The notes below the pieces were generated by a model. It was not told where the DNA came from and ran no database searches. It saw only the letters and a program-made list of their open reading frames with translations. The translations under genes were made by a program, and so were the position numbers. DNA of 64,000 nucleotides from a marine actinobacterium PHSC20C1 (GTDB lineage Bacteria; Actinomycetota; Actinomycetes; Actinomycetales; Microbacteriaceae): contig CH672415.1 in assembly GCA_000153145.1 (NCBI GenBank), positions 1,484,767-1,548,766 of the forward strand, read 5' to 3'. Positions 1-64,000 of the stretch are shown piece after piece (within the stretch, counting starts at the first letter, position 1; every line of letters begins with the position of its first letter).

Positions 1-27
1 CCGCCCCCACCGTGCACACGAGAGTGC

Positions 28-1059
28 TTAGAAGCCGAAGCTGTCTACGTTGTCCTTGTCGATAACGACCCAGCCGTTACCTTCGAGAACCTTGTCGCTG
101 CCTTCAGCGAACTTCATGTCTTCGTATCCGGTAACGCCGAGGTTCACGCCATCAGCGATGGTTTCACCGTCAAGAATTTGCTGAGCAAGTGATGCCAGGG
201 CGTAGCCAGCGTCTGCTGGGTCCCAGAGGGTCAGCGTCTTGACGAGGCCCTTTTCAAGGATCGACTTGTTCGCGGCCGGCATTCCGGTTCCACTCACGAA
301 GACCTTGCCGGTGAGGCCGAGCTCTTCGATTGCGCGGGCGACACCGGGAGCGTCGAACGACGAGGTTCCGACGATGCCCTTGATCTCGGGGTATTTCTTG
401 AGGAGCTCCTTCGCTGCCTGGTAAGCAACCTCTCCGTCGTCCTGCGACTCAACGCGAGGCTCGGCTGCCAGCAGCGTCATGTTCGGGTATGCCTCGAGCT
501 GGCGAGCAACAGCACCATCAGCCCACTGGTTGTGAGATGCGTTTGTCACGTGACCAACCATCGTGGCGTAAGTTCCCTCTTCCCCCATGGCTTCTGCGAG
601 GTTGTCCATGATGAAAGCGCCATAGTCAGTGTTGTTGAACGCTTCGATGTCGTACATCGTGTTTTCCTGAGTTGCACCCTCGTGAGTCACAACGACGATG
701 CCGGCATCAATAGCCTGCTTCAGTACCGTTTCGAGTGCTCCCGGATCGACGGGGACTACGCCAATTGCGTCAACGCCCTGAGCGATGAGGTCTTGAATGA
801 CCTGAACCTGCAGGGTGGCATCCGTCTCAGCGGGGCCCTTTTGGTAGACGTCGAGGCCGGAGTCGGCGGCGAACTTCTTCACGCCTTCTTCCATGCGGAC
901 GAACCAGGGATTGGTGGAGTCCTTGGGGACAATTACGATCGTGTAGTTGTCTTCACCTGACGCACTTGAGGCGGCGGTGTCTGTGGAGCACCCGGCGAGG
1001 CCGAATCCTACAACTGCGACCAGGCCGAGAGCCAGGCCAGCAAAGCGACGTTGCTTCAT
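28..1059 (-). CDS. ABC transporter substrate-binding lipoprotein, RhaS/LsrB-like
   Basis: Extracytoplasmic binding protein of an ABC importer with the type I periplasmic-binding fold also used by rhamnose and AI-2 binders. The N-terminus is a lipoprotein signal: basic MKQRR, a hydrophobic run, then the lipobox LAGC with the lipidated Cys at residue 24. The SGTGMP and LWDP stretches in the C-terminal half resemble RhaS/LsrB proteins. The ATG at 1059 was chosen because AGGAGA precedes it; an in-frame ATG 51 bases upstream would bury the signal peptide. It is 343 residues long. Permease and ATPase genes, if linked, would lie beyond the left edge. The divergent LacI gene and the palindromes between them suggest repression by that regulator. 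The ligand cannot be read from sequence. Confidence 0.88.
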   Translation of the reverse strand: MKQRRFAGLALGLVAVVGFGLAGCSTDTAASSASGEDNYTIVIVPKDSTNPWFVRMEEGVKKFAADSGLDVYQKGPAETDATLQVQVIQDLIAQGVDAIGVVPVDPGALETVLKQAIDAGIVVVTHEGATQENTMYDIEAFNNTDYGAFIMDNLAEAMGEEGTYATMVGHVTNASHNQWADGAVARQLEAYPNMTLLAAEPRVESQDDGEVAYQAAKELLKKYPEIKGIVGTSSFDAPGVARAIEELGLTGKVFVSGTGMPAANKSILEKGLVKTLTLWDPADAGYALASLAQQILDGETIADGVNLGVTGYEDMKFAEGSDKVLEGNGWVVIDKDNVDSFGF

Positions 1060-1152
1060 GTATTTCTCCTTGAGTGTGAGTGCAGTGTTGCGCAGACGCG
1101 GCGCTTGCATGCCTCAGCACTTTTCGCGTCGTTGCGCCCGGTCAAGATTTTT

Positions 1153-1183
1153 TGAACCGGTTCATTCTTTAAAGCGGTTCAAA
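1153..1183. promoter_or_regulatory. Paired LacI-type operator half-site palindromes
   Basis: A perfect 12-base palindrome TGAACCGGTTCA (1153-1164) is followed by a second, imperfect copy TTTAAAGCGGTTCAAA (1168-1183). Both carry the CGGTTCA half-site with the central CG step typical of LacI-family operators. They lie in the 283-base gap between the substrate-binding protein gene and the divergent LacI gene. Control of both promoters by the neighbouring LacI protein is inferred. Confidence 0.6.
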
Positions 1184-1342
1184 CGTACACTGGGACCAAG
1201 ACGATGTGCAACTAGCGCACGCAATCGTTGTTAGAAGCGAGACCACAACGGGCTTTGAGCTGTAATTCCGAGCAAACCTTAGGCATAGCTCTAGAGTGAG
1301 AAACCAGAAACGCCCCAGACTTTTACAAGAATTGAGTTGCTC

Positions 1343-2389
1343 ATGAGCACCCCCGACACTGCGACACCGAGGTCGCCCGCCGGGATCCGGGATGTCGCGG
1401 CACTGGCACAGGTATCCACCGGAACTGTGTCCAATACGATCAATCGCCCCGAAACCGTTCATCCGCGCACTCGCGCCGCAGTCGAGAAAGCAATTGCTGA
1501 GCTCGGATTTGTACCCAACCAACAGGCTCGAGTGCTCACTGGCGCCTCGAGCAACGTCATCGGACTCGTAGTACTCGACGTTGAGAGCCCGTTCTACATG
1601 GAAGCCGCCCACGTCATCGAACGTGCCGTACGCGAGTCCGGCCATGTCGTCATGCTCTGCAACTCCGAAGGCGACACCGCTCGAGAATCAGGACTGCTCA
1701 GCATGCTCGCAGCCCAACGCGTTCGTGGCGTGCTCCTCGCCCCTGCGACTTCTGATGACGACGCCGTCCGCTACACCGACCTGCCAGGCGACCTTCCCGT
1801 AGTGCTCCTCGACTTCGACGGCGGGCCAGAACACTGCTCAATTTCGGTCGACAACGTGGCCGGCGGTCGTGTCGCCGTCGAACACCTTCTTGAGCTTGGA
1901 CACACCCGGATCGCCGTCGTGGGAGGGCCCGCAGGATTGCGGCAATTCGCCCACCGCGCTCAAGGCGCCAGAGAGGCGATCGTCGCGGCCGGGCTCGACC
2001 CAGAAGAGTCGCTGATCGAAGTTAGCGTCTCGGGCCTCGGCATCCAAGATGGACGGCGAGCCGCAGAGCTACTTCTCGAGGGCGAAATGCCCGAAGCCAT
2101 ATTCTGCGGAAACGACATGCTCGCATTCGGCGTCTATCGCGGTCTTGCGGATGCCGGACTCGTCGTGCCTGATGACATTGCGCTCGTTGGCTACGACGAC
2201 ATCGCGTTCGCCCGCGATTGGGTCGTACCACTGACCTCAGTGAGCCAGCCCATTGACGAACTTGGAGCTCGCGCCGCACGATTGCTCATCGAGCACTCCG
2301 CTCGCGAAGAGTCGCACGTTCACAAGCAAGTACTGCTCCCGCCAGAATTGATCGTTCGTCGCTCTAGCGACCGTCGGGCGCGCGAATAG
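1343..2389 (+). CDS. LacI-family transcriptional regulator
   Basis: DNA-binding repressor or activator of the LacI/GalR family, 348 residues. The N-terminal helix-turn-helix reads IRDVAALAQVSTGTVSNTIN, the diagnostic LacI head, followed by a hinge and a sugar-binding-protein-like effector domain (VIGLVVLDVESPFY, later GYDDIAFARDWVVPLTSV). The ATG at 1343 is preferred to the in-frame TTG six bases upstream. It is divergent from the substrate-binding lipoprotein gene, so it probably senses the same ligand and controls its uptake. Its stop lies 64 bases before the convergent truA stop. The effector is unknown. Confidence 0.9.
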   Translation: MSTPDTATPRSPAGIRDVAALAQVSTGTVSNTINRPETVHPRTRAAVEKAIAELGFVPNQQARVLTGASSNVIGLVVLDVESPFYMEAAHVIERAVRESGHVVMLCNSEGDTARESGLLSMLAAQRVRGVLLAPATSDDDAVRYTDLPGDLPVVLLDFDGGPEHCSISVDNVAGGRVAVEHLLELGHTRIAVVGGPAGLRQFAHRAQGAREAIVAAGLDPEESLIEVSVSGLGIQDGRRAAELLLEGEMPEAIFCGNDMLAFGVYRGLADAGLVVPDDIALVGYDDIAFARDWVVPLTSVSQPIDELGARAARLLIEHSAREESHVHKQVLLPPELIVRRSSDRRARE

Positions 2390-2453
2390 CGGCACTCCGA
2401 GAACGCCGCTGACGGCTTCAGGTTGCGGGCACGCCGTGAGCTAGCCTCGCAAG

Positions 2454-3401
2454 CTAGTCAAGCGGATCTCGACGGGATCGCGTTAGCTCTGCACGCTCCG
2501 CAAGATCATCGTCAGCGGGATACCCCACCTCAACCAGAGTGAGACCCTTCGCCGGCATCACCTTGTACTCGCTTCCCTTCGACCGTTCGTCACGGATCTC
2601 AACAGGGCGGTCAACTTCCAACTTGCCCTGCCCGACAAAGACGCCAGCGCCGACGAGCGACCGAACCATGCTGTGGCAGAAAGCGTCAGCACGGAGTTCG
2701 GCAACAATGATTCCCTCCTCATTGCGCACCCAGTTAAACCGCTCAAGTGACCGAACGGTCGTGGCGCCCTCGCGTGGCTTGCAATAGGCCGCCCAATCAT
2801 GGAGGCCGAGCAGTTCATCCGAAGCGATATTCATCGCATCGACGTCGAGCGTTGCCGGATACCAGACAGTGTGATTGCGCTGGCGAGGGTCGCGCGGAGA
2901 CGCGTTATCTGCGATTCGGTACTCATAACGGCGCCAGAGAGGCGAGAACCTCGCATCAAAGCCGTCAGCCGCGATCGCCGAGCGCGACAGAAAAATGTCA
3001 GCCTCCAAGCCAGCGATGCCGTTAATCCGCCGCGCGAGAGACGCCGGTCCGTCGTAACGCTTGCCACGAAGGTTTCCCCTGCGAGGGCGGTCCAAGCTAA
3101 TCAACTGGGCGTCGGTGAGGTCGAGATGGGCCACCTGACCGCTCGCGTGCACACCGGCATCCGTTCGACCAGCGACCACGAGAGACGGCACTGCGCCGAA
3201 ACGGCGGAAAATCACACCAAGTGCATCTTCAATAGTTCCCTGCACGGTGCGGAGGCTTGGCTGCTTTCCCCACCCGGCGAAGTCAGTGCCGTCGTAGGCG
3301 ATGTCTAGCCGCATGCGGGTCGTGGGCTGCTCAGTGTGCTCCACTGCCTCGTTCGGGACTACTGGCTCAGTCACCGCGAATGATGGCACCGTCTGATCCA
3401 T
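2454..3401 (-). CDS. truA: tRNA pseudouridine(38-40) synthase TruA
   Basis: Isomerises uridines 38-40 in the tRNA anticodon arm to pseudouridine. The catalytic Asp lies in AGRTDAGVHASGQVAH, and the N-terminal RLDIAYDGTDFAGWGKQP and CHSMVRSLVG motifs are typical of the family. At 315 residues from the ATG at 3401 it has about 29 extra N-terminal residues; an internal ATG at 3314 begins exactly at the conserved domain but has no visible ribosome binding site. It follows rplQ, its usual place, but a hairpin terminator separates the two, so expression may be by readthrough or its own promoter. Confidence 0.93.
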   Translation of the reverse strand: MDQTVPSFAVTEPVVPNEAVEHTEQPTTRMRLDIAYDGTDFAGWGKQPSLRTVQGTIEDALGVIFRRFGAVPSLVVAGRTDAGVHASGQVAHLDLTDAQLISLDRPRRGNLRGKRYDGPASLARRINGIAGLEADIFLSRSAIAADGFDARFSPLWRRYEYRIADNASPRDPRQRNHTVWYPATLDVDAMNIASDELLGLHDWAAYCKPREGATTVRSLERFNWVRNEEGIIVAELRADAFCHSMVRSLVGAGVFVGQGKLEVDRPVEIRDERSKGSEYKVMPAKGLTLVEVGYPADDDLAERAELTRSRRDPLD

Positions 3402-3426
3402 ATTCCAATTCTATTTCAACAAGAAA

Positions 3427-3456
3427 ACCCCGGCCCGCACAAGGCGGAACCGGGGT
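3427..3456 (-). terminator. Hairpin terminator after rplQ
   Basis: On the minus strand ACCCCGG pairs with CCGGGGT (3450-3456 with 3427-3433) around an inner CCGC/GCGG stem, followed by TTTC. It lies between the rplQ stop and the truA start and likely ends most transcription of the infA-rplQ unit. Confidence 0.7.
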
Positions 3457-3474
3457 CGTCTCAAGCGAAGAAAA

Positions 3475-4002
3475 TTACTTCTTGTCTGCAGTCTCGTCAG
3501 CAGCAGCTTCCTCGACAGGAGCCTCTACGGCGACGTCCTCGGTTACAACTTCACTGGCAGGAGCTTCCTCAACGGCCGGCTCTTCTGCAGCAGCCTTCGG
3601 CTCTGCCTTAGCAGCAGCCTTCGGCGACTTCTTCTTAGGTGTAACAGGCTCAAGAACGAGCTCCATCTGAACCATCGATGCGTTGTCTCCCTTGCGGAAG
3701 CCAAGCTTCGTGATGCGGGTGTAGCCACCGTTACGGTTCTCAACCTGCGGTGCAATCACCGTGAAGAGTTCGTGAATAACGGTCTTGTCGCCAATGATTC
3801 CGAGTGCGCGGCGACGGTTGTGCAAGTCACCCTTCTTCGCAAACGTGATCAGACGCTCAGCAACGGGACGCAGGCGCTTGGCGCGCATTTCCGTTGTCTT
3901 GATGCTCTTGTGAGTGAACAGGGCTGCGGCCAAGTTGGCGAGCATGTGGCGCTCGTGCGCCGGTCCACCGCCGAGACGCGGGCCCTTAGTAGGTGTAGGC
4001 AT
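3475..4002 (-). CDS. rplQ: 50S ribosomal protein L17
   Basis: Large-subunit protein near the peptide exit tunnel. The core (residues 1 to about 118) starts [21 protein letters not shown] and contains the conserved stretch around [18 protein letters not shown]. About 55 further residues form an acidic, Ala/Glu/Val-rich tail of low complexity ending in DETADKK, making the protein 175 residues rather than the usual 120 or so. Such tails recur on several ribosomal proteins here. The gene closes the alpha operon, 38 bases after rpoA, and is followed by a terminator. Confidence 0.95.
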
Positions 4003-4040
4003 TTTCTAGTTCTCCAGTGTCAAAGGTTCGAGCCAGTGGC

Positions 4041-5036
4041 TCAAGCGTTGGTCTCGTCGTCGGCGTATCCGCCGTAGAAGTGTGCTCCGTCGAATCCGGG
4101 AACGCTGTCCTTCAACGACAGTCCCATTTCGACAAGCTTGTCGCGTACTTCATCAACCGACTTCTGACCGAAGTTGCGGATGTTCATGAGCTGGGTCTCA
4201 GAAAGAGCGACCAGTTCACTGACGGTGTTGATGCCTTCGCGCTTGAGGCAGTTGTAGCTACGTACCGAAAGATCAAGATCTTCGATCGGCATGCTGAGCT
4301 CGGTCGAAAGCACGGCGTCAACCGGTGCAGGACCGATCTCGATACCCTCGGCTGCCGTGTTGAGCTCGCGAGCGAGTCCGAACAATTCGGTCAGCGTGCG
4401 ACCGGCGGAAGCAATAGCGTCACGAGGAGTGATCGCTGACTTGGTTTCGACATCCACAACCAGGCGGTCAAAGTCAGTGCGCTCACCGGCACGAGTTGCC
4501 TCGACGCGGTAAGTGACCTTGAGTACTGGCGAGTAAATCGAGTCGACCGGAATTTGACCGGCTTCGCTGAACTCGCTGCGGTTCTGGGTCGCGGTGACGT
4601 AACCGCGGCCACGCTCGATCGTCAGCTCAAGTTCAAACTTGGCCTTGTCGTTGAGTGTCGCGATAACGAGCTCGGGGTTGTGAATCTCTACACCGGCAGG
4701 TGCGGAGATATCAGCGGCGGTGACCTCACCGGCGCCCTGCTTGCGCAGGTAAGCGGTGATTGGCTCGTCGTGCTCGCTCGAAACAACGAGGTTCTTGATG
4801 TTGAGGATGACCTCGGTGACGTCTTCTTTTACACCGGCGACGGTGCTGAACTCGTGGAGTACGCCGTCGATTCGGATGCTGGTAACAGCTGCTCCGGGGA
4901 TCGACGAAAGAAGGGTGCGGCGAATTGAGTTTCCGAGGGTGTAACCGAAACCGGGTTCAAGCGGCTCAATGACGAACCGTGAACGGAATTCGGAGATGTT
5001 CTCCTCAGCAAGGGTGGGACGCTGTGCAATGAGCAC
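4041..5036 (-). CDS. rpoA: RNA polymerase alpha subunit
   Basis: Scaffolds RNA polymerase assembly (N-terminal domain) and contacts DNA and activators (C-terminal domain). The N-terminal domain carries [20 protein letters not shown]; after an acidic linker the alphaCTD has [16 protein letters not shown] and [13 protein letters not shown], the helix-hairpin-helix region. The length of 331 residues is standard. The start is GTG at 5036 with AAAGGA upstream. It lies between rpsK and rplQ, the conserved alpha operon order. Confidence 0.97.
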
Positions 5037-5132
5037 TGGTGATTCCTTTCGGCGAAGTGTCCGCTATATGACACTTGTGGGCGACGGGTGGCTGGCCCGA
5101 CGTGTTATTGAGTTGTGCGCTGGAGCTGTGGA

Positions 5133-5196
5133 CGAGGGCCACAATGAGCCCTCGCCACGACGCCAGCACTAACGAGTTGCCTCGCTAGTACGGCGT
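5133..5196 (-). other. Two hairpins in the rpsK-rpoA spacer
   Basis: The 164-base gap between rpsK and rpoA is unusually long for this operon and holds two stem-loops: CGAGGGC/GCCCTCG (5133-5139 with 5148-5154) and a bulged stem closed by ACGCC/GGCGT (5160-5164 with 5192-5196). Neither has a U-run on the minus strand, so RNA processing or attenuation is more likely than full termination. Confidence 0.45.
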
Positions 5197-5200
5197 AAAA

Positions 5201-5599
5201 CTAAACGCGACGACGCTTGGGCGGACGGCAACCGTTGTGCGTCTGCGGTGTTACGTCGTTGATCGAACCCACTTCGAGGCCAGCGGCCTGCAGCGAGCGA
5301 ATCGCAGTCTCGCGACCCGAACCCGGTCCCTTGACGAAAACGTCAACCTTCTTGACACCGTGCTCTTGAGCCTGGCGTGCAGCCGACTCAGCAGACATCT
5401 GTGCGGCGTAGGGGGTCGACTTGCGCGAACCCTTGAAGCCGACAACGCCTGACGACGACCAGGCAAGAACTGCGCCGGTGGGGTCAGTGATGGTCACGAT
5501 GGTGTTGTTGAACGTTGACTTGATGTGAGCCTGGCCCACTGCAACATTCTTCTTTTCTTTACGACGCGGCTTACGAGCGGCCGATTTTGGTGCTGCCAT
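5201..5599 (-). CDS. rpsK: 30S ribosomal protein S11
   Basis: Small-subunit platform protein that contacts 16S rRNA near the E site. The 132-residue sequence has the basic head [14 protein letters not shown], the core [20 protein letters not shown] and the invariant C-terminus [11 protein letters not shown]. The ATG at 5599 is preceded by TAGGAGAA. It is the fourth gene of the infA-rpmJ-rpsM-rpsK-rpoA-rplQ unit. Confidence 0.97.
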
Positions 5600-5650
5600 T
5601 GTTTTCTCCTAAAACTTTGATGGCGACGACGCTGGGAGTGAACCCAGGGT

Positions 5651-6025
5651 CTATCGGGCCTTCTTCTTGCCGGCTACGGTGCGCTTCGGGCCCTTGCGGG
5701 TACGAGCGTTGGTCTTCGTGCGCTGTCCATGAACGGGCAGTCCCTTGCGGTGACGGATACCCTGGTAGCTACCGATTTCGACCTTGCGGCGAATGTCAGC
5801 TGCAACCTCACGGCGGAGGTCACCTTCTACCTGGAAGTTGCCTTCGATGTAGTCACGAAGGGCGATGAGCTGGTCATCGGTGAGATCGTGAACGCGAATT
5901 TCTCCGCTGATTTGTGTGTCGGCGAGGGTTTTGAGTGCCCTCGTGCGGCCAACACCGTAAATGTAAGTCAGTGCGACCTCTACACGCTTGTCGCGTGGGA
6001 TGTCGACGCCGGCTAGACGTGCCAT
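5651..6025 (-). CDS. rpsM: 30S ribosomal protein S13
   Basis: Small-subunit head protein forming bridges to the large subunit. It starts [21 protein letters not shown] and ends with the basic tail [23 protein letters not shown] is diagnostic. The ATG at 6025 with AGGAGA upstream was chosen, since the open frame extends 30 codons further without homology. Length is 124 residues. A 179-base spacer separates it from rpmJ upstream; that spacer holds a hairpin GCGACGA/TCGTCGC at 6161-6178. Confidence 0.97.
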
Positions 6026-6204
6026 AGTGGCTTCTCCTGTTAGTGAGTGGAGGTCTGTAGCAGCACCTGTGCACCGGCCTCCAACCGATGGTGTCCCTGC
6101 TTCTCGCTTTCGCAAGTTGCAGATCTGGTGTTGCTATTTAGCTGTATTCAGTTGTGTGCGGCGACGATTGCTCGTCGCACGCGCTGCGATCTGTTCGCGG
6201 AACC

Positions 6205-6321
6205 TTAGCCCTGGCGTTGCTTGTGACGCGGGTTCGACTTGCAGATAACCATGACGCGTCCGTTGCGGCGAATAACGCGGCAGTGGTCGCACATGGGCTT
6301 GACGCTGGGGTTAACCTTCAT
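6205..6321 (-). CDS. rpmJ: 50S ribosomal protein L36
   Basis: Small zinc-ribbon protein of the large subunit, only 38 residues. Translation from the ATG at 6321 begins [14 protein letters not shown] and ends NPRHKQRQG. The zinc ligands are Cys11, Cys14, Cys27 and His33, the zinc-binding (C+) form of L36. It lies between infA and rpsM, as in most bacteria. Confidence 0.96.
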
Positions 6322-6396
6322 TATTTTTCCTTGTGAATCGCTGTCTTCGTTCCGCTAACCCGCAAGGGCAGAGCGGACGTTACTTTCCAGCAATCT

Positions 6397-6618
6397 CTAT
6401 TTGTAGCGGTAGGTGATACGGCCGCGAGTCAGGTCATACGGGCTCAGCTCTACAACTACACGGTCCTCCGGAAGGATTCGAATGTAGTTCTGTCGCATTT
6501 TGCCGGAGATGTGCGCGAGCACTACGTGGCCGTTACTCAACTCAACACGAAACATCGCGTTGGGCAGAGCTTCAACTACTGCTCCTTCGATCTCAATGAC
6601 ACCGTCTTTTTTGGCCAT
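6397..6618 (-). CDS. infA: Translation initiation factor IF-1
   Basis: Binds the 30S A site during initiation. The 73-residue OB-fold protein starts [20 protein letters not shown] and contains [20 protein letters not shown] and the C-terminal [13 protein letters not shown]. The start at 6618 is fixed by homology; upstream in-frame sequence is non-conserved. It heads the alpha operon, preceded by a plausible promoter rather than by map or adk, because a mannitol PTS cluster lies upstream. Confidence 0.97.
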
Positions 6619-6725
6619 AGCCTCTTCGTCGCTATAAGTGGAGTTCGCTGGTCTGCGTGGATTGTGGTGAGCTGCTTTCGTAAAAGCCAAGGCGCGAAAA
6701 AATCGGCCTGAAACACCAAAGATCA

Positions 6726-6755
6726 AGCGTACGCTAATCCCGGGTGTTTCGCCAA
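6726..6755 (-). promoter_or_regulatory. Candidate promoter of the infA-rplQ operon
   Basis: On the minus strand TTGGCG (6755-6750), an 18-base spacer and TACGCT (6731-6726) form a sigma-70-like promoter fitting the actinobacterial -10 TANNNT. It lies about 100 bases before infA and just after the mtlD stop, where an independent promoter is needed. Confidence 0.45.
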
Positions 6756-6768
6756 GTTGGGACTAGGA

Positions 6769-7896
6769 TTACGCCTTCACAGTTTCAACGGCATCCCCAT
6801 AAAGCGGATCCCCCTCGTGCAAGTCCATAACTTTCGCCACGAAATGCTCGGCAGAAAGCGATGAGCGCAGCTCCAGCATCCTCACGCTTTCAGGGTCTTC
6901 GGGGACATCAAACTGAAGCGCTGCACCCACGGCACGCAATAGCGCGCTTGGCCTGGTGCCTGCTGCGGCAAGCACTGCTGCGGGGCTAATGAAGCGTTCA
7001 TTGCGCGAAAGCTTTCGAAGTGGGCTACGCCCGACTCGTTCTGGAGTATCCGGCAAGTATTGATTACCGAACCGCCGGATGCAGGTGCTCACGTAAGCCG
7101 CATGCTCTGCGGCATCGAACCCATGCTTTGCAATAAGCATTTGGCTGGTCTCAGCCAGAACGGCGTCGACTTCGGCAGCGACCTCAGCGATCGCGATTGC
7201 CTCAACGAGGGTTTCCGCCCCACGGACATGGCCATGGTAGGCGAGCGTGGCATGTCCCGTATTCACCGTGAAGAGTTTCCGCTCGATGTACGGTTCAAGA
7301 TCGGTCACGAAGTGAACGTCGGCAATCGCTGGAACGCTGTCGCCGAAAGGTCCACTTTCGATGGCCCACTCAAAGAAGTCCTCGACAGTAACGTCAAGCC
7401 CTGCCGCGGGGTCCTGTGCTGGCACAATGCGGTCGACAGCGGTGTTGGCAAAGACTGCCTTAGCGGCCAACGTCTCCGCGTTGACAGAAACAGCAATCTC
7501 GGCTCGCAGGATGTTGGTTGCATAGAGCGCGTTCTCACAGGCAAGCACGTGCAATGGTGCCCGGTCTGCCGAGCGCGCCACGATTGCTTGTGCGATGAGT
7601 GGCGCCACGAACTTGAGAATATTGGGACCGACGGCCGTTGTAACCATGTCGGCGGTGGCGATCTCCTCGACCACGGCTGCTTCATTGGTTGCGCTGTTGA
7701 GCGCCCGAAAGTTATCGACAGTCCACGTGCGGGGTTCGGCACCGACTTCGTGGACTTGGTAGGTGTCTGCTGCCGCGAGGCTGTCGATCAGTTCGGCCGC
7801 GACATCCGCGAACACAATCTCATAACCGGCTTTGTGCAGAATCAGGCCGACAAACCCTCGACCAATGTTGCCGGCTCCAAAATGTACGGCTTTCAT
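6769..7896 (-). CDS. mtlD: Mannitol-1-phosphate 5-dehydrogenase
   Basis: Oxidises mannitol 1-phosphate to fructose 6-phosphate with NAD. The N-terminal Rossmann motif is GAGNIGRGFVG (residues 7-17) and the polyol-dehydrogenase catalytic region KLFTVNTGHATLAYHG is intact. Length, 375 residues, is close to family size. The start overlaps the end of mtlF by four bases (ATGA), so translation is coupled. It is the last gene of the mannitol operon, and its product feeds glycolysis. Confidence 0.95.
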   Translation of the reverse strand: MKAVHFGAGNIGRGFVGLILHKAGYEIVFADVAAELIDSLAAADTYQVHEVGAEPRTWTVDNFRALNSATNEAAVVEEIATADMVTTAVGPNILKFVAPLIAQAIVARSADRAPLHVLACENALYATNILRAEIAVSVNAETLAAKAVFANTAVDRIVPAQDPAAGLDVTVEDFFEWAIESGPFGDSVPAIADVHFVTDLEPYIERKLFTVNTGHATLAYHGHVRGAETLVEAIAIAEVAAEVDAVLAETSQMLIAKHGFDAAEHAAYVSTCIRRFGNQYLPDTPERVGRSPLRKLSRNERFISPAAVLAAAGTRPSALLRAVGAALQFDVPEDPESVRMLELRSSLSAEHFVAKVMDLHEGDPLYGDAVETVKA

Positions 7897-8330
7897 GCGT
7901 TGTTCAAATCGCCGAGGAGCGAGAGGAGCTCGTCTTCGCTCGCTGCGTCAATGAGCTTCTGTACCTCATCGTTGTCGCTGAAGATTGTGGCAACAGCGGC
8001 GAGCGTGTCCATGTGGCCGCCCTCTTTGCCAGCGATTCCAACGACGAAGCGGACCTCGTTGCCGTCCCAGTCAATGGGATCCGCGTACCGCACGAACGAG
8101 AGCGCAGACGACAGGATCGTGTCCTTGCCCTCGTTCGTGCCGTGCGGAATGGCCAGGAAGTTACCCATGAAAGTTGAAGTCAACTCTTCGCGGGCCTTCA
8201 TGAAGCCAAGGTACTCGGGCGTTACCGCACCTGCAGCAATAAGGATTTCAGCCGCCTCAGCGATTGCGTCCTCTTTGGTGCGAGCGGTGCCAGCCGCTTT
8301 GATCTGCTGTAGCTCGAGTACCTTGCTCAT
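7893..8330 (-). CDS. mtlF: PTS mannitol-specific enzyme IIA
   Basis: Cytoplasmic phosphocarrier that takes phosphate from HPr and passes it to the IIB domain of the mannitol transporter. The active-site His63 lies in LAIPHGTNEGKDTI, typical of the fructose/mannitol IIA family; length is 145 residues. The ATG at 8330 has AGGAGACATC upstream. Here IIA is a separate polypeptide, the arrangement also found in staphylococci, and it follows the IICB gene by 11 bases. Confidence 0.94.
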   Translation of the reverse strand: MSKVLELQQIKAAGTARTKEDAIAEAAEILIAAGAVTPEYLGFMKAREELTSTFMGNFLAIPHGTNEGKDTILSSALSFVRYADPIDWDGNEVRFVVGIAGKEGGHMDTLAAVATIFSDNDEVQKLIDAASEDELLSLLGDLNNA

Positions 8331-8341
8331 GATGTCTCCTG

Positions 8342-9868
8342 TTACTTGCTAACCATGTCTACGACTTCATCGTATTTCGGACTGTTCATGAAGTTATCAA
8401 CTGAAACATGGATCGCGCCGGGAACTTTCTGCGCAGCCCGTTCCGTCAGCTTGTCCTGCGTGATGATGAGGTCTTCCGTGCCGTCAAGGTTAGCGATTGC
8501 CTTGTTCGTAACGTTCACACCTTCGATGCCAGCTTTTGCGAACTTGTTGCGCAAGACCGTCGCGCCCATTGCACTTGAACCCATACCGGCGTCGCAAGCG
8601 AACACGACGTTCTGGATCTTCGTTGCGGTTGCGGCTCCTGCAGCTGCGCCGGTAGCGGCACCAGTGTTGAGCAGGTCGCCAACTGAACTGCCACGGCCCT
8701 TGTTCGCCTCGTTCTTAGCGACGGCAGCTGCGAGAGCGTCATCTCCGTTGGCCATAGCTTCCAGATCGCGCTTGCGACCGGCACGGATGATCACTGCGGC
8801 AACTGCGAACGAGACTGCGGCCGAGAAGACTACCGACAGAATTACGCCGAGGAAGCTTCCGGGAGGAGTCTGTGCGAGCACAGCAATGATCGAGCCTGGC
8901 GATGCAGGAGCGCGCAGTCCAGACTGGAAGACGACGTTCGTGAGAACACCGGTCGCTCCACCAGCAATTGCAGCAACTACGAGCAACGGCTTAGCCAGTA
9001 CGTACGGGAAGTAAATCTCGTGAATACCACCGACGAAGTGGATCAGGATCGCACCGGGAGCGCTTGCGCGCAGCAGTCCGACACCGAAGACCAAGAACGC
9101 AAGCAGGATACCGAGACCGGGACCAGGGTTTGCTTCGATGAGGAAGAGGATCGACTGTCCCTTTTCGAGGGATTCCGCTGTTCCCAGCGGCGTGAAGACA
9201 CCGTGGTTGATGGCGTTGTTAAGGAAGAGGATCTTTCCAGGCTCAACGAACAAGCTCGCCAGCGGCAACAGTCCGTTCTGAACCAAGAACGCGATGATTG
9301 CTTCAAGACCGTTGCTGATGGCCGTAACGATCGGCGCGATCAAGAAGAACGATGCGATTGCGAGCAACATTCCGACGATTCCACCGGAGAAGTTGTCCAC
9401 GAGCATCTCAAAGCCAGCGCGAATCTTGCCGGCCCAGAGTCCGTCAATCTTCTTCATTACCCACGCAGCACTAGGACCAACGATCATGGCACCCAGGAAC
9501 ATCGGGATACCGGCGCCGATGATTACACCCATCGTCGCGATCGTTCCGATTACTCCACCACGGGTTCCGTAGACCATGCGGCCACCGGTGTTAGCGATCA
9601 ATAGTGGGAGCAGGTAGATGATCATCGGACCGACGAGGCCCGTGTTCGTCACTTCAGGGTCGAGGCTCCAACCACCCAATTGCTGCACCCATACAGGATC
9701 GATGCCGAGCAGCGGCAACCAGCCGGTTTGGATGAATAGTGCGGTAATGAAACCCCACGCGATGAATGCCGCGATGTTGGGCATCACCATTCCACTTACA
9801 AATGTGCCGAACTTCTGCACACCTACGCGTGCACCGCCAGGCGTGGCGGTCGTTGACGACGTTGTCAT
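8342..9868 (-). CDS. mtlA: PTS mannitol-specific enzyme IICB
   Basis: Membrane permease and phosphotransferase that imports mannitol and phosphorylates it on entry. Residues from about 15 to 350 form the hydrophobic IIC domain, including GFITALFIQTGWLPLL and GGIHEIYFPYVLA. After a polar linker a C-terminal IIB domain carries the phosphorylated Cys425 in VVFACDAGMGSSAMGA. There is no fused IIA, which is supplied by the adjacent mtlF. Total length is 508 residues. Confidence 0.95.
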   Translation of the reverse strand: MTTSSTTATPGGARVGVQKFGTFVSGMVMPNIAAFIAWGFITALFIQTGWLPLLGIDPVWVQQLGGWSLDPEVTNTGLVGPMIIYLLPLLIANTGGRMVYGTRGGVIGTIATMGVIIGAGIPMFLGAMIVGPSAAWVMKKIDGLWAGKIRAGFEMLVDNFSGGIVGMLLAIASFFLIAPIVTAISNGLEAIIAFLVQNGLLPLASLFVEPGKILFLNNAINHGVFTPLGTAESLEKGQSILFLIEANPGPGLGILLAFLVFGVGLLRASAPGAILIHFVGGIHEIYFPYVLAKPLLVVAAIAGGATGVLTNVVFQSGLRAPASPGSIIAVLAQTPPGSFLGVILSVVFSAAVSFAVAAVIIRAGRKRDLEAMANGDDALAAAVAKNEANKGRGSSVGDLLNTGAATGAAAGAATATKIQNVVFACDAGMGSSAMGATVLRNKFAKAGIEGVNVTNKAIANLDGTEDLIITQDKLTERAAQKVPGAIHVSVDNFMNSPKYDEVVDMVSK

Positions 9869-9925
9869 TTTTTTACTCCGATATCTGTGATGTTGGGATA
9901 CTGCGAGGGAAGCGACCGGCCATGA

Positions 9926-10192
9926 TTAGCTCTCATCATGATCGGTACTGAGAATTTCGGTAAGTTCAGCGATTATGGCGTCGGCCCCGTCACCCTGTGC
10001 CGAAATGGTGACCTCGTCACCGTGGCCAACACCGAGCGAGATAACGCTCAAAATGCTTGCGGCGTTAACTGATTTGTCACCTTTTGAGATGGTGACCTCG
10101 ACGCCAGATGCTGCCGCCGCTTGGGTAAAGAGTGACGCGGGACGAGCATGAAGCCCGTGTGATGACGCCACCTTGAGAGTGTGTTCAGCCAT
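9926..10192 (-). CDS. ptsH: Phosphocarrier protein HPr
   Basis: General PTS phosphocarrier between enzyme I and IIA proteins. His15 is in SSHGLHARPAS, and Ser46, the regulatory HPr-kinase site in low-GC Gram-positives, is in VNAASILSVISLG. The ATG at 10192 places His15 at the canonical position; the 88-residue length matches the family. The start overlaps the end of the upstream IIB-like gene by eight bases. Finding ptsH inside the mannitol operon suggests it is co-induced with mannitol; ptsI is not in the window. Confidence 0.94.
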   Translation of the reverse strand: MAEHTLKVASSHGLHARPASLFTQAAAASGVEVTISKGDKSVNAASILSVISLGVGHGDEVTISAQGDGADAIIAELTEILSTDHDES

Positions 10193-10517
10193 GATTGTCG
10201 CTTTCTGTTGTTGCGCGAGGGAGTGAATCAAGCAGGTCGAGCGCGATGTCAGCTCCCGCGGGAGTGAAACTCACCATTGGCAGTTGGAGAGCGGCCGCCC
10301 CGATCGTTTCCGCCGCCGCTTTGGCCTGCTCAAAAAAGTCGGCCACGTGCGCGCTCACCAGCACAACATCGACAGCGGTGAGGGGCATGCCCAGTGCCGT
10401 GATGCTCGCCGGAATGAAAGTGTGCGGCATCCCGCGTGCGATAGCTTGCTTGCGAAGAGCGTGAGCAAGAAAGGTGCTTGATGCACCAGCACCGCAGACA
10501 ACCAGCACTGCAGACAT
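10185..10517 (-). CDS. Small stand-alone PTS IIB-like protein
   Basis: A 110-residue protein opening MSAVLVVCGAGASSTFLA, which matches the phosphorylation-site loop of lactose/cellobiose-type IIB proteins with Cys8 as the candidate phosphocysteine. The ATG at 10517 is fixed by a strong AAGGAGG. It is first in the mannitol operon, ahead of ptsH and the IICB gene, although the mannitol permease already carries its own IIB domain. No matching IIC or IIA partner is visible nearby. It could serve another permease or act as a regulatory phosphorelay protein for MtlR; neither is shown. Confidence 0.72.
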   Translation of the reverse strand: MSAVLVVCGAGASSTFLAHALRKQAIARGMPHTFIPASITALGMPLTAVDVVLVSAHVADFFEQAKAAAETIGAAALQLPMVSFTPAGADIALDLLDSLPRATTESDNHG

Positions 10518-10555
10518 CGTCGCCTCCTTGCGAGCACTAACCAAACTTGTTCGTG

Positions 10556-10584
10556 GTTCTATCGTGGCCTGAGCGGCCCCTCAA
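10556..10584 (-). promoter_or_regulatory. Candidate promoter of the mannitol operon
   Basis: On the minus strand TTGAGG (10584-10579), a 17-base spacer and TAGAAC (10561-10556) predict transcription from about 10549, some 32 bases before the IIB-like start. The weak -35 fits an activator-dependent promoter; the inverted repeat at 10596-10622 lies just upstream. Confidence 0.5.
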
Positions 10585-10595
10585 CTTCCAGTAGA

Positions 10596-10622
10596 GAACG
10601 TTCCGCCCCTGCGGAAGCGTTC
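10596..10622. promoter_or_regulatory. Inverted repeat abutting mtlR, candidate MtlR site
   Basis: GAACG-TTCCGC, a CCCT loop, then GCGGAA-G-CGTTC form a near-perfect inverted repeat with one bulged base. It ends directly before the ATG at 10623 and is centred about 60 bases upstream of the predicted start site of the divergent mannitol operon, where an activator such as MtlR would bind. Confidence 0.5.
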
Positions 10623-12530
10623 ATGCGCCAGAATGGTTACCTCATGCTTGATAACCACGCTCGACTCATCGAACACCTCGCTCAGGCGGAGGGGTGGGTT
10701 ACTGCTGCGGACCTTGCCGACAAACTCGGCGTCACCACGCGCAGCGTACGAAGCTACGTGACCGCAGTGAAGTCATCTGCACTCCCCCTCGAGGTTATTG
10801 AGTCGTCGACGGCTGGCTACCGACTCCATCGCGAGAATTATGCTGAGTTTCTGAAGAGCGCTTCGATCCGGGAAACTGAACGTCCACGTGATCGGCAGTA
10901 CCACCTCGTACGGCGACTCGGAGATGCCCCAGACGGCGTCGACATCCATGCTCTCGCAGAGAGCTTCTTCGTCAGCGAGTCAACAGTCGAGGCAGACCTG
11001 CGCAAGATCAAGGCCTCAATCGCTGAATCTGGACTCACGCTGACGAGACGTGGTTCTCTCGTGCTCCTGGCCGGCACTGAACCGAACCTGCGTCGCCTTC
11101 TGAGCAAAATGTTTCGGCACGAGGAGTCTCAAGGCTTTCTCGAGTTGGAGAGCATCCAGCGAGAGTTTGAATCCTCAGATCTGCGTTCATTCAAAACGGC
11201 GTTGCTTGAGCTCCTCGATTCTCATGGGTACTTTGTCAACGAGTACGGCATCAACCACGTACTGCTTCACGTAGCAATCGCGACCGACCGCACTTCGCAG
11301 GAGGCTCCAGCTCTCCCACAGTCGGCGCCTCAGTTCACCAACGACCTCGCAGCGCTAATCTCGACCCACTTCGGCGTCAACCTTGGTCGCAGTGACCTCA
11401 ATGAAATTGAGGTCCTCCTCACCACGCGTGTCATCACTCGCACCGCGGACCCCGAGGACGCGAGTGACGTTGACCTTGAGCAGCTAATCAGCAGGGTCCG
11501 TCGCACCGTGCAGCACGTCGGGGAAGAGTACCTCGTAGACCTCGACGATGACGATTTCATCATGCGCCTTTCGCTCCACGTGCGAAACCTCATTCTGCGA
11601 GCCCAAGACCTTTCTTACTCACGCAACCCGATGACACGGTCTATCAAGACGACCTACCCGATGATTTATGAGCTTGCGGTTTTTATTGCTGCCGAAGTGC
11701 AGCGCGATGAAGGAATCACGATTCATGATGACGAAATTTCGTACATCGCACTTCACGTTGGTTCGCACCTAGAGCGACAGGCGAAGAGGGAGGTGCGGCT
11801 CACTGCCGCTCTCGTCTGCCCCAACTATCACGACCTTCACGTGATTTTGCGCGAACGCATCGAGACAGTTCTTGGTGACGAATTGCACTTGCGCGTTGTG
11901 ATCACCCGCACTGATGTTGATCTTGCCGAACTCACAACAGACCTCGTACTCACCACTATCGATTTGCGATCGTTCGCCGACAATGTTGTCTTGATCCAGC
12001 CGTTCCTTACAGAAGCAGACGTCGACTCAATCCGTAAAACAATTGGCCGAGTGAGGAGACTACGTCGCCGCCGCACGCTTACCGACGAGCTATTGCGGTT
12101 CTTCGATCCCGCGCTCTTTCTTCGCAACTTCACCGCACCGAGCGAGGAAGCAATGATCGCTGCGCTCGGCCACCGGATGATCGAAGCGGGGGTCATTGAC
12201 CACAGCTACATCACGGGCGCGATCGAACGAGAGCGGATGTCGTCAACGGCGTTTACCGACTCACTAGCAGTTCCGCACGCCATGACAATGAGCGCGCACC
12301 GCACTGCGATCAGCATTGTTATCAATGAGACACCAATGCAGTGGGGCGAAAATCGCGTCAACGTGATCGCCCTAATCGCCTTTAGCGCGGCAGGGCGAAC
12401 GACATTCCAGACAGTGTTCGACCAGTTTGTGACGGTCTTTTCCGACCGTGACTACGTGCAGCAGCTCGTGCGGAAGGCGGTCGACTTCCCGACCTTTATC
12501 GACGAGCTAGTTCGAGGAATCGAAAACTAG
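10623..12530 (+). CDS. mtlR: MtlR-like PRD-containing mannitol operon regulator
   Basis: Transcription activator whose activity is set by PTS phosphorylation. Order in 635 residues: helix-turn-helix (WVTAADLADKLGVTTRSV), a second winged region, two PRD domains with conserved His (INHVLLHVAI, MRLSLHVRNL, ISYIALHVGSHLER), a IIB-like domain with Cys in LVCPNYHDLH, and a C-terminal IIA domain with His in SLAVPHAMTMSAHRTAI. The ATG at 10623 directly follows an inverted repeat and lacks a clear ribosome binding site; an ATG at 10644 is possible. It is divergent from the mannitol operon it presumably activates. Its stop shares CTAG with the convergent adk stop. Confidence 0.9.
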   Translation: MRQNGYLMLDNHARLIEHLAQAEGWVTAADLADKLGVTTRSVRSYVTAVKSSALPLEVIESSTAGYRLHRENYAEFLKSASIRETERPRDRQYHLVRRLGDAPDGVDIHALAESFFVSESTVEADLRKIKASIAESGLTLTRRGSLVLLAGTEPNLRRLLSKMFRHEESQGFLELESIQREFESSDLRSFKTALLELLDSHGYFVNEYGINHVLLHVAIATDRTSQEAPALPQSAPQFTNDLAALISTHFGVNLGRSDLNEIEVLLTTRVITRTADPEDASDVDLEQLISRVRRTVQHVGEEYLVDLDDDDFIMRLSLHVRNLILRAQDLSYSRNPMTRSIKTTYPMIYELAVFIAAEVQRDEGITIHDDEISYIALHVGSHLERQAKREVRLTAALVCPNYHDLHVILRERIETVLGDELHLRVVITRTDVDLAELTTDLVLTTIDLRSFADNVVLIQPFLTEADVDSIRKTIGRVRRLRRRRTLTDELLRFFDPALFLRNFTAPSEEAMIAALGHRMIEAGVIDHSYITGAIERERMSSTAFTDSLAVPHAMTMSAHRTAISIVINETPMQWGENRVNVIALIAFSAAGRTTFQTVFDQFVTVFSDRDYVQQLVRKAVDFPTFIDELVRGIEN

Positions 12531-13126
12531 CGCGACGTAACGTCGGCTGAAGAAATACCGCGCTCAACAAGAGCTTCAGTGATGCGTGCAGTGACCGCGT
12601 CGATCTCACCCAGAGCGTCAATCGTGACGAGCACGTCACGAGAGGCGTACACATTGATGAGTGGAGCGGTCTGCTCGCTGTAAACCTCAAGGCGGTGTCG
12701 AACTACGGCTTCAGTGTCGTCACTGCGACCCTGCTCGAGAGCGCGCTTACGCAGGCGGGAAATCACGACTTCAGGATCTGCCTCGAGTTCAACAACGGCA
12801 TCAAGCGCAGCACCGTGGCTCGCAAGGAATGAATCGAGCTCACGAACCTGGTCGGTGGTACGAGGGTACCCATCGAGAAGGAATCCGTCTTGAGCGTCGT
12901 CTTCTTCGAGACGGTCACGAATAAGCGCGTTGGTCAACGAATCCGGAACATTATCGCCAGCATCCATAAACGCTTTGGCTTTAGTACCCAATTCAGTGCC
13001 GTTCTTCACATTGCTGCGAAAAATGTCACCCGTCGAGATTGCGGGAATACCGTAGATCTCGGCGAGGCGCGCCGCTTGAGTGCCCTTGCCTGCACCAGGT
13101 GGGCCAATCAGTAGGAGTCGTGTCAA
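12527..13126 (-). CDS. adk: Adenylate kinase
   Basis: Interconverts ATP plus AMP and two ADP. The P-loop GPPGAGKGTQAARL and the AMP-binding STGDIFRSN and LDGYPRTTDQ motifs are present. At 199 residues it is the short-lid form: the lid region RKRALEQGRSDD lacks the long insertion and zinc cysteines. The start is TTG at 13126, overlapping the secY stop (TTGA), so translation is coupled. It is the last spc gene here; map and infA, its usual followers, are replaced by a convergent mtlR. Confidence 0.96.
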   Translation of the reverse strand: MTRLLLIGPPGAGKGTQAARLAEIYGIPAISTGDIFRSNVKNGTELGTKAKAFMDAGDNVPDSLTNALIRDRLEEDDAQDGFLLDGYPRTTDQVRELDSFLASHGAALDAVVELEADPEVVISRLRKRALEQGRSDDTEAVVRHRLEVYSEQTAPLINVYASRDVLVTIDALGEIDAVTARITEALVERGISSADVTSR

Positions 13127-14445
13127 CGCAACAAACCTTCGTAATGACGCTGCTGCAACTGCGAATCGATCTGTTTGACGGTCTCAAGACCGACACCAAC
13201 GATAATCAGAATGCTAGCTCCGCCGAATGGGAAATTCTGGTTGGCCCCGATCCAGACGAACGCAATCAACGGGATCATTGCCACTAGGCCAAGGTAAAGC
13301 GAGCCAGGCAATGTCACACGAGTAAGTACGTAGTCGAGGTATTCCGCGGTTGGACGACCTGCGCGGATACCGGGGATGAAGCCGCCGTACTTCTTCATGT
13401 TGTCGGCGACTTCTTCGGGGTTGAACGTGATCGCGACGTAGAAGTATGTAAAGCCGACGATCAGCAGGAAGTAACCGATCATGTAGATCGGGCTATCGCC
13501 GGAGACCAGGTTGTTCTGAATCCAGACGACCCACGCTGCAGGTGTCTCTCCAGCTTGTGGCTGGTTGAAGTTTGCGATCAGAGCAGGCAGGTACAGCAAT
13601 GACGATGCGAAGATCACAGGGATCACGCCGGCCATGTTTACCTTGATCGGAATGTAGGTGTTGTTACCGCCGTAGGTACGTCGGCCAACCATGCGCTTGG
13701 CGTATTGCACCGGGATGCGTCGCTGGGACTGTTCTACGAATACGACGGCGCCCATGATGAGCACGCCCATGAGCAACACGAGTACGAAAATCTCGATGCC
13801 GCTGCTGAGGTAAATGCCCCACAGTGCGCTGGGGAAGGTTGCAGCGATCGAGGTGAAAATCAGCAGCGACATTCCGTTGCCGATTCCACGCTCGGTTACC
13901 AGTTCACCCATCCACATGATGAGTCCGGTGCCTGCAGTCATGGTGATGACCATCAGAAGGATCGCGTACCACGCGTCGTTCGTGATGAGCTGGCTGCACT
14001 CAGCAACTCCAGCGGACTGGAACAGTGCGCCACTTCGCGCGACCGTGATCAGAGTCGTTGACTGGAGAATTGCGAGAGCAATGGTGAGGTAACGCGTGTA
14101 CTGAGTCAGCGTTGACTGGCCAGACTGGCCCTCTTTGTGAAGAGTTTCGAAGTGCGGGATGACCACACGAAGTAGCTGCACGATGATCGATGCCGTGATG
14201 TACGGCATGATTCCGAGTGCAAATACGGAAAGTTGTAGGAGCGCTCCACCACTAAACAGGTTAATGAGGTCGTACAGTCCGCCGCTCGATGAGTTCGCTG
14301 CGAGACACAGCTGAACGTTGCCGAAGTCGACGAAAGGCGCTGGGATGAAGGAACCAAGCCTAAACAGCGCAATGATGCCTAGTGTGAACCCGATCTTCCG
14401 TCGAAGGTCAGGCGTGCGGATGATCCGCGCGACAGCTTTAAACAC
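13123..14445 (-). CDS. secY: Protein translocase subunit SecY
   Basis: Channel-forming subunit of the SecYEG translocon. The 440-residue protein has ten predicted membrane segments and the family blocks VVIPHFETLHKEGQSGQ, SQRRIPVQYAKRM and the C-terminal QRHYEGLLR. The start is GTG at 14445, with GGAGG four bases upstream. It is separated from rplO by 124 bases containing a hairpin, so it may be partly independent of the ribosomal genes. Confidence 0.97.
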   Translation of the reverse strand: MFKAVARIIRTPDLRRKIGFTLGIIALFRLGSFIPAPFVDFGNVQLCLAANSSSGGLYDLINLFSGGALLQLSVFALGIMPYITASIIVQLLRVVIPHFETLHKEGQSGQSTLTQYTRYLTIALAILQSTTLITVARSGALFQSAGVAECSQLITNDAWYAILLMVITMTAGTGLIMWMGELVTERGIGNGMSLLIFTSIAATFPSALWGIYLSSGIEIFVLVLLMGVLIMGAVVFVEQSQRRIPVQYAKRMVGRRTYGGNNTYIPIKVNMAGVIPVIFASSLLYLPALIANFNQPQAGETPAAWVVWIQNNLVSGDSPIYMIGYFLLIVGFTYFYVAITFNPEEVADNMKKYGGFIPGIRAGRPTAEYLDYVLTRVTLPGSLYLGLVAMIPLIAFVWIGANQNFPFGGASILIIVGVGLETVKQIDSQLQQRHYEGLLR

Positions 14446-14479
14446 AAGGCCTCCGTTTTATATATTTACTGCGGGCAAA

Positions 14480-14505
14480 TGGGGAACCCCTTGCGGGATT
14501 CCCCA
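14480..14505 (-). terminator. Hairpin between rplO and secY
   Basis: TGGGGAA pairs with TTCCCCA (14480-14486 with 14499-14505) around an inner CCC/GGG stem; on the minus strand it is followed by TTTGCC. It looks like a partial terminator or attenuator lowering secY-adk expression relative to the ribosomal genes. Confidence 0.55.
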
Positions 14506-14569
14506 CCCATCCTGTCTGCTTTGGTCACTGGTGTGACCAGCGCGACACTAACGTTTCGCGCAGTGACAG

Positions 14570-15235
14570 TTACTGAACCGAACCGCCGGCCGCAACGATC
14601 TTCTGCTCAGCAGAGCCGGAGACCTTGTCAACTACAACAGTCAGCTTAACCGCAATATCGCCCTGACCAAGAACCTTGACCTTCTCGTTCTTGCGAACGG
14701 CGCCCTTTGACACCAGGTCTGCAACGGTTACGTCGCCTCCCTTGGGGTAAAGTTCTGCGAGTTTTTCCAGGTTTACAACCTGGTATTCAACCCGGAACGG
14801 GTTCTTGAATCCGCGCAGTTTCGGCGAACGCATGACGAAGTTGATGTTTCCAGCTTCGAAACCGAGACGCATGTTGTAGCGCGCCTTCGTTCCCTTGGTT
14901 CCACGACCCGCGGTCTTACCCTTGGATCCTTCACCACGGCCGACGCGCATTCTGTCTTTCTTAGCGCCAGCTGCGGGACGGAGGTGGTGCATCTTCAGAA
15001 CCTGCGGGCGGCTTGCGACGTCGTCGCTCGCAGCCTTCTTGGCAGTCGATGCCTTAGCAGCGGGAGCCTTGGCGGCAGGCTTGTCAGCCGCAGCCTTAGC
15101 TGTCGTTGCCTTCGCAGGAGCAGCCTTAGCAGGAGCAGCCTTCTTGGCAGCAGGTGCCTTCGCAGGAGCAGCCTTCTTAGTGGCGGCAGCCTTGGGGGCT
15201 GCAGCCTTCGTTGGAGTTTCTTTCTCGTCAGCCAT
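14570..15235 (-). CDS. rplO: 50S ribosomal protein L15 with Ala/Lys/Pro-rich N-terminal extension
   Basis: Large-subunit assembly protein. The conserved L15 core begins near residue 80 ([20 protein letters not shown]) and runs to the C-terminus, including [12 protein letters not shown]. The first 75 or so residues are a low-complexity array of AAPAK, PAKKA and TAKAA units resembling histone H1 tails, giving 221 residues instead of about 145. The ATG overlaps the rpmD stop (TAATG). The extension is within the same frame and ribosome binding context, so it is probably translated. Confidence 0.94.
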
Positions 15236-15420
15236 TAGTCAATCTCCTCGACTTTGACAAGGTGAGCGACCGTGTTGACGTAACCACGGTTCTGCGAGTT
15301 GTCCTCGCGCACAACAACGGATCCGATGCGCTTGAGCCCAAGGCTGCGCAGCGTGTCGCGTTGGTTCTGCTTCTCACTGATTTTGGACTTGATCTGGGTT
15401 ACCTTCAGGCGACCAGCCAT
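15235..15420 (-). CDS. rpmD: 50S ribosomal protein L30
   Basis: Small large-subunit protein of 61 residues, starting [20 protein letters not shown] and containing [18 protein letters not shown], the bacterial L30 signature. Its start and stop overlap rpsE upstream and rplO downstream by one base each, so the three are translated in tight coupling. Confidence 0.96.
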
Positions 15421-16145
15421 CAGACACCTGCCTTAGCTTCAGCCTCGGCGCGCAGCAAGCGTGCCGGGATAACGTGTTCTGCATCGAGGCCACGACGGGC
15501 AGCAACTGCGCGAGGCTCCTCGAGCTGCTTGAGTGCTGCGACCGTTGCGTGCACGATGTTGATCGTGTTCGAAGAACCGAGCGACTTGCTGAGAACGTCG
15601 TGAATTCCGGCGCACTCGAGTACGGCGCGAACGGGTCCACCAGCGATAACACCGGTTCCAGCGGATGCGGGACGTAGCAGGACTACACCTGCAGCAGCCT
15701 CGCCCTGGACCGAGTGAGGAATCGATGCGGCTACGCGAGGAACGCGGAAGAAGTTCTTCTTCGCTTCTTCGACGCCCTTGGAGATCGCGAGAGGAACCTC
15801 GCGTGCCTTGCCGTAACCGACACCAACCATGCCGTTACCGTCACCGACGACGACGAGAGCGGTGAAGCTAAAGCGACGACCACCCTTGACGACCTTCGAT
15901 ACACGGTTGATGGTGACGACGCGCTCCAAGAACTGGTTCTTGTCGTTGTCGCGGCTGTTGTTTCCGCCACGGCCACCACGGTCGGGGCCACGCTCACGGC
16001 CGCCACGACGAGCCTCGCGAGGCTCGCTTGTGACGTCGGTTGCTGGGGCGTCTACGACGACCTCAGGTACGGAGATGGCGCTAGTCGCCTCAGCGGCCAC
16101 GGCCTGCTCCTTGTTAGTTGTTTTGTTGTCCACGTTGTCGCTCAC
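15420..16145 (-). CDS. rpsE: 30S ribosomal protein S5 with Arg/Gly-rich N-terminal extension
   Basis: Small-subunit protein at the mRNA entry channel, important for decoding fidelity. The core starts near residue 74 ([18 protein letters not shown]) and includes [17 protein letters not shown]. The preceding residues form an acidic, Ala-rich segment followed by an RGG-like stretch ([18 protein letters not shown]), lengthening the protein to 241 residues. The GTG at 16145 overlaps the rplR stop by four bases. Confidence 0.95.
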
Positions 16146-16513
16146 AGGTTCAATCCACCCTCTCGCGCTCCGTCGGCGATAGCTGCGACGCGACCTGCGT
16201 AACGGCTTCCACCACGATCAAATACAACGGCTTCAACACCGGCGAGCTTGGCGCGCTCAGCGACCATTTCACCGATCTTGCGTGCCTTGGCGGTCTTGTC
16301 GCCATCAAACGTACGCATGCTCGACTCCATGGTCGAGGCTGAGGCAACGGTGACACCCTTGGAGTCATCGACAACCTGAACGAATACGTGACGGGCTGAA
16401 CGCGTGACCACGAGACGGGGGCGCACCTCGGTGCCCACGACCTTCTTGCGGAGACGTGCGTGCCTGCGGCCCTTAGCGGCCGACTTGCTCTTACCTCTGG
16501 TTCCGAGAGCCAT
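16142..16513 (-). CDS. rplR: 50S ribosomal protein L18
   Basis: Binds 5S rRNA in the central protuberance with L5. The 123-residue sequence has the typical [40 protein letters not shown] and [20 protein letters not shown]. The spc order rplF-rplR-rpsE is conserved, with two bases after rplF and a GTGA overlap into rpsE. Confidence 0.97.
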
Positions 16514-16515
16514 GT

Positions 16516-17052
16516 CTACTTACCACTCTTTCCGGCCTTGCGACGAACAACTTCGCCGGCGTAGCGCACACCCTTGCCCTTGTAGGGCTCTGGCTTGCGC
16601 AATTTACGAATGTTGGCTGCTACTTCGCCAACCGCCTGCTTGTCGATGCCGCTGACAACTAGTTTGTTGTTTCCCTCGACCGCGAAGCTAATGCCTGCGG
16701 GCGGGTCAACGGTGATCGAGTGCGAGTACCCGAGAGCAAACTCAACTGAGCTGCCCTTTGCTGTGACACGGTAACCAGTACCAACGACCTCAAGGCCCTT
16801 GGTGTAACCGTCGGTGACACCAACGATCTGGTTAGAGATCAGCGTACGAGTCAGGCCGTGAAGCGAACGCGATTCGCGCTCGTCGTTGGGACGGGTTACG
16901 AGAACCTGGCCCTCTTCAAGCGCAACAGCGATAGGAGCCTTGACGGTAAGCGCGAGCTCACCCTTCGGTCCCTTTACCGCGACGTTTTGTCCATCGATGG
17001 TGATAGTGACACCAGCGGGGACGTCAATAGGAAGTCTTCCGATTCGTGACAT
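16516..17052 (-). CDS. rplF: 50S ribosomal protein L6
   Basis: Large-subunit protein near the factor-binding site. The 178-residue protein opens [20 protein letters not shown] and ends with the signature [21 protein letters not shown]. Length and order (rpsH-rplF-rplR) are standard. The ATG at 17052 lies six bases after the rpsH stop. Confidence 0.97.
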
Positions 17053-17058
17053 CTTGGA

Positions 17059-17457
17059 TTACCACACGTAAGCGAGGACTTCCCCACCTACGCCCTTCTT
17101 AGTCGCCTCTTTGTCGGTCAGAAGACCAGAGGAGGTGGACAAAATTGCCACACCGAGTCCGCCAAGAACCTTGGGGATTTCGGTTGAGCGAGCGTATACA
17201 CGAAGGCCAGGCTTCGAAACGCGCTTGATTCCCTTGATGGAACGCTCGCGAGTGGGGCCGTACTTGAGTTCGATCGTGAGGGTCTGGCCCACGCGAGCGT
17301 CCTCGTTGCTCCAGCTGAGGATGTAGCCCTCAGCCTTGAGCATTTCGGCCAGGCGCGACTTCAGCTTGCTCGAAGGCATTGAAACGCTGTCGTGATGCGC
17401 CGAATTGGCGTTGCGCAGTCTGGTCAGCATGTCAGCGACCGGATCTGTCATTGTCAT
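17059..17457 (-). CDS. rpsH: 30S ribosomal protein S8
   Basis: Primary 16S rRNA binding protein and, in well-studied bacteria, the translational repressor of the spc operon. The 132 residues begin with [16 protein letters not shown] and end in [20 protein letters not shown]. The first of two close ATGs (17457) is taken, since AGGAAAC stands before it. No rpsN (S14) gene lies between rplE and rpsH, where many bacteria have it; the 73-base gap is too short for one. Confidence 0.96.
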
Positions 17458-17530
17458 TATGTGTTTCCTGTCTCGTCTGGTTTCGGCATCCGTTACACGA
17501 AGGCCGACCTGGTCGATTGGTGCTACTTGA

Positions 17531-18121
17531 TTAGTTGGAAGCGTTCTCTGCTGAACGGAACGGGAATCCGAGTGCCTTCAAGAGCGCACGGCCTTCTTCG
17601 TTGTTCTTTGCAGTGGTGACGATTGTGATGTCGAAACCACGAACGCGGTCAATCTTGTCCTGATCGATCTCGTGGAACATTGACTGCTCCGTGAGGCCGA
17701 ACGTGTAGTTGCCGTTGCCATCGAACTGCTTGTCCGAAAGGCCACGGAAGTCGCGGATACGCGGAAGTGCTAGCGAGATCAGGCGGTCAAGGAACTCCCA
17801 AGCGCGGTCACCACGGAGGGTGACGTGTGCGCCAATAGGCTGTCCTTCACGGAGCTTGAACTGAGCAATCGACTTGCGAGCACTCGTTACGTACGGCTTC
17901 TGACCGGTGATCGCGGTGAGGTCCTTTACGGCCCCATCGATGATCTTTCCGTCGCGAGCTGCTTCACCAACACCGGTGTTTACGACGACCTTGACGATCC
18001 CCGGAACCTGGTGCGCGTTGGTGAGTCCAAGATCCTTCTTGAGCTGCTCCGCAATTTCAGTGCGGTACTTCTGCTTAAGGCGCGGCTGGATTTTGCCAGC
18101 TGCAGGTGCAGTCGTCGTCAT
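17531..18121 (-). CDS. rplE: 50S ribosomal protein L5
   Basis: 5S rRNA-binding protein of the central protuberance. The 196 residues contain [38 protein letters not shown] and the C-terminal [20 protein letters not shown]. The N-terminus is a few residues longer than in E. coli. Its ATG overlaps the rplX stop by one base. Confidence 0.97.
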
Positions 18122-18552
18122 TAGTCTGCGTCCTTCTCGGTTGCCGTCTCGGCATCCTTCGTCGAAGCCTTGGGTTCAGCCTTGGCTGCCTTCGACTTCT
18201 TGGTCTCTACGCGGCGCGACTTCTTGAAGAAGCGCTCGCGCGTGGTCTTTCCACGGTCATCCGTGCCGACGGTGAAGCCAACGCGTGCCGGGAGCTTGGT
18301 CTCGGGGTCAACGAGAGCAATGTTGGACACGTGAATTGGTGCCTCCATTGTCTCGATGCCGCCGGTCTTGGTGCCACGCTGAGTCTGGCCAACCTTGACG
18401 TGCTTGGTGACAAAATTGACACCCTCCACGACGACGCGGTCTTTTCCAGCGATAACGCGGATGACGCGACCCTGCTTGCCACGGCTTCCGCCGCGCTCTT
18501 CGGTCGGGCCGCTGATGACCTGTACGAGGTCACCCTTGCGAATCTTTGCCAT
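18121..18552 (-). CDS. rplX: 50S ribosomal protein L24 with extended C-terminus
   Basis: Assembly initiator of the large subunit. The KOW motif lies in [14 protein letters not shown] and [20 protein letters not shown]. The conserved part ends near residue 108 ([20 protein letters not shown]); about 35 more residues form a Lys/Ala/Glu-rich tail ending TATEKDAD. Total length is 143 residues. The gene is two bases after rplN and overlaps rplE by one base. Confidence 0.95.
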
Positions 18553-18554
18553 AA

Positions 18555-18926
18555 CTACAGCACCTCCGGTGCGAGAGAGATGATCTTCATGAACTTCTTG
18601 TCGCGAAGTTCACGGCCGACCGGTCCGAAGATGCGGGTACCACGGGGGTCTCCACCATCGGACTTGAGGATTACGGCTGCATTCTCATCAAACTTGATGT
18701 AAGAACCGTCTGAACGACGAGTCTGCTTGTTTACGCGAACGATGACGGCCTTGACGACCTCACCCTTCTTGACGTTTCCGCCAGGAATCGCGTCTTTGAC
18801 GGTTGCCACAATGACATCGCCGAGACCTGCGTAGCGGCGACCTGAGCCACCGAGTACGCGAATCGTGAGGAGCTCCTTGGCGCCGGTGTTGTCGGCAACC
18901 TTTACTCGGGATTCCTGCTGAAGCAT
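18555..18926 (-). CDS. rplN: 50S ribosomal protein L14
   Basis: Large-subunit interface protein. The 123-residue sequence is highly conserved: [40 protein letters not shown] and [20 protein letters not shown]. The start overlaps the rpsQ stop (TAATG). It opens the spc set, which continues without a break from the S10 set here. Confidence 0.97.
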
Positions 18927-19222
18927 TACTTAGCCTTTTCGAGGATCTCGACCAGACGCCAGCGCTTCGTGGCGCTGAGCGGACGGGTCTCGCTGATTAG
19001 AACGGAGTCACCAACGCCGGCCGTGTTGGCCTCGTCGTGAACCTTCACCTTGGAGTTACGGCGAATAACCTTGCCGTACAACGGGTGCTTTACGCGGTCT
19101 TCAACGATGACAACGATGGTCTTATCCATCTTGTCGCTCGTCACCAATCCGCGACGTGTCTTGCGGTACCCACGAGCGACCTCGGCGGTCTCCGCGGTCT
19201 TCTTGTCTTCAACCTTGGCCAT
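18926..19222 (-). CDS. rpsQ: 30S ribosomal protein S17
   Basis: Early-assembling 16S rRNA binding protein with an OB fold. After a charged N-terminal segment (about 18 residues), the core reads [20 protein letters not shown], with [16 protein letters not shown] and [19 protein letters not shown]. Length is 98 residues. It starts two bases after the rpmC stop. Confidence 0.96.
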
Positions 19223-19224
19223 GA

Positions 19225-19557
19225 CTACGCCTCCTTCGTCTCGTCAGTGGCGTCCGCTGCGGTTTCATCCGCTGCGTCAGCCTTCTTGGTGCTGCGCTTC
19301 TTGGTCTCTTTTGCAGGAGCCTCGATAGCAGCGGGGGTTGCACGGATGCCCAGCTCGCGCTCACGGATAACCGTGTAGATGCGAGCGATGTCGCGCTTTA
19401 CAGCGCGAATACGTCCGTGGCTTTCCAGTTGACCAGTTGCGGCCTGGAAACGAAGGTTGAAGAGTTCTTCCTTCGCCTTCTTCAGCTCGTCAACGAGTCG
19501 TTCGTCTTCAAAAGTGTCTAGCTCGACAGGGGCTAGCTCCTTGGATCCGATCGCCAT
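19225..19557 (-). CDS. rpmC: 50S ribosomal protein L29 with extended C-terminus
   Basis: Exit-tunnel rim protein. The coiled core is recognisable in [20 protein letters not shown] and [20 protein letters not shown]. The core needs about 75 residues; the remaining 35 are an Ala/Thr/Lys/Glu-rich tail ending DATDETKEA, giving 110 residues. It overlaps the rplP stop by one base. Confidence 0.95.
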
Positions 19558-19976
19558 TATGCGTCGCCCTCCTCGCGCTTGATGATGCGTGCCTTGAGGG
19601 GCAGCTTGTGAATAGCACGAGTGAGTGCTTCGCGCGCAGTCGTCTCGTCCACACCGCTGAGCTCAAAGAGCACGCGACCTGGCTTGACGTTGGCGACCCA
19701 CCACTCGGGCGAACCCTTACCGGAACCCATGCGGGTTTCAGCGGGCTTTTTGGTGAGCGGGCGGTCGGGGTAGATGTTGATCCACACCTTTCCACCACGC
19801 TTGATGTGACGTGTCATAGCGATACGAGCTGCCTCAATCTGGCGGTTCGTTACGTATGCCGGCGTCAAAGCCTGAATACCGTACTCGCCAAACGACACCG
19901 TGGTTCCACCGGTAGCGTGGCCGCTACGGGAGGGGTGGTGCTGCTTGCGGTACTTGACCTTACGGGGAATCAACAT
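19557..19976 (-). CDS. rplP: 50S ribosomal protein L16
   Basis: Large-subunit protein near the peptidyl-transferase centre and the A-site tRNA. The 139-residue sequence starts [20 protein letters not shown] and contains [20 protein letters not shown] and [20 protein letters not shown]. It is two bases after the rpsC stop and overlaps rpmC by one base. Confidence 0.97.
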
Positions 19977-19978
19977 TG

Positions 19979-20794
19979 TTATGCCTCAACTCCTGCTGCA
20001 GCCTTAGCGTCTGCCTTAGGGGCTTCTGCCTTGGGTGCGTCAGCTTTCGGTGCGGACGAAGGTCCACCGCCGGTACGGCGGGGACGGTCGCCACCATCGC
20101 GACGCTCTGGGCGCGACGACTTCTGGTTAGCCTGCTCGCGAGCGAGCTCCTTGTTGGTGATGTCGCCCTTGTAGACCCACACCTTGACACCGATGCGACC
20201 GAAAGTGGTCTTGGCCTCGTAGAAGCCGTAGTCGATGTTTGCGCGAAGCGTGTGCAGCGGAACGCGTCCCTCACGGTAGTACTCTGAGCGGCTCATTTCT
20301 GCGCCACCCAAACGACCTGAGACCTGGATGCGGACACCCTTGACGGAACCAACGCGCTGAGCACCCTGAAGTCCCTTACGCATTGCACGACGGAACGCAA
20401 CACGAGCAGCGAGCTGCTCTGCGATTCCCTGTGCAACGAGCTGGGCTTCAGCCTCGGGGTTCTTGACCTCGAGGATGTTGAGCTGAATCTGCTTGCCGGA
20501 AAGCTTTTCGAGCTCTCCACGGATACGCTCTGCTTCGGCGCCGCGGCGACCGATCACAATACCCGGACGGGCGGTGTGAATGTCTACGCGAACGCGGTCA
20601 CGGGTGCGCTCGATTTCAATACGAGCGACGCCTGCGCGGTCGAGGTTCGACTTGAGCAGGTTGCGGATTTTTACGTCCTCTGCAACATAGTCGCTGTAAC
20701 GCTGACCCGGCTTGGTGCTGTCAGAGAACCAGCGCGACACGTGGTCGGTGGTGATTCCCAGACGGAAACCGTAGGGGTTTACCTTCTGTCCCAT
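19979..20794 (-). CDS. rpsC: 30S ribosomal protein S3
   Basis: Head protein of the small subunit lining the mRNA entry channel. It begins [20 protein letters not shown]; the KH domain [20 protein letters not shown] and the C-terminal domain [20 protein letters not shown] are intact. From about residue 220 an Arg/Gly then Ala/Lys/Pro-rich tail ([18 protein letters not shown]) extends it to 271 residues. The start overlaps the rplV stop by one base. Confidence 0.96.
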
Positions 20795-21186
20795 TACTTC
20801 TTCCCTGCCTTGTCGGCCTTGGCTTCAACGACGTGGTCTGGCGTGGCCAGTACGACCGTGATGTGGCTAGTGCGCTTCAGGATCTGGAACGCGCGGCCCT
20901 GGGCACGCGGCTGGAACCGCTTCAACGTCGCTCCGTCATCTACAAATGCCTGCGAGATGATCAGATCCTGCTCGTCTAAGAAGCTGTTTGATGCCTCTGC
21001 CTTGACACGTGCGTTAGCGATTGCGGATGCAACCAGCTTGTACACGGGCTCGCTAGCACCCTGAGGTGCGAACTTCAAGATTGCGAGTGCTTCTTGTGCT
21101 TGCTTGCCGCGGATCATGTTGACAACGCGACGAGCCTTCATGGGGGTCACGCGGATGTGACGCACGCGTGCGATCGACTCCACCAT
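20794..21186 (-). CDS. rplV: 50S ribosomal protein L22
   Basis: Its beta-hairpin lines the nascent peptide tunnel. The 130 residues include [40 protein letters not shown] and [17 protein letters not shown]. The tail is short and basic. It is 24 bases after rpsS. Confidence 0.97.
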
Positions 21187-21210
21187 TTCTCTACCTCCTA
21201 CACCACCGCG

Positions 21211-21492
21211 CTAGCGGCGGCGACCCTTCTTGTCGTCCTTCACGTGTCCACGGAAGGTGCGGGTGGGCGAGAACTCGCCGAGCTTGTGCCCAACCATGGT
21301 TTCGGTGATGAACACCGGAATGTGCTTGCGACCATCGTGCACCGCGATCGTGTGACCCAGCATTGCTGGAACGATCATTGAGCGGCGCGACCAGGTCTTG
21401 ATTACGTTCTTGCTCTTGGCTTCGTTCGCCTTGACAACCTTTTGTAGGAGGTGGTCGTCGACGAAGGGGCCCTTCTTCAGACTGCGTGGCAT
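21211..21492 (-). CDS. rpsS: 30S ribosomal protein S19
   Basis: Head protein that binds with S13. The 93 residues start [20 protein letters not shown] and include [20 protein letters not shown] and [17 protein letters not shown], all invariant family blocks. It lies between rplB and rplV, as in nearly all bacteria. Confidence 0.97.
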
Positions 21493-21507
21493 CTTCTGAC
21501 TCTCCTA

Positions 21508-22347
21508 CTACTTGCGCTTCTTGCCGACATTGCGGCGGCGAACGATGAGCTTGTCACTAGGCAGTTTGCGCTTACGAGTGCGCCCCTCTGCCTGGCCCCA
21601 AGGGGAAACGGGGTGACGTCCACCGGACGTCTTACCCTCACCACCACCGTGGGGGTGGTCGACGGGGTTCATGGCGACACCACGCACGGTCGGGCGGACA
21701 CCCTTCCAGCGCATACGGCCGGCCTTACCCCAGTTGATGTTCGACTGCTCGGCATTGCCGACCTCGCCGATCGTTGCGCGGCAACGAACGTCAACGTTGC
21801 GGATTTCACCGGAAGGCAAACGCAACTGCGCGTACGGGCCTTCTTTTGCAACGAGTCGAACAGATGCGCCTGCGGAGCGAGCCATCTTGGCGCCACCACC
21901 GGGGCGAAGTTCGATCATGTGAATGACCGTACCCACGGGGATGTTCTTCATCGGCAGGTTGTTGCCTGGCTTGATGTCAGCACCGGCACCCGACTCGATG
22001 ATGTCGCCCTGCTTGAGCTTGTTCGGCGCAATGATGTAACGCTTGCTGCCATCAACAAAGTGAAGCAGTGCGATACGTGCAGTGCGGTTGGGGTCGTACT
22101 CGATCTCGGCAACGCGGGCATTTACGCCGTCTTTGTCGTTGCGCTTGAAGTCGATTACGCGGTACTGGCGCTTGTGGCCACCACCAACGTGACGGCTCGT
22201 GATGCGACCTGCGTTGTTGCGGCCACCGGTCTTCGGCAGAGGGCGCAGAAGCGACTTCTCTGGCGTCGAGCGAGTGATCTCAGCAAAGTCTGCAACCGAG
22301 GATCCACGGCGACCAGGCGTCGTGGGCTTGTACTTGCGAATAGCCAT
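21508..22347 (-). CDS. rplB: 50S ribosomal protein L2
   Basis: Needed for subunit association and peptidyl-transferase activity. The 279-residue sequence opens [20 protein letters not shown] and includes [20 protein letters not shown] and the functionally key [20 protein letters not shown] with the conserved His. Length and position (rplW-rplB-rpsS) are standard. Confidence 0.98.
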
Positions 22348-22364
22348 TAGTTTCTCCTTGGTCC

Positions 22365-22664
22365 CTAGCCGACAGCTGTGAAGATGTCGATGGAACCGGA
22401 CTTGAGCGTGACGATGGCGCGCTTGGTGTCCTTGCGCTTGCCCATACCGAAACGGGTACGACGGGTCTTGCCCGTACGGTTCAACGTGTTGACCGAATCG
22501 ACCTTGACGTTGAAGATCTTCTCGATAGCGAGCTTGATCTCAGTCTTGTTCGCACGGGGGTCTACCTCGAAGGTGTACTTACCCATATCGATCAGGTTGT
22601 AGCTCTTCTCGGAAACCACGGGAGCGATGATGATGTCGCGTGGGTCCTTGTACGTGACGGTCAT
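22365..22664 (-). CDS. rplW: 50S ribosomal protein L23
   Basis: Exit-tunnel protein that docks trigger factor and SRP. The 99 residues include [40 protein letters not shown] and [20 protein letters not shown]. Its start overlaps the rplD stop by four bases (ATGA). Confidence 0.97.
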
Positions 22665-23320
22665 GAGCTGACCTCTTCCTTGTTCGAAGACTTGGTGTTG
22701 AAGGCAACGAACGCGTCGAAGGCGCCCTTGCTGAACACGATGTCGTCGCTGACGACGACGTCGTAGGCGTTGAGCTGGTCGAAGGTCAACACGTGAACCG
22801 CGTCGATGTTACGAATGCTCTTGATGCTCGTTGCATCATCACGCTCAAGGACAACAAGAACGTGCTTGCTCGGTGCGATGTTGTTCAGAAGTGCGAGAAC
22901 AGTCTTCGTCGAAGGCTTACCTTCTACAGCGAATGCGTCGATGACGTGAATGCGCTCACCGCGGGCCCGGTCAGACAAGGTACCGCGAAGGGCCGCAGCA
23001 ATCATCTTCTTGGGGGTGCGCTGTGAGTAGTCACGCGGGTGTGGACCGTGAACGATTCCACCACCCTTCATCTGAGGAGCACGGATCGAGCCCTGACGAG
23101 CGCGACCGGTTCCCTTCTGCTTGAACGGCTTGCGACCTGAACCCGAAACTTCACCGCGACGCAGGGTGTTGTGGGTACCCTGACGTGCTGCTGCGCGCTG
23201 AGCGACTACAACCTGGTGGATGAGGGGAACGTTGGTCTGCACGTCGAAGATTTCGGCGGGAAGTTCAACAGAGTCGACCTTCTTGCCTTTGGCGTCGAGG
23301 ACGTCGATGGAGGTAGCCAT
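22661..23320 (-). CDS. rplD: 50S ribosomal protein L4
   Basis: Tunnel protein; in enterobacteria it is also the autogenous regulator of the S10 operon, which cannot be assumed here. The 219 residues include TRGEVSG-like [40 protein letters not shown] and [19 protein letters not shown]. It follows rplC by five bases. Confidence 0.96.
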
Positions 23321-23325
23321 GTGTA

Positions 23326-23976
23326 CTACGCCCCCTTCACTGCGTTGCGGACGAAGACGATGCGACCGCGAGCTCCGGGAACGGCGCCCTTGATGAGCAC
23401 GAGTCCCTTCTCAAGGTCGATCGCGTGGACGGCGAGGTTCATGACCGTTACACGGTCACCACCCATACGACCGGCCATGCGCATGCCCTTGAAGACACGG
23501 CTGGGGGTCGACGAGGCTCCAATGGAACCAGGCTTACGGTGGTTTCGGTGCGAACCGTGGCTCGCGGAAACACCCTTGAAGTTGTGTCGCTTCATAACAC
23601 CAGCGAAACCCTTACCCTTGCTCGTGCCGACGACGTCGACCTTTGAGCCTGGGGTGAAGATGTCGACCGCGAGCTCTTGGCCAACGGTGTAATCCGCTGC
23701 GTCAGAGGTGCGAATCTCGGTGATGTGACGGCGAGGCGTAACGCCTGCCTTGTCGAAGTGACCGGTGAGCGGCTTGTTGACCTTACGAGGGTCAATCTGG
23801 CCGTATGCAATCTGCACGGCGCTGTATCCATCAACCTCGGGGGTACGCAATTGCGTAACTACGTTCGGTGTGATTTCGACAACGGTCACCGGAACGAGCT
23901 TGTTGTTCTCATCCCAGACCTGAGTCATGCCGAGCTTCTTGCCCAGCAGTCCCTTAGTCGTCTTTGTTATAGACAT
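23326..23976 (-). CDS. rplC: 50S ribosomal protein L3
   Basis: Assembly initiator close to the peptidyl-transferase centre. The 216-residue sequence has [20 protein letters not shown], the conserved [19 protein letters not shown] and [20 protein letters not shown] loops and [17 protein letters not shown]. It is second in the S10 operon, 39 bases after rpsJ. Confidence 0.97.
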
Positions 23977-24015
23977 TATTTTCCTTATCGGCTCAGTCGC
24001 TCAATACCGCGCGAG

Positions 24016-24324
24016 CTAAAGCTTGATCTCGATGTTGACGTCGGCCGGCAGGTCGAGACGCATAAGCGAATCCACAGCCTTAGGCGTCGGGTCGATGATG
24101 TCGATGAGCCGCTTGTGGGTGCGCTTCTCGAAGTGCTCGCGGCTGTCCTTGTACTTGTGGGGAGAGCGGATAACCGCAATCACGTTCTTCTCGGTGGGCA
24201 GCGGCACTGGGCCTACTACCGTGGCACCCGCGCGGGTAACCGTGTCAACAATTTTGCGTGCCGACGAGTCGATGACCTCGTGGTCGTACGACTTAAGTCG
24301 AATGCGGATCTTCTGTCCCGCCAT
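24016..24324 (-). CDS. rpsJ: 30S ribosomal protein S10
   Basis: Head protein that also serves in transcription antitermination as NusE. The 102 residues run from [20 protein letters not shown] to the C-terminal [15 protein letters not shown] and include [20 protein letters not shown]. The ATG at 24324, with GGGAAGAG upstream, was chosen over an in-frame ATG 24 codons earlier that adds no conserved sequence. It is the first gene of the S10-spc transcription unit. Confidence 0.97.
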
Positions 24325-24764
24325 GACTGGCTCTCTTCCCTTAGTACTTTGGCTGCACTGCGTGCACCTGGGCTGTTCGCCACTGAGTGTTGCCACCCGG
24401 AGACGCTCAGCACTTCTGCTTTCGCACCACTATTTATCTGTCAAGTTCTTGCTGTCACTGCTTTTACAACCAACTCGCGAAGCCGCAAGGAGAATGTGCA
24501 GGCGAGCCTGTACAAACTTTTCCCGCATCAACGCCTTTTGCAAGACGCTGTTCCTTTTCAAGAAGCTGTGGGGAGTTGGTTAAGCTTGGTTCTGCTCCCC
24601 GCGGCCTAGCTACAACACACTGTGTGAGACACACGTTGTGGAACTATGCACTGCCTGGGAGTGATTCGCACACACGAGGTGGCGAAGTGTTGAACTAGAA
24701 GAGTCTGTCACATCCGGGCATTTGCTGCAACCCGGGCGTGTCGGAATTTGGGGCCTCGTTGACG
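24325..24764 (-). promoter_or_regulatory. Leader and promoter region of the S10 operon (440 bases, no gene)
   Basis: No credible gene lies here. On the minus strand a weak promoter candidate is GTGACA (24458-24453), 16-base spacer, TAAATA (24436-24431), about 107 bases before rpsJ; a perfect TTGACA at 24444-24439 has no -10 at proper distance. A CA/GT-rich imperfect hairpin near 24611-24642 (outer ACAAC/GTTGT) and a short CCGGG/CCCGG stem at 24714-24735 could end transcription coming from hutI. No L4-leader-like fold could be assigned by eye. Confidence 0.35.
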
Positions 24765-25943
24765 CTAGGCCTTCACCCTGTCTCGGACGCCATCCACAAA
24801 CACACTATTAACCAAGGGAACACCCGGACGGTACGCCAAATGGCGGTAGTGCGGAGCATCCAGAATCTGAGCGTTTGCACGGGCACCGAGGCGCAAGTGC
24901 CCCACGTCGTCGAGGCGGAGCGAACGGGCTCCCCCCAGAGTTGCCGCCGTCACCGCTTCTTGAGTCGTCATCCCCATGTCGCGCACCGCTAGCGCGATAC
25001 AGAAAGGAATGGATGAGGTGAAACTTGACCCAGGATTGCAATCGCTGGCGAGCGAAACAGTTACACCCGCATCGATCAGTCGCCTGGCATCCACAAACGG
25101 ATGTTTTGTAGAAAATTCCACTCCGGGAAGCAACCCAGCGACGGTGCTGCTGCCGGCGAGCGCATCCACGTCAGCGTCGGTGAGATAAGTGCAATGGTCG
25201 ACACTTGCGGCCTCGAGCTCAACCGCGAGCTGCACAGCACCAGACTCGCCGAGCTGCGCACCATGCAAGCGAGCCCCCAAGCCACGAGCAATGCCAGCTC
25301 CAATAATGGCGCGCGTCTCCTCCTCAGTGAAAGCACCGCTGTCGCAAAACACGTCGATCCATCGAGCGTGAGGAGCGCACGCGTCGAGCATGTCCCCCAT
25401 GACCAAGCTCACATAGCCAGCGCGGTCGTCAGCATATTCAGCTGGCACAACGTGAGCTCCCAAGAATGTTGTCTCGGTAGTCAGCGTGGAAGCCAACCGG
25501 AGCATGCGTGCTTCGTCGTCCACGCTTAAGCCGTAGCCGCTCTTGATCTCGACAGTGGTGGTTCCCTGGCGGCGCATCTCAGCAACCAACGCGGTGGCGT
25601 TAGTCAATAGCTGCTCGTCACTCGCCTCTCGGGAAAGCGCGACAGTGCGACGGATTCCGCCGGCCTCATAGCGGCGCCCCGCCATCCGCGCTTCAAACTC
25701 CTCAGAGCGATCCCCAGCGAAGAGCACGTGACTATGACTATCGACGAAGCCCGGCAGTACACAACCGCCCTCGGCATCGACCCGGATATCTGCAGTTGGA
25801 GCATCCGCCGAAGCACCCCACCACGCGACTCGACCATTCTCGAAAACGACAGCAGCGTCGCTCAGCTCTGGTCGCTCTTCGTCGTGCGTCAGCAAGAGTG
25901 CGATGTTGTCGATCACCGTGCTGGCCGCCGCCGCGCTAGTCAT
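24765..25943 (-). CDS. hutI: Imidazolonepropionase
   Basis: Third step of histidine degradation: hydrolyses imidazolone propionate to formimidoyl-glutamate. The 392-residue amidohydrolase has the metal-binding [13 protein letters not shown], the EIKSGYGL and [10 protein letters not shown] motifs and [15 protein letters not shown] near the end. The ATG at 25943 overlaps the hutG stop (ATGA), which is preferred to a longer in-frame start 12 codons upstream. It is the last gene of hutHUGI. Confidence 0.94.
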
Positions 25944-26797
25944 CGCCGTGCAGCCCCTGAGATTGCTTCGAGCACGCACAGTGCAACGAGTCGAACAGTG
26001 CGCTCATCTGCCGAGTCCGCTGCCACATCTACCTCGACAAGATCAATTGATGACACTGATGGATGCGCGGCCGCGAGTCGAGCGGCGGTCCGTAATTCGA
26101 TCGCCGAGATTCCGCCGGGAACCGACGCAGGACAACCGGGAGCTACCGAACGATCGCAAACATCCACATCAAGGTCGACGTGGATCGGTCCGCCAGCGGC
26201 ACCAGCGATCTCAAGCGCCTGCGCCATCACGTCGTCCATCGACCGCACTCGAAGCTCTTCGCGCGTGATGATCGTGACTCCGGCCTCGAGGGCACGCGCT
26301 GTATAGGCAAGCGAGTTTGTGAGCGGTTCAATCCCGATCTGTACGACGCGGTGCCCGTCGAGGCCGGCCTCGAGCAAGCGCCTCACAGGAGAACCGTTGC
26401 TCGTTCCATCCCGCAAATCGTGGTGGGCGTCGAGCGTGATGAGCCCTGCAGTATCAATTGCAGTACCCCAGCGACCCAGCGCTGTTGGCACGGTCGCTGC
26501 ATTGTCCCCGCCAAGCGCGATGACCAATTCCGCGCGCACTGCAGCAACCGCTTCAATCGCACCCTGCTCGTTGAGGTCAGGCTCGCGCACATTGCCTGCA
26601 TCAACAATCCGCAAATCACTGAGTGCCGCATAACGCCTCAGCGCCTCACGAACCGCGTTAGGAGTCTCGTGCGCTTGAGTCGGTGAAAGCGAAGTTCGTG
26701 ACGTCGGCATACCAATCAGCGCGACATCCGCCCACTCATCGTTAACGGGTGAAGCCCAGTCGCCAGCGCGCGGCCATAGTGGATCAGAGTTCAGCAT
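25940..26797 (-). CDS. hutG: Formimidoylglutamase-type ureohydrolase
   Basis: Ureohydrolase-fold enzyme expected to hydrolyse formimidoyl-glutamate to glutamate and formamide. In 285 residues the metal motifs are GGDN (96-99), DAHHD (Asp123, His125, Asp127) and DLDVDVCD (Asp210, Asp212). The first is normally GGDH: a metal-ligand His is replaced by Asn99. The ATG at 26797 has GGAAGG five bases upstream; a GTG two codons earlier lies inside that site. It overlaps hutU by 14 bases and hutI by four. Substrate assignment rests on the hut context. Confidence 0.82.
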
Positions 26798-28433
26798 TGT
26801 CACCTTCCGTCATTGGGATGCGTACGCCGAGATTGTCAGCGACGGCGATGGCCTCATCGTAGCCAGCATCCACGTGACGAATTACTCCCATGCCGGGATC
26901 GTTCGTGAGAACCCGCTCAAGCTTTTGCGCTGCGAGCTCGGTGCCGTCAGCAACCGTGACTTGCCCGGCATGAATTGAGCGCCCGATTCCCACACCGCCA
27001 CCGTGATGAATCGAAACCCAGGTCGCCCCAGATGAAGTATTCACGAGCGCATTCAGCAGTGGCCAGTCTGCGATCGCATCAGAGCCGTCCTTCATCGCTT
27101 CCGTCTCGCGATACGGCGACGCGACTGACCCGCTGTCGAGGTGATCGCGGCCGATCGCTAGTGGAGCGGCAAGTTCGCCAGACGCGACCATCTCATTGAA
27201 CATGAGCCCTGCCTTGTCACGCTCACCGTACCCGAGCCAACAAATGCGGGCTGGAAGGCCCTGGAAGTGCACGCGTTCACCAGCAAGCTTGATCCATCGC
27301 GCCAGCGACTCATTCTCAGGGAAGAGCTTGAGGATCGCCTTGTCAGTCTTATGGATGTCGCTCTCTTCACCGCTCAGAGCTGCCCAGCGGAACGGGCCTT
27401 TCCCCTCGGCAAACAGCGGACGGATGTACGCGGGAACGAACCCCGGGAATGCGAAAGCGTCAGCAAAACCTGCAGCGAGCGCTTCGGTACGCAGGTTGTT
27501 TCCGTAGTCGAAGACTTCAGCACCGTGGCGTTGAAACCCGACCATGCCTTCAACGTGGATGGCCATCGACTCTCGTGAGCGCTGCGCGAAGCCAGGATCA
27601 CGGCGAGCGTTCTCCCAATCATCGAAGTCGACCCCCAGCGGAAGGTAGGCCAGCGGGTCGTGCGCGCTCGTCTGGTCAGTAACGATGTCGATGGGCGCAC
27701 CCATCGCGAGAAGCTCTGGAACGGCTGCAGCCGCATTCGCAAGCACACCGATCGATAATGGTTTCTTCGCGTCGCGGGCGGCAACCGCCAACTCGACCGC
27801 GTGGGCGAGTGACTTCGCTTCGACATCCAAGTAGCCGTGGTCGATCCGGCGGGTGATGCGGCTCTGATCAACATCGATACAGATGGCAACTCCGTCGTTC
27901 ATGGTTACGGCGAGAGGTTGTGCTCCACCCATGCCTCCCAGGCCCGCCGTGAGAGTTATCGTGCCCGCAAGTGTTCCCCCGAAACGTTTCGCCGCGACTG
28001 CAGCAAAGGTTTCATAGGTGCCCTGCAGGATGCCTTGAGTGCCAATGTAGATCCATGATCCGGCCGTCATTTGGCCGTACATCGTGAGGCCGAGTTGCTC
28101 GAGACGTCGGAACTCATCCCAGTTCGCCCAGTCGCCGACCAGATTGGAGTTTGCGAGCAGTACGCGTGGTGCCCATTCGTGAGTCTGCATGACGCCGACC
28201 GGCTTGCCGGACTGAACGAGAAGCGTCTCGTCACCCTTAAGCGTCGTGAGTGAACGAACGATGGCGTGGTAGCTCGGCCAGTCACGAGCAGCTTTACCTG
28301 TGCCGCCGTAGACAACGAGATCCTCTGGATGCTCAGCGACTTCGGGATCAAGGTTGTTTTGCAGCATGCGCAGCGCACCTTCTTGCTGCCAGCCAAGCGT
28401 GTTGAGGGTACTTCCTCGGTGTGCGGTAATCAT
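26784..28433 (-). CDS. hutU: Urocanate hydratase
   Basis: Second step of histidine degradation: adds water to urocanate using tightly bound NAD. The 549-residue protein starts [20 protein letters not shown] and carries [40 protein letters not shown] and [20 protein letters not shown], all urocanase hallmarks. The ATG at 28433 was chosen because AGGAG stands four bases before it; ATG 28436 is adjacent. It begins eight bases after the hutH stop. Confidence 0.96.
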
Positions 28434-28440
28434 CATGCTC

Positions 28441-29985
28441 CTAACGAAGTTCGGTGACGGTGCGGGCTGCGGCCAGTAGGGCCCCCGATTGAACAAGTTC
28501 GACACTCGCCGCGATATCCGGCGCTAAGTAGCGATCTGGGCCGACGCCAGGTACTCGCTCGCGAATGGCATTGATGACCGCGGCTGACACCGGTGATGGG
28601 GTTTCGCCCCGCATCTCAATGCCCCGTGCCGCCGTCAGCAACTCGATGGCAATCACACGAGAAAGCCCATCGACGCTGCGCCGCAACTTGAGCCCTGCAC
28701 TCCATCCCATCGATACGTGGTCCTCTTGCATCGCGCTTGTCGGAATCGAATCTACGGATGCCGGAGCCGCCAGTCTCTTTAGCTCGCTCACAATTCCTGC
28801 TTGCGTGTACTGCGCGATCATGTGCCCAGAGTCGACTCCCGGATCTCCGGCAAGAAAGGCGTTGAGTCCGCCGTTGCGATTGCTGTCGAGGAAGCGGTCG
28901 GTGCGGCGTTCGCTCATGCTGGCAACGTCTGCGGTCACGATTGCTAAGAAGTCGAGCGCGTAGCCGACGGGAGCGCCGTGGAAGTTTCCGTTGGACTCGA
29001 GTCGCCCATCCAACGTGACGACGGGGTTGTCGATGGCGCTAGCGAGTTCGCGTTCGGCGACTCGCGTTGTGTGCTCGACTGTGTCGCGCGCTGCTCCGTG
29101 GACTTGGGGTGCGCAGCGAAGTGAATACGCATCTTGCACTCGCGTGAATCCGTTGCTTGCGTGAGCGGCAATCGTTCCTGAACCTTTCAACACCGCGCGC
29201 ATGTTCGTTGCTGACTGCGCCTGGCCCGGATGCGGCCGAAGCTGCTGCAAATCGTCTGCGAAGACGCGATCGGTGCCAGCAAGTCCCTCAACGCTGAGCG
29301 CTGCTGCGAGGTCGGCTGTCGTTAGCAGGGCTGAGAGATCAGTGATGGCGAGCGACAGCATGCCGAGCATCCCATCGGTGCCATTGATGAGGGCGAGGCC
29401 TTCCTTTTCGTGCAGCACGACGGGTTCGATTCCTGCCGCCCTGAGTGCTGCGGATGCCGGCAGGAGTTCGCCGGCAACTCGCACGTCGCCTTCACCCATG
29501 GCCGCTAGTGCACAGTGCGCGAGGGGCGCGAGGTCTCCGGAGCACCCGAGGCTGCCGTATTCGCCAACTATCGGTGTGATTCCTGCGTTGAGCAGCGCGA
29601 CATAAGTTTCCGCCACGACGGGGCGCACGCCGGTGCGACCCGTCGCCATTGTCGATAGGCGGAGCAACATCGTCGCGCGTACGACCTCTGCGTCGATTTC
29701 TGCTCCGGAGCTGGCAGCGTGACTGCGAACGAGTGAGCGTTGAAGTTGTACTCGCTGTTCGGGGGCGATGTGTTTTGTCGCAAGCGCGCCGAATCCAGTC
29801 GAGACGCCGTAGTGGGGCTTGACGTCGTCAGCGAGGGCTTCGATTACTGCGCGTGATGTGGCGATAGCCGCGTAGGCCGAGGGGTCTAGTGCCACCGGAG
29901 CATGGTGTCGCGCTACCGCAACTACCTCGGGGATGCTGAGGGGACCAACGCCGATAGTGACGGTCGCTTGTGATGCAAGATTCAT
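28441..29985 (-). CDS. hutH: Histidine ammonia-lyase
   Basis: First step of histidine degradation: removes ammonia to give urocanate. The electrophilic MIO cofactor forms from residues 148-150, here Cys-Ser-Gly in [16 protein letters not shown] instead of the commoner Ala-Ser-Gly; the variant is compatible with MIO formation. Length is 514 residues. The ATG at 29985 fits homology, but its ribosome binding site is weak (TTGGA), while a strong GGAGG lies upstream before an out-of-frame ATG. It is first in hutHUGI and divergent from an IclR regulator. Confidence 0.95.
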
Positions 29986-30004
29986 GATCCAAGTGAACGC
30001 TCAT
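29828..30004 (-). other. Possible 58-codon upstream ORF overlapping the hutH start
   Basis: An ATG at 30004, seven bases after a strong GGAGG, opens a 58-codon frame (begins [10 protein letters not shown]) that is out of frame with hutH and ends in TGA at 29828. Translating ribosomes would pass over the weak hutH start. It could tune hutH translation, or be accidental; the peptide itself has no recognisable features. Confidence 0.2.
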
Positions 30005-30038
30005 CTCGCTTCCTCCGCGAGGGCTTTTAGCGATATGG

Positions 30039-30056
30039 TGTCTGAAATACCAGACA
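30039..30056. promoter_or_regulatory. Candidate IclR-type operator between hutH and the regulator
   Basis: TGTCTG, a six-base spacer AAATAC and CAGACA form a perfect inverted repeat, nine bases before the GTG of the IclR gene and 54 bases upstream of hutH. Its place suits control of both divergent transcripts by the IclR-family protein; that binding is inferred. Confidence 0.5.
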
Positions 30057-30064
30057 GGAGTGAC

Positions 30065-30832
30065 GTGCCAGCAATCCCCGCCGCGCGAAACACGATGGCC
30101 GTGCTTCGCCTTCTCGCGTCCCGGCAGGGACCAGTCCGAGCCTCAACTCTGGCGCGCGAACTCGAGCTGCCCCGCTCCTCCATTTATCAATTGCTTGCCG
30201 TCATGGCCGATGAAGGCTTTGTAGTGCACTACCCCGAGGACCGCACCTACGGTCTCAGTACTCTCGTTTCCGAGATCGGCACGTCTGCGCTTCGCAGCGA
30301 GCGGCTCTCGCGCTTGGCGACTCCGCTGATGCAAACTCTCGCGAATCTGGCGCCAATTCCAGTTGTCGCGCATCTCGCAGTGCTGAGTGGCTCAGACGTC
30401 AGCTACGCCGCGCGGGTTCAAGGCTCTCGCGCACCGACAACAGTCTCGGCCGTCGGAGTTCGGCTTCCCGCACACCTCACTGCAACGGGACGCGCGATGC
30501 TTGCACAACTCACTGCACTTCAAGTGCGGGCGTTGTATCCCACACGAAGCGCTCTAACCAGGCGCCAGACTGCCGGGCCTCAGACACTCGCCGAGCTCAG
30601 CCAGCTGCTCACCGAAACGCGCCATCGGGGGTGGGCAATCGAGGTCGGAGACGTCACCGCCGACTATGCGTCGGTAGGTGCCGCCGCCTTAGATCGCAAT
30701 GACTACCCATCCGCGGCGGTAGGTCTCACCTTTCGAGCGGATGCTGTCGCCGACCACTGGGACGAACTCGGAGCTGCAACAGTTTCCGCTGCACGTGCTC
30801 TGACGGCGCGGCTCACCGGGCGCAGTACTTAA
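30065..30832 (+). CDS. IclR-family transcriptional regulator (putative hut regulator)
   Basis: A 255-residue regulator with an N-terminal winged helix (ARELELPRSSIYQLLAVMADEG) and a C-terminal IclR effector domain (VVAHLAVLSGSDVSYAARVQ, VGVRLPAHLTATGRAML). The GTG at 30065 was chosen because AGGAG stands four bases before it and because upstream in-frame sequence contains a perfect inverted repeat, more likely DNA control sequence than coding. It is divergent from hutHUGI and so probably senses histidine or urocanate. The 3-prime end carries a tandem 19-base duplication. Confidence 0.88.
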   Translation: MPAIPAARNTMAVLRLLASRQGPVRASTLARELELPRSSIYQLLAVMADEGFVVHYPEDRTYGLSTLVSEIGTSALRSERLSRLATPLMQTLANLAPIPVVAHLAVLSGSDVSYAARVQGSRAPTTVSAVGVRLPAHLTATGRAMLAQLTALQVRALYPTRSALTRRQTAGPQTLAELSQLLTETRHRGWAIEVGDVTADYASVGAAALDRNDYPSAAVGLTFRADAVADHWDELGAATVSAARALTARLTGRST

Positions 30833-30854
30833 ACGCGGGCGCAGTACTTAAACG
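30817..30854 (+). repeat. Perfect 19-base tandem duplication across the regulator stop codon
   Basis: The unit CGGGCGCAGTACTTAAACG occurs twice back to back, at 30817-30835 and 30836-30854, without a mismatch. The first copy holds the TAA stop of the IclR gene, the second repeats that end and runs into the terminator hairpin. Confidence 0.95.
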
Positions 30855-30890
30855 ACAGAGGGCCGAGCCTTTCGGCTCGACCCTCTGTCG
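30853..30890. terminator. Bidirectional terminator between iclR-type gene and tuf
   Basis: CGACAGAGGG and CGAGCC pair with GGCTCG and CCCTCTGTCG around a TTTC loop, each side with one unpaired base between the two stem blocks. On the minus strand TTTAAG follows. Convergent genes tuf and the IclR regulator both end here. Confidence 0.88.
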
Positions 30891-30905
30891 TAATTAGTGC
30901 TGGAG

Positions 30906-32099
<1,194 letters not shown>

Positions 32100-32208
32100 T
32101 GTGGGTCCTCCTCAGGACTCGGTTGCTTCGCATCCGACGACTTTTCACTGCCGAATGTTTCGCAAGTTGGTGTGTATCTATGTTAGTTGCGCGCTGGTAG
32201 TGCGGCGA

Positions 32209-34323
32209 TTACTCGCCCTTGTTCTTTTGAATAATCTCGTCAGCTACCGCACGGGGAACCTCAGAGTAACTGTCGAACGTCATCGAGTACACCGCGCGAC
32301 CCGAGGTCTTCGACCTCAAGTCACCGACATAACCGAACATTTCCGACAGCGGTACGTGGGCGCGGACGACCTTTACGCCGGTCGCGTCCTCCATGGACTG
32401 GATCTGCCCACGGCGACTGTTTAGGTCACCGATGACATCTCCCATGTACTCCTCGGGAGTACGAACCTCGACCGCCATGAGCGGCTCGAGGAGAACTGGG
32501 TCGGCCTTGCGCGCTGCCTCTTTGAATGCCATGGTGCCCGCAATCTTGAACGCCATTTCTGACGAGTCAACATCGTGAGCAGCACCATCGAGGATAATTC
32601 CCTTGACGCCGACCATGGGGAATCCTGCCAGGACTCCGACACCCATCGAAGCCTGGAAACCCTGGTCGATCGAGCCAATGTATTCGCGAGGAATACGTCC
32701 ACCGGTGACCTTATTTACGAATTCGTAAACCTTGTCGCCGACAACTTCCATGGGCTCGAGCGAGATCTGGACCTTTGCGAACTGACCCGATCCACCCGTC
32801 TGCTTCTTGTGGGTGTAATCGTGCTTGTCCACAATGCGACGGATCGTTTCGCGGTACGCAACCTGCGGCTTACCAACGTTGGCTTCAACGTTGAATTCGC
32901 GCTTCATGCGGTCTACGAGGATGTCGAGGTGAAGTTCACCCATTCCCTTGATAACCGTCTGGCCAGTTTCCTGGTTCTGTTCGGTGCGGAACGTGGGGTC
33001 TTCTTCGGCAAGCTTCTGGATGGCAATACCAAGCTTCTCTTGGTCAGCCTTCGTCTTCGGCTCGATCGCTACTTCGATCACGGGATCAGGGAACGTCATC
33101 GACTCGAGAACGACCTGGTCGTTCAAGTCACACAGAGTGTCACCAGTAGTGGTGTCCTTGAGACCGATTACGGCGTAGATGTGTCCAGCGGTGACGCTGT
33201 CAACAGGAATTTCCTTGTTGGCGGCCATCTGGAAGATCTTGCCGATGCGCTCCTTCTTGCCCTTAGTGGAGTTAGCTACAGCCCCACCGGAATCGAGGCG
33301 ACCCGAGTACACGCGAATGTATGTGAGGCGACCGAAGAAGGGGTGAACGGCAACCTTGAAGGCGAGAGCTGCGAACGGCTCAGTCGACTCAGGCTTGCGG
33401 ATGATGACCTTTTCTTCATCGCGCGGCGAGTGTGCTTCCAGCGGAGGCACATCGATCGGCGACGGAAGGTAGTCGATAACAGCATCAAGCATTGGCTGAA
33501 CGCCACGGTTCTTGAATGCAGAGCCACAGAGAACGGGATAGATTTCGCTGTTTACGGTGAGCTTGCGAATCGCAGCCTTGATCTCGGCAACAGTGATCTC
33601 TTCGCCGGCAAAGTAACGCTCCATGATGGCGTCGTCAGTCTCAGCAACAACCTCGAGGAGAGCGGTGCGGTATTCCGCAGCCTTCTCCTTGAGGTCTTCT
33701 GGGATCTCTTCGATGGCGTACTTTGAGCCCATCTCGACGTCACCCTTGGAGTCTCCACGCCACGTCAGTGCGCGCATTTCGACGAGGTCAACAACGCCCT
33801 CAAAACCGGATTCGAATCCGATCGGTAGCTGGATTACCAGCGGGCGTGCGCCCAAGCGGTTAACGATGGTGTCGACGGTGTAGTAGAAATCTGCACCCAT
33901 CTTGTCCATCTTGTTGACGAAGCAGATGCGGGGAACGTTGTACTTGTCGGCCTGGCGCCAGACAGTCTCTGACTGCGGCTCCACACCCTCTTTACCGTCG
34001 AATACAGCAACGGCACCGTCGAGAACGCGAAGCGAGCGCTCTACTTCAACCGTGAAGTCGACGTGGCCGGGGGTGTCGATGATGTTGATCTGGTTTTTGT
34101 CCCAGAAACAGGTGACAGCAGCGGACGTGATTGTGATGCCACGTTCTTGCTCCTGCTCCATCCAGTCAGTCGTCGACGCACCGTCGTGAGTTTCACCGAT
34201 CTTGTGGTTTACACCTGTGTAGTACAGGATGCGCTCAGTCGTGGTGGTCTTGCCAGCATCGATGTGAGCCATGATGCCAATGTTGCGGACCTTTTTTAGG
34301 TCCGTGAGCACTTCCTGTGCCAC
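32209..34323 (-). CDS. fusA: Elongation factor G
   Basis: GTPase that drives translocation. The 704 residues carry [49 protein letters not shown] and NKMD, then domains II-V with [18 protein letters not shown]. The start is GTG at 34323 with GGAGGAAC upstream. Its position between rpsG and tuf is canonical. Confidence 0.98.
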
Positions 34324-34369
34324 AGGTTCCTCCGAAAGTTTGTTAGTGAAGAACGAAAGTCAATAGTTT

Positions 34370-34396
34370 GGCGAGCCAGAGATTCTCTGACTCGCC
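34370..34396 (-). other. Hairpin between rpsG and fusA
   Basis: GGCGAG-C-CAGAG, loop ATT, then CTCTG-A-CTCGCC form an 11-pair stem with one internal mismatch in the 89-base rpsG-fusA gap. On the minus strand it lacks a long U-run, so it may be a processing or attenuation site rather than a full terminator. Confidence 0.5.
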
Positions 34397-34412
34397 CCAC
34401 TACGAGTAGCTA

Positions 34413-34883
34413 CTACCAGCGGTAGTGAGCGAATGCCTTGTTGGACTCGGCCATCTTGTGAGTGTCTTCACGACGCTTTACAGCGGCGCCAAGTCCATTC
34501 GATGCGTCCAAAATTTCATTAGTGAGACGCTCAGTCATCGTCTTTTCACGACGACCCTTTGCGTAGCTCGTGAGCCAGCGCAATGCGAGCGTGTTGGCAC
34601 GGTGCGACTTGACCTCAACAGGAACCTGGTAGGTCGAGCCACCGACACGACGCGACTTGACCTCAAGGGTCGGACGCACGTTATCGAGTGCCTTCTTGAG
34701 CGTGACAACGGCGTCTTGGCCGGTCTTCTCGGTTACGCCTTCGAGTGCACCGTAAACGATGCGCTCTGCGAGGCCCTTTTTGCCATCAAGAAGAATCTTG
34801 TTGACAAGCTGGCTGACAATTGGTGCGCCGTATACCGGGTCCGCGACAACGGGACGCTTCGGTGCTGGTCCTTTACGAGGCAT
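34413..34883 (-). CDS. rpsG: 30S ribosomal protein S7
   Basis: Head assembly protein contacting E-site tRNA. The 156 residues begin [20 protein letters not shown] and include [20 protein letters not shown] and the C-terminal [13 protein letters not shown]. The ATG overlaps the rpsL stop (TAATG), so translation is coupled. Confidence 0.97.
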
Positions 34884-35257
34884 TACTTCTTGTCCTTCTT
34901 CGCGCCGTAGCGGCTACGAGCCTGCTTACGGTTCTTAACGGCCTGAGTGTCGAGCGCGCCGCGCACGATCTTGTAGCGGACACCAGGAAGGTCCTTTACA
35001 CGACCGCCACGGATGAGCACCATCGAGTGCTCTTGAAGGTTGTGACCTTCTCCGGGAATGTACGCGGTGACCTCGGTACCGTTGGAAAGCTTGACACGAG
35101 CAACCTTACGAAGTGCCGAGTTCGGCTTCTTCGGGGTGGTCGTATAGACACGCGTGCAAACGCCGCGCTGTTGCGGGTTGGACTTAAGGGCGGGAGCCTT
35201 GGTCTTTACGACCTTCGGCGTGCGTCCCTTACGCACCAACTGCTGAATGGTGGGCAC
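34883..35257 (-). CDS. rpsL: 30S ribosomal protein S12
   Basis: Decoding-centre protein. The 124 residues begin [20 protein letters not shown] and contain [18 protein letters not shown] and [20 protein letters not shown]. The lysines equivalent to the classical streptomycin-resistance positions 43 and 88 are present, i.e. the wild-type form. The start is GTG at 35257 with AAGGAG upstream. It is first in the str operon. Confidence 0.97.
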
Positions 35258-35480
35258 TCAATTACTCCTTGTTTTTGCTGCACGGTGACAGCGTCGTGAT
35301 GGTTAGCATTCATCTAGACCCACGCACCAACTGAAGTCTTCAACTGGTTTGTGGATATGCCGTGGGGGCCGACCGAAAAGCCGAACCCTGTGGTGTGGAG
35401 TGACTGGCGCTCAAACCCCGCAAAAACGGTGAGCCTCGAAAGGCATGGTTCAAGCGCACGGCAAAGCGCACACCTCAGAA

Positions 35481-35509
35481 AGAATAGCCCCCGGACCGGC
35501 CGGGGTCAA
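35481..35509 (-). promoter_or_regulatory. Promoter of the str operon (rpsL-rpsG-fusA-tuf)
   Basis: On the minus strand TTGACC (35509-35504), a 17-base GC-rich spacer and TATTCT (35486-35481) make a near-consensus sigma-70 promoter. The predicted leader before rpsL is about 215 bases. The 308-base gap 35258-35565 holds no gene. Confidence 0.75.
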
Positions 35510-35565
35510 ATGGTCACAGCCCGCACGCAGCAAGCAGAACTTCGCTTTCGAGCGTGCAATCGGTG

Positions 35566-36405
35566 TTAGTGCTTGGCTGCAGATTTCTCGGCGAGCTCGG
35601 CTTCCCACTGGGCACGAGAATCGCGGTTGCGTTCCGTTACCTTACGACCGCGCTTTGCAACAAGCGCACCGGTCCACAATGAGACCTCTCGAGCCACGAG
35701 CCCAGCCGCAATCACGCGGGGGTCGATTAGTGCGGTCGCGAACAATAGCTGAGCCTGGTCAGCCGTGTTTTGGATAATTCCGTTACTGAGCAATAGAACG
35801 CCGACAGTACCGAAATAGACGACGAGCCCAACAATGATGCTGGAAAAGACGTGGGCAGCCCAGCCCGCACGATTGACAATGAGCGCAATGACAATCGCTC
35901 CGAGGGCGAAGAATGCGATGGGAACATAGAACGAGGGTGCCTGCACGAATGCAATACCGACCTTGCCTGATTGCAGGGCGTTAATGATCGTGACCGCAAT
36001 CGCAAAGACGACGGCGAACACAAGCGTCGAGGCGAGAGCAATGAACACGCCAAAGCCGCGGTTGCCTGCGACCTTGGGCGGTGTCGGAGCCGTCACGTAC
36101 ACCACGCGAGGCTCTCCGGACGCTGTCGTGCCCGCGCCAGTAGTCGTGGGTTCTGCCTCAGCGACAATCTCAGGCTCGTATGCCCGCGTCGGCTCTGCCA
36201 GCGGTTCTGCTTCAGCTTCTACCGTCGCGTCGTCATAGACGGCGTCGCTAGTGGGTGCCGAAGGCTCAACCTCTGGCTCAACGAGCGGTGTTGCTTCGGC
36301 GTCGTTCACACTTTCGCCTGTTGTCGTGTCTTCAACGACTACGGCATCCTCAATGTTGTCGTGGTTCTGATCGGAAGAACCACGCTCTACAGATGGATCG
36401 GTCAT
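35566..36405 (-). CDS. Membrane protein of unknown function with acidic N-terminal domain
   Basis: I do not recognise a family. The 279 residues divide into an acidic, Glu/Ala/Thr/Pro-rich and probably disordered N-terminal part (residues 1 to about 110, with repeated AEAEP and PLVEPE units), three clear membrane segments (about 117-142, 157-178, 185-210), a weaker hydrophobic stretch (about 228-250) and a basic tail (KRGRKVTERNRDSRAQWEAE). It lies alone between the pilus cluster and the str operon, same strand, with the str promoter just after its stop. A terminator upstream separates it from pilO. Confidence 0.75.
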   Translation of the reverse strand: MTDPSVERGSSDQNHDNIEDAVVVEDTTTGESVNDAEATPLVEPEVEPSAPTSDAVYDDATVEAEAEPLAEPTRAYEPEIVAEAEPTTTGAGTTASGEPRVVYVTAPTPPKVAGNRGFGVFIALASTLVFAVVFAIAVTIINALQSGKVGIAFVQAPSFYVPIAFFALGAIVIALIVNRAGWAAHVFSSIIVGLVVYFGTVGVLLLSNGIIQNTADQAQLLFATALIDPRVIAAGLVAREVSLWTGALVAKRGRKVTERNRDSRAQWEAELAEKSAAKH

Positions 36406-36470
36406 GACTGATGCCTCCTCGTGTCAGCGACTGGTGAGTTTAGTCTACTGAGCCTCAGTCCGAAAGTGAG

Positions 36471-36505
36471 AAGAACGCCACGACAGAGTGCATCGTGGCG
36501 TTCTT
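36471..36505 (-). terminator. Terminator at the end of the pilus operon
   Basis: AAGAACGCCACGA (36471-36483) pairs without mismatch with TCGTGGCGTTCTT (36493-36505) across a nine-base loop, 16 bases after the pilO stop. The 13-pair stem is a strong rho-independent candidate even though the trailing sequence is mixed pyrimidine. Confidence 0.82.
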
Positions 36506-36520
36506 GGACTAGCTCACTAT

Positions 36521-37213
36521 CTAGTTGACGTCTCCGCCACCGGTGGTTGCGAAGGCGGCAGAGCCGTCGAGGAGCACATAAATCGAACCGCTGAGCTTCA
36601 TCTCGAACTCTGTCGAAGTGATTCCGGGCTGCACCGCAACTGCCGCTACAGAGAACGATCGATTGTTCATCTGAACGCTCTGCATGAACTTATTGATGTC
36701 GGCGTACGTTCCGGAAACATTGATGTCGACACCCATAGCAATGAGGCCAGGAACAGACGGTACAGACGTAGTTGTCGACTCAGCTCCTGGGGTAGGAGCT
36801 ACTGCCTCAGCCGGAGCCTCCTCACTCCCCTCGACTGGCGCGACAGGAGCCGCAGCCTCCTCAGGGCTCACAGCATCCGACGCGCTAATGAACGACAGAT
36901 CAATGACCTTCACTCCCGCTGCCGCAGCCAAGCGGTTGAGCTGTTGGGCAAATACTGTCGTCTCATGGGTCGACGGAATTGCCTGCTGGAGTTCCGCCAC
37001 ATCCGCGAACAACTCGTCCGAGTTCTCGGAGAGAGCCTTGAGCGCCGCTAGCTCGTTCGTCTTCACTTGATTCTGAAGCTCGACTGATTCAATTTCTTCG
37101 TCAGCACTCGATGCCGCTGCTAGTGCAGGCGCAACGCCAGCGGCGTAGCCAGCGAACAAGATGATCAGAACTGCAATGGCACCGATCAATGACCACAGTC
37201 GTGTCAACGTCAT
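36521..37213 (-). CDS. pilO: Type IV pilus PilO-like alignment protein
   Basis: Bitopic protein that, with PilN and PilM, couples the pilus motor to the membrane platform. One N-terminal membrane helix (residues 8-30, GAIAVLIILFAGYAAGV) is followed by a coiled-coil (VELQNQVKTNELAALKALSE), an Ala/Pro/Glu linker and a small ferredoxin-like C-terminal domain (MGVDINVSGTYADINKFMQS). It is 230 residues and overlaps the pilN stop by four bases. Identity rests on topology, motifs and the pilMNO order. Confidence 0.82.
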   Translation of the reverse strand: MTLTRLWSLIGAIAVLIILFAGYAAGVAPALAAASSADEEIESVELQNQVKTNELAALKALSENSDELFADVAELQQAIPSTHETTVFAQQLNRLAAAAGVKVIDLSFISASDAVSPEEAAAPVAPVEGSEEAPAEAVAPTPGAESTTTSVPSVPGLIAMGVDINVSGTYADINKFMQSVQMNNRSFSVAAVAVQPGITSTEFEMKLSGSIYVLLDGSAAFATTGGGDVN

Positions 37214-38004
37214 GAGCCGTCCTCCTGGTTAGTCGATCCGTCGGTCGGAGCTGGTGAATCAGTGGGAGACGGTGTCTGCGTAGGGTCAGCCGTCGGCGAA
37301 GGTGCCGGCTCTTCCTCGACAGCTTCTTCAACCGGCTCGACGCCATCGAAGCGATGCAGGAGAACATCTTGGCTAATGAATACCGCGACCTGCGCGATGT
37401 ACGTTCCGTCCGTCTGCCGCTTCACAACGACAAGTGATGCGTCGATAACGCCAGCTACATCGGGAGCCTTGCGAACCCAAGTATCGATGTCAGCAATTGA
37501 GTCAGCAGACACTTCAATCGCGAACTGCGCCATCCGCTCGGGATCAAGCGGCGAGAGCGAGTCACCGTAGCTCAGTAGCGGTGTCGCCGTTTCGAAGTCA
37601 TACGTGTTGATTGCCATGCCACTTGAAAGCTTGGAACCCAGGCCCTCGATTACTCTCTTGACAGAGATTTCCGTCGACGTCGCGAAGATGCGGGCAGTCG
37701 TGAGCGATTGAAGCAGCTGGTTTGCCGTACGAACATCACTGAATTCGCCCTGCTGTTCTGTCAGGGACAACGTCGTTTCTCTGGCGCTGTCGAGTGCGAG
37801 GGCGCGCTGCAAAGCGTAAAGATTCGCTGCACCGGCCGCAAGAATTGCAACACCCAAAGCAACAATGGCAACAAAGATTGCTCTGCCTCGTGCCCTATTG
37901 GCAGCTTTGCGCTGGCCGACCTCGGGAGGAAGCAGTCTGACGTGAGGCGGGTAGGCAATCGCTACCTTCACTTCGCGGCGCGCTGCTGGCTTCTTCTCAC
38001 TCAT
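37210..38004 (-). CDS. pilN: Type IV pilus PilN-like assembly protein
   Basis: Bitopic partner of PilM and PilO. A cytoplasmic N-terminus with the short PilM-binding-like segment RLLPPEV (about residues 23-29) precedes one membrane helix (about 43-65) and an extracytoplasmic coiled-coil plus ferredoxin-like domain. The last 40 residues are a Pro/Thr/Asp/Glu-rich tail, unusual for PilN and plausibly exposed outside the membrane. The length of 264 residues is more than the common 180-200. It overlaps pilM and pilO by four bases each. Confidence 0.82.
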   Translation of the reverse strand: MSEKKPAARREVKVAIAYPPHVRLLPPEVGQRKAANRARGRAIFVAIVALGVAILAAGAANLYALQRALALDSARETTLSLTEQQGEFSDVRTANQLLQSLTTARIFATSTEISVKRVIEGLGSKLSSGMAINTYDFETATPLLSYGDSLSPLDPERMAQFAIEVSADSIADIDTWVRKAPDVAGVIDASLVVVKRQTDGTYIAQVAVFISQDVLLHRFDGVEPVEEAVEEEPAPSPTADPTQTPSPTDSPAPTDGSTNQEDGS

Positions 38005-39041
38005 GCTGAGACCCCCGTGACCAATCCGAGTGCGAGAGACATGTCTTGAGCGTCACCGGTACCGCGCAGGCCTCGCGACACTGTCACTAGCGAGAACGGA
38101 TCAGGCTGAGTCGCCGGGACCTTGGTGAACTCAGAGACAGTCTCGACGAGACCGAGCAGTCGTGAACCTCCACCGCTCATGACGATGCGATCGATAGCAC
38201 GATTGCCACGGGCATTCTGGAAGTACTGCATGGTGGCGCGGATTGCGAGGAGCGTCTCGTTGACCAGCTCGAACGAAACTTCGAGCGCCGGGCGCTGCTC
38301 AGGAGTAGCGCGAGCTGCGACTACACCCACGGAACGCTTGATGGCTTCGGCGTCGCGCGCCGAGATATCTAGGCGCTGGGAAATTCCCTTAGTGATGTCC
38401 GCCCCACCGCTGGGGAGGAGACGCACAAAGTGAGGAACGTGACCGTCGAGGGCGACCAACGTCGTTGTTGCTGCGCCGATGTGCACCAAGAGGGTCGTGA
38501 GATTCGCCGACTCGGGGCCAGAGAACAATCGCGTAAGTGCGAACGGCGACAAGTCAACGTTTTCAGGATTTACTCCCGCGGCAATCGCCGCATTCACGTT
38601 GACCAATACCGGTGCTTTGATCGCAGCGACGAGCATGCCAGAAAGCAACGGGCCCGTCTCACCATCTGCCTCGCTTGCCGGGTAGAAGTCGAGCAGCGCC
38701 TCCGTCGCGGGAACAGGGAGCAGATCCTGAACCTGGAAGGGAAGAGACTCGCGCACTTGGTTCAACGGAAGCCGGGGAACCTTAATATCGCGAGCGAGCA
38801 CTTTGGAGTTTCCAACGCCCAGAACAACATCGCGAGTGCGAATTCCACTCTGCGTCCACAACTTGCGAATGGATGCCGTTACGGTCGCCGAGTCAATGAC
38901 CTCACCCGCGCGCACAGCGCCCTCAGGCAGCGGCACTTCGCCAAAGCGAAGGATCGTCGGACGTGGCTGCTGCGGATTTTCGACTTCGACAGCACGAATG
39001 GCTGTCGAGCCGATGTCCAGCCCTACTAGTTTCTTTCCCAT
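38001..39041 (-). CDS. pilM: Type IV pilus PilM actin-like ATPase
   Basis: Cytoplasmic FtsA/actin-fold protein that binds the PilN N-terminus. The phosphate-1 motif LVGLDIGSTAIRAVEV starts the protein; later blocks are LTTLLVHIGAATTTLVALDG and IDRIVMSGGGSRLLGL (adenosine motif). It is 346 residues with GGGGGGA before the ATG. It is followed by pilN with an ATGA overlap. Confidence 0.9.
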   Translation of the reverse strand: MGKKLVGLDIGSTAIRAVEVENPQQPRPTILRFGEVPLPEGAVRAGEVIDSATVTASIRKLWTQSGIRTRDVVLGVGNSKVLARDIKVPRLPLNQVRESLPFQVQDLLPVPATEALLDFYPASEADGETGPLLSGMLVAAIKAPVLVNVNAAIAAGVNPENVDLSPFALTRLFSGPESANLTTLLVHIGAATTTLVALDGHVPHFVRLLPSGGADITKGISQRLDISARDAEAIKRSVGVVAARATPEQRPALEVSFELVNETLLAIRATMQYFQNARGNRAIDRIVMSGGGSRLLGLVETVSEFTKVPATQPDPFSLVTVSRGLRGTGDAQDMSLALGLVTGVSA

Positions 39042-39059
39042 ATATCCCCCCGGTGACGA

Positions 39060-39863
39060 TCAGCTAAGACCGGTCGCCACCATATATCCGTTCCAAATTT
39101 GAGACCCGAGAGCAATACCCAACCACGTTCCAGCAATCATCCACGGTCCGAACGGGATTGCCGTGCGGCGACGCGCCCGCCCGATCAGCAGTAGTGCGAT
39201 CGCAAATACTCCGCCGAGCAGGAATGCGGCGAAAGCTCCAACCGCAAGCACACCCCATCCGAGCCAGCCCAAATACAGTCCGAGAACTGCAGCCAACTTC
39301 ACATCTCCCATTCCCATCCCTCGAGGAGAGATGAGCGCGACGACGAAGTAGAAGACGAACAGCGCAGCCGCGCCGGCTACCGCACCGACAAGTGCTCCCC
39401 AGTTGCCTGTTCCGAAGCTGGCGAGCGCAAGTAATGCGAACCCGACCACGATTGACGGCAACACGATCTTGTTTGGCAGCGTGTGGGTGTCGAGATCAAT
39501 GAGTGCCAGAGCAATGGAGATTGCGGCCAGGTACAAGAATGCCGGCAGAGCCCAGATGAGGGCAGTCTCGGCGCCGATGGCTCCCGCGATGATGCCAAAG
39601 ACAATCGCCGTCGCTGCTTCAACGAGCGGATAGCGCGTCGAGATTGGTTCACCGCAGTCGCGACACTTGCCTCGAAGCAACAACCACCCAAAGACAGGAA
39701 TGTTGTCGTACCAACGAATAGCGTGCTCACACCGCGGGCACGCGCTCGGCGGCGAAGAAATCTTCTCCCCACGAGGCACGCGCCACACCACGACGTTCAA
39801 GAACGAGCCAACGGCTAGTCCAAGAAGCACCGCAAAGATGACGATGAGTACAGTTGCGGTCAT
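39060..39863 (-). CDS. pilD: Prepilin peptidase / N-methyltransferase
   Basis: Polytopic aspartyl protease that cleaves type IV prepilin leaders and methylates the new N-terminus. The 267 residues keep the methyltransferase domain with Cys pairs 42/45 (ACPRC) and 67/70 (KCRDC), and both catalytic Asp regions: Asp123 in LIDLDTHTLPN and Asp187 in GMGMGDVKLA. Substrates are probably the pilin-like proteins encoded next to it. It overlaps the upstream large pilus protein by one base. Confidence 0.94.
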   Translation of the reverse strand: MTATVLIVIFAVLLGLAVGSFLNVVVWRVPRGEKISSPPSACPRCEHAIRWYDNIPVFGWLLLRGKCRDCGEPISTRYPLVEAATAIVFGIIAGAIGAETALIWALPAFLYLAAISIALALIDLDTHTLPNKIVLPSIVVGFALLALASFGTGNWGALVGAVAGAAALFVFYFVVALISPRGMGMGDVKLAAVLGLYLGWLGWGVLAVGAFAAFLLGGVFAIALLLIGRARRRTAIPFGPWMIAGTWLGIALGSQIWNGYMVATGLS

Positions 39864-41596
39864 TAGATCTTGGCACCCGATGAGTTGAATGCTGGCGAGA
39901 CTTCAATCCAGACGTTTACTCCGTACGTCGTCGTCACGGGAGACAAGAATTTCGGTGGCGCAGTGTAGCGCAGACGAGTGTCATAGACGTAGTTCTTGGA
40001 GTATCCACCATTACCTGAACGCACAATTCCGCGGAATTTTTGGGCGATCGCCCCGTTGACGGTAAGCGTTCCGCGACCATAACCAACGCTCGGATTCTGC
40101 ACCGCGAAGGTGTGCCCTACCGAGAGAATTGCGGCATCGATCCGACGGTTGTTATCCGTGAGAACTGTCTGGTAGCTGCTACGAGCCGGGTTCCAGACCC
40201 ACACTGCGTCGTTTCCGACGAGACCAAGAACATCCTCTTGTGGGTCGTTGTACCTGATGTCGCCAGTGATGTAGACATAGTGCTCGGCGGAAAGTGTAGT
40301 CTGACCGCTGAGCGTGCCTTTGACAAAGAGATCACCCGACCGGCATCCATAGGAGCTACTCGAAGCAACCTCGTTGTAGGTCGGATATCCGATACCATTT
40401 CCGTTGCTCTGTCCGTCGGCACCCTCGCACTTAAGGCCGGACGGCAAGTCGTTCTTCTTGGTCCCCCGGTAGTTGGGGTCCGAGGACACGGCGGGTACAT
40501 CTTGGACGTAGATGACGTTGCTCGCAGGCAAGGCAAATGTTGCCCCCGAGGTGCTGTTCAGCTGCGTGACGTTGCCGCACTCAGCCGGGGTACTGCCACC
40601 CGTCGCTGGCGAACCCGTAATCCGAGTCTTTATGGTCCAAGGCGAACGAACCGTAATCGTTCCATTCGAATTGAGCTGAATCTGGGTCGGCCCGGTGTAG
40701 AGGCACCCGGGGCGCGGAACACCGTTGGTGATCAAGTCCGAGCGTGTTTCCCGCAAGTGTTGCGAGTTGGTCGCCGGCATGCCAATTACAGGGCTGAATG
40801 CTGGCGATCCTGGAAGTGCAAAAGTTTGCCCGCTGCAGCTACTGCCATTGGAGTTTCGTGGGTTGTAGCGCAGTCCGCTCGTCGGCGCATAGCTTGTCGT
40901 TACGGCACCGAGGAATGTTGCATTACAAATGCGGATGGTGTCGTTCGAATGGGCGGGTCCATCGACGACGTCGTTACTACCGAAAGCGATTTCGCCGCAG
41001 TTGCCATAAATGCTGCTTCGGCCATCCCACCAGTACTTCACACACGAGCTTGATTCCCCGGAAAACGCAGGATCCTGAATTTCGTAGTCAGTGAAGTAGA
41101 GGAAGTCGATAAACCCTGACTGACGCAAGTCAGCAACAATAGTGCGGGTTTCGGCGCCGACTTTTCCCGTTGACCGAACGCGAATAACACCACTGCTCGC
41201 GTACTTAGAGTTATCGACCTCATAACGGAATGATGTACCACCGACTCCACCTGGCACCGTGACCCACGGTTGCCCCGCCGTCACGTTGAACGCTGCATTT
41301 GCATTCGTACCAGTGGGCAGCCTGACGTCGCTCGTCGACGAGAAAGCCGCCGCGGGGTTTCCATACTGAATGTACGAGGTGTCTTCAGAGAGTCTGCTCT
41401 GGTAGTCCTCGACTCCCGCATAGGCTGCGGCGAGTGAGGCTGACCACTCCTGGGTAGCTGCGGCTTGGCGGAACCCACCAGTTGCAAACGCGACGGCCGT
41501 GGTCACGAGAAGGCCCAAGACAACCGTGATGCCAATCACCATTGGTAGCGCTGCACCGCGTTCTCCAGCAATGCGAGCGTGCAAAAATCGAATCAT
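39863..41596 (-). CDS. PilX-like large minor pilus component
   Basis: A 577-residue protein with a pilin-like N-terminus: basic MIRFLHARIAGERG, then AALPMVIGITVVLGLLVTTA as the membrane and assembly helix. It resembles PilX-type minor pilins, having Gly14 as candidate cleavage site but no Glu at +5. The large secreted part is rich in Gly/Ser/Thr/Asn, with several Cys (for example SSSCVKYWWD, GSSCSGQ, YGCRSGD) that could form disulphides. A beta-rich end part (ILSVGHTFAVQNPS, GTLTVNGAIAQKFRG) suggests repeated strands. It may sit at the pilus tip; a function in adhesion or DNA binding is not shown. Confidence 0.72.
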   Translation of the reverse strand: MIRFLHARIAGERGAALPMVIGITVVLGLLVTTAVAFATGGFRQAAATQEWSASLAAAYAGVEDYQSRLSEDTSYIQYGNPAAAFSSTSDVRLPTGTNANAAFNVTAGQPWVTVPGGVGGTSFRYEVDNSKYASSGVIRVRSTGKVGAETRTIVADLRQSGFIDFLYFTDYEIQDPAFSGESSSCVKYWWDGRSSIYGNCGEIAFGSNDVVDGPAHSNDTIRICNATFLGAVTTSYAPTSGLRYNPRNSNGSSCSGQTFALPGSPAFSPVIGMPATNSQHLRETRSDLITNGVPRPGCLYTGPTQIQLNSNGTITVRSPWTIKTRITGSPATGGSTPAECGNVTQLNSTSGATFALPASNVIYVQDVPAVSSDPNYRGTKKNDLPSGLKCEGADGQSNGNGIGYPTYNEVASSSSYGCRSGDLFVKGTLSGQTTLSAEHYVYITGDIRYNDPQEDVLGLVGNDAVWVWNPARSSYQTVLTDNNRRIDAAILSVGHTFAVQNPSVGYGRGTLTVNGAIAQKFRGIVRSGNGGYSKNYVYDTRLRYTAPPKFLSPVTTTYGVNVWIEVSPAFNSSGAKI

Positions 41597-42300
41597 CGGT
41601 CGATTCCAATCCTAGAGAGTCCGAGGTTCGGGATACCTACGGTATTTTCCAGACTTGCTGTTTTCGCGCGTCCAGTCGGGTCAGTCTGTATCGTCATCGA
41701 TACTTTGACTGCGGCGACTACGCGTCGCTGGGCGAGAGTCAGGGTTCCCCCTGCTGGCGGAGTCAGTTCCGTGTTGCTGTCATCGAAATATCGGAAAACT
41801 GACGTGGTGCCCGTCGATATCTGCCGCACTACGGTGCGCTGGCTCGCAGCAGTGGTCTGAAATGTGAAGTAGCCGGACGCTTGCAGTTGAGCGTTCCATC
41901 GCTTTTCGACGAGGGTGCGATCTGCGGTGATTAAGAACTCCACTTTTACTGGCTTGGGATTCGCAGCATCCGTATCCAAGTAAGCCTGCAATACGACGCG
42001 CTCAGTTCCGGCATAGCTAAACACGGGATCGTTGAGCGTCGAAGCGGCTACCGGGTTTTCAGTACCCGATCGGATAACACGAGTGAGCTCATTCATGGCG
42101 ACTGTTGCGCCCGCCGTATTTGAGGTCGCTGAACGCTCTTCGGCAAATGTCTTAGTAAAAGTGACAAAGATGGTCATGACCATTGCCAGCAGCATGCTCA
42201 TGAGCGCAATTGTGACAATGAGCTCGCTTAACGTCACGCCCGCTTCATCGCGATGAACACGTGTAACACGGGCAAAGAGGAAGGTACGAAACCGCTTCAT
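41593..42300 (-). CDS. PilW-like minor prepilin
   Basis: A 235-residue type IV prepilin with a 21-residue leader ending in Gly and the mature N-terminus VTLSELIVTIALMSML, with Glu at +5 as needed for methylation and assembly. The C-terminal part is soluble with predicted beta-strands (TERVVLQAYLDTDAANPKPV). The ATG at 42300 overlaps the stop of the upstream PilV-like gene (TAATG); the frame extends upstream but without prepilin features. It likely primes pilus assembly with its neighbours. Confidence 0.82.
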   Translation of the reverse strand: MKRFRTFLFARVTRVHRDEAGVTLSELIVTIALMSMLLAMVMTIFVTFTKTFAEERSATSNTAGATVAMNELTRVIRSGTENPVAASTLNDPVFSYAGTERVVLQAYLDTDAANPKPVKVEFLITADRTLVEKRWNAQLQASGYFTFQTTAASQRTVVRQISTGTTSVFRYFDDSNTELTPPAGGTLTLAQRRVVAAVKVSMTIQTDPTGRAKTASLENTVGIPNLGLSRIGIDR

Positions 42301-43682
42301 TATGGGGCCACCCTCGGATCGACCGTGACAACGCTCGTCACGGTTGCCGTGCCGCCGACGATCGGGGCCGACACGCTTCCTGCAGCGAGTGGAAGCCAAG
42401 TACCTGAGCCGCCAGAGCGTTCAATCTTCCACGTGCCGTACGGCAACGCAATGTGTGTCGTGCCTGCAGCGAGCGAGTCGAAAGTGTATTGGTTCGTTGT
42501 TGTGCAGCCAGGATCGCCGCTGCCGGAAACAGGGGCGACCGACGTTGCACGAAGAATGTTGCCCGCCTGGCCATTTACCGCAACGCGGCCCATCGGCACA
42601 ACGAGCGTCGCATTGCCGCCAGGCGTCGCCGCTACAGCTTCGGAGATTGGCGAGCTATAGGTGATTCCGCTGTCCTTGACCTCTTCCCACTGAGCTGGAT
42701 TTGGCGATATGCAATACGGTGCCGTGCTCGTGGTGTCTTCTGGCTTCGCCGAGTAGTTGCCAGCGTAGCCAATGTAGCCAGAGCGCCACGGGAACAAATC
42801 GAGGTTTCGAGTCAGACTCGACGACGTGCTGGCACTGAGGTGAACGCCATACGAACTACTGAAGGAGGTCGGCATATTCTTGGGAATCTGCGTCGCACCA
42901 GGAGCGGGATCGGAGATGTACTTGACATTGAAGCGCGCTGCGTTGTCGTAGTTGAACGACACCGAGCTTGCGGTACCAGCGACAACTTGAGTCAACTTGC
43001 TCGGAACCGTCGATTGACCGGCATCCGTAATGTATCCGGAACGGGAGACAGTGACGTTGTAGTTTCCCGGTACAACCTTGAGAAGATAGGTGCAGCCTTG
43101 AGCATCGGTCGCGGGCGGAGAAACAGTGAGATTCTGCGCGCCATTGGCTGGCGACGCGGGGCTCGCGGTAACAGAAACTCCCGAAGAGCCACCTCCAGAA
43201 CCACCGGTTACGGAAACCAGAATCGTGCCAAGCGTCGGGTCGTTAATTCTGTCATCAGGCGCCAAGAGGGTGTCGAAGCGAACTGGATTCGTTCCCTTGC
43301 GCATGTTCGGCCACGTGATCGCGATGTTGATGCGCTTGTACTGCAGCGTTCCGCCGCCGGTTCCGCAGGATGCAGAGGTGTTGCTCGACGGCACCCATTG
43401 AGTAGAGCGCGTGACGGTGAATACGTCACCGTTGAGAGTCTTTGTGTAGGCATCGTCACCGAGGGTGAAAACGTCGCCGGCATCTCGAGCCAAGTCAATT
43501 TCTTGAGAGGCGAGGTTTGCTGCAACGACGCGAGCCCGATTGTCTCGGGTGATCGTAAGAACAGTCGTCAAGGTTTGCAGAACTCCAAGCGAGACAACAG
43601 CAAAGATCATCATCGCGACGAGAACCTCAAGAAGGCTCAATCCTGCGTCGGAGCTACGCAGTCGCTGTAGAACCTTGTGCAT
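42300..43682 (-). CDS. PilV-like minor prepilin with large surface domain
   Basis: Type IV prepilin of 460 residues. The leader MHKVLQRLRSSDAG is followed by LSLLEVLVAMMIFAVVSLG with Glu at +5. After a pilin-like head, a Gly/Ser linker (TGGSGGGSSG) leads into a segment resembling carboxypeptidase-regulatory or Ig-like folds (YLLKVVPGNYNVTVSRSGYI) and a further beta-rich part (NILRATSVAPVSGSGD). The ATG at 43682 was chosen for the AAAGG seven bases before it. The size suggests an adhesin-bearing tip pilin. Confidence 0.8.
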   Translation of the reverse strand: MHKVLQRLRSSDAGLSLLEVLVAMMIFAVVSLGVLQTLTTVLTITRDNRARVVAANLASQEIDLARDAGDVFTLGDDAYTKTLNGDVFTVTRSTQWVPSSNTSASCGTGGGTLQYKRINIAITWPNMRKGTNPVRFDTLLAPDDRINDPTLGTILVSVTGGSGGGSSGVSVTASPASPANGAQNLTVSPPATDAQGCTYLLKVVPGNYNVTVSRSGYITDAGQSTVPSKLTQVVAGTASSVSFNYDNAARFNVKYISDPAPGATQIPKNMPTSFSSSYGVHLSASTSSSLTRNLDLFPWRSGYIGYAGNYSAKPEDTTSTAPYCISPNPAQWEEVKDSGITYSSPISEAVAATPGGNATLVVPMGRVAVNGQAGNILRATSVAPVSGSGDPGCTTTNQYTFDSLAAGTTHIALPYGTWKIERSGGSGTWLPLAAGSVSAPIVGGTATVTSVVTVDPRVAP

Positions 43683-43769
43683 GATGAGCCCTTTCATACG
43701 GGTTTTAAAGGATTCGGGTGTTGCCAGAGAGACGGTGCTCTCGCGAGAGTAGAACCCTCGGGGAATGGA

Positions 43770-43801
43770 AACGGGGCGCCGCCGCGTGGCGACGCCCCGT
43801 T
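43770..43801 (-). terminator. Terminator after the pilA gene
   Basis: AACGGGGCG (43770-43778) pairs with CGCCCCGTT (43793-43801); an inner CGCC/GGCG stem closes a GCGT loop. It lies 16 bases after the pilA stop and separates the major pilin transcript from the minor pilin genes, which lets pilA be expressed at a different level. Confidence 0.8.
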
Positions 43802-43817
43802 CACAACGTGCTAGGTG

Positions 43818-44249
43818 TTACGGAGTAGCCGGAGTTGCAGCCTTAGTCGTGAGTCCGTTTGAGCTGTCGTAGGACCAGGTCTGTCCTACATACTCAGAGT
43901 GAGTAACGGTGAAGGCGTAGGTGGTGGTGGTGACGGTCGGCTCAGCAATAGTTACCGAGTTCGTCTTCTTGTAGCCGTTTTCGCCAAGCTTGGCGACGGT
44001 GAGTCCGGTGAATGAACCGTTGTTGCCTACTGCGTAGGTCTCAGCCGCGATAACTGCGTTAGCGATGTCGGACTTTACCTGCGATTCCCAAGCGCCTTGA
44101 CGCTGGTTGAGGAAGAACGGGATGGCGATCGCGGCAAGGATGCCGATGATCAGAACAACAACGAGGAGCTCAACGAGTGTGAAGCCCTTCTGGTCGTTCT
44201 CGAGGTCGTTGCGCTTAGTGCGCAGTGCTTCATGCATGCGAGTAATCAT
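43818..44249 (-). CDS. pilA: Type IV major pilin PilA
   Basis: Main structural subunit of the pilus. A long 22-residue leader ends in Gly22; the mature protein starts FTLVELLVVVLIIGILAAIA, the classical N-terminal helix with Glu at +5, and has about 121 residues. The globular part has no Cys, so lacks the disulphide loop of Gram-negative pilins, and ends in a Thr/Ala/Pro tail. It has its own promoter region and terminator, flanked by pilC upstream and the minor pilins downstream. Confidence 0.93.
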   Translation of the reverse strand: MITRMHEALRTKRNDLENDQKGFTLVELLVVVLIIGILAAIAIPFFLNQRQGAWESQVKSDIANAVIAAETYAVGNNGSFTGLTVAKLGENGYKKTNSVTIAEPTVTTTTYAFTVTHSEYVGQTWSYDSSNGLTTKAATPATP

Positions 44250-44384
44250 TGGATTTCCTGTCTGTGAATCGGATCTTGGACAGGGGCCCCCAGAAAAACG
44301 AGCTTCTCAGCCCCCCACAGAAATACTCTCAACATGTGCGCTGGCTGAGAATCCCACAAACGGGGGTGAACTGGCCGAATCGCG

Positions 44385-44405
44385 CCCCCAGTCTGAGGGG
44401 TTATA
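44385..44405 (-). promoter_or_regulatory. Candidate pilA promoter with CCCCTCA-N3-TGGGG element
   Basis: On the minus strand TATAAC (44405-44400) is a good -10; the -35 (GTCAGA, 17 bases upstream) is poor. The -10 runs into CCCCTCAGACTGGGG, a GC-ended dyad that would cover the start site and has a close relative upstream of pilB. Two more CAAACGGGG-type copies lie at 44357-44367 and 44427-44436. The predicted leader is about 145 bases. Confidence 0.45.
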
Positions 44406-44483
44406 CGCGAGTCGCAGCATATTCTGACCCCGTTTGTCGTGATAGTGCGCACTCTTGCGACCACAAACTTCAGGTATTAACGG

Positions 44484-44527
44484 CCAAACGGGGACACCGC
44501 GGCTCGGGCCGCTGCATCCCCGTTTGG
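44484..44527 (-). terminator. Terminator after pilC
   Basis: CCAAACGGGGA (44484-44494) pairs perfectly with TCCCCGTTTGG (44517-44527); inside, GCGGC and GCCGC close a TCGG loop. This very stable hairpin follows the pilC stop by 12 bases and divides the pilB-T-C transcript from pilA. Confidence 0.8.
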
Positions 44528-44539
44528 GGTTTCTGAGCG

Positions 44540-45781
44540 CTATTTGATCTGGTCGAAAATAGCGAAGATAGGTAGGTACAACGCGATAACCATGACACCG
44601 ACGATCGCGCCAATTACCCCGATCATGAGAGGTTCGATGAGAGCCGTGAGTTGCTCGGTTGTCTTCTGCACTTCGTCGTCGTAGAAGTCAGCAATCTTCG
44701 ACAGCATGACCTCCATCGAGCCGGCATCCTCGCCAACCGCGACCATCTGGGTCACCATTGACGGGAAGACACTCTCGCGGGCCAAAGGAGCTGACACCGA
44801 CTGGCCAGAACGCACCGAATCAGCCACGCGGCGCAAAGCCTCTTCGATCACGTAGTTACCCGAGGTCTCACCGACGATCGAAAGCGCGTGCAAGATTGGA
44901 ACACCGGCACCGAGCATCGTTCCGAAGTTACGGGTAAACCGTGAAATCGAGACCTTACGGAACAAGGGGCCGAAAACGGGCATGCGCAGCTTCCACGGAT
45001 CCACAAATTTGCGGACTCGTTCGGTGTGCTTGTTCTTGCGCCACCAGGTTGCGAAAATTATGCCAGCGACGATAAGGATCGGAGCAGCAAACTTCATGCC
45101 CGTCGACATCCACACCAAAACTTGAGTGAGCAATGGCAGCTCGCCACCTAGGTCAGCGAACATCTCCTCGAAGACCGGAACGATGAAGATGAGCATTCCC
45201 ACAACGGCAGCGATAGCCATGATGAGAACGACGACGGGGTAAGTCAGTGCGGACTTGATCGTTCCGCGAAGCTTTACTTCGCCTTCGAAGTTGTTTGCAA
45301 TCGATTCGAGAGCGTCGTCAAGGAATCCGCCGGTCTCACCAGCGCGAACCAGATGAATCATGATCGGCGGAAAAACGGTGCCGTGCTTCGCAAACGCATC
45401 CGAGAGCGTTCCGCCAGTCTCAACATCCTGACGGATCTCGCCAAGGGCCTTCGCCAAGGTCTTGTTTTCGGTTTGCTCAGAGAGGATGACGAGCGCCCGG
45501 ATGAGGGAAAGCCCCGATGAGATCATCGTCGACATCTGACGGCTCATCACGGCAAGGTCATCAAGCCCAACGCCCTTCTGAAGGAAGGCGATGTTGATGT
45601 CCATATTGAGACCGGTGCCCGTACCAGCCTCGATCACGGAGATCGGGCTGATCTCCATCGACCGAAGGCGAGCAAGGACAGCGTTCTCATTGGGCGCATC
45701 AATGCGGCCCTTGACTACCTTGCCCGTTTGATCGCGAGCCTTGTACTCAAAAGACTTAGTTGTGGAAGCAGTCGCAGCCAT
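44540..45781 (-). CDS. pilC: Type IV pilus inner-membrane platform protein PilC
   Basis: Membrane platform on which PilB and PilT work. The 413 residues contain two T2SF domains (VMSRQMSTMISSGLSLIRAL and SRFTRNFGTMLGAGVPILHA) and three or four membrane helices, including TYPVVVLIMAIAAVVGMLIFI-like and C-terminal VIGAIVGVMVIALYLP segments. The ATG overlaps the pilT stop (TAATG). A terminator follows its stop. Confidence 0.93.
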   Translation of the reverse strand: MAATASTTKSFEYKARDQTGKVVKGRIDAPNENAVLARLRSMEISPISVIEAGTGTGLNMDINIAFLQKGVGLDDLAVMSRQMSTMISSGLSLIRALVILSEQTENKTLAKALGEIRQDVETGGTLSDAFAKHGTVFPPIMIHLVRAGETGGFLDDALESIANNFEGEVKLRGTIKSALTYPVVVLIMAIAAVVGMLIFIVPVFEEMFADLGGELPLLTQVLVWMSTGMKFAAPILIVAGIIFATWWRKNKHTERVRKFVDPWKLRMPVFGPLFRKVSISRFTRNFGTMLGAGVPILHALSIVGETSGNYVIEEALRRVADSVRSGQSVSAPLARESVFPSMVTQMVAVGEDAGSMEVMLSKIADFYDDEVQKTTEQLTALIEPLMIGVIGAIVGVMVIALYLPIFAIFDQIK

Positions 45782-47769
45782 TATTTCGGAACTCCTGTTG
45801 AGCTATCGCTCATCAATCGGTGCATGCCCTCAGGATCGTGCGACTTCGCCATCGCAGCTTCTTCGGTAATGGCACCAGATTTTGCCAGGCCAGCGAGGTG
45901 CTGGTCCATCGTGTGCATACCGGCGCCACGGCCAGCCTGCATTGCAGAAGGAATCTGATAAATCTTTCCCTCACGAATCAAGTTTCCGATTGCGGGGCTC
46001 ATGGTGAGCACCTCTGTCGCCACGACTCGACCCTTGCCGCTTGCGCGGCGAACGAGCGTCTGACAGATGATTCCCTGCAGCACGGCAGCGAGCTGTGTGC
46101 GAACCTGGCCCTGCTGGTGCGGCGGGAAGACGTCAATGATGCGGTCGACGGTTTGAGCAGCATCCTGAGTGTGCAGCGTTGCGAACACAAGGTGACCGGT
46201 CTCTGCCGCTGTTAGGGCGATTGAGATGGTCTCGAGGTCTCGAAGCTCACCAATCAAAATGACGTCAGGGTCTTGACGCAGAACGTGCTTGAGCGCGGCC
46301 GTGAACGAATGCGTGTCGCGGCCGACTTCGCGCTGATTGACCAGCGACTTTTGGTTGCCGTGCAAGAACTCAATCGGGTCTTCGACGGTAACGATGTGGT
46401 CGGCACGCGTGCGGTTCACCAGATCGATGAGGGCAGCGAGGGTCGTTGACTTACCCGAACCAGTTGGTCCAGTGACGAGCACGAGCCCGCGCGGAAGCGT
46501 TGCGAACTGAGACACCGACTCTTGGATACCGAGATCCTTCAACTGCTTGATCTCAGTCGGGATGATTCGGAATGCAGCGCCCATGTTGCCGCGATCCATA
46601 TAGAAGTTCACACGGAAGCGGGCAGCCTCAGACAGTTCAAAGGCGAAGTCAAGTTCAAGAGCTTCAAGGAACTGAGCTTCCTGCTTCTCATCAAGGATGC
46701 TGAACAGTGCCTTTCGAGTGCGATCCTTGTCCCATTCGGCAGACCCCTTAAGCTGCTGCAGCCCACCGTCAACACGGATCATCGGCACTGCACCTGAGGA
46801 AATGTGGAGGTCAGAAGCACCCGTGTAAACAACCTCTTTGAGCGCCTCAAGGAGCTCAGGGTTCGAGCCTTCGCGTGCGGTCAATTCCATATCGGGGCGC
46901 TGCTCACGCTCGTGCTCAACGATCTCAGGAACTGAAAGCAATTGTGACTCGCGCGGCGCAGCCTGTTCGGCTTCGAACCCGCTCGTAAATGTCAGCAGGC
47001 CCTCGGCAACACCTGGCGGTGGAAAGTTTGCCAAATTCTCGGTCGGAGCGTCAGCCCCAGAGGCCTCGGGTACTTCGAGCAACCGAGTTTCCGCGTCGGC
47101 GGCCGGCGTCGCCGTGGCGGTCGCGTCAGCTGACTCAGAGTCTGAAGCGTCAGAGAAATACGGGACTTCAGCCGCTGTTGGCGATGGTGTCGGGGCGGCG
47201 GCAGCGGGCGTCGATACGGGTGCCGGTGCAGCCGGCATTGATGCTCCGGCAGCCGACGTAGCGGCAGAAGTCTGAGACATAGCTCCAGCTGCTGCCTGAC
47301 GGAACAGTTCATCGAGCGAGTCGATCGACGTTGCTGGCTCGGTGGCCATTCGACGCGCTCGACGACTTCCCTCGGCAGCAGCATCCGCTGGTGGAGTGGA
47401 TGCCGCTGGCTCAGCGTTGGCTGACGGCGCGGGAGGCGAAGCGGGAGCGGGCGCCGCTGGCGGAGCCATAGGCGCCGAAGCTGCCGAGGTGTCATTGCTC
47501 TTGATCGAGCCAGACGGTGGCGGAATTGTCGGCAACGGCGATGCCGGAACCGTCGCAGCAGATGCCGCGGGAGCAGCACCAGTCTGAGCCCACTCCGGGA
47601 ACGGCGTCGACGAAGCTTGAGGGCTGCTCGGACCGGGAACGCTAGTCCCCGGTGCGGGCGGTGGAGCATTCGTCGGAACGCTCTGCCCAGAAGGCGCGCT
47701 CTGCCCCTTCGGTGTGAACAAACTTTCGTCGACTGATTGCGACGGGATGTCGTAAATCCGCTTAGCCAT
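45781..47769 (-). CDS. pilT: PilT-type retraction ATPase with long disordered N-terminus
   Basis: Hexameric ATPase expected to power pilus retraction. The C-terminal 350 or so residues are a complete PilT: SDLHISSGAVPMIRVDG, Walker A VTGPTGSGKSTT, the Asp box VEDPIEF, Walker B VILIGELRDLET, the His box GHLVFATLHTQDA and the AIRNLIRE-like box AIGNLIREGK. The first 300 or so residues are Pro/Ala/Ser-rich with no known domain, except a short conserved-looking start MAKRIYDIPSQSVDESLFT. The ATG at 47769 has GGGGGA upstream. Total is 662 residues against about 350-370 for typical PilT. Confidence 0.88.
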   Translation of the reverse strand: MAKRIYDIPSQSVDESLFTPKGQSAPSGQSVPTNAPPPAPGTSVPGPSSPQASSTPFPEWAQTGAAPAASAATVPASPLPTIPPPSGSIKSNDTSAASAPMAPPAAPAPASPPAPSANAEPAASTPPADAAAEGSRRARRMATEPATSIDSLDELFRQAAAGAMSQTSAATSAAGASMPAAPAPVSTPAAAAPTPSPTAAEVPYFSDASDSESADATATATPAADAETRLLEVPEASGADAPTENLANFPPPGVAEGLLTFTSGFEAEQAAPRESQLLSVPEIVEHEREQRPDMELTAREGSNPELLEALKEVVYTGASDLHISSGAVPMIRVDGGLQQLKGSAEWDKDRTRKALFSILDEKQEAQFLEALELDFAFELSEAARFRVNFYMDRGNMGAAFRIIPTEIKQLKDLGIQESVSQFATLPRGLVLVTGPTGSGKSTTLAALIDLVNRTRADHIVTVEDPIEFLHGNQKSLVNQREVGRDTHSFTAALKHVLRQDPDVILIGELRDLETISIALTAAETGHLVFATLHTQDAAQTVDRIIDVFPPHQQGQVRTQLAAVLQGIICQTLVRRASGKGRVVATEVLTMSPAIGNLIREGKIYQIPSAMQAGRGAGMHTMDQHLAGLAKSGAITEEAAMAKSHDPEGMHRLMSDSSTGVPK

Positions 47770-47789
47770 AATTCCCCCAGTAATTCGTC

Positions 47790-49460
47790 TTATGCGACGA
47801 CGCGCAAAATCTCTTCGATTGACGTCAAGCCGAGTTGAGCTTTCGCCCAACCGTCCATGCGCAGCGTGCGCATTCCTTGCTCGATAGCGACGCGGCTGAT
47901 CTCAGCGCTCGAGGAGCGGGCAACAGCGAGACGTTCAATCTCTTCAGACACTGCCATTACTTCGTGCAGTGCAATTCGGCCGCGGTATCCCGTCTTGGAA
48001 CACACGGTGCACCCGACGGGTGCATACAAAGTCGGCATCGGACCTTCTGGGTTGAAGCCGACTTTCAAGTTCACGAGGTCCTGCGGGTTGTGGGCCGCAG
48101 GTTGCTTGCAACGGTCGCACAGTCGACGCGCGAGTCGCTGAGCAACGACACAGTCGATTGCCGAACCAACCAAGAATGGCTCGATGTCCATTTCGATCAA
48201 TCGCGTGATGGCCGCCGGCGCACCGTTCGTGTGAAGCGTGCTCAGCACGAGGTGACCTGTGAGTGCGGCTTCGATCGCAATCTGCGCCGTCTCTTGGTCT
48301 CGAATCTCACCGATCAGCACAACATCTGGGTCAGAACGAAGAATCGAGCGCAATGCACTCGCAAAGGTGAGACCCGCTTTGGGGTTCACCTGCACCTGGT
48401 TGATGCCCGCCATGCGGTACTCAACAGGGTCTTCAACGGTGATCACGTTGATCTCAGGGCGCGCAACGGCGTTGAGGGTCGTGTACAACGTTGTCGACTT
48501 ACCCGAACCGGTAGGGCCGGTAACAAGGATCATGCCGTAGGGCTTGGTGTACGCCTCTTTGTAAATCTTGGCATTGTGCTCGAGCAGATAAAGCTGACTC
48601 AAGTCGAGAGTCGTGTTGGAGTTGTCGAGAATACGCATAACGACTTTTTCGCCGTAAACAGTCGGCAAGGTCGCAACACGGAGGTCAATTTTTTTCTGAC
48701 CGTGGATGACCGAAATGCGGCCGTCCTGTGGCTTACGACGCTCGGCGATATCCATCTCGGCCATGATCTTCAATCGCGAGATCACACCGTTCTGGATTTG
48801 ACGGGGAGCCCGCTGCATTTCGTGCAGAACCCCGTCAATTCGGTAGCGCACTCCGAGGTCGAACTCACCCGGTTCGATGTGAATATCGGATGCCTTGTCT
48901 TGGATGCCCTGGCTGATAAGCAGGTTCACAAAACGGACGATCGGTGCGTCATCCTCGGTCGGTTCATTGCTTGACGCGAGGGCAACATCAGTAGAAGTCG
49001 CTTCTTGCTCGAGCTCGCTGCTCAGGCTGGAGAGCTCGCCATCGGCGCGATGGAATCTATCGAGGGCTCCTTGGAGGTCGCTTCGTTCCGCGACGACAGT
49101 ACGCACTTGGCGTCCCGTCGCTGCGCGGATGTCGTCAAGGGCAAAAATGTTGCCTGGATCGACCATTGCGAGAACGAGGTATCCCTCGGAGAAGGCAATA
49201 GGAAGAACCTCGTGGCGGCGGCAGATAGCGGCCGGAGCGAGTGCGACCGCTTGGTGGTCGACAGCGAAGTCGACGAGCTCGACGAAGGGCACGCCCGCTT
49301 GCGCGGCACGCGCAGACGCGAGTTGTGCCGGCGATATGGTGCCGCTGTCGAGTAGATTTCTGACGAGGGCTTCCTCATCAGAGTGCGATGTCCCTACAGA
49401 ATCGATGCTCTCAATTGGCATCATTCCACGAAGAATCAATACTTCAGCAAGTGTTGTCAC
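47790..49460 (-). CDS. pilB: Type IV pilus extension ATPase PilB
   Basis: Hexameric GspE/PilB-family ATPase for pilus extension. An N-terminal GspE-N domain (about residues 30-140) precedes the ATPase core with SDIHIEPGEFDLGVRYRIDG, Walker A VTGPTGSGKSTT, VEDPVEYRM, Walker B VVLIGEIRDQET and GHLVLSTLHTNGA. The zinc-binding tetracysteine of this family is present as CDRC and CTVC. Length is 556 residues. The start is GTG at 49460, five bases after a strong GGAGG. It leads the pilB-T-C unit. Confidence 0.94.
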   Translation of the reverse strand: MTTLAEVLILRGMMPIESIDSVGTSHSDEEALVRNLLDSGTISPAQLASARAAQAGVPFVELVDFAVDHQAVALAPAAICRRHEVLPIAFSEGYLVLAMVDPGNIFALDDIRAATGRQVRTVVAERSDLQGALDRFHRADGELSSLSSELEQEATSTDVALASSNEPTEDDAPIVRFVNLLISQGIQDKASDIHIEPGEFDLGVRYRIDGVLHEMQRAPRQIQNGVISRLKIMAEMDIAERRKPQDGRISVIHGQKKIDLRVATLPTVYGEKVVMRILDNSNTTLDLSQLYLLEHNAKIYKEAYTKPYGMILVTGPTGSGKSTTLYTTLNAVARPEINVITVEDPVEYRMAGINQVQVNPKAGLTFASALRSILRSDPDVVLIGEIRDQETAQIAIEAALTGHLVLSTLHTNGAPAAITRLIEMDIEPFLVGSAIDCVVAQRLARRLCDRCKQPAAHNPQDLVNLKVGFNPEGPMPTLYAPVGCTVCSKTGYRGRIALHEVMAVSEEIERLAVARSSSAEISRVAIEQGMRTLRMDGWAKAQLGLTSIEEILRVVA

Positions 49461-49523
49461 GCGTGCCTCCCCCCAAGGTCCTAGCGGAGTCCCACGCTAA
49501 TCGAGTCACATCTGCACCGCCAG

Positions 49524-49539
49524 CCCCACTTGTGAGGGG
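49524..49539 (-). promoter_or_regulatory. CCCCTCA-N4-TGGGG element upstream of pilB
   Basis: On the minus strand CCCCTCACAAGTGGGG lies 64 bases before the pilB start, in the 92-base gap after the Cys-rich gene. It matches the element at the pilA promoter in seven left-side and five right-side bases and in orientation. No consensus promoter is evident around it. Confidence 0.4.
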
Positions 49540-49552
49540 TAGTCACAGCGTT

Positions 49553-49999
49553 TCAGGAAGCCCATTCGCCGCGAGTCGCAGCATTGAGTGCCAAATTTGT
49601 GTTCATTTCGACGTAAACGGCCAGTCGCGGCATCGCGCACTCGTTAATTACGTCGGCGATGTCTTGGGCATGGCGGCTAGCGCACGCCCTCACGGTAGCC
49701 CGCGCGCTATCGATGCAGGAACTGCAGGGTTCGGCCGAGCGGCAAGAATCGTCTCGCGGGTGCTGCTCTTCGTGGAGGGCAACCGCCAATTGCGTCATCG
49801 CAAGCTCGAGAGTGGCTACGAGCGAATGGATGAGGTCGTGCGGCCAGTGCCCGGATCGATCGAAGGCAGCGAATTCTGACTCTCGGCAACGGACGCAGCC
49901 CGCCTTCGTTCCACCGGCTGGACTTCGCCATTCCGAGACGGAGCGGTACCAGCGCTGGAGCGAGCATTCGATGAGATCGTTCAAGGCATGACGATTCAC
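49553..49999 (-). CDS. Cys/His-rich protein of unknown function upstream of pilB
   Basis: I recognise no family. The 148 residues contain two CxxC pairs (Cys35/Cys38 in GCVRC, Cys92/Cys95 in PCSSC), three or more further Cys and several His (51, 54, 58, 76, 80, 110), which suggests metal binding. No membrane segment or signal peptide is seen; the middle is helical. Third codon positions are strongly G/C, as in neighbouring genes, which supports coding. The start is GTG at 49999 with GGGGG about nine bases upstream. It precedes pilB by 92 bases on the same strand and could be part of that transcript. Confidence 0.55.
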   Translation of the reverse strand: MNRHALNDLIECSLQRWYRSVSEWRSPAGGTKAGCVRCRESEFAAFDRSGHWPHDLIHSLVATLELAMTQLAVALHEEQHPRDDSCRSAEPCSSCIDSARATVRACASRHAQDIADVINECAMPRLAVYVEMNTNLALNAATRGEWAS

Positions 50000-50029
50000 T
50001 AGTTATCCGCCCCCTTAGTTGATCCGATG

Positions 50030-50058
50030 TTATTGATACTGGCACCGGGATCTAATCT
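50030..50058 (+). promoter_or_regulatory. Weak candidate promoter of the two-component operon
   Basis: TTATTG (50030-50035), a 17-base spacer and TAATCT (50053-50058) lie about 140 bases before the response regulator. The -10 is good, the -35 poor. The gap 50000-50199 has no gene and must contain divergent promoters. Confidence 0.3.
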
Positions 50059-50199
50059 CAGGCAGTCGTCACTATCGATGACACCTGTTTGGGGGACAGA
50101 CAGAAAGTTCCGGTACGGTTGTCGTAGGCGAATGCGAATCTTTCTCGCAAGCTAGTTCACCCTGATCCGAACGGGGCACGATTGATACAGAAAGACGAC

Positions 50200-50844
50200 G
50201 TGCGGCGCATCCATCGGGTGGGCCATGTTGACGACCATGAAACCGTGCAACTCGGCTTCGCTTCGCTCCTTGCTGATTGCTCGGACATCTCCCTTATGGC
50301 GTCTGCTCGCAGCGTGAACGACTTAGCTTCAGTCGTTGAGCATCTCGATCTTGTGGTTCTCGACGTGCGCCTCTCAGACGGAAGCACTGTTGAAGAGAAC
50401 GTCGCCTGGCTTCGCGAGCGTGGACTAAACGTTCTCGTTTTTACGGCAGCAGATAATGCCTTTGAAGTTCGCGCTGCCTCTAGAACGGGAGTATTGGGAA
50501 TCGTCAGAAAGTCCGAATCTCGCGCCGTGATCATCGACGCAGTGCGGGAAGCTGCGCTCGGCAATCCCGTCGTCACGACCGACTGGGCTGCAGCGATCGA
50601 CTCTGATCCCGAGCTCGCTGCTGCCGGCTTGAGCCCCAAGGAGCAAGAAGTCCTGGCGCTCTATGCTTCCGGCGACAAGTCCGTCACAGTTGCTCACCGT
50701 GCAGGCCTCTCATCGAGCACCGTCGCAGAATACGTTCGTCGCATCCGCTACAAGTACGCCATGGCTGGCCGTCCGGCGCATACGAAAGTCGACCTCTATA
50801 AGCGGGCCGTGGAAGACGGTTTGCTCCCTCCCCCGCAATCGTGA
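50200..50844 (+). CDS. Response regulator, NarL/LuxR type
   Basis: DNA-binding response regulator of 214 residues. The receiver domain has the acidic pair Asp11/Asp12 (HVDDHETVQLG), phosphoacceptor Asp55 (LVVLDVRLSDG), Thr82 and Lys104 (IVRKSE). The C-terminal LuxR-type helix-turn-helix is LSPKEQEVLALYASGDKSVT through GLSSSTVAEYVRRIRYKYA. GTG 50200 gives the usual short lead before the receiver; an in-frame TTG at 50182 is an alternative. It overlaps the kinase by four bases (GTGA), so the two are a cognate pair. Being divergent from pilB, it may regulate pili, which is inference. Confidence 0.88.
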   Translation: MRRIHRVGHVDDHETVQLGFASLLADCSDISLMASARSVNDLASVVEHLDLVVLDVRLSDGSTVEENVAWLRERGLNVLVFTAADNAFEVRAASRTGVLGIVRKSESRAVIIDAVREAALGNPVVTTDWAAAIDSDPELAAAGLSPKEQEVLALYASGDKSVTVAHRAGLSSSTVAEYVRRIRYKYAMAGRPAHTKVDLYKRAVEDGLLPPPQS

Positions 50845-52040
50845 GCGGCTTCGCACCGCGAGTTCCGACGACGGCGAGCGCAGAACTGGGTGTTGTCAGG
50901 GTCATGAGCGGGGTTCTGGCCGCCGCGACCATGCTCTTTCTTGGGCTGACGATCGGCGCTCTCCTCGAGCAACGTGGATTTGTACCGCCGCTCTGGCAGA
51001 CCGCGGCCGCTGTCGCCATCTTTGGCCTACCGCTCATATTGGCTGCAGTCTCACCGTGGGCGTCACTCCGCCAGCTCAAAAACTTTCACGGCACCTACGC
51101 TGTGATTTTCGCCGTCGTGGTGTTGAGCTGGATCCCCGCGTTCGTCAACGGACCGATGCCTGCCGATATGGCACCGTGGACCGTGGGAATGACGGCTTTG
51201 AGCACAGTACCCGCGGCGATCGCGTGGCGCCCGGCTATCGCGTGGGCCTTTCTCATTGCTAGCTCGCTCGTCATCGCTCCGATACGAATCATTGCTGATG
51301 GCGGTGCCGACGTATCACTCGCAATCCAGTTCGCTGTGTTCACCATTACCGTGTGTGCGGCATTCACCGCCGTTGCGACGGTCGCTGTGGGCGCAGGTCG
51401 CAAAGTGGATGTCGCAACCGCAGCTGCCCGAAACTCCTCGATGCGCGCCGCAGCGCTGACTGCGCGTGCCGAGGAACAGGCGCATCTCGACGCGCTTGTT
51501 CACGATGAAGTCATCGCAACGATCTTTGCGGCAGCCGGTGCCGGGCGCAGCGATTCAAAATCTACCCAAACCCAGGCGGCTCGCACCATTGCAAGACTTA
51601 GCGAACTTCGCGAAGCGACCGTGAGCGTTCCGGAACTCATCCATTCTGACTATTTGGTCCAGGGCCTGGGCGCATCGATCGACGAAATCACAGACACTGC
51701 AGACTTCGTCGTGATCGGAGAGCGAAGCCAGCCCATCCCCTCGCTCATTGCTAGCGCACTCATCGAAGCCACCGTCGAAGCACTCCGCAATAGCGTCGCG
51801 CACGCCTCGATTGACTCTTCGCCCGTGCAGCGCGTCGTCACTCTCGGCTTGAGTGCCAATCGCGTTGAGATCGCCGTTACCGACGACGGCAAAGGCTTCG
51901 ACTCTCGGCGCGTGCCCGCCGATCGCCTCGGCATCGTGGTGAGCATCATTGGTCGCATCAATTCGCTGCCCGGTGCTCGCGCAACGGTATGGTCCCAAAT
52001 CGGGGAAGGCACACGAGTAACTGTGGGGTGGCAACAGTGA
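50841..52040 (+). CDS. Six-helix membrane sensor histidine kinase
   Basis: Sensor kinase of 399 residues. About six membrane helices fill residues 18-185 with no large extracellular loop, so the signal is probably sensed in or at the membrane. The phosphoacceptor is His221 in DALVHDEVIATIF, the HisKA_3 type used by NarL-family systems. The ATP-binding domain has the N-box EATVEALRNSVAHA (309-322) and G-box DDGKGF (348-353). The start is GTG in a GTGA overlap with the response regulator; its own stop overlaps the next gene in the same way. Confidence 0.9.
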   Translation: MSGFAPRVPTTASAELGVVRVMSGVLAAATMLFLGLTIGALLEQRGFVPPLWQTAAAVAIFGLPLILAAVSPWASLRQLKNFHGTYAVIFAVVVLSWIPAFVNGPMPADMAPWTVGMTALSTVPAAIAWRPAIAWAFLIASSLVIAPIRIIADGGADVSLAIQFAVFTITVCAAFTAVATVAVGAGRKVDVATAAARNSSMRAAALTARAEEQAHLDALVHDEVIATIFAAAGAGRSDSKSTQTQAARTIARLSELREATVSVPELIHSDYLVQGLGASIDEITDTADFVVIGERSQPIPSLIASALIEATVEALRNSVAHASIDSSPVQRVVTLGLSANRVEIAVTDDGKGFDSRRVPADRLGIVVSIIGRINSLPGARATVWSQIGEGTRVTVGWQQ

Positions 52041-53041
52041 GCGAGCAGGCTTTCGCACCGAAAAGATTAGAACTGCCCGAGATCACGGGTCGAGGTGCCC
52101 ACCTATTGATCTGGACGTATTACCTCACGATGTCGTCGCTTGCCCTACTCGCGCTCGATGATGTGCACTCTCCAACCATTGTTTATCTTTCGATTGGGAT
52201 CTTTGGTGCAATCTGGTTCGTTCTGACACGAGATACCCGACCTCGCGTTGGCCTAGGAGTAGCGACGTTCGTCATTGCAGCGAGCGTTGTCACGACGTTG
52301 CTATCGTCATGGAATTCAACCGTCGGCGGATTCTCACAGTGGTACGTCGGCGCTGGCGCTCTTGCGATGTTCTATCTCAGCTTGCGCGGCCGCGACCTCG
52401 CAGCGTGGATCGGCTTCACCGCCATCGGCTTTGCTTTTGTTGCCTGGGGATTTACGACAGACAATCGGTTACTCGAATCGATCGTGGTTGTTGCGCGTCA
52501 AGCTCCCATTGTTCTCGTCGGGTCACTGTTCTCGTACGGCATGAACAGAACGAGTAAAAAACTCGAAGGGGTCCAGGAGGCGGATACGGCACGAGCCACA
52601 GCCGAAGCAGCCGCACTCGCGCGAACAGCGGAGCGGTCGCGCCGCCTTGCCTCCCTCGACGCCGCCGTTGGTCCACACTTGAAACGCATTGCCGACGGCG
52701 CAGAACTGAGCAGCAATGACCGCCGCGAGCTAATCGTTGCAGAAGCACGATTACGCGACAGTCTGCGCGCGCGCCAACTCGACCTCCCCGAGATCGTGAC
52801 CGCAGTTCAACGCGCCCGCTTGCGCGGAGCGACGGTGCTCTTGCTTGACGATCGCTACCCTCGAACGCTACCCCTAGGGGCGCTCTCGCGGATCATCGTC
52901 GCCGCGGTACAGATGCTCGACTCCGCCGACGCTGGCACAGTCACGATTCGGCTGCTGCCCGCCGGCCGGACACTGATCGCGACGATGGTGGCGGATAGCG
53001 ATGGCTACACTCGCGTGGAGATACCGACGCTTGACCGCTAG
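52037..53041 (+). CDS. Degenerate kinase-like six-helix membrane protein
   Basis: I know no named family. The 334-residue protein copies the kinase architecture: about six membrane helices (residues 22-170), an Ala/Arg-rich coiled coil (about 172-205), and a cytoplasmic region of the right size for HisKA_3 plus ATPase domains. Yet no N-box is present and the G-box is reduced to ADSDGYTRV (319-327). His214 (VGPHLKRIAD) is the only candidate at the phosphoacceptor place. The GTG at 52037 overlaps the kinase stop (GTGA), so it is made stoichiometrically with the kinase. It may be a non-catalytic partner that dimerises with or restrains it. A strong terminator follows. Confidence 0.78.
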   Translation: MSEQAFAPKRLELPEITGRGAHLLIWTYYLTMSSLALLALDDVHSPTIVYLSIGIFGAIWFVLTRDTRPRVGLGVATFVIAASVVTTLLSSWNSTVGGFSQWYVGAGALAMFYLSLRGRDLAAWIGFTAIGFAFVAWGFTTDNRLLESIVVVARQAPIVLVGSLFSYGMNRTSKKLEGVQEADTARATAEAAALARTAERSRRLASLDAAVGPHLKRIADGAELSSNDRRELIVAEARLRDSLRARQLDLPEIVTAVQRARLRGATVLLLDDRYPRTLPLGALSRIIVAAVQMLDSADAGTVTIRLLPAGRTLIATMVADSDGYTRVEIPTLDR

Positions 53042-53059
53042 GTTCCACGTCGACAACGA

Positions 53060-53096
53060 CGAAGGGCCCCTCGTCGCAATGACGAGGGGCCCTTCG
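53060..53096. terminator. Bidirectional terminator between the two-component operon and rpoC
   Basis: CGAAGGGCCCCTCGTC (53060-53075) pairs perfectly with GACGAGGGGCCCTTCG (53081-53096) over a five-base loop. The 16-pair stem lies between convergent genes, 19 bases after one stop and 32 before the rpoC stop. Confidence 0.93.
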
Positions 53097-53128
53097 GTGG
53101 AATCACCCGGAGGTGATGCCGAGGCTAC

Positions 53129-57010
<3,882 letters not shown>

Positions 57011-57054
57011 TTTATCTTCTCTCTTCGAAAGTTGTGCAGTCGTGTTCGGTCGGG

Positions 57055-60000
57055 TTAAATCTCGTCGACAGACGAGGACTCGAACCGAGCTGAAATGTTG
57101 ATGCCCAACTCTTCTGCTGCACGGAAGGCTTCGTCATCCGTGTCGCGGAGGTTGACCGTTGAACCGTCGGCCGAAAGAACTTCGACGTTGAGGCACAGCG
57201 ACTGCATTTCCTTGATGAGCACCTTGAAGCTCTCGGGGATACCGGGCTCCTGGATGTTCTCGCCCTTAACGATGGCTTCGTATACCTTGACTCGACCGAG
57301 GATGTCATCCGACTTGATCGTCAGAAGCTCCTGTAGTGCGTATGCGGCACCGTAGGCCTCGAGCGCCCAAACTTCCATCTCACCGAAGCGCTGTCCACCG
57401 AACTGAGCCTTACCACCGAGTGGCTGCTGAGTAATCATGGAGTACGGACCGGTTGAACGAGCGTGGATCTTGTCGTCAACGAGGTGGTGCAGCTTGAGGA
57501 TGTACATGTAACCGACAGAAACGGGAGCCGGGAACGGCTCACCCGAACGACCATCGAACAACGGGGTCTTACCCGAAGAGTCGATGAGACGAACGCCGTC
57601 ACGAGTAGGAGTCGTGGAGTCGAGAAGACCCGCGATTTCCTCTTCGTAAGCACCGTCGAATACAGGGGTAGCAACCTTGGTGCCTGGCTCAGCCTTGTAG
57701 GCCTCCGCCGGTAGGTTCTTAGCCCACTCTGGGTTACCTTCAACTTCCCAACCCTGCTTTGCAACCCAACCGAGGTGAGTTTCCAGTACCTGACCGAAGT
57801 TCATTCGACCGGGGATACCAAGCGGGTTCAGGATGATGTCAACAGGGGTTCCATCAGCCAAGAACGGCATGTCTTCGACAGGCAGAATCTTGGAGATAAC
57901 ACCCTTGTTGCCGTGACGACCAGCGAGCTTGTCACCTTCGGTGATCTTGCGCTTCTGGGCGATGTACACAACAACACGCTGGTTAACGCCGGATCCGAGC
58001 TCGTCGTCGTTGTCTGCGGAGAATTCCTTGACAGCGATGATCGTGCCCTGCTCACCGTGGGGAACCTTCAGCGAGGTGTCGCGAACTTCGCGGCTCTTCT
58101 CGTTGAAGATGGCACGGAGCAGTCGCTCTTCAGCCGAAAGCTCAGTCTCGCCCTTTGGCGTGACCTTGCCAACGAGGATGTCGCCGGGGCGAACCTCAGC
58201 ACCGATACGGATGATTCCACGCTCGTCGAGGTCAGCCAACAGTTCTGGGCTGACGTTCGGCAAGTCGCGCGTGATCTCTTCTTTACCGAGCTTGGTGTCG
58301 CGAGCATCCACTTCGTATTCTTCGATGTGGATCGACGACAGTACGTCATCCTTGACCAGGTTCTGGCTCAGGATGATCGCGTCCTCGAAGTTGTGACCCT
58401 CCCACGGCATGAATGCCACGAGGAGGTTCTTTCCGAGGGCAAGCTCGCCGTTCTCGGTGGCAGGACCATCAGCGATGACCTGGCCAACTTCGACGCGCTC
58501 TCCAGCACTGACGATAACGCGGTGGTTGTAGCTCGTTCCCTGGTTGGAGCGGTTGAACTTGCGCAAGAAGTAGTCCTGCGTTCCACCCTCATCAAGCTGA
58601 ACAACAACCATGTCTGCAGATACCTCAGAGACAACGCCGGCCTTGAGCGCAGTGACGACGTCACCGGAGTCAATTGCGGCGAAGGCTTCCATACCGGTTC
58701 CTACAAGCGGGCTCTCGCTGCGCAGCAGCGGGACAGCCTGACGCTGCATGTTGGCACCCATGAGTGCGCGGTTTGCATCGTCGTGCTCGAGGAAGGGGAT
58801 GATCGAGGTCGCTACCGACACCATCTGGCGCGGCGAGACATCCATGTAAGCAATGTCTTCAACGGGAACGAGGTCAACCTCGCCACCCTTCTTGCGAGCA
58901 AGAACGCGGGGCTCAGCGAACTTCATGTCCTTCGTGAGCGGTGCGTTTGCCTGCGCGACGATGTAGTCATCTTCGTCACTGGCAGTGAGGTAATCGATCG
59001 TGGTCGAGACGGTGCCGTTGATGAGGCGACGGTACGGGGTCTCGATGAAACCGAATGCGTTGATGCGAGCGAACGATGCGAGCGAACCAATCAGACCAAT
59101 GTTGGGGCCTTCAGGAGTCTCAATCGGGCACATGCGGCCGTAGTGAGAGGGGTGAACGTCTCGAACTTCAACGCCAGCGCGCTCACGGCTCAAACCACCT
59201 GGGCCCAGCGCCGAAAGGCGACGCTTGTGGGTCAGTCCCGCGAGCGGGTTGTTTTGGTCCATGAACTGCGAAAGCTGCGAAGTACCGAAGAACTCCTTGA
59301 TCGCGGCGACGACGGGGCGCACGTTGATCAGGGTCTGCGGGGTGATCGCTTCGATGTCCTGCGTTGTCATGCGCTCGCGAACAACACGCTCCATACGGCT
59401 GAGGCCGGTACGAACCTGATTCTGAATGAGCTCACCAACAGCGCGGATGCGACGGTTGCCGAAGTGGTCAATGTCGTCAATGTCGAGACGAACGTTAACC
59501 TTCTTGCCATCGCGGACACCCTTGACGCTAGCCACACCACTGTCGCTTACCGAAACGCTCGGTGCGGAGTTGTCGTGGAGCGACACCATGTACTTGATGG
59601 TCGCGATGATGTCTTCAACGGTGAGCACCGACTCTTTAATGTCAGTGTCGAGACCAAGCTTGCGGTTGATCTTGTAACGACCAACCTTCGCGAGGTCGTA
59701 GCGCTTGGAGTTGAAGTAGAAGTTGTCAAGAAGCGCACGTGCGGCTTCAGCAGCAACCTGCTCGCCTGGGCGAAGCTTGCGGTAGATGTCCTTGAGTGCT
59801 TCTTCCTTGGTGAGGATGTTGTCCTTCTCCAAGGTGGCTTCGATCGAAGGGAAGCCCTTGAACTCGTCAAGGATCTCTTCGCTCGTGAGGCCAAGGGCCT
59901 TCAGGAATACGGTAACCGACTGCTTGCGCTTGCGGTCGATGCGAACGCCGACGTGGTCGCGCTTGTCGATCTCGAACTCAAGCCAAGCACCACGGCTTGG

Positions 60001-60579
60001 GATGATGCGAGCTGAGTAGATGTCCTTGTCGCTGAGCTTCTCGGGCTGGCGGTCGAAGTACACACCGGGCGAACGAACAAGCTGCGAAACAACAACACGC
60101 TCGGTGCCGTTGATGATGAAGGTACCGCGCGCAGTCATGAGCGGGAAGTCACCCATGAAAACGGTCTGAGTCTTGATCTCACCGGTGAGGTGATTCATGA
60201 ACTCCGCGTTCACATAGAGAGGAGCAGCAAATGTCTTGCCGCGCTCCTTGCACTCGTCGATCGAGTACTTGGGCTCTTCGAGCTCAGGTTCGGTGAACGA
60301 CAGCTGCATAGTTTCGCCGAGGTCTTCGATCGGCGAAATCTCTTCAAAGATTTCGTCGAGACCACTGCGAGTAGGCAGGTCTGTACGACCGGCAGCAACG
60401 CCGTCAGTTACACGCTGCTTCCAGATGTCGTTTCCGACGAGCCAGTCAAAGCTCTCGGTCTGCAATGCGAGCAGATCGGGAACCGTTAGCGTGTCAGTGA
60501 TTTTTGCGAAAGAAAGCCGCGATGCTGAGCGGCCGTTTTTCGGGGACTTATTGGTGGACGCATCGCGCGCAGCAGCCAA
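57055..60579 (-). CDS. rpoB: RNA polymerase beta subunit
   Basis: Catalytic partner of RpoC, 1174 residues. The rifampicin-binding region reads [20 protein letters not shown] then [18 protein letters not shown], all wild-type residues, so no known rifampicin-resistance change is seen. The C-terminal [20 protein letters not shown] is present. The TTG at 60579 was chosen because GGAGG lies seven bases before it; the open frame continues 13 codons upstream to another TTG without a ribosome binding site. Confidence 0.98.
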
Positions 60580-60664
60580 GGAACAACCTCCGTGAACCCC
60601 GTCGGGTTCGTCTGTCAAGAATATTGACGGTCGGTAATGAAATGCTCACCAGAATCACCCCGCC

Positions 60665-60694
60665 GCTATACTCGGGGCACCCAGCTGTCCGCAA
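60665..60694 (-). promoter_or_regulatory. Candidate rpoBC promoter
   Basis: On the minus strand TTGCGG (60694-60689), an 18-base spacer and TATAGC (60670-60665) lie about 85 bases before the rpoB TTG. No rplJ-rplL genes precede rpoB within the 211-base gap, so a dedicated promoter is expected here. Confidence 0.6.
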
Positions 60695-60790
60695 TATGAC
60701 TGCTCAATTTGTCTGGGAGCGCAAGGATCCACTATAGGCCCGTTTGCCACGCCGTGTCCACCCAAATCTTGACCTGAAACGCGCTTTCAG

Positions 60791-61804
60791 CTAGGGGTTT
60801 GCTGTGAGTCCTGCCGCACGGTTCTTCGAGGCCAGTGCGCCGAACGCTTCCCAGATCAATCGATGGGCGTTGTTCACCGTGATATCGGCGTGGTCATAGG
60901 CCGGCGCGACCTCCATGACATCGAAACCGACGACATCCATTTCGAGCACAATTTGGCGGATGATGCGCAGTAAATCAATGGGGGCGAAGCCTCCCGGTTC
61001 TGGCGTTCCTGTCGCAGGGGCAAAGCCAGGGTCGAGCACATCGATGTCTATAGAGATGTAGACCTTGGATGCTCGAGCTTTCGCTGCTGCAATGATGTCG
61101 GGAATTACGGCCTTGACGCCACGCTCCCAAAATTCTTGCATCATGAAGTGCTTGAGGCCGTTGTCGCGCATCCACTTCTGGTCTTCTTCGCCTGGCCAAT
61201 AGCCACGCAATCCAACTTGCAAGAAGTTGGGGCCGGGAATCGCACCAGACTCAATGAGTCGACGCATGGGGGTTCCATGGCTGGCGAGGTTGCCTTCCAG
61301 AATGTTTGCGGTGTCGGCGTGGGCATCGAAATGGATCATGACGACATTGCCGAAGCCGTGGTGTTCGGCAACCGCGGTTGCTGCTGGCCATGTAATCGAA
61401 TGGTCGCCGCCGATGATGAAGGGCACGATTCCGCGACTAGCGACTTCAGCCACGCGTTTGTGAATGGCCGCCTTCGATAGTTCCCACATCCCGTGGCTCG
61501 TGATGGCGTCCCCGTAGTCAACAACATCAAGGTGGTCGAAGATCTCGACGCCGAGGTCGAGGTGATAGGTACCGGGGTCGTAGGCACTGGCACGAAGGGC
61601 ACGCGGACCAAAGCGTGCGCCTGGCCGATTGGTTGTGCTGTCATCCCACGGCGCGCCAACAACAGCAATGTCAGGTTTCCACGCGTCTAGCTGTTCTGGC
61701 TCGCTCAGCATGGGTCGCATGCCAAACGTGGCTGGGCCTACATAGGACTGAGCGTTCAATTGCGCTTGCAAGTGAGGGGGTAGCTCACGATTCACATCGA
61801 CCAT
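60791..61804 (-). CDS. speB: Agmatinase-type ureohydrolase
   Basis: Manganese ureohydrolase that likely splits agmatine into putrescine and urea. All metal motifs are intact in the 337 residues: IIGGDHSITWP, IHFDAHADTANILEG and YISIDIDVLDPGFAPATGTP followed by EPGGFAP, the usual agmatinase signature. Guanidinobutyrase or proclavaminate-amidinohydrolase activity cannot be excluded. It ends before the rpoB promoter region and is divergent from a spermidine-synthase-fold gene, so a polyamine role is plausible. It differs from the hutG paralogue, where the GGDH His is Asn. Confidence 0.86.
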   Translation of the reverse strand: MVDVNRELPPHLQAQLNAQSYVGPATFGMRPMLSEPEQLDAWKPDIAVVGAPWDDSTTNRPGARFGPRALRASAYDPGTYHLDLGVEIFDHLDVVDYGDAITSHGMWELSKAAIHKRVAEVASRGIVPFIIGGDHSITWPAATAVAEHHGFGNVVMIHFDAHADTANILEGNLASHGTPMRRLIESGAIPGPNFLQVGLRGYWPGEEDQKWMRDNGLKHFMMQEFWERGVKAVIPDIIAAAKARASKVYISIDIDVLDPGFAPATGTPEPGGFAPIDLLRIIRQIVLEMDVVGFDVMEVAPAYDHADITVNNAHRLIWEAFGALASKNRAAGLTANP

Positions 61805-61891
61805 GCTTCACCGTAGCGTCTGGCCCAGCACTCAGGTGCTGCGGCGCTTCGGCGGCAACAACATGCACGGGATTGTGGCAAGGTCAATAAC

Positions 61892-62758
61892 ATGGCCGAG
61901 CACCCCACAATCACCCTCGCACTCAGCGGCCACCGTGCGGAAATCGCCCCTGACCGCTGGACGCCAGGCGCATTCACCCTCACTGTCGACGGCACACCGC
62001 AATCTCACGTAAACATGGATGACCCGAGCGAGTTGTTTTTCGAGTACGTGCAGCGCATGGGCCATGTCATTGACCAACTCTCGACACCGGGTGCACCGAT
62101 CACCGCAGTGCATCTCGGGGGTGGTGCACTTACTCTTCCTCGCTACGTTGAAGCCACTCGTCCTGGTTCACGCCAACAGGTCGTTGAGGTGGAGACGGAT
62201 CTCGTTGACTTTGTTCGCACGCAACTTCCGTGGTCAAAGCAGGCATCCATTCGCGTTCGACACGGTGATGCACGCGAGGTTCTTGGCAAATTTCCCCCGG
62301 GCCTGCGCGGTTCGGTTGATCTACTGGTGGTTGACATCTTTAGCGGCGCACGCACTCCAGCCCATGTCACGAGTCTCGAGTTCTATACCGAAGCTATGAC
62401 CTTGCTCGCCCCCAAAGGCGTCATCGTCGTCAATGTCGCCGATGGCCCTGGCTTAGCTTTCGCCCGTAGTCAGGCCGCAACCCTCAAGCACACCGTCGGA
62501 CATGTCGCTGCGCTCGCCGAAACGCAGATCCTCAAGGGTCGACGATTCGGCAACATCGTTCTGATGGGGTCACCCTCAGCCTTGCCCCTGCATTGGATGC
62601 CTCGCCTTTTGGCTGGAGGTCCCCACCCATCCAAGGTGGTCGCCGGCATCGAGCTGCTCGACTTTATTGGCAGTTCACCGGTCGTTACGGACGAAACTGC
62701 GGTCAAATCACCCCCTCCGGCCAAAAGTATTTTTCAGGTCAAACCGGGGCGTGGATAG
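61892..62758 (+). CDS. Spermidine-synthase-fold protein
   Basis: A 288-residue class I methyltransferase-fold protein related to aminopropyltransferases. The nucleotide-binding loop is AVHLGGGALTLPRYV, followed by the acidic strand end VVEVETDLVDF and the fold motif LLVVDIFSGARTPAHVTS. The GGGDG of true spermidine synthases is not matched, so polyamine synthesis should not be assumed. It is divergent from the agmatinase gene, 87 bases apart. AAGG stands before the ATG at 61892. The C-terminal residues overlap a terminator hairpin. Confidence 0.75.
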   Translation: MAEHPTITLALSGHRAEIAPDRWTPGAFTLTVDGTPQSHVNMDDPSELFFEYVQRMGHVIDQLSTPGAPITAVHLGGGALTLPRYVEATRPGSRQQVVEVETDLVDFVRTQLPWSKQASIRVRHGDAREVLGKFPPGLRGSVDLLVVDIFSGARTPAHVTSLEFYTEAMTLLAPKGVIVVNVADGPGLAFARSQAATLKHTVGHVAALAETQILKGRRFGNIVLMGSPSALPLHWMPRLLAGGPHPSKVVAGIELLDFIGSSPVVTDETAVKSPPPAKSIFQVKPGRG

Positions 62759-62773
62759 ACCGTTCCACCCCCG
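62745..62773 (+). terminator. Hairpin over the stop of the spermidine-synthase-like gene
   Basis: CGGGG-C-GTGGA pairs with TCCAC-CCCCG (one bulged base) across an eight-base loop that contains the TAG stop. A pyrimidine run is lacking, so termination strength is uncertain. Confidence 0.45.
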
Positions 62774-62781
62774 TGAAACGC

Positions 62782-62967
62782 TTGTACCCCGATTTTGAAG
62801 ACGCGAATGGGGTACAAAACGTGTCCCCCTCTCGCCTGTTTTCGGCGACTTCCGCGTAAAACCGGGGTATTTCGTACCCCAATCGCATTCTTCTAGTCCC
62901 CCAAGGTGCGGACTCGAATTGCCCCCCATTACTGGGGACTGTCCTCCATAGTGAGGACAGATAGGTT
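62782..62967 (+). promoter_or_regulatory. Palindrome-rich upstream region of the SipW-type genes
   Basis: Within the 355-base gap 62759-63113, which has no gene, lie four dyads: TTGTACCCC/GGGGTACAA (62782-62790 with 62809-62817), GGGGTA-N5-TACCCC (62864-62880), CCCC-N6-GGGG (62924-62937) and TGTCCTC-N6-GAGGACA (62940-62959). The last is followed at once by TAGGTT (62962-62967), a possible -10 with no good -35, which suggests activator control. The remaining 146 bases before the start show nothing clear. Confidence 0.5.
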
Positions 62968-63113
62968 TAGTTCAGAAGTTGAACGCGGAGCCCGAAACTT
63001 TGCGTAGCACCACCGAAATGCAGGAACCCGAAACCAGCACCCAGCTTCTTGAATCCAGATAACCCGATCCACAATCACTCCCGGCCAGCCGCACTGCGCC
63101 GCGAAAGGAAATC

Positions 63114-63668
63114 ATGAACAAGCTCGTAAAAGGCTCCATCGCAGGCGCAGCAGGTATCGCATTGCTCCTCGGTGGCGCAGGAACCCTCGCTACTTGGAAC
63201 TCCGCAGTAACGGTTGCCGCTCCCGGCAGCATCAGCGCAGGAACACTCGACATCGTCGCAACCACCGGCGCTGCCGATGGTTGGAAGCTTGGCTCGGCTG
63301 CAACAGTCGCATCGCCTGCTGGCTTCAAGATCGTTCCTGGCGACACCGTCACTTACACGAAGACCTTCAACGTGACCGCAACGGGCGACAACCTCAGTGC
63401 AGGCATTGCACTCGGCACGCTCGCAATCGCACCGGCCAACTCGGCCACCGCCGTAGACACCGCGCTCGCAGCAGCGCTGACCAAATCTGCCGCTTTCACC
63501 GTCAACGGTGTCACGGCAACTTCGATCAGCCCGGCAGTAGGAACGCAGCCTGTAGTTGTGACCGTAACGATCACGTACCCGAAGAGCACGACCGCTGGTG
63601 CAGAGAACACGTCGAAGCTCGGCGCCGTTTCGCTCAGCAACTTCAGCGTCACGCTCACACAGAACTAG
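63114..63668 (+). CDS. SipW-dependent-type exported protein
   Basis: A 184-residue secreted protein with the alternate signal peptide used by SipW-type signal peptidases: MNKLVKGSIAGAAGIALLLG, then the region AGTLATWNSAVTVAAPGSI followed by the family-typical SISAGTLDI. The rest is Ala/Thr/Val-rich and probably all beta (VTYTKTFNVTATGDNLSAG), without Cys, as in TasA/CalY-related surface proteins. GAAAGGA precedes the ATG. A second protein of the same class follows after 93 bases. It may be a matrix or surface-fibre subunit; this is inferred from family resemblance. Confidence 0.82.
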   Translation: MNKLVKGSIAGAAGIALLLGGAGTLATWNSAVTVAAPGSISAGTLDIVATTGAADGWKLGSAATVASPAGFKIVPGDTVTYTKTFNVTATGDNLSAGIALGTLAIAPANSATAVDTALAAALTKSAAFTVNGVTATSISPAVGTQPVVVTVTITYPKSTTAGAENTSKLGAVSLSNFSVTLTQN

Positions 63669-63680
63669 TTTTACCCCGCT

Positions 63681-63709
63681 GGGTGTGCGGTCTGGGGGGA
63701 CGCACACCC
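63681..63709 (+). terminator. Hairpin between the two SipW-type genes
   Basis: GGGTGTGCG (63681-63689) pairs perfectly with CGCACACCC (63701-63709) over an 11-base loop, then a CT-rich run follows. It could be a partial terminator giving the first gene higher expression than the second. Confidence 0.6.
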
Positions 63710-63761
63710 GGCAATCCTCTTCTTCACCATCACATACTTCTCGTCTGAAAGGCGGTGCACC

Positions 63762-64000
63762 ATGAACACTTCAACAGTTCGCGACTCGCACCGCCTTCAG
63801 ATCGTTAAGAACAGCCTCCAACACCGTGCAGCTGCTGCATTCTCTGGCCTCGGCCGTGGAGCGTTTGGCACCATGAAAGCTGCTGCCGTGCTGGTGATCG
63901 CCATTTCACTCGGCCTCATCGGTACTGGCGGAACCTACGCCTACTTGAACTCCTCGATCAACGCAGCGCCCGCATCAACCATCAGCGCCGGTACCGCCGG
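63762..64000 (+). CDS. SipW-dependent-type exported protein, partial
   Basis: Incomplete at the right edge: 79 whole codons from the ATG at 63762, preceded by AAAGGCGG. It opens MNTSTVRDSHRLQIVKNSLQ with a long basic N-terminal region, then the hydrophobic core MKAAAVLVIAISLGLIGTGG and TYAYLNSSINAAPASTISAG, sharing the cleavage region and ISAGT motif with the preceding gene. The SipW-type peptidase and a possible sortase or further subunit genes may follow outside the window. Confidence 0.75.
   Translation, partial: MNTSTVRDSHRLQIVKNSLQHRAAAAFSGLGRGAFGTMKAAAVLVIAISLGLIGTGGTYAYLNSSINAAPASTISAGTA

Follow-up and report, generated by a model that had tools for sequence, protein, structure and literature searches.

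A three-gene signalling cassette of actinobacteria encoding a response regulator, a sensor histidine kinase and a catalytically dead kinase relative

Closest described systems

In the FasBCA(X) system of group A Streptococcus, two kinase-like membrane proteins, each predicted to have six membrane helices, heterodimerise and are accompanied by one response regulator (RR), and one of the two, FasC, is proposed by the authors to be a pseudokinase (PMC12675982). In the window, by which we mean the whole 64,000-nucleotide stretch of the marine actinobacterium PHSC20C1 analysed here, two kinase-like membrane proteins and one regulator are likewise encoded together. The original prediction knew of no named system with this layout; such a layout of two kinase-like proteins and a regulator is published for FasBCA, and what stands of the claim is that the proteins differ (PMC12675982). 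FasC, as described there, keeps its phospho-accepting histidine and a predicted HATPase domain, whereas the third protein of the cassette has no conserved histidine, no ATP motifs and a shortened domain. Because FasC keeps this histidine and the third protein does not, the cassette is not a member of FasBCA, and it may work likewise. The Fas kinase and regulator also belong to families other than those of the cassette, whose regulator carries a LuxR/GerE HTH.

RocA is a pseudokinase with six putative membrane helices, a DHp domain and a degenerate catalytic domain that contacts and modulates CovS, and it raises the activity of this kinase (PMC7028121). It retains a dispensable candidate His246 and is not described in that source as the product of a gene coupled to covS, whereas the third protein here has no conserved histidine and its gene adjoins that of the kinase everywhere surveyed, overlapping it or sharing one frame with it in 148 of 152 cases. 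RetS is described as blocking GacS activity (PMC4866733). DivL/CckA and RetS/GacS resemble the proposed pair in that a true kinase is regulated through direct contact with a kinase-like protein. Both pairs are proteobacterial and of other architecture, and neither is known to be operon-coupled.

In Corynebacterium glutamicum, a ChrS whose catalytic domain no longer works increases the signalling of a kinase paralogous to it; no heterodimer of truncated ChrS was detected by two-hybrid, and this pseudokinase is a laboratory-evolved frameshift rather than a natural gene family as here (PMC9491836). The actinobacterial operon-encoded accessory CvnF8 binds and stimulates the kinase CvnA8, and by its description belongs to a G-protein system and is an accessory of another kind (keyword: GAF domain) (PMC13343842). 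None of the conservon genes (CvnB, CvnC, GTPase) lies beside the window locus, which is flanked by the pilT/pilB side and rpoC. LiaFSR and VraTSR also combine a membrane accessory, a kinase and a regulator in one operon, but the accessory is described as of the LiaI-LiaF-TM/Toastrack type, in contrast to the kinase homologue found here (PMC11237479), and no LiaF/Toastrack-type family was found in 66 diverse third proteins (Pfam, NCBIfam).

No description of the cassette was found among the papers listed by searches of an open-access library. The locus is a natural signalling cassette of actinobacteria whose three genes specify a regulator, a sensor kinase and a dead relative of that kinase. 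It recurs in many genera and is widespread in Microbacteriaceae, with members in further families of the order and class.

The cassette and its neighbours

The three genes, RR, kinase and third, lie on the + strand and are joined by GTGA start-stop overlaps at 50841 (RR/kinase) and 52037 (kinase/third), as first described from the sequence (Table 1). The RR starts at TTG 50182 rather than at GTG 50200 as assumed earlier; the TTG is kept in 5/5 aligned Salinibacterium relatives (L117-L121) and the GTG in 0/5. The RR matches Response_reg (5.6e-8) and GerE (1.3e-6) in Pfam, has Asp63 (alignment numbering) in 141/141 aligned regulators, and shows weak similarity in PADLOC over its C-terminal half only. 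The kinase matches HATPase_c with an E of 8.3e-5, under the Pfam cut-off, and HisKA_3 at no E up to 10 (Pfam), with weak NarX, LiaS and MadS matches in NCBIfam. It has the H, N, G1 and G2 residues, and these are conserved: the phospho-histidine in 146 of 152 kinases (the remainder being three Arg and three gaps in fragments), the N-box Asn in 150, the G1 Asp in 151, the two G1 Gly in 151 and 150, and the G2 Gly in all 152. With a phospho-Asp receiver and LuxR/GerE HTH in one protein and these kinase motifs in the other, the first two genes are the two-component pair they had been taken for.

Table 1. Features of the cassette and the adjoining divergent region, in window coordinates
Feature	Coordinates	Strand	Basis
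Cys-rich 148-aa gene, conserved in relatives, separating pilB from the RR	49553..49999	-	Alignment of relatives
Divergent intergenic region, 182 bases, holding a conserved block (50063-50116)	50000..50181	.	
Response regulator (RR), receiver and LuxR-type HTH, TTG start	50182..50844	+	Pfam; start kept in relatives
Membrane sensor histidine kinase; phospho-His 221, N317, D348/G350/G352, G390	50841..52040	+	Pfam; motif columns
Pseudo-histidine kinase (third gene); its GTG start overlaps the stop of the kinase	52037..53041	+	Model; structural matches; residue counts
Six modelled membrane helices of the third protein (residues 19 to about 165)	52091..52531	+	Model
Predicted signalling helix / coiled coil with DHp-like helices 1 and 2 (about residues 172-244)	52550..52768	+	Model; coupling
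Signature E236-x3-R240-D241-x2-R244-x3-L248, specific to the third protein	52742..52780	+	Residue counts
Shortened kinase-type ATPase fold without ATP-binding motifs (residues 246-334)	52772..53038	+	Structural matches

The cassette had also been placed divergent from pilB, with control of pilus or competence expression proposed as a possible role. Both pilB and the pilT-like gene are backed by Pfam T2SSE, but because the 148-aa gene sits between pilB and the RR, it and not pilB is the direct divergent neighbour of the RR. This gene has 69.6-74.3% identity in seven same-genus loci (L039 and L119 being the same place) and 29.7% in L122, and its substitutions cluster at codon position 3. The block kept ahead of the RR (50063-50116) is single-copy in the genome: when it was treated as a possible regulator site and two pieces of it were sought in the same genome, allowing up to 3 mismatches, each turned up once; because the block occurs once, no regulon is proposed. 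Across the survey described below, pilB or rpoC lies in the fetched stretch of 11 of 152 cassettes, against 78 beside carboxylase-locus genes, and nine of these 11 belong to a single clade in each tree, kinase and third alike; pilB itself is carried by 78/150 family genomes (E up to 1e-120). A general role in pilus or competence control is not upheld by these counts and the intervening gene, and such control within Salinibacterium, a genus of Microbacteriaceae, is possible. The gene names rpoC, accA, accB (carboxylase), maf, rlmD and tdk are our presumptive assignments from sequence.

Spread and linkage of the third gene

The survey comprised 149 fetched loci with 152 third genes, found with a profile of 12 members; L039 and L119, one place, are counted twice. 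The loci are not a random sample, because each was fetched for a third gene, a kinase or a relative of the window protein found there. The third gene is present in 114/150 Microbacteriaceae genomes (64/85 genera), with up to five matches per genome, and in 102/396 genomes of the order and 27/296 of the class, both of which sets include Microbacteriaceae. The PHSC20C1 genome carries two further triads. One (L007) has RR, kinase and third beside the carboxylase beta gene, with about 30% identity to the window pair; the other (L008) lies beside tdk in the order kinase-third-regulator, and its third is matched by a 66-row profile of the family at 2.3e-13. Three copies in the same genome and recurrence in most relatives place the triplet beyond chance. 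The carboxylase-side copy is the commonest in the survey (78/152), and these copies together with one other row form one clade in both trees (support 0.998 for the third, 0.77 for the kinase).

The nearest surveyed same-strand gene upstream of the third is the kinase in 152/152 cases, with the RR before the kinase in 141/152. The triplet is thus kept in relatives, and the outcome that would have told against the original prediction, a third gene not conserved beside the pair, did not occur. Most kinase-third junctions (127 of 152) are exact 4-base ATGA/GTGA overlaps; the others comprise longer overlaps (12), single reading frames (9), gaps of up to 30 bases (3) and one longer gap. For the 66 members below 45% identity the corresponding counts are 47, 8, 9, 2 and 0, respectively. 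By comparison, RR-kinase junctions show the 4-base overlap in 40/141 and a longer overlap in 67/141. We infer that translation of the kinase and third genes is coupled. In the single-frame loci (L053, L183, L211, L223, L224, L227, L229, L232 and L242) the end of the kinase runs through a linker into the first membrane helix of the third, the kinase match being partial in L223, L227 and L242. Changes between fused and split states number at least 4 on the third tree, which includes 6/9 of these loci.

Counted from the kinase side, with up to 12 candidates scored per genome, the third lies directly downstream of 142/147 kinase matches in the 150 family genomes (E up to 1e-50). Of the other five matches, one is partial (G026) and four are stand-alone kinases of one genus (L243-L246), near which no third gene was detected within the fetched stretches. 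These four indicate that a locus may hold the kinase without a third. Broken or partial kinases lie beside two third matches (G009, G026).

The third protein carries residues of its own that are near-invariant in the 152 members: Arg240 (152), Glu236 (151), Asp241 (150), Arg244 (148) and Leu248 (136), and further along Arg261 (151), Arg305 (150), Gly264 (148) and Asp271 (147). The family is thus a live one, not one in decay. This bears on the possibility that the third is a non-functional relic, a decaying duplicate kinase held by its place in the operon alone, for which the lost catalytic motifs and shortened ATPase fold speak. No third match was found in at least 10 genomes under 2 Mb (same group, same search), which also fits a relic and indicates that the third is dispensable in some lineages. 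Against it, the residues above are near-invariant across 66 members below 45% identity, and the third is kept in six genomes of 1.1-1.7 Mb, with the carboxylase-side copy in 4/4 of those fetched (G010, G081, G092, G095). We regard a relic as extremely improbable.

Fold, co-evolution and proposed mechanism of the kinase-third pair

In domain libraries the window third has chance-level matches only (Pfam DUF2218, E 0.17, and DUF4131, E 7.9; none in NCBIfam), and the 66 diverse thirds (below 45% identity) share no consistent Pfam or NCBIfam family, with scattered weak matches of one or two members. Sequence-only comparison of the 66-row third profile with solved structures gave no kinase; its best match, adenylate cyclase 5 (E 1.9e-5), falls in the membrane/helical part and was set aside as membrane-helix similarity.

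An AlphaFold model of the third protein was built from seven sequences (mean pLDDT 72.7, pTM 0.49). Its helices span residues 19-38, 46-65, 73-93, 98-116, 120-140 and 145-219, and are read as six membrane helices, the sixth running on into the cytoplasm; a second helix (226-244) follows, then a helix-strand-helix-strand-strand-strand order. The kinase model is poorer (pLDDT 56.8), and its element order matches that of the third up to the G1 strand, after which it has an extra helix and two strands. Foldseek against the PDB returned nothing for the third's model at E up to 0.001 (best 0.095). VIA-align listed 50 rows, of which 32 fall on the cytoplasmic C-terminal part of the third and 18 on its helical N-terminal part. 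All 32 listed C-terminal rows are histidine-kinase-type catalytic or DHp-catalytic domains or Spo0B, with Z of 6.3-7.9, which is middling and comes from chains preselected by Foldseek. Names among these listed rows include ETR1, phytochromes, RetS, AgrC, PhoQ, DosS, DesK, AdeS, HK853, ShkA, CpxA and GacS (we take 2c2a to be HK853 and 1f51 chain B to be Spo0B); DesK 3ehg superimposes with Z 7.2 and 2.4 A over 83 residues.

Profile-profile comparison of third and kinase gave 97.4% probability over 201 columns, against 0.1% for cross controls (membrane versus catalytic part); by part, it gave 80% for the catalytic and 64% over 35 columns for the membrane region. The catalytic-part register of the profiles is unlike the structural one, and the two mappings of the ATPase fold disagree: the structural mapping takes in the whole domain with an internal deletion, and the profile mapping places the third's LLDD strand on the kinase's G1 strand. 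With Z values middling, chains preselected and Foldseek E values not significant, the fold is assigned from the agreement among the rows together with the profile comparison. The model accordingly indicates a histidine-kinase fold, as had been expected, and the unrelated fold that would have spoken against the original prediction did not appear. The shared plan of six membrane helices, coiled coil and cytoplasmic domain likewise agrees with the model, the profiles and the structural matches. The phospho-histidine, N-box and glycine boxes are absent from the third and have no conserved equivalents in 152 members, so that the predicted lack of an N-box holds across the family.

Trees were built from 146 kinase-third pairs after six short rows were dropped. 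They share 86/143 splits; in 20 shuffles the average was 0.15 and the maximum 1. Of 85 well-supported third splits, the kinase tree has 69, and 5 contradict a supported split there. Mean-field coupling analysis of 192 distinct kinase-third pairs (Neff 171) showed elevated coupling of third 173-219 with kinase 185-233, near the in-register diagonal and to some extent outside it. In a band test (diagonals up to 7 from the homologous offset, less the far ones; 25 shuffles per re-pairing type), true pairs had an excess of 0.0678, and re-pairing gave a mean of -0.0100 (max 0.0104) at random, 0.0145 (max 0.0369) within 20 clusters and 0.0244 (max 0.0478) within 40 clusters. The rise of these means from random to within-cluster re-pairing shows that part of the signal is shared ancestry, and the test is not fully blind because the top pairs were viewed before the band was fixed. 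Leading pairs round the phospho-histidine join third 199, 200, 203 and 207 with kinase 217, 212, 220 and 227, respectively; others among the leading pairs are at odds with a simple contact.

Accessories that are encoded beside kinases and modulate them are established in the systems described for CvnF8 and LiaF (PMC13343842, PMC11237479), and the linkage, trees and single frames would fit equally well a third protein that binds a kinase homodimer from outside in the LiaF/CvnF manner, as inhibitor or activator. Two results make such a separate membrane accessory unlikely: the third is a kinase homologue with the same element order, and the coupling runs in register and parallel along the dimerising helix, as for a protomer.

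A Spo0B-like module for phosphotransfer or phosphatase action, receiving phosphate or acting on the RR, is suggested by Spo0B itself among the third's structural matches (1ixm, Z 6.5) and by weak coupling of the third's helix 2 to RR helix 1 (z 2.1; helix 1, z 0.7). This comparison has weak power with 139 triads, in which the known kinase-RR contact, as positive control, reached z 2.5 (helix 1) and 2.0 (helix 2). Histidine occurs in at most 6/152 members in any column of third helix-1 positions 199-213, which counts against phosphotransfer and less against a phosphatase. The phosphotransfer role was set aside for this absence of a conserved histidine, and we consider a module of either kind very unlikely.

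The reading we favour, and hold to be probable, is a three-component system with a kinase/pseudokinase heterodimer as receptor. The proposal of a built-in non-catalytic kinase partner is supported by the fold, the 1:1 linkage, the single-frame loci, the tree agreement and the in-register coupling. Kinase and third would form this heterodimer by contacts along the membrane domains, the coiled coil and the first DHp helix. Having the sole phospho-histidine and the sole ATP-binding domain, the kinase half would phosphorylate itself and then the LuxR-type RR, and the third half would serve as a non-catalytic receptor or modulator that sets kinase output by activation or inhibition. A more far-reaching version, which we offer tentatively and hold to be rather doubtful, is an always-heterodimeric receptor, widespread in actinobacteria, in which the near-invariant E-x3-R-D-x2-R motif on helix 2 of the dead half reaches the phospho-histidine or catalytic domain of the kinase and gates autophosphorylation, with switching by exchange of halves. 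If that version were true, the pseudokinase would belong to the machine as an indispensable component and would not be a regulator attached to it.

A protein family absent from Pfam and NCBIfam thereby receives a likely class of function. With their many cognate and non-cognate halves, the cassettes are also a large natural collection in which to study the control of a live protomer by a dead one and the upkeep of specificity between paralogous receptors.

Carboxylase-side triads and other arrangements

The commonest copy among the surveyed cassettes is the triad of regulator, kinase and third (pseudo-histidine kinase) gene beside a carboxylase gene, represented by L007 in the window's own genome; it is retained in many Microbacteriaceae, some with genomes of 1.1-1.7 Mb. 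A second gene order, kinase-third-regulator, is found in L008, also from the window's own genome, and in loci L249-L251, and at these loci the third gene is more divergent. Stand-alone kinases of the cassette's kinase family occur at L243, L244, L245 and L246, all from one genus, and the third gene was not detected there. In the tandem second kinase-third pairs at L236, L240 and L046, where Arg stands in the kinase's phospho-His column, both halves may be dead, or the histidine may be borrowed from the adjoining pair.

Features of the window and of surveyed loci
Feature	Location	Strand	Remarks
Cys-rich gene, 148 aa	49553-49999	-	between pilB and regulator
Non-coding block	50063-50116		upstream of regulator
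Window regulator	50182-50844	+
Paralogous triad	L007 6724-9801	-	adjoins presumed carboxylase beta gene; also at syntenic loci
Triad, second gene order	L008 3822-6863		beside presumed tdk
Tandem second pair	L236 8196-10426		Arg in kinase's phospho-His column
Tandem second pair	L240 7939-10178		Arg in kinase's phospho-His column
Tandem second pair	L046 7267-9242		Arg in kinase's phospho-His column

Upstream region and regulator signature

The Cys-rich gene, for which a Pfam search returned no family, is conserved in Salinibacterium and weakly in locus L122. The non-coding block is strongly conserved, and a search of the window's own genome (≤3 mismatches) returned one copy.

Triad regulators, the window's among them, share a C-terminal signature, roughly R-x-R-x-KY-x3-GRPA-x-TK-x-DL-x2-RA-x-EDG (141 aligned members), which could be a handle for finding the family.
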